Source: a bacterium
GTDB taxonomy: Bacteria; CSSED10-310; JAJRTK01
Direction: 5' to 3'
DNA length: 7,510 bases
NCBI GenBank assembly: GCA_024278345.1
Contig: JAJRTK010000066.1
Coordinates: 1-7,510, forward strand
The position numbers and the translations under genes are program-made. Below are positions 1-7,510 of this stretch, piece after piece. The notes below the pieces were generated by a model. That model saw only the letters and a program-made list of their open reading frames with translations, was not told where the DNA came from and ran no database searches. Numbering within the stretch: the first letter of the stretch is position 1; every line of letters begins with the position of its first letter.

Positions 1-156
1 CAGCTTGTGAGGGCCACGGCAATCGTGGAGCGGAAATTCGGCTCCGTGGACGCTCTGGAACCGAAAGAAAAGCTCCGGGCTGCCCGTTATTTGGCCAGAA
101 GGGGATTTTACTCCGAGGTCGTACGGGAAGCCCTGGGGCCACTTCCAAGAATTTAG
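1..156 (+). CDS. recX: C-terminal fragment of a RecX-like regulatory protein (5' end outside window)
   Basis: The frame is open from base 1 and stops at TAG 154-156, leaving 51 visible residues. The segment RAARYLARRGFYSEVVREAL matches the last three-helix repeat of RecX proteins, which typically read R(F/Y)L-x-RRGF-(S/Y)xxx(I/V)xxxL close to the C-terminus. RecX binds RecA filaments in the cytoplasm and modulates recombination and SOS induction. Only the tail is visible, so the full domain layout and any recA neighbour cannot be checked. The gene is convergent with the por operon and unrelated to it in function. Another small helical protein with a similar tail remains possible. Confidence 0.6.
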   Translation, partial: QLVRATAIVERKFGSVDALEPKEKLRAARYLARRGFYSEVVREALGPLPRI

Positions 157-187
157 TGAAGCGAAACCGATGTCGCTCCCTTCCAAG

Positions 188-215
188 GCCGATGACCAAT
201 CCGGTGGGAATCGGC
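188..215. other. Hairpin between convergent genes
   Basis: GCCGAT (188-193) pairs with ATCGGC (210-215). Inside it lies a symmetric GA/GA internal loop (194-195 with 208-209), then CCA pairing with TGG around a 6-nt loop. It sits between the recX-like stop and the porB stop, where a transcript end would be expected. No T-run follows on either strand, so it is not a standard intrinsic terminator. Its function is unknown. Confidence 0.3.
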
Positions 216-257
216 GGCGCGGTGCCAATCGATGGAACATCCACCCTGGCGGCGGTT

Positions 258-1190
258 TTATGAGCGGTGGGGAAACTGCTGGGCCAGGATTTTCAGCCGC
301 TGGAAGTTTTCCTTGCATTCCCGCTGGACGGCCTCCACATCGATGTCATCGATGCGGAATCGCTTCTGCTGGCGATAGTATTCCCGGGGGTCAATCCAGG
401 CTGGCTCCACGTTGACCCGGTAGGTGCAACCATCCCAGATTTCGTAAAGAGGAAACAGGCCAGCCGCCACGGCCAGGCGAACCAGTTGCGCAGATTCCGC
501 TGGCTCGGATTTCCAGCCCGTGGGGCAGGGCGAATGCATGAGCAGGAACCGCAGCCCACGCAGGGATAGAGCGGTTCTGAGCTTGCGTGCGAAGTCTTCC
601 GGGTGACCGATGGAGAGGGTCGCCGCGTATGGGATCCGATGAGCGGCCAGGATGGAGAGGATATCCTTTTTCCGCTCGGTCTTGCCCTCCGGAGTCGTGG
701 TGGTCCTCGCGCCCAGAGGCGTGGCCGAAGACCTCTGGCCACCGGTGTTCCCATAGATCTCATTATCGTAACAGATGTACAGGATATTCTCGTTGCGTTC
801 GGCGGCAGCGGAAAGAGTGCCCAGTCCGATGTCGTAAGTGCCGCCATCTCCAGCCCAACAGATGATTTGCTCTGACTCGTTGTTGATCTCGCAAACACCG
901 GCCATCCCGGAAGCAACGGCAGGCGCCGAGGCGAAGGTGGTGGCGATCACCGGAACTCCGTAGCTCGAAGTGGGGAAGCCCCCGGCCGTAACGATTCCAC
1001 AGCAGGCAGGAATGGCCAGCATACACTGTTGACCGGTCTCCTCCAGGATTCGATCAAGCATGTTGAGGCCGACGCTCATTCCGCAACCGCCGCAGTTGGT
1101 GTTGCCGGGCCGAAGCAGGCAATCTTCGGAGCAGGCGATGGTGGGATTGACAGGAACAGAAGAGGTTTCAACGGTGCTGGTGGAGTTCAT
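258..1190 (-). CDS. porB: 2-oxoacid (probably pyruvate):ferredoxin oxidoreductase, beta subunit
   Basis: A 310-residue protein, normal length for PorB. This subunit binds thiamine diphosphate and the cluster nearest to it; with PorA it decarboxylates the 2-oxoacid to acyl-CoA and passes electrons to ferredoxin domains. The TPP motif is clear: GDG at residues 114-116, the helix to about 140, then DN at 142-143 and NTGGQ at 148-152. Likely cluster ligands are C33 and C36 (NCGGCG), C63 or C64, and C222 (HSPCPTGW). The N-terminus carries two extra cysteines, C20 and C24. The frame is open 62 codons further upstream, but that stretch overlaps porA in another frame and is arginine/proline-rich nonsense. 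The chosen ATG overlaps the porA stop as ATGA and has AAGGAG 8 nt upstream. It is the last gene of the operon. The substrate is assigned from subunit size and gene order, so a related 2-oxoacid is possible. Confidence 0.92.
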   Translation of the reverse strand: MNSTSTVETSSVPVNPTIACSEDCLLRPGNTNCGGCGMSVGLNMLDRILEETGQQCMLAIPACCGIVTAGGFPTSSYGVPVIATTFASAPAVASGMAGVCEINNESEQIICWAGDGGTYDIGLGTLSAAAERNENILYICYDNEIYGNTGGQRSSATPLGARTTTTPEGKTERKKDILSILAAHRIPYAATLSIGHPEDFARKLRTALSLRGLRFLLMHSPCPTGWKSEPAESAQLVRLAVAAGLFPLYEIWDGCTYRVNVEPAWIDPREYYRQQKRFRIDDIDVEAVQRECKENFQRLKILAQQFPHRS

Positions 1191-2380
1191 CGGCTCTTCT
1201 CCTTTCCGGCTTCGATGGCCATCCAAATAGGCTTGGTTGCCCGGTGGCGCGAGGTGATATCGCCGATCACTTGGTCGATGACCGAAGGCGTGACATCGCC
1301 GCCGCAAAGACCGGTGAGGTACCCCTGCACCAAAGGGGACGGGGAACAGTCTTGGAGGGCGGCCCGAACATCCCACCAGAAGATGCCGCCGATTCCGGCG
1401 GCGTAGTTTCGATCAAGGACGGCGATCTTCTTCGCCGTACGGCAGGCGGCGCGGATTTCGGCTTCGGGGAAGGGTCGGTACATCTTGATCTTGAGAAGGC
1501 CAATCTTCTCTCCGACCGCTCGCCGATTCCGGATCACTTCCCGAGCCGTGGTGGCAATGGTCGATGACGCAATGAGCACCGTCTCGGCGTCTTCGACGCC
1601 AAAAGTCTCTACCGCTCCCGTAACCTCGCGGCCAAAGACTTCGGCGAAGGCCGTGCGGCACTCTTCCAGGACCCCCGGAACCCTTTCCATCGCTTCATCG
1701 ATCTCCAGCCGCTGGCTCATGGCCTCCTGAGGCCAGACCAGGCCGCCCATGGTAGCGGGTTTGTCGCAGCGAAGGCGGTGGGGCAGGTCCAGGACCGGCA
1801 GAAACCGGTCAACGAGCTCTTGTTCCGGAAGGTCCGTCCCCATTTGCGTGTGAGAAACGATGAAGGCATCGAGGCAAACCAGGGCCGGAAGTAGGATTCG
1901 GCGATCCTCCGCCAAGCGGAAGGCAAGAAGAGTTGTATCCAAGACCTCCTGGTTCGTCTCGCAGTAGAGCTGGATCCAGGGGAAGTCTCGGAGCATGAGC
2001 GTATCGCTCTGGTCGGCCCATATATTCCAGGGCGGGCCCAGGGTCCGGTTGACGGCGACCATGACGATGGGAAGCCGGTAATAGCCGGCCACCATGATAT
2101 TTTCCACCATGTAGGCAAGCCCGTTGGACGAGCTGGCTGTGAAGGCCCTGGCTCCGGAGATAGAGGCGCCGATGGAGACCCCCATGGCGCTGTGCTCGCT
2201 CTCCACGGGAATGACTCGTCCCTTGGTGAAGGGGAATTTGGCGACGTACTCGACGATCTCCGTTTGGGGAGTAATGGGATAGATTCCGCAGACGGCGCCT
2301 CGGGCGTTGCGGTTGGCTTCGCCGGCGGTGGAAAGTGCATAGCCGGCTGCATGGTTGCCGGTGACGAGCTTCTTGGACAT
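1187..2380 (-). CDS. porA: 2-oxoacid (probably pyruvate):ferredoxin oxidoreductase, alpha subunit
   Basis: A 397-residue protein, the usual size for PorA. The N-terminal pyrimidine-binding domain shows GNHAAGYAL (8-16), the family signature YPITPQTEI (34-42) and ESEHSAMG (60-67). The glutamate at 62 is in the place of the residue that activates the TPP aminopyrimidine ring. SSSNGL and the NRTLGPPWNIWADQSD stretch are also typical of the substrate-facing part of the alpha subunit. The C-terminal half (about 230-390) has the transketolase-C-like fold pattern, including VLIASSTIATTAREVI and IGLLKIKMYRPFP. The start is 10 bp after the fusion gene's stop, and that TGA lies within the porA ribosome-binding region (GAGGAA, about 6-8 nt from ATG), indicating translational coupling. 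Lengths of alpha (397) and beta (310) fit the pyruvate enzyme better than the 2-oxoglutarate or branched-chain types, but this is inference. Confidence 0.93.
   Translation of the reverse strand: MSKKLVTGNHAAGYALSTAGEANRNARGAVCGIYPITPQTEIVEYVAKFPFTKGRVIPVESEHSAMGVSIGASISGARAFTASSSNGLAYMVENIMVAGYYRLPIVMVAVNRTLGPPWNIWADQSDTLMLRDFPWIQLYCETNQEVLDTTLLAFRLAEDRRILLPALVCLDAFIVSHTQMGTDLPEQELVDRFLPVLDLPHRLRCDKPATMGGLVWPQEAMSQRLEIDEAMERVPGVLEECRTAFAEVFGREVTGAVETFGVEDAETVLIASSTIATTAREVIRNRRAVGEKIGLLKIKMYRPFPEAEIRAACRTAKKIAVLDRNYAAGIGGIFWWDVRAALQDCSPSPLVQGYLTGLCGGDVTPSVIDQVIGDITSRHRATKPIWMAIEAGKEKSR
1199..1204 (-). promoter_or_regulatory. Shine-Dalgarno site fixing the porB start
   Basis: Read on the minus strand this is AAGGAG, 8 nt before the ATG at 1190. 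It lies inside the last codons of porA. It supports a 310-residue PorB over the longer open frame that begins at 1376. Confidence 0.75.
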
Positions 2381-2390
2381 TGCGGATTCC

Positions 2391-4616
2391 TCAAAGATGG
2401 CTCATGAAAATCACGTTCCTGGGGCATTCAGCGGCGCAGACACCGCAGCCCTTGCAATAAGCATAGTCGAACTCGAAGCGGTGACCTACCCGCTTGAGGA
2501 CGCCTTCCGGGCAGTAGGTGACGCAGAGATCGCACTCGTTGCAAACACCGCACGACAGGCAGCGCTTGGCTTCATCGAGGTCCGAAAGTCCCAAATGCAC
2601 TTCGTCAAACGTGGATCGCCGGGCCTCTGGAAGCAGCGTGCCGACTTCCATGGGCGGACGCCGTTCGAAAAGATGCATCTTCAGGGAATCGGGCTCAATC
2701 ACCACGTCGCGCCAGATATCGACCCAATCTTCCGGCCGATCCTCATCGCTCAGGGAGTTTCCGAAGAGCATTTTGTGGATGTGGAGCGCGCATCGGCGAC
2801 CGCTGCCAATGGCGGCCGCTACCGTGCCATCCTTGGTGGCCAGATCGCCCACGGCGAAGACGGGAGTCTCCAGCAATCCGATGAGCCGCCCGTCTTGGCG
2901 CACCTCCGTTCCTTCCGGGAAAACCGAGAGATCCGGCGATTGCCCCAGGGCAAGGATCAGCCGATGGCACTCCATGGAAAAGTCGCTTCCCGGCACGTCC
3001 ACCGGCCGACGCCGTCCCGATTCGTCTGCCTCGCCCAATACCATGCGGCGGCAGACCAAACGGCAGCGTCCATCTTCCAGCTCTTCCAGGGAGATCGGCT
3101 GCGTCAGAAAATCGATGGCGATGCCTTCTTCCAGCCCTTGCTCGATCTCCTCCGGGATCGCCGGCATCTCCTTCCGCGTTCGCCGGTAGACGATACGGAC
3201 GCTCAAGGCCCCAAGACGGAGAGCGGATCGGGCGGCGTCCATGGCCGTGTTCCCGCCTCCCACAACGATGATCTCCTCTCCGTCCACCCGCACTTCTCCC
3301 CGCCGGGAGCGGTCCAGGAAATCGATCCCCTGCACAACTTTCGTCGTCTCCTCCAACCCAAGGCGGAGGGAGCGAAGTTCCTGGAGCCCAGTGGCAACCG
3401 CCAGAGCGTCGTACGACCGAGTCAGCTCCAGAAGCCTGTTCCGATCCACTGGGCTCCCGGTGACGATTTCCACACCAAGCTCGACAATCCGCCCGATCTC
3501 CCGATCAATCACCTCCAGGGGCAGGCGGTAACCCGGGATACCGGAACGAAGCAAACCGCCAACATGGTCACTTGCCTCGAAGACCTTCACGCGGTACCCC
3601 AAGCGCCGGAGATGGTAGGCGGCTGAAAGGCCCGCGGGGCCGGAGCCCACCACAGCCACACTCTCGAAACGCTCGGTCATCGGCTCGATATTGACCTGCC
3701 CACGGTCACCCGCCAGCCGCTCCAGCTCCCGGACATGGACCGCGCCGTCCAGCCCCATGCGGTTACAGCTTTCCACGCAGGGCGCTGGGCATACGCGTCC
3801 ACAAACCGATGGAAACGGGTTCGTCCGCAGGAGAATCGCCAGCGCCTCATCCTGTTCCTCCCGCGCCAGCGCCTGCAAGAAACCCTGGACATCGTTCCCC
3901 GCCGGACAAACGTGGTTGCACGGAGGAACCATCTGCTGCCGCCGCGGCTGCTCGGTTGCCCACTGCCCGGTCTTGATCGCTGGCAGTTCTCCGGAAGGGC
4001 GCGTAAGAAAACCGGGAACCCGCGCTGTGGATGGTTTCACTGCCTCTACCGTGGCCTCGCTGTCCAGCGGCGTGTCCAGGACCGTCACCTCATCGTAACC
4101 ACGGCTCGACGCTGTCAAGTTTCCCCCGACGAAACCAAGATGCTCCAGAGCCGACTGGACCCACTTGAGCTCAAAACCGAGCACCCGAGCCACCGCTCCA
4201 GCCAACGCTGTGTTCACGATGGGCACGCTTCGCGTGCCTAGCCCATTTTCCCGAGCAATGGCCGTGGCATCAACCACGGCGATTCTGTACCCAGGGAACC
4301 GCTCCGAAAACGGGGCTGGAGAACCAGGCGCGTTGATAAGAATCCAGCCTTCCGCCTTCAAACCGCTCAGAATCCCCGGCCCCACCAAGGTCGGGTCCAG
4401 AACGATGACATGATGCGGCTTGTAGACCAGGTTCCGGTTGACGATCGGTTCCCGGCTGTACCGGCAAAACGCCTGGAGGGGCGCGCCGGAGCGCTCCGCC
4501 GCATAGATGCCGAACGCCTGGACGGAATCACCCTGGAGAAAACGCGTGGTGGCAATGATTTTGGCCAGGGTCACCCCGCCTTGGCCACCACGGCCATGGA
4601 TGCGAAGTTCTATCAT
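2391..4616 (-). CDS. Three-part fusion: PorG gamma subunit + GltD/NfnB-type NAD(P)H oxidoreductase + PorD-like 2[4Fe-4S] ferredoxin
   Basis: A 741-residue protein, about four times a normal PorG. Residues 1-180 are the gamma subunit (MIELRIHGRGGQGGV start, AAERSGAPLQAF at 39-50). After a linker rich in Pro, Thr and charged residues (about 185-230) comes a complete GltD-like module. Its cysteine domain has C233, C237, C272, C276, C280 and C284, enough for two 4Fe-4S clusters. The FAD site is VVGSGPAGL (322-330), the NAD(P)H site VVGGGNTAMD (451-460), and FAVGD (587-591) closes the FAD domain. Residues 686-731 form a PorD-like double ferredoxin: C692, C695, C698, C702 and C721, C724, C727, C731, preceded by an extra C686xxC689. 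The inferred role is to pass electrons between the PorAB active site, ferredoxin and NADP(H). A start 7 codons earlier (4637) is possible, but GGGAGG lies 9 nt before the chosen ATG and the family begins here. First gene of the operon, coupled to porA. Confidence 0.92.
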   Translation of the reverse strand: MIELRIHGRGGQGGVTLAKIIATTRFLQGDSVQAFGIYAAERSGAPLQAFCRYSREPIVNRNLVYKPHHVIVLDPTLVGPGILSGLKAEGWILINAPGSPAPFSERFPGYRIAVVDATAIARENGLGTRSVPIVNTALAGAVARVLGFELKWVQSALEHLGFVGGNLTASSRGYDEVTVLDTPLDSEATVEAVKPSTARVPGFLTRPSGELPAIKTGQWATEQPRRQQMVPPCNHVCPAGNDVQGFLQALAREEQDEALAILLRTNPFPSVCGRVCPAPCVESCNRMGLDGAVHVRELERLAGDRGQVNIEPMTERFESVAVVGSGPAGLSAAYHLRRLGYRVKVFEASDHVGGLLRSGIPGYRLPLEVIDREIGRIVELGVEIVTGSPVDRNRLLELTRSYDALAVATGLQELRSLRLGLEETTKVVQGIDFLDRSRRGEVRVDGEEIIVVGGGNTAMDAARSALRLGALSVRIVYRRTRKEMPAIPEEIEQGLEEGIAIDFLTQPISLEELEDGRCRLVCRRMVLGEADESGRRRPVDVPGSDFSMECHRLILALGQSPDLSVFPEGTEVRQDGRLIGLLETPVFAVGDLATKDGTVAAAIGSGRRCALHIHKMLFGNSLSDEDRPEDWVDIWRDVVIEPDSLKMHLFERRPPMEVGTLLPEARRSTFDEVHLGLSDLDEAKRCLSCGVCNECDLCVTYCPEGVLKRVGHRFEFDYAYCKGCGVCAAECPRNVIFMSHL

Positions 4617-4958
4617 GTTTCGATTCCTCCCGATCATTGCTCTGGCTTCATGGAAGATAGAGTGCCCGGTTGACGGCCTCCCCAGATCACCGAATCAGGC
4701 ATGGAAACTGTGATTCGCAAGAATTGGGCCGTCCCACTTCTTCCCGAAGCCAGGGCCGGATTGATACGAAGATCGGCCTCGTCCCCACAAGATGCGCAAC
4801 GAGGTGAAGACTTGCAAGAAAAGTGCAGGTGAGAGAAGGAGGTGGCCCGAAGATAGGCCCTCTCCGCGCGACGACGCGACATCTGAGCTCCACGCTGGTA
4901 AAGGTGTTCCTGAACTTTATCAAGCAAAGGGGATAAAAGCGATGTACTAAGCATGTAA
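4617..4958. other. Upstream region of the por operon, no supported gene
   Basis: This stretch should hold the operon promoter, but I see no convincing -35/-10 pair. One candidate, TTGCGA then TGATTC 17 bp on (minus strand, about 4690-4720), matches the second box poorly. A 106-codon minus-strand frame (4954 to 4634) ends in an ATGA overlap with the rejected upstream start of the fusion gene. It has no Shine-Dalgarno site, T-ending codons unlike the neighbours and no recognisable motif, so it is not called as a gene. Confidence 0.5.
4626..4631 (-). promoter_or_regulatory. Shine-Dalgarno site fixing the start of the PorG-GltD-PorD gene
   Basis: GGGAGG on the minus strand, 9 nt before the ATG at 4616. 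It lies inside the seven extra codons that would follow the alternative ATG at 4637, which has no comparable site. This argues that the protein begins MIELRIHGRGGQGG. Confidence 0.7.
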
Positions 4959-4987
4959 GCGGAAGTCTACACCCCGAGTGACTTTGA

Positions 4988-5308
4988 GCGCCACCGCGCG
5001 GATCGAACGCACGGCACCAGCTTCTGGAACGACCTGCCGCCGCCAGAATTCGCTCCGGGCTGCCTCTGCTGCTCCTGATCCTACGCCTGGGCATCGATCT
5101 GCCCTGGCTCTTCGAGCCCGGCTCTACAGTTCCAGCTCCGGATCTCGTCCTCACTCATGCACAACGTGCCCACCGCCGTCCATCCTACCCTCAACGTCTG
5201 AAACGCAACGCTCTTGCTCCAACCGCGCACGGCGAAGCCATCCACGGCCTACCGCCTCCAGTCTCCCGATACCTGGCCCAGCTCGGACATGCGCCTCGCG
5301 GCTCATAG
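4988..5308 (+). pseudogene. Probable eroded gene remnant with a DUF6544-like motif
   Basis: The frame stays open for 106 codons between a TGA at about 4985 and the TAG at 5306-5308, but has no usable start codon near its beginning. It encodes a hydrophobic stretch (GLPLLLLILRLGIDLPWLF, about 5056-5115) and, about 40 residues later, HGLPPPVSRYLAQLG (5243-5287). The intact gene 480 bp downstream has a hydrophobic N-terminus and then QGLPAPVQRYFQAAL, so both share GLPxPVxRY in the same order relative to a membrane segment. The simplest reading is a decayed, divergent paralog of that gene, cut by a stop and lacking its start. The DNA is not closely similar, so this would be an old copy. A chance match in a non-coding frame cannot be excluded. 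Confidence 0.35.
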
Positions 5309-5358
5309 ATCGTTGCGCATCTCGTGGGACCAGCGCCGAACAACCCTGAGAAACAAAA

Positions 5359-5366
5359 GATCACCC
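5359..5366. repeat. Left 8-bp target-site duplication of the outer element
   Basis: GATCACCC directly abuts the GGGACCTATCA end at 5367. The identical octamer at 5683-5690 directly abuts the other end. The duplicated octamer marks where the outer element inserted. Confidence 0.85.
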
Positions 5367-5422
5367 GGGACCTATCAAATTGTCGTGTTTTTGCTTTACA
5401 ATTTTCTTCGCCGAAACGGTGG

Positions 5423-5441
5423 CACCGGCATCTTGCCGGTG
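5423..5441. repeat. Perfect hairpin inside the outer element
   Basis: CACCGGCA pairs with TGCCGGTG around a TCT loop. A conserved 24-bp block (5418-5441) containing it recurs exactly at 5538-5561, while the sequence on both sides differs between the copies. When read as protein it gives GGTGILPV, a string I recall from many spurious small proteins in other genomes, which suggests a widely dispersed REP-like palindrome. That recollection was not checked. Confidence 0.75.
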
Positions 5442-5478
5442 TAGCGCCCTCCGGCCTGCACGGAGCCGGGAAGGAGAC

Positions 5479-5486
5479 CCGCCCCA
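5479..5486. repeat. Left 8-bp target-site duplication of the inner element
   Basis: CCGCCCCA directly precedes the inner GGGACCTATCA end at 5487. It is repeated directly after the inner right end, at 5641-5648. Both copies lie within the outer element, so the outer element was the target of the second insertion. Confidence 0.85.
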
Positions 5487-5640
5487 GGGACCTATCAAAT
5501 CCCCGCGTTTTTGCTTTACACTCCGCGGCGCCGCCTTGGTGGCACCGGCATCTTGCCGGTGGCGGGCTGGACGGGATTCACGGAATTGAACGGTGGGTTC
5601 CTTTCGTGCGTGGACTTGTCAACCGGATCTGATAGGTCCC
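5487..5640. mobile_element. Inner MITE-like element, 154 bp, inserted into the outer copy
   Basis: It runs from GGGACCTATCAAAT (5487-5500) to TGATAGGTCCC (5630-5640) and is flanked on both sides by CCGCCCCA. It shares with the outer copy the first 14 bp, a 14-bp block GTTTTTGCTTTACA (5507-5520), the 24-bp hairpin block (5538-5561) and the last 25 bp (5616-5640). The segments between differ strongly although total length is identical. Both copies have the same orientation. No coding capacity is seen. Confidence 0.87.
5543..5561. repeat. Perfect hairpin inside the inner element
   Basis: Same 8-bp stem and TCT loop as at 5423-5441, exactly 120 bp further on. Its conservation between two otherwise diverged copies suggests it matters for recognition or maintenance of the element. 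Confidence 0.75.
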
Positions 5641-5648
5641 CCGCCCCA
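5641..5648. repeat. Right 8-bp target-site duplication of the inner element
   Basis: Second copy of CCGCCCCA, immediately after the inner TGATAGGTCCC end. The remaining 34 bp of the outer element (5649-5682) follow it. Confidence 0.85.
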
Positions 5649-5682
5649 GCGGTGATGTTGTCAACCGGATCTGATAGGTCCC

Positions 5683-5690
5683 GATCACCC
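5683..5690. repeat. Right 8-bp target-site duplication of the outer element
   Basis: Second copy of GATCACCC, immediately after the outer TGATAGGTCCC end. Ancestral host sequence resumes after it, 40 bp before the next gene. Confidence 0.85.
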
Positions 5691-5716
5691 ACCGTTATTA
5701 AATCACCTTCTAAAGC

Positions 5717-5721
5717 AAGGA
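5717..5721 (+). promoter_or_regulatory. Shine-Dalgarno site for the DUF6544-like gene
   Basis: AAGGA lies 9 nt before the ATG at 5731 but only 3 nt before the in-frame ATG at 5725. The spacing favours the second ATG, which shortens the protein by two residues. Confidence 0.5.
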
Positions 5722-5730
5722 CCTATGCCC

Positions 5731-6579
5731 ATGTTTGTTGGAAGCTTACTCCTCTTGCTGGCTCTTTTCACGGCATCTGCCTTCCTCCTCGGCGAAATGA
5801 AGTGGAGAGGCCTCCGAACGGTCCTGCGGGACAAAATGGAGGCCGCACGTCTGCCGGCGGCACCGCAGGTCTACGATCCTCGCGAGATCCAAGGACTTCC
5901 CGCGCCTGTCCAGCGGTATTTCCAGGCTGCCCTGACCGAGGGTCAACCCATGGTGGAGGCCGTTGATGTGAAGCATGAGGGAACCTTCAACGTGAGTGAA
6001 ACCGGCAAGTGGTGGAGACCTTTCAAGTCCACCCAACGGGTGGTGACCCGCCGCCCCGGTTTCGACTGGGCCGGAAGCATCGATTTGCTCGGGGGCATCC
6101 CCATGAAGGTCCACGATGCCTACGTGGCGGGCGAGGGACTCTTGTCGGTCTATTTCACGGGCTTCATTCCAGTGGTGAAGCAACAGGGTACGCCGCAATT
6201 GGCGCACGGCGAGCTCATGCGGTTCCTGGCCGAAGCGGCCTGGTATCCCACGGCGCTCCTACCCAGCCAGGGCGTGCGCTGGAAAGCCATCGATGACCGA
6301 TCGGCCGAAGCGACGTTCCAGAACGGGGAAACGACCGTAACCCTGCTCTTCAACTTCGGCGACGACGGGCTCGTAGAAACCGTCGCCTCCGAAGGACGGG
6401 AGCGCACCATTGGCGACAGAAGCGAGATCACGCCGTGGCAGGGGCGCTTCTGGAACTACGAAACCTGGAACGGGATGCAGGTGCCCATGGAGGGCGAGGT
6501 CGCATGGATTCTGCCCCATGGCCCAAGGCCCTACTGGCGCGGCAAGATCCACGGTATCACTTACGAACTTGCCCAATAA
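5731..6579 (+). CDS. Membrane-anchored protein of unknown function, DUF6544/DUF6920-like
   Basis: A 282-residue protein (284 if translation starts at the ATG at 5725). Residues 2-21 are a hydrophobic segment (FVGSLLLLLALFTASAFLLG) without a clear cleavage site, so a signal anchor with the rest outside the cytoplasm is likely. The body begins with QGLPAPVQRYFQAAL, continues through HEGTF, a conserved-looking W-rich turn (GKWWRPF), a DAYVAGEG/GLLSVYF region and AEAAWYPTALLPSQGVRW, and ends with WNGMQVPMEGEVAWIL and YWRGKIHGITYEL. This pattern matches my memory of proteins labelled DUF6544 or DUF6920, whose function is unknown; the alternating short beta-like stretches suggest a beta-rich fold. 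There is no catalytic motif I recognise. The gene stands alone, 40 bp after the nested mobile elements, and converges on the next gene. An upstream remnant may be a decayed relative. Confidence 0.8.
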   Translation: MFVGSLLLLLALFTASAFLLGEMKWRGLRTVLRDKMEAARLPAAPQVYDPREIQGLPAPVQRYFQAALTEGQPMVEAVDVKHEGTFNVSETGKWWRPFKSTQRVVTRRPGFDWAGSIDLLGGIPMKVHDAYVAGEGLLSVYFTGFIPVVKQQGTPQLAHGELMRFLAEAAWYPTALLPSQGVRWKAIDDRSAEATFQNGETTVTLLFNFGDDGLVETVASEGRERTIGDRSEITPWQGRFWNYETWNGMQVPMEGEVAWILPHGPRPYWRGKIHGITYELAQ

Positions 6580-6702
6580 AGGCCTCCGTGGCCCGGGCAA
6601 TCCGGGACCACCGGCAGGAGCATGCGCCAAGGGGAAGAGAAACCATGAACAACGGGTGGGCCTCTTTCGGGTATCCACATACCATGAAAATACACGCCTA
6701 CT

Positions 6703-6724
6703 ATGGAGGCCGGAAGGCCTCCAT
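6703..6724. other. Strong hairpin between convergent genes, possible transcript end
   Basis: ATGGAGGCC (6703-6711) pairs perfectly with GGCCTCCAT (6716-6724) around a GGAA loop, which is a GNRA-type tetraloop on the plus strand. It lies between the stop at 6579 and the convergent stop at 6845. No T-run directly follows on either strand; the nearest is TATTTTC about 10 nt beyond the stem on the minus strand. It may stabilise 3' ends or be a dispersed palindrome. The rest of 6580-6844 holds nothing I can support. Confidence 0.4.
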
Positions 6725-6844
6725 GCGAAAAGATTGGGGGGCTAAAACATCGGAGGCCGCGGCGTCCAGCCTCTCATGCTTCTGGGGTGGTTCGATTCTC
6801 CCATGAGTGTTAGGTGGATACCCCCTCTTTCCATTGGAACCCCG

Positions 6845-7510
6845 TCAATCCTGGACCGTCACTTCCAGTTTCCGGTAAAGGATGCGGCCTTTCTTGCAAT
6901 AGATGGCCACACGGCCCGGGTCGGTCAAAGCGATATCGGCGAAGGAGCCAATCTGCTCGCCGTCCAGGATGACAACCACCATGGGACCCAGGGCGTAGTA
7001 GACGAGGCGGTGCCAAACTCCCGGATCGATCTTGGAGCGCAAGCTCTCGGAGAGCTGGCCGTGCGAGAACCGGAATCCCTTGGCATCGTATTGCAGTTTC
7101 AAGCCTCGGCCGCCCCGGTGGGTGCGGAGAACAATTCCGAAACTCGTGTCTGGCTCCATGAGCTGGAACTCCGCGGTCAAGACCAGATCCTTCCAGCTCT
7201 TCCTCGTGGCCAAGGCTCCACTCCGTTCCAGGTCGAGGTGTCCCTCCTTCCACTCGTACCGCCCACTGGTAATCCAGGCGGGAAGTCCCGCGCCGAGTAA
7301 AAGATCCTGGATGGCGGGTCCAACTGTTTTTAGCGGAGTGGCGGTCTTGAAAGGAGTGGCGGAGGGCCGGGGCGCGCGGGTGGGCGATGCGGTGGGCTCC
7401 GGGACCGTGGGAGTGGATCTGCTGGTGGGCGCCCAGGTCGCCGAGGGCGTGGGCTCCGGGACCGTGGGAGTGGATCTGCTGGTGGGCGCCCAGGTCGCCG
7501 AGGGCGTGGG
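6845..7510 (-). CDS. C-terminal part of a protein with a Pro/Thr/Ser repeat linker and a DUF1080/concanavalin-A-like domain (5' end outside window)
   Basis: The frame is open from the right edge to TGA at 6847-6845, giving 221 visible residues and no true start in the window. A TTG at 7213 could serve as a start but would cut the domain. The first 39 residues are a 19-residue unit, PTPSATWAPTSRSTPTVPE, present twice and continuing off the edge. More Pro/Thr/Ser-rich linker follows to about residue 64. The C-terminal 155 residues resemble the beta-sandwich called DUF1080 or 3-keto-disaccharide hydrolase-like: SGRYEWKEGHLDL, SWKDLVLTAEFQL, FGIVLRTHRGG, WHRLVYYALGPMVVVILDG and a final GRVAIYCKKGRILYRKLEV. 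Such domains often bind or cleave glycans on exported proteins. The linker suggests it tethers the domain to another domain or the envelope. The missing N-terminus decides what the protein is. Confidence 0.75.
   Translation of the reverse strand, partial: PTPSATWAPTSRSTPTVPEPTPSATWAPTSRSTPTVPEPTASPTRAPRPSATPFKTATPLKTVGPAIQDLLLGAGLPAWITSGRYEWKEGHLDLERSGALATRKSWKDLVLTAEFQLMEPDTSFGIVLRTHRGGRGLKLQYDAKGFRFSHGQLSESLRSKIDPGVWHRLVYYALGPMVVVILDGEQIGSFADIALTDPGRVAIYCKKGRILYRKLEVTVQD
7394..7510 (-). repeat. Perfect 57-bp tandem repeat encoding a Pro/Thr/Ser-rich linker
   Basis: Positions 7394-7450 and 7451-7507 are identical, and the first bases of a third copy reach the window edge. The period keeps the reading frame and adds 19 residues per unit. 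Identity at synonymous positions points to recent expansion by slippage or unequal recombination, so copy number is likely variable. Confidence 0.9.

Follow-up and report, generated by a model that had tools for sequence, protein, structure and literature searches.

The window, i.e., the whole stretch of 7,510 nucleotides that was analysed, is contig C533 of a 6.06-Mb assembly of 550 contigs that is 88% complete. The region of interest lies between two divergent genes. On the minus strand, positions 2391-4637 encode a 748-aa ferredoxin-oxidoreductase fusion protein, which combines a ferredoxin oxidoreductase gamma domain (POR) with a pyridine-nucleotide oxidoreductase and a 4Fe-4S ferredoxin module. 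Separate genes for other oxidoreductase subunits adjoin it, and the nearest relatives of the fusion protein (65-69% identity) were found in MAGs labelled Gemmatimonadales, Planctomycetota and Acidobacteriota. On the plus strand, positions 5725-6579 encode a 284-aa protein of the DUF6920/DUF6544 family, and no consensus promoter or terminator site was found near this gene. The window had no match in Rfam. Further downstream, at 7370-7483, there are two tandem 57-bp repeats that are 88% identical, and a third begins near the end of the window.

Between the two genes lie two short elements, one inside the other. The outer target duplication, GATCACCC, is present at 5359-5366 and again at 5683-5690, and the ATG of the DUF6920-family gene follows 34 bp after it. 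These octamers directly abut the outer element, of which the left part (5367-5478, plus strand) begins with GGGACCTATCA at 5367 and the right part (5649-5682, plus strand) ends with TGATAGGTCCC at 5682. The inner target duplication, CCGCCCCA, occupies 5479-5486 and 5641-5648 and flanks a complete inner element (5487-5640, plus strand) that likewise starts with GGGACCTATCA at 5487 and ends with TGATAGGTCCC at 5640. In both elements these 11-bp terminal repeats are perfect inverted copies of each other, and the two elements share one orientation. The inner element is 154 bp long, and the outer element has the same length after removal of the inner one and a single octamer. A sequence-only reading of this DNA had described the two octamer pairs abutting the ends and the two 154-bp lengths, and its description proved exact to the base upon re-reading and upon analysis with a script. 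It had also held that the element lacks coding capacity, in agreement with which no recognisable protein or gene was found in any frame of the inner element.

The ends and the target duplications were then investigated throughout the source genome. The exact GGGACCTATCA end occurred 275 times (157 forward, 118 reverse) and the reversed control sequence not at all. When the inner element served as the query of a DNA search, 40 copies matched it along its whole length or the greater part of it with at least 96% identity. A set of 43 copies was then selected by the ends alone, which required a spacing of 145-160 bp between exact ends and the presence of both flanks; 38 of the 43 were exactly 154 bp long. 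The flanking octamers were identical in 32 of the 43 copies and matched at seven of eight positions in another six. As a control, 20,000 pairings of the left flank of one copy with the right flank of another never gave seven or more matches. The 32 perfect octamers all differed from one another, and when a larger set of 58 copies was considered, 8 bp was the only length that exact flanking repeats fitted. A matching octamer was absent from five of the 43 copies; two of these (L012 and L169) resemble a duplication with a one-base indel, and the rest may have arisen by recombination between copies or during assembly. Other copies in the genome thus have the boundaries seen in the window, and most of them have 8-bp duplications, so that the condition under which the sequence-only reading would have been refuted did not apply. 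Both the genome-wide ends and the octamer control agree with the view of the sequence-only reading that chance is a very unlikely explanation.

The family is short and without a transposase gene, carries terminal inverted repeats, is flanked in most cases by a duplication of fixed length and is present in many uniform, dispersed copies, i.e., it shows the features of miniature inverted-repeat transposable elements (MITEs). We conclude, with a probability of roughly 95%, that both elements are non-autonomous DNA transposons of one new MITE family and that they form a nested pair, as the sequence-only reading had proposed. Points against this assignment are the five copies without a matching octamer, the failure of the searches described below to yield an autonomous partner, and the base composition: MITEs are often AT-rich, and the family is slightly GC-rich (59-61% GC, compared with 57.6% in the genome sample).

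The copy number was estimated by a profile search of 100 contigs that had been fetched regardless of their content (913,547 bp). It yielded 46 element pieces, 20 of which were cut by a contig end. If each cut piece counts as half a copy, there are ∼36 copies per 0.91 Mb and ∼240 per genome; halving the number of exact ends (275) leads to a lower estimate of ∼140. The family therefore comprises an estimated 140-240 copies in the source genome, and it accounts for many of the contig breaks in the assembly. After restoration of the empty site, open reading frames of at least 200 aa spanned 6 of 21 insertion points, as opposed to 338 of 500 random points (p = 5e-4), so the surviving insertions avoid long open reading frames.

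The copies fall into two subfamilies and a set of older relatives. Subfamily A comprised 31 aligned copies, most of which had 1-4 differences from their consensus, and subfamily B comprised 18 copies; several of the older relatives have a CACAGGC stem. Subfamilies A and B differ at 45 of 154 positions, while the ends, the size and the central hairpin are common to both. In the window, the inner element belongs to subfamily A, with a single difference from the consensus and 40 near-identical copies in the genome, and the spliced 154-bp outer element belongs to subfamily B, with two differences from the consensus. The locus had been read as an element inserted into another copy of itself; the nesting was borne out, and the identity of sequence was not.

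The octamer CCGCCCCA occurs once in B, at positions 113-120, and was uninterrupted in 20 of 27 B-like or older copies. Such uninterrupted copies serve as paralogous empty sites, and one of the two octamers in the window is B's own. As the intact copies carry the octamer only once, the direction of nesting is settled: an A element entered a B element. An artefact, in which the nest would be a false join of two repeat copies, was considered as well, since many contigs end within copies of the element (the 20 cut pieces above), a sign that assembly of this repeat is difficult. Neither perfect octamers at both levels nor an outer element that after splicing lies within two bases of the B consensus would result from a false join, and the inner copy has a private base at position 50. 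We regard an artefact as extremely improbable.

The nested arrangement of A within B is accordingly taken as real. The sequence-only reading had also derived the order of insertion from this one locus. The entry of one element into the other stood, and it is likely that B was present at its current address before A arrived. This priority falls short of proof, as the nest may have formed elsewhere and the resulting 316-bp composite then transposed here as a whole; in that case GATCACCC would mark one subsequent insertion instead of the earlier of two. Both outer ends are intact and would be usable by a transposase, and the locus taken alone is compatible with such a transfer. Against it, A/B junctions occurred only at the window locus in the sequence examined, which contained no second or donor composite, and the lengths of exact-ended copies are tightly grouped at 154 bp. 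Transfer of a ready-made composite is therefore improbable, and two successive insertions at the present site are preferred.

Both subfamilies have a central hairpin, CACCGGCA-TCT-TGCCGGTG, which in the inner element lies at 5542-5560 and starts at element position 56. In 12 diverse copies, 96.8% of the cells at hairpin pairs were paired. Changes on both sides, which are compensatory across the subfamilies, were present at two of the eight pairs, and one of them appears as C-G, A-T and G-C. The covariation score of the hairpin and terminal repeats exceeded that of all 500 shuffles and all slid versions, although the relatedness of the copies weakens this control. TTGACAA/TTTACAA-like motifs recur close to both ends of the element; any role that the hairpin or these motifs might have we can only infer. 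In some B-type elements or fragments a hairpin-containing unit of ∼35-45 bp is repeated in tandem and forms a small satellite inside the MITE (L076, contig C28, 5640-5876; L200, C140, 1-160; L130, C153, 1-164).

The exact hairpin occurred 215 times in the source genome and was absent from 59 other genomes. This abundance and the tandem hairpin expansions could suggest a REP/BIME-like repeat that was spread by a tyrosine (Y1) REP transposase and whose flanking octamers are incidental. REP/BIME sequences are likewise high-copy, mostly non-genic and hairpin-bearing. They differ from the present family in that the latter has consistent terminal inverted repeats and 8-bp target duplications, which to our knowledge are not among the features of Y1/REP transposition. 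Moreover, the hairpins in the loci examined fall within the 154-bp unit or fragments thereof. Taken together, these observations make an origin as a REP-like repeat very improbable.

For the MITE family, mobilisation would depend on a transposase, most likely a DDE enzyme, that is encoded elsewhere by an element with the same GGGACCTATCA ends and acts in trans on the ends of the MITE. Insertion would occur at a staggered cut with little sequence preference, and repair would duplicate 8 bp of the target. At the locus in the window, a copy of subfamily B is situated between the divergent genes, and the A element went into it behind B position 120, with duplication of CCGCCCCA.

The sequence-only reading had anticipated a full-length insertion sequence (IS) with the same ends; none was found in the source genome when transposase families, end pairs and the neighbours of ends were searched. 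No end pairs 330-4000 bp apart with octamers matching at seven or eight of eight positions were present in the sequence examined by then, and the usual RAT was replaced by other sequence after only 6 of the 275 ends. The only clearly non-MITE sequences with exact family ends were found on contigs C70 (L073, 428-581) and C521 (L074, 1-166). The two have ∼150 bp in common beside a terminal TGATAGGTCCC, including a 24-residue tail of an open reading frame (QRLTGCAIHDWLAELGYPPSHLLN, closing with AIHDWLAELGYPPSHLLN and a stop), and are the only lead to the autonomous element. The shared fragment is cut short by the end of contig C521 and, on C70, by another repeat. No match to the tail was found in Pfam, NCBIfam or plasmids, and weak matches in a genome of the same phylum lay in a frame unlike a transposase.

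Several known families were considered as the partner. ISL3, IS1595 and ISKra4 are IS families whose duplication length (8 bp) and G-rich start fit the present family. In contrast, their copies in the source genome lack GGGACCTATCA ends: the ISL3 remnants have a GGCTCTTC-like end, the IS1595 remnants have the end GGCTCTATATG, and the ISKra4 copies are decayed. As the remnants are mostly truncated or decayed, this result excludes the copies that were read and not the families. IS256 was set aside since PF00872 had no match in this incomplete bin, and DDE_Tnp_1 was represented by one fragment only. Because the bin is 88% complete and all sampled contigs were longer than 2.5 kb, a collapsed multi-copy IS could have been missed, and the partner would most likely be such an IS, collapsed into a short contig outside the bin. 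It is unlikely that the family's mover represents an undescribed transposase family, to which the unmatched tail beside the family's terminal repeat on C70 and C521 might point; if it did, the covarying central hairpin would be a working part of the system, serving for instance as a site for the transposase or a host factor.

No copies of the family were found in the 59 other genomes, all of which belong to other genera and seven to the same phylum. The end-defined pattern was likewise absent from 84,980 species genomes and from IMG/VR, collections that may omit the host itself, and only unrelated papers turned up when the literature was searched for the sequences of the ends and the hairpin. 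Within the searches made, the family is confined to a single lineage, which belongs to a bacterial phylum that has been sampled sparsely.

Among prokaryotic MITEs, families of Haloquadratum walsbyi are apparently mobile in a genome without a functional matching transposase (PMC3119063). Like prokaryotic MITEs in general, they resemble the present family in being short and dispersed, with terminal inverted repeats, a fixed-length target duplication and no transposase, and differ from it in sequence and host. Bacterial genomes typically contain 10-20 MITE copies (PMC4596501), and the copy number in the source genome is far above this figure. In Porphyromonas gingivalis, BrickBuilt_18 contains MITE239_11, a MITE within a MITE, and internal tandem arrays were described as well (PMC4596501), so that both nesting and internal arrays are shared with the source-genome family. 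The terminal inverted repeats of BrickBuilt/MITE239 match IS5-family elements and their target duplications vary in length (PMC4596501), whereas the duplication is 8 bp here and the nest joins two subfamilies of one family. The elements thus constitute a new MITE family of an ordinary sort, as nested and satellite-bearing MITEs and MITE families that lack a functional matching transposase in the genome have already been published (PMC4596501, PMC3119063). What the locus provides is a base-accurate definition of a very abundant family, including its ends, its 8-bp duplication and which subfamily entered which; biologically, it is an unusually tidy case of a well-known phenomenon, and the mechanism is not new.

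Several families of short repeats are abundant in the source genome. Nesting of a second kind was found on contig C262 (L216, 1718-2029), where B-type ends 312 bp apart are flanked by a perfect 8-bp duplication, CGAATTTC. This apparent second nest was rejected as a counterpart of the one in the window, since the B-type element is split by ∼160 bp of different sequence with ACCGTTCACG / CGTGAACGGT ends. Another abundant repeat of ∼220-240 bp, with ends GGCCT(C/T)GGTCAT... / ...ATGACCGAGGCC, was present at L063 (C5, ∼350-590), L073 (C70, ∼210-430) and the end of L077 (C16). It had ∼37-39 end matches in the 0.91 Mb of sampled contigs, and on C5 it breaks an ISL3 transposase gene. The motif TATCCACGCAAGGCGGGACA was also very frequent, with 70 matches at up to three mismatches in 0.91 Mb (sampled contigs L204-L303), and occurs for example at L197 (C205, ∼127-150). 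On contig C112 (L201, 1-290), the right part of an A-type element and its adjoining sequence are present as two head-to-tail copies, which form a tandem duplication of ∼139 bp.
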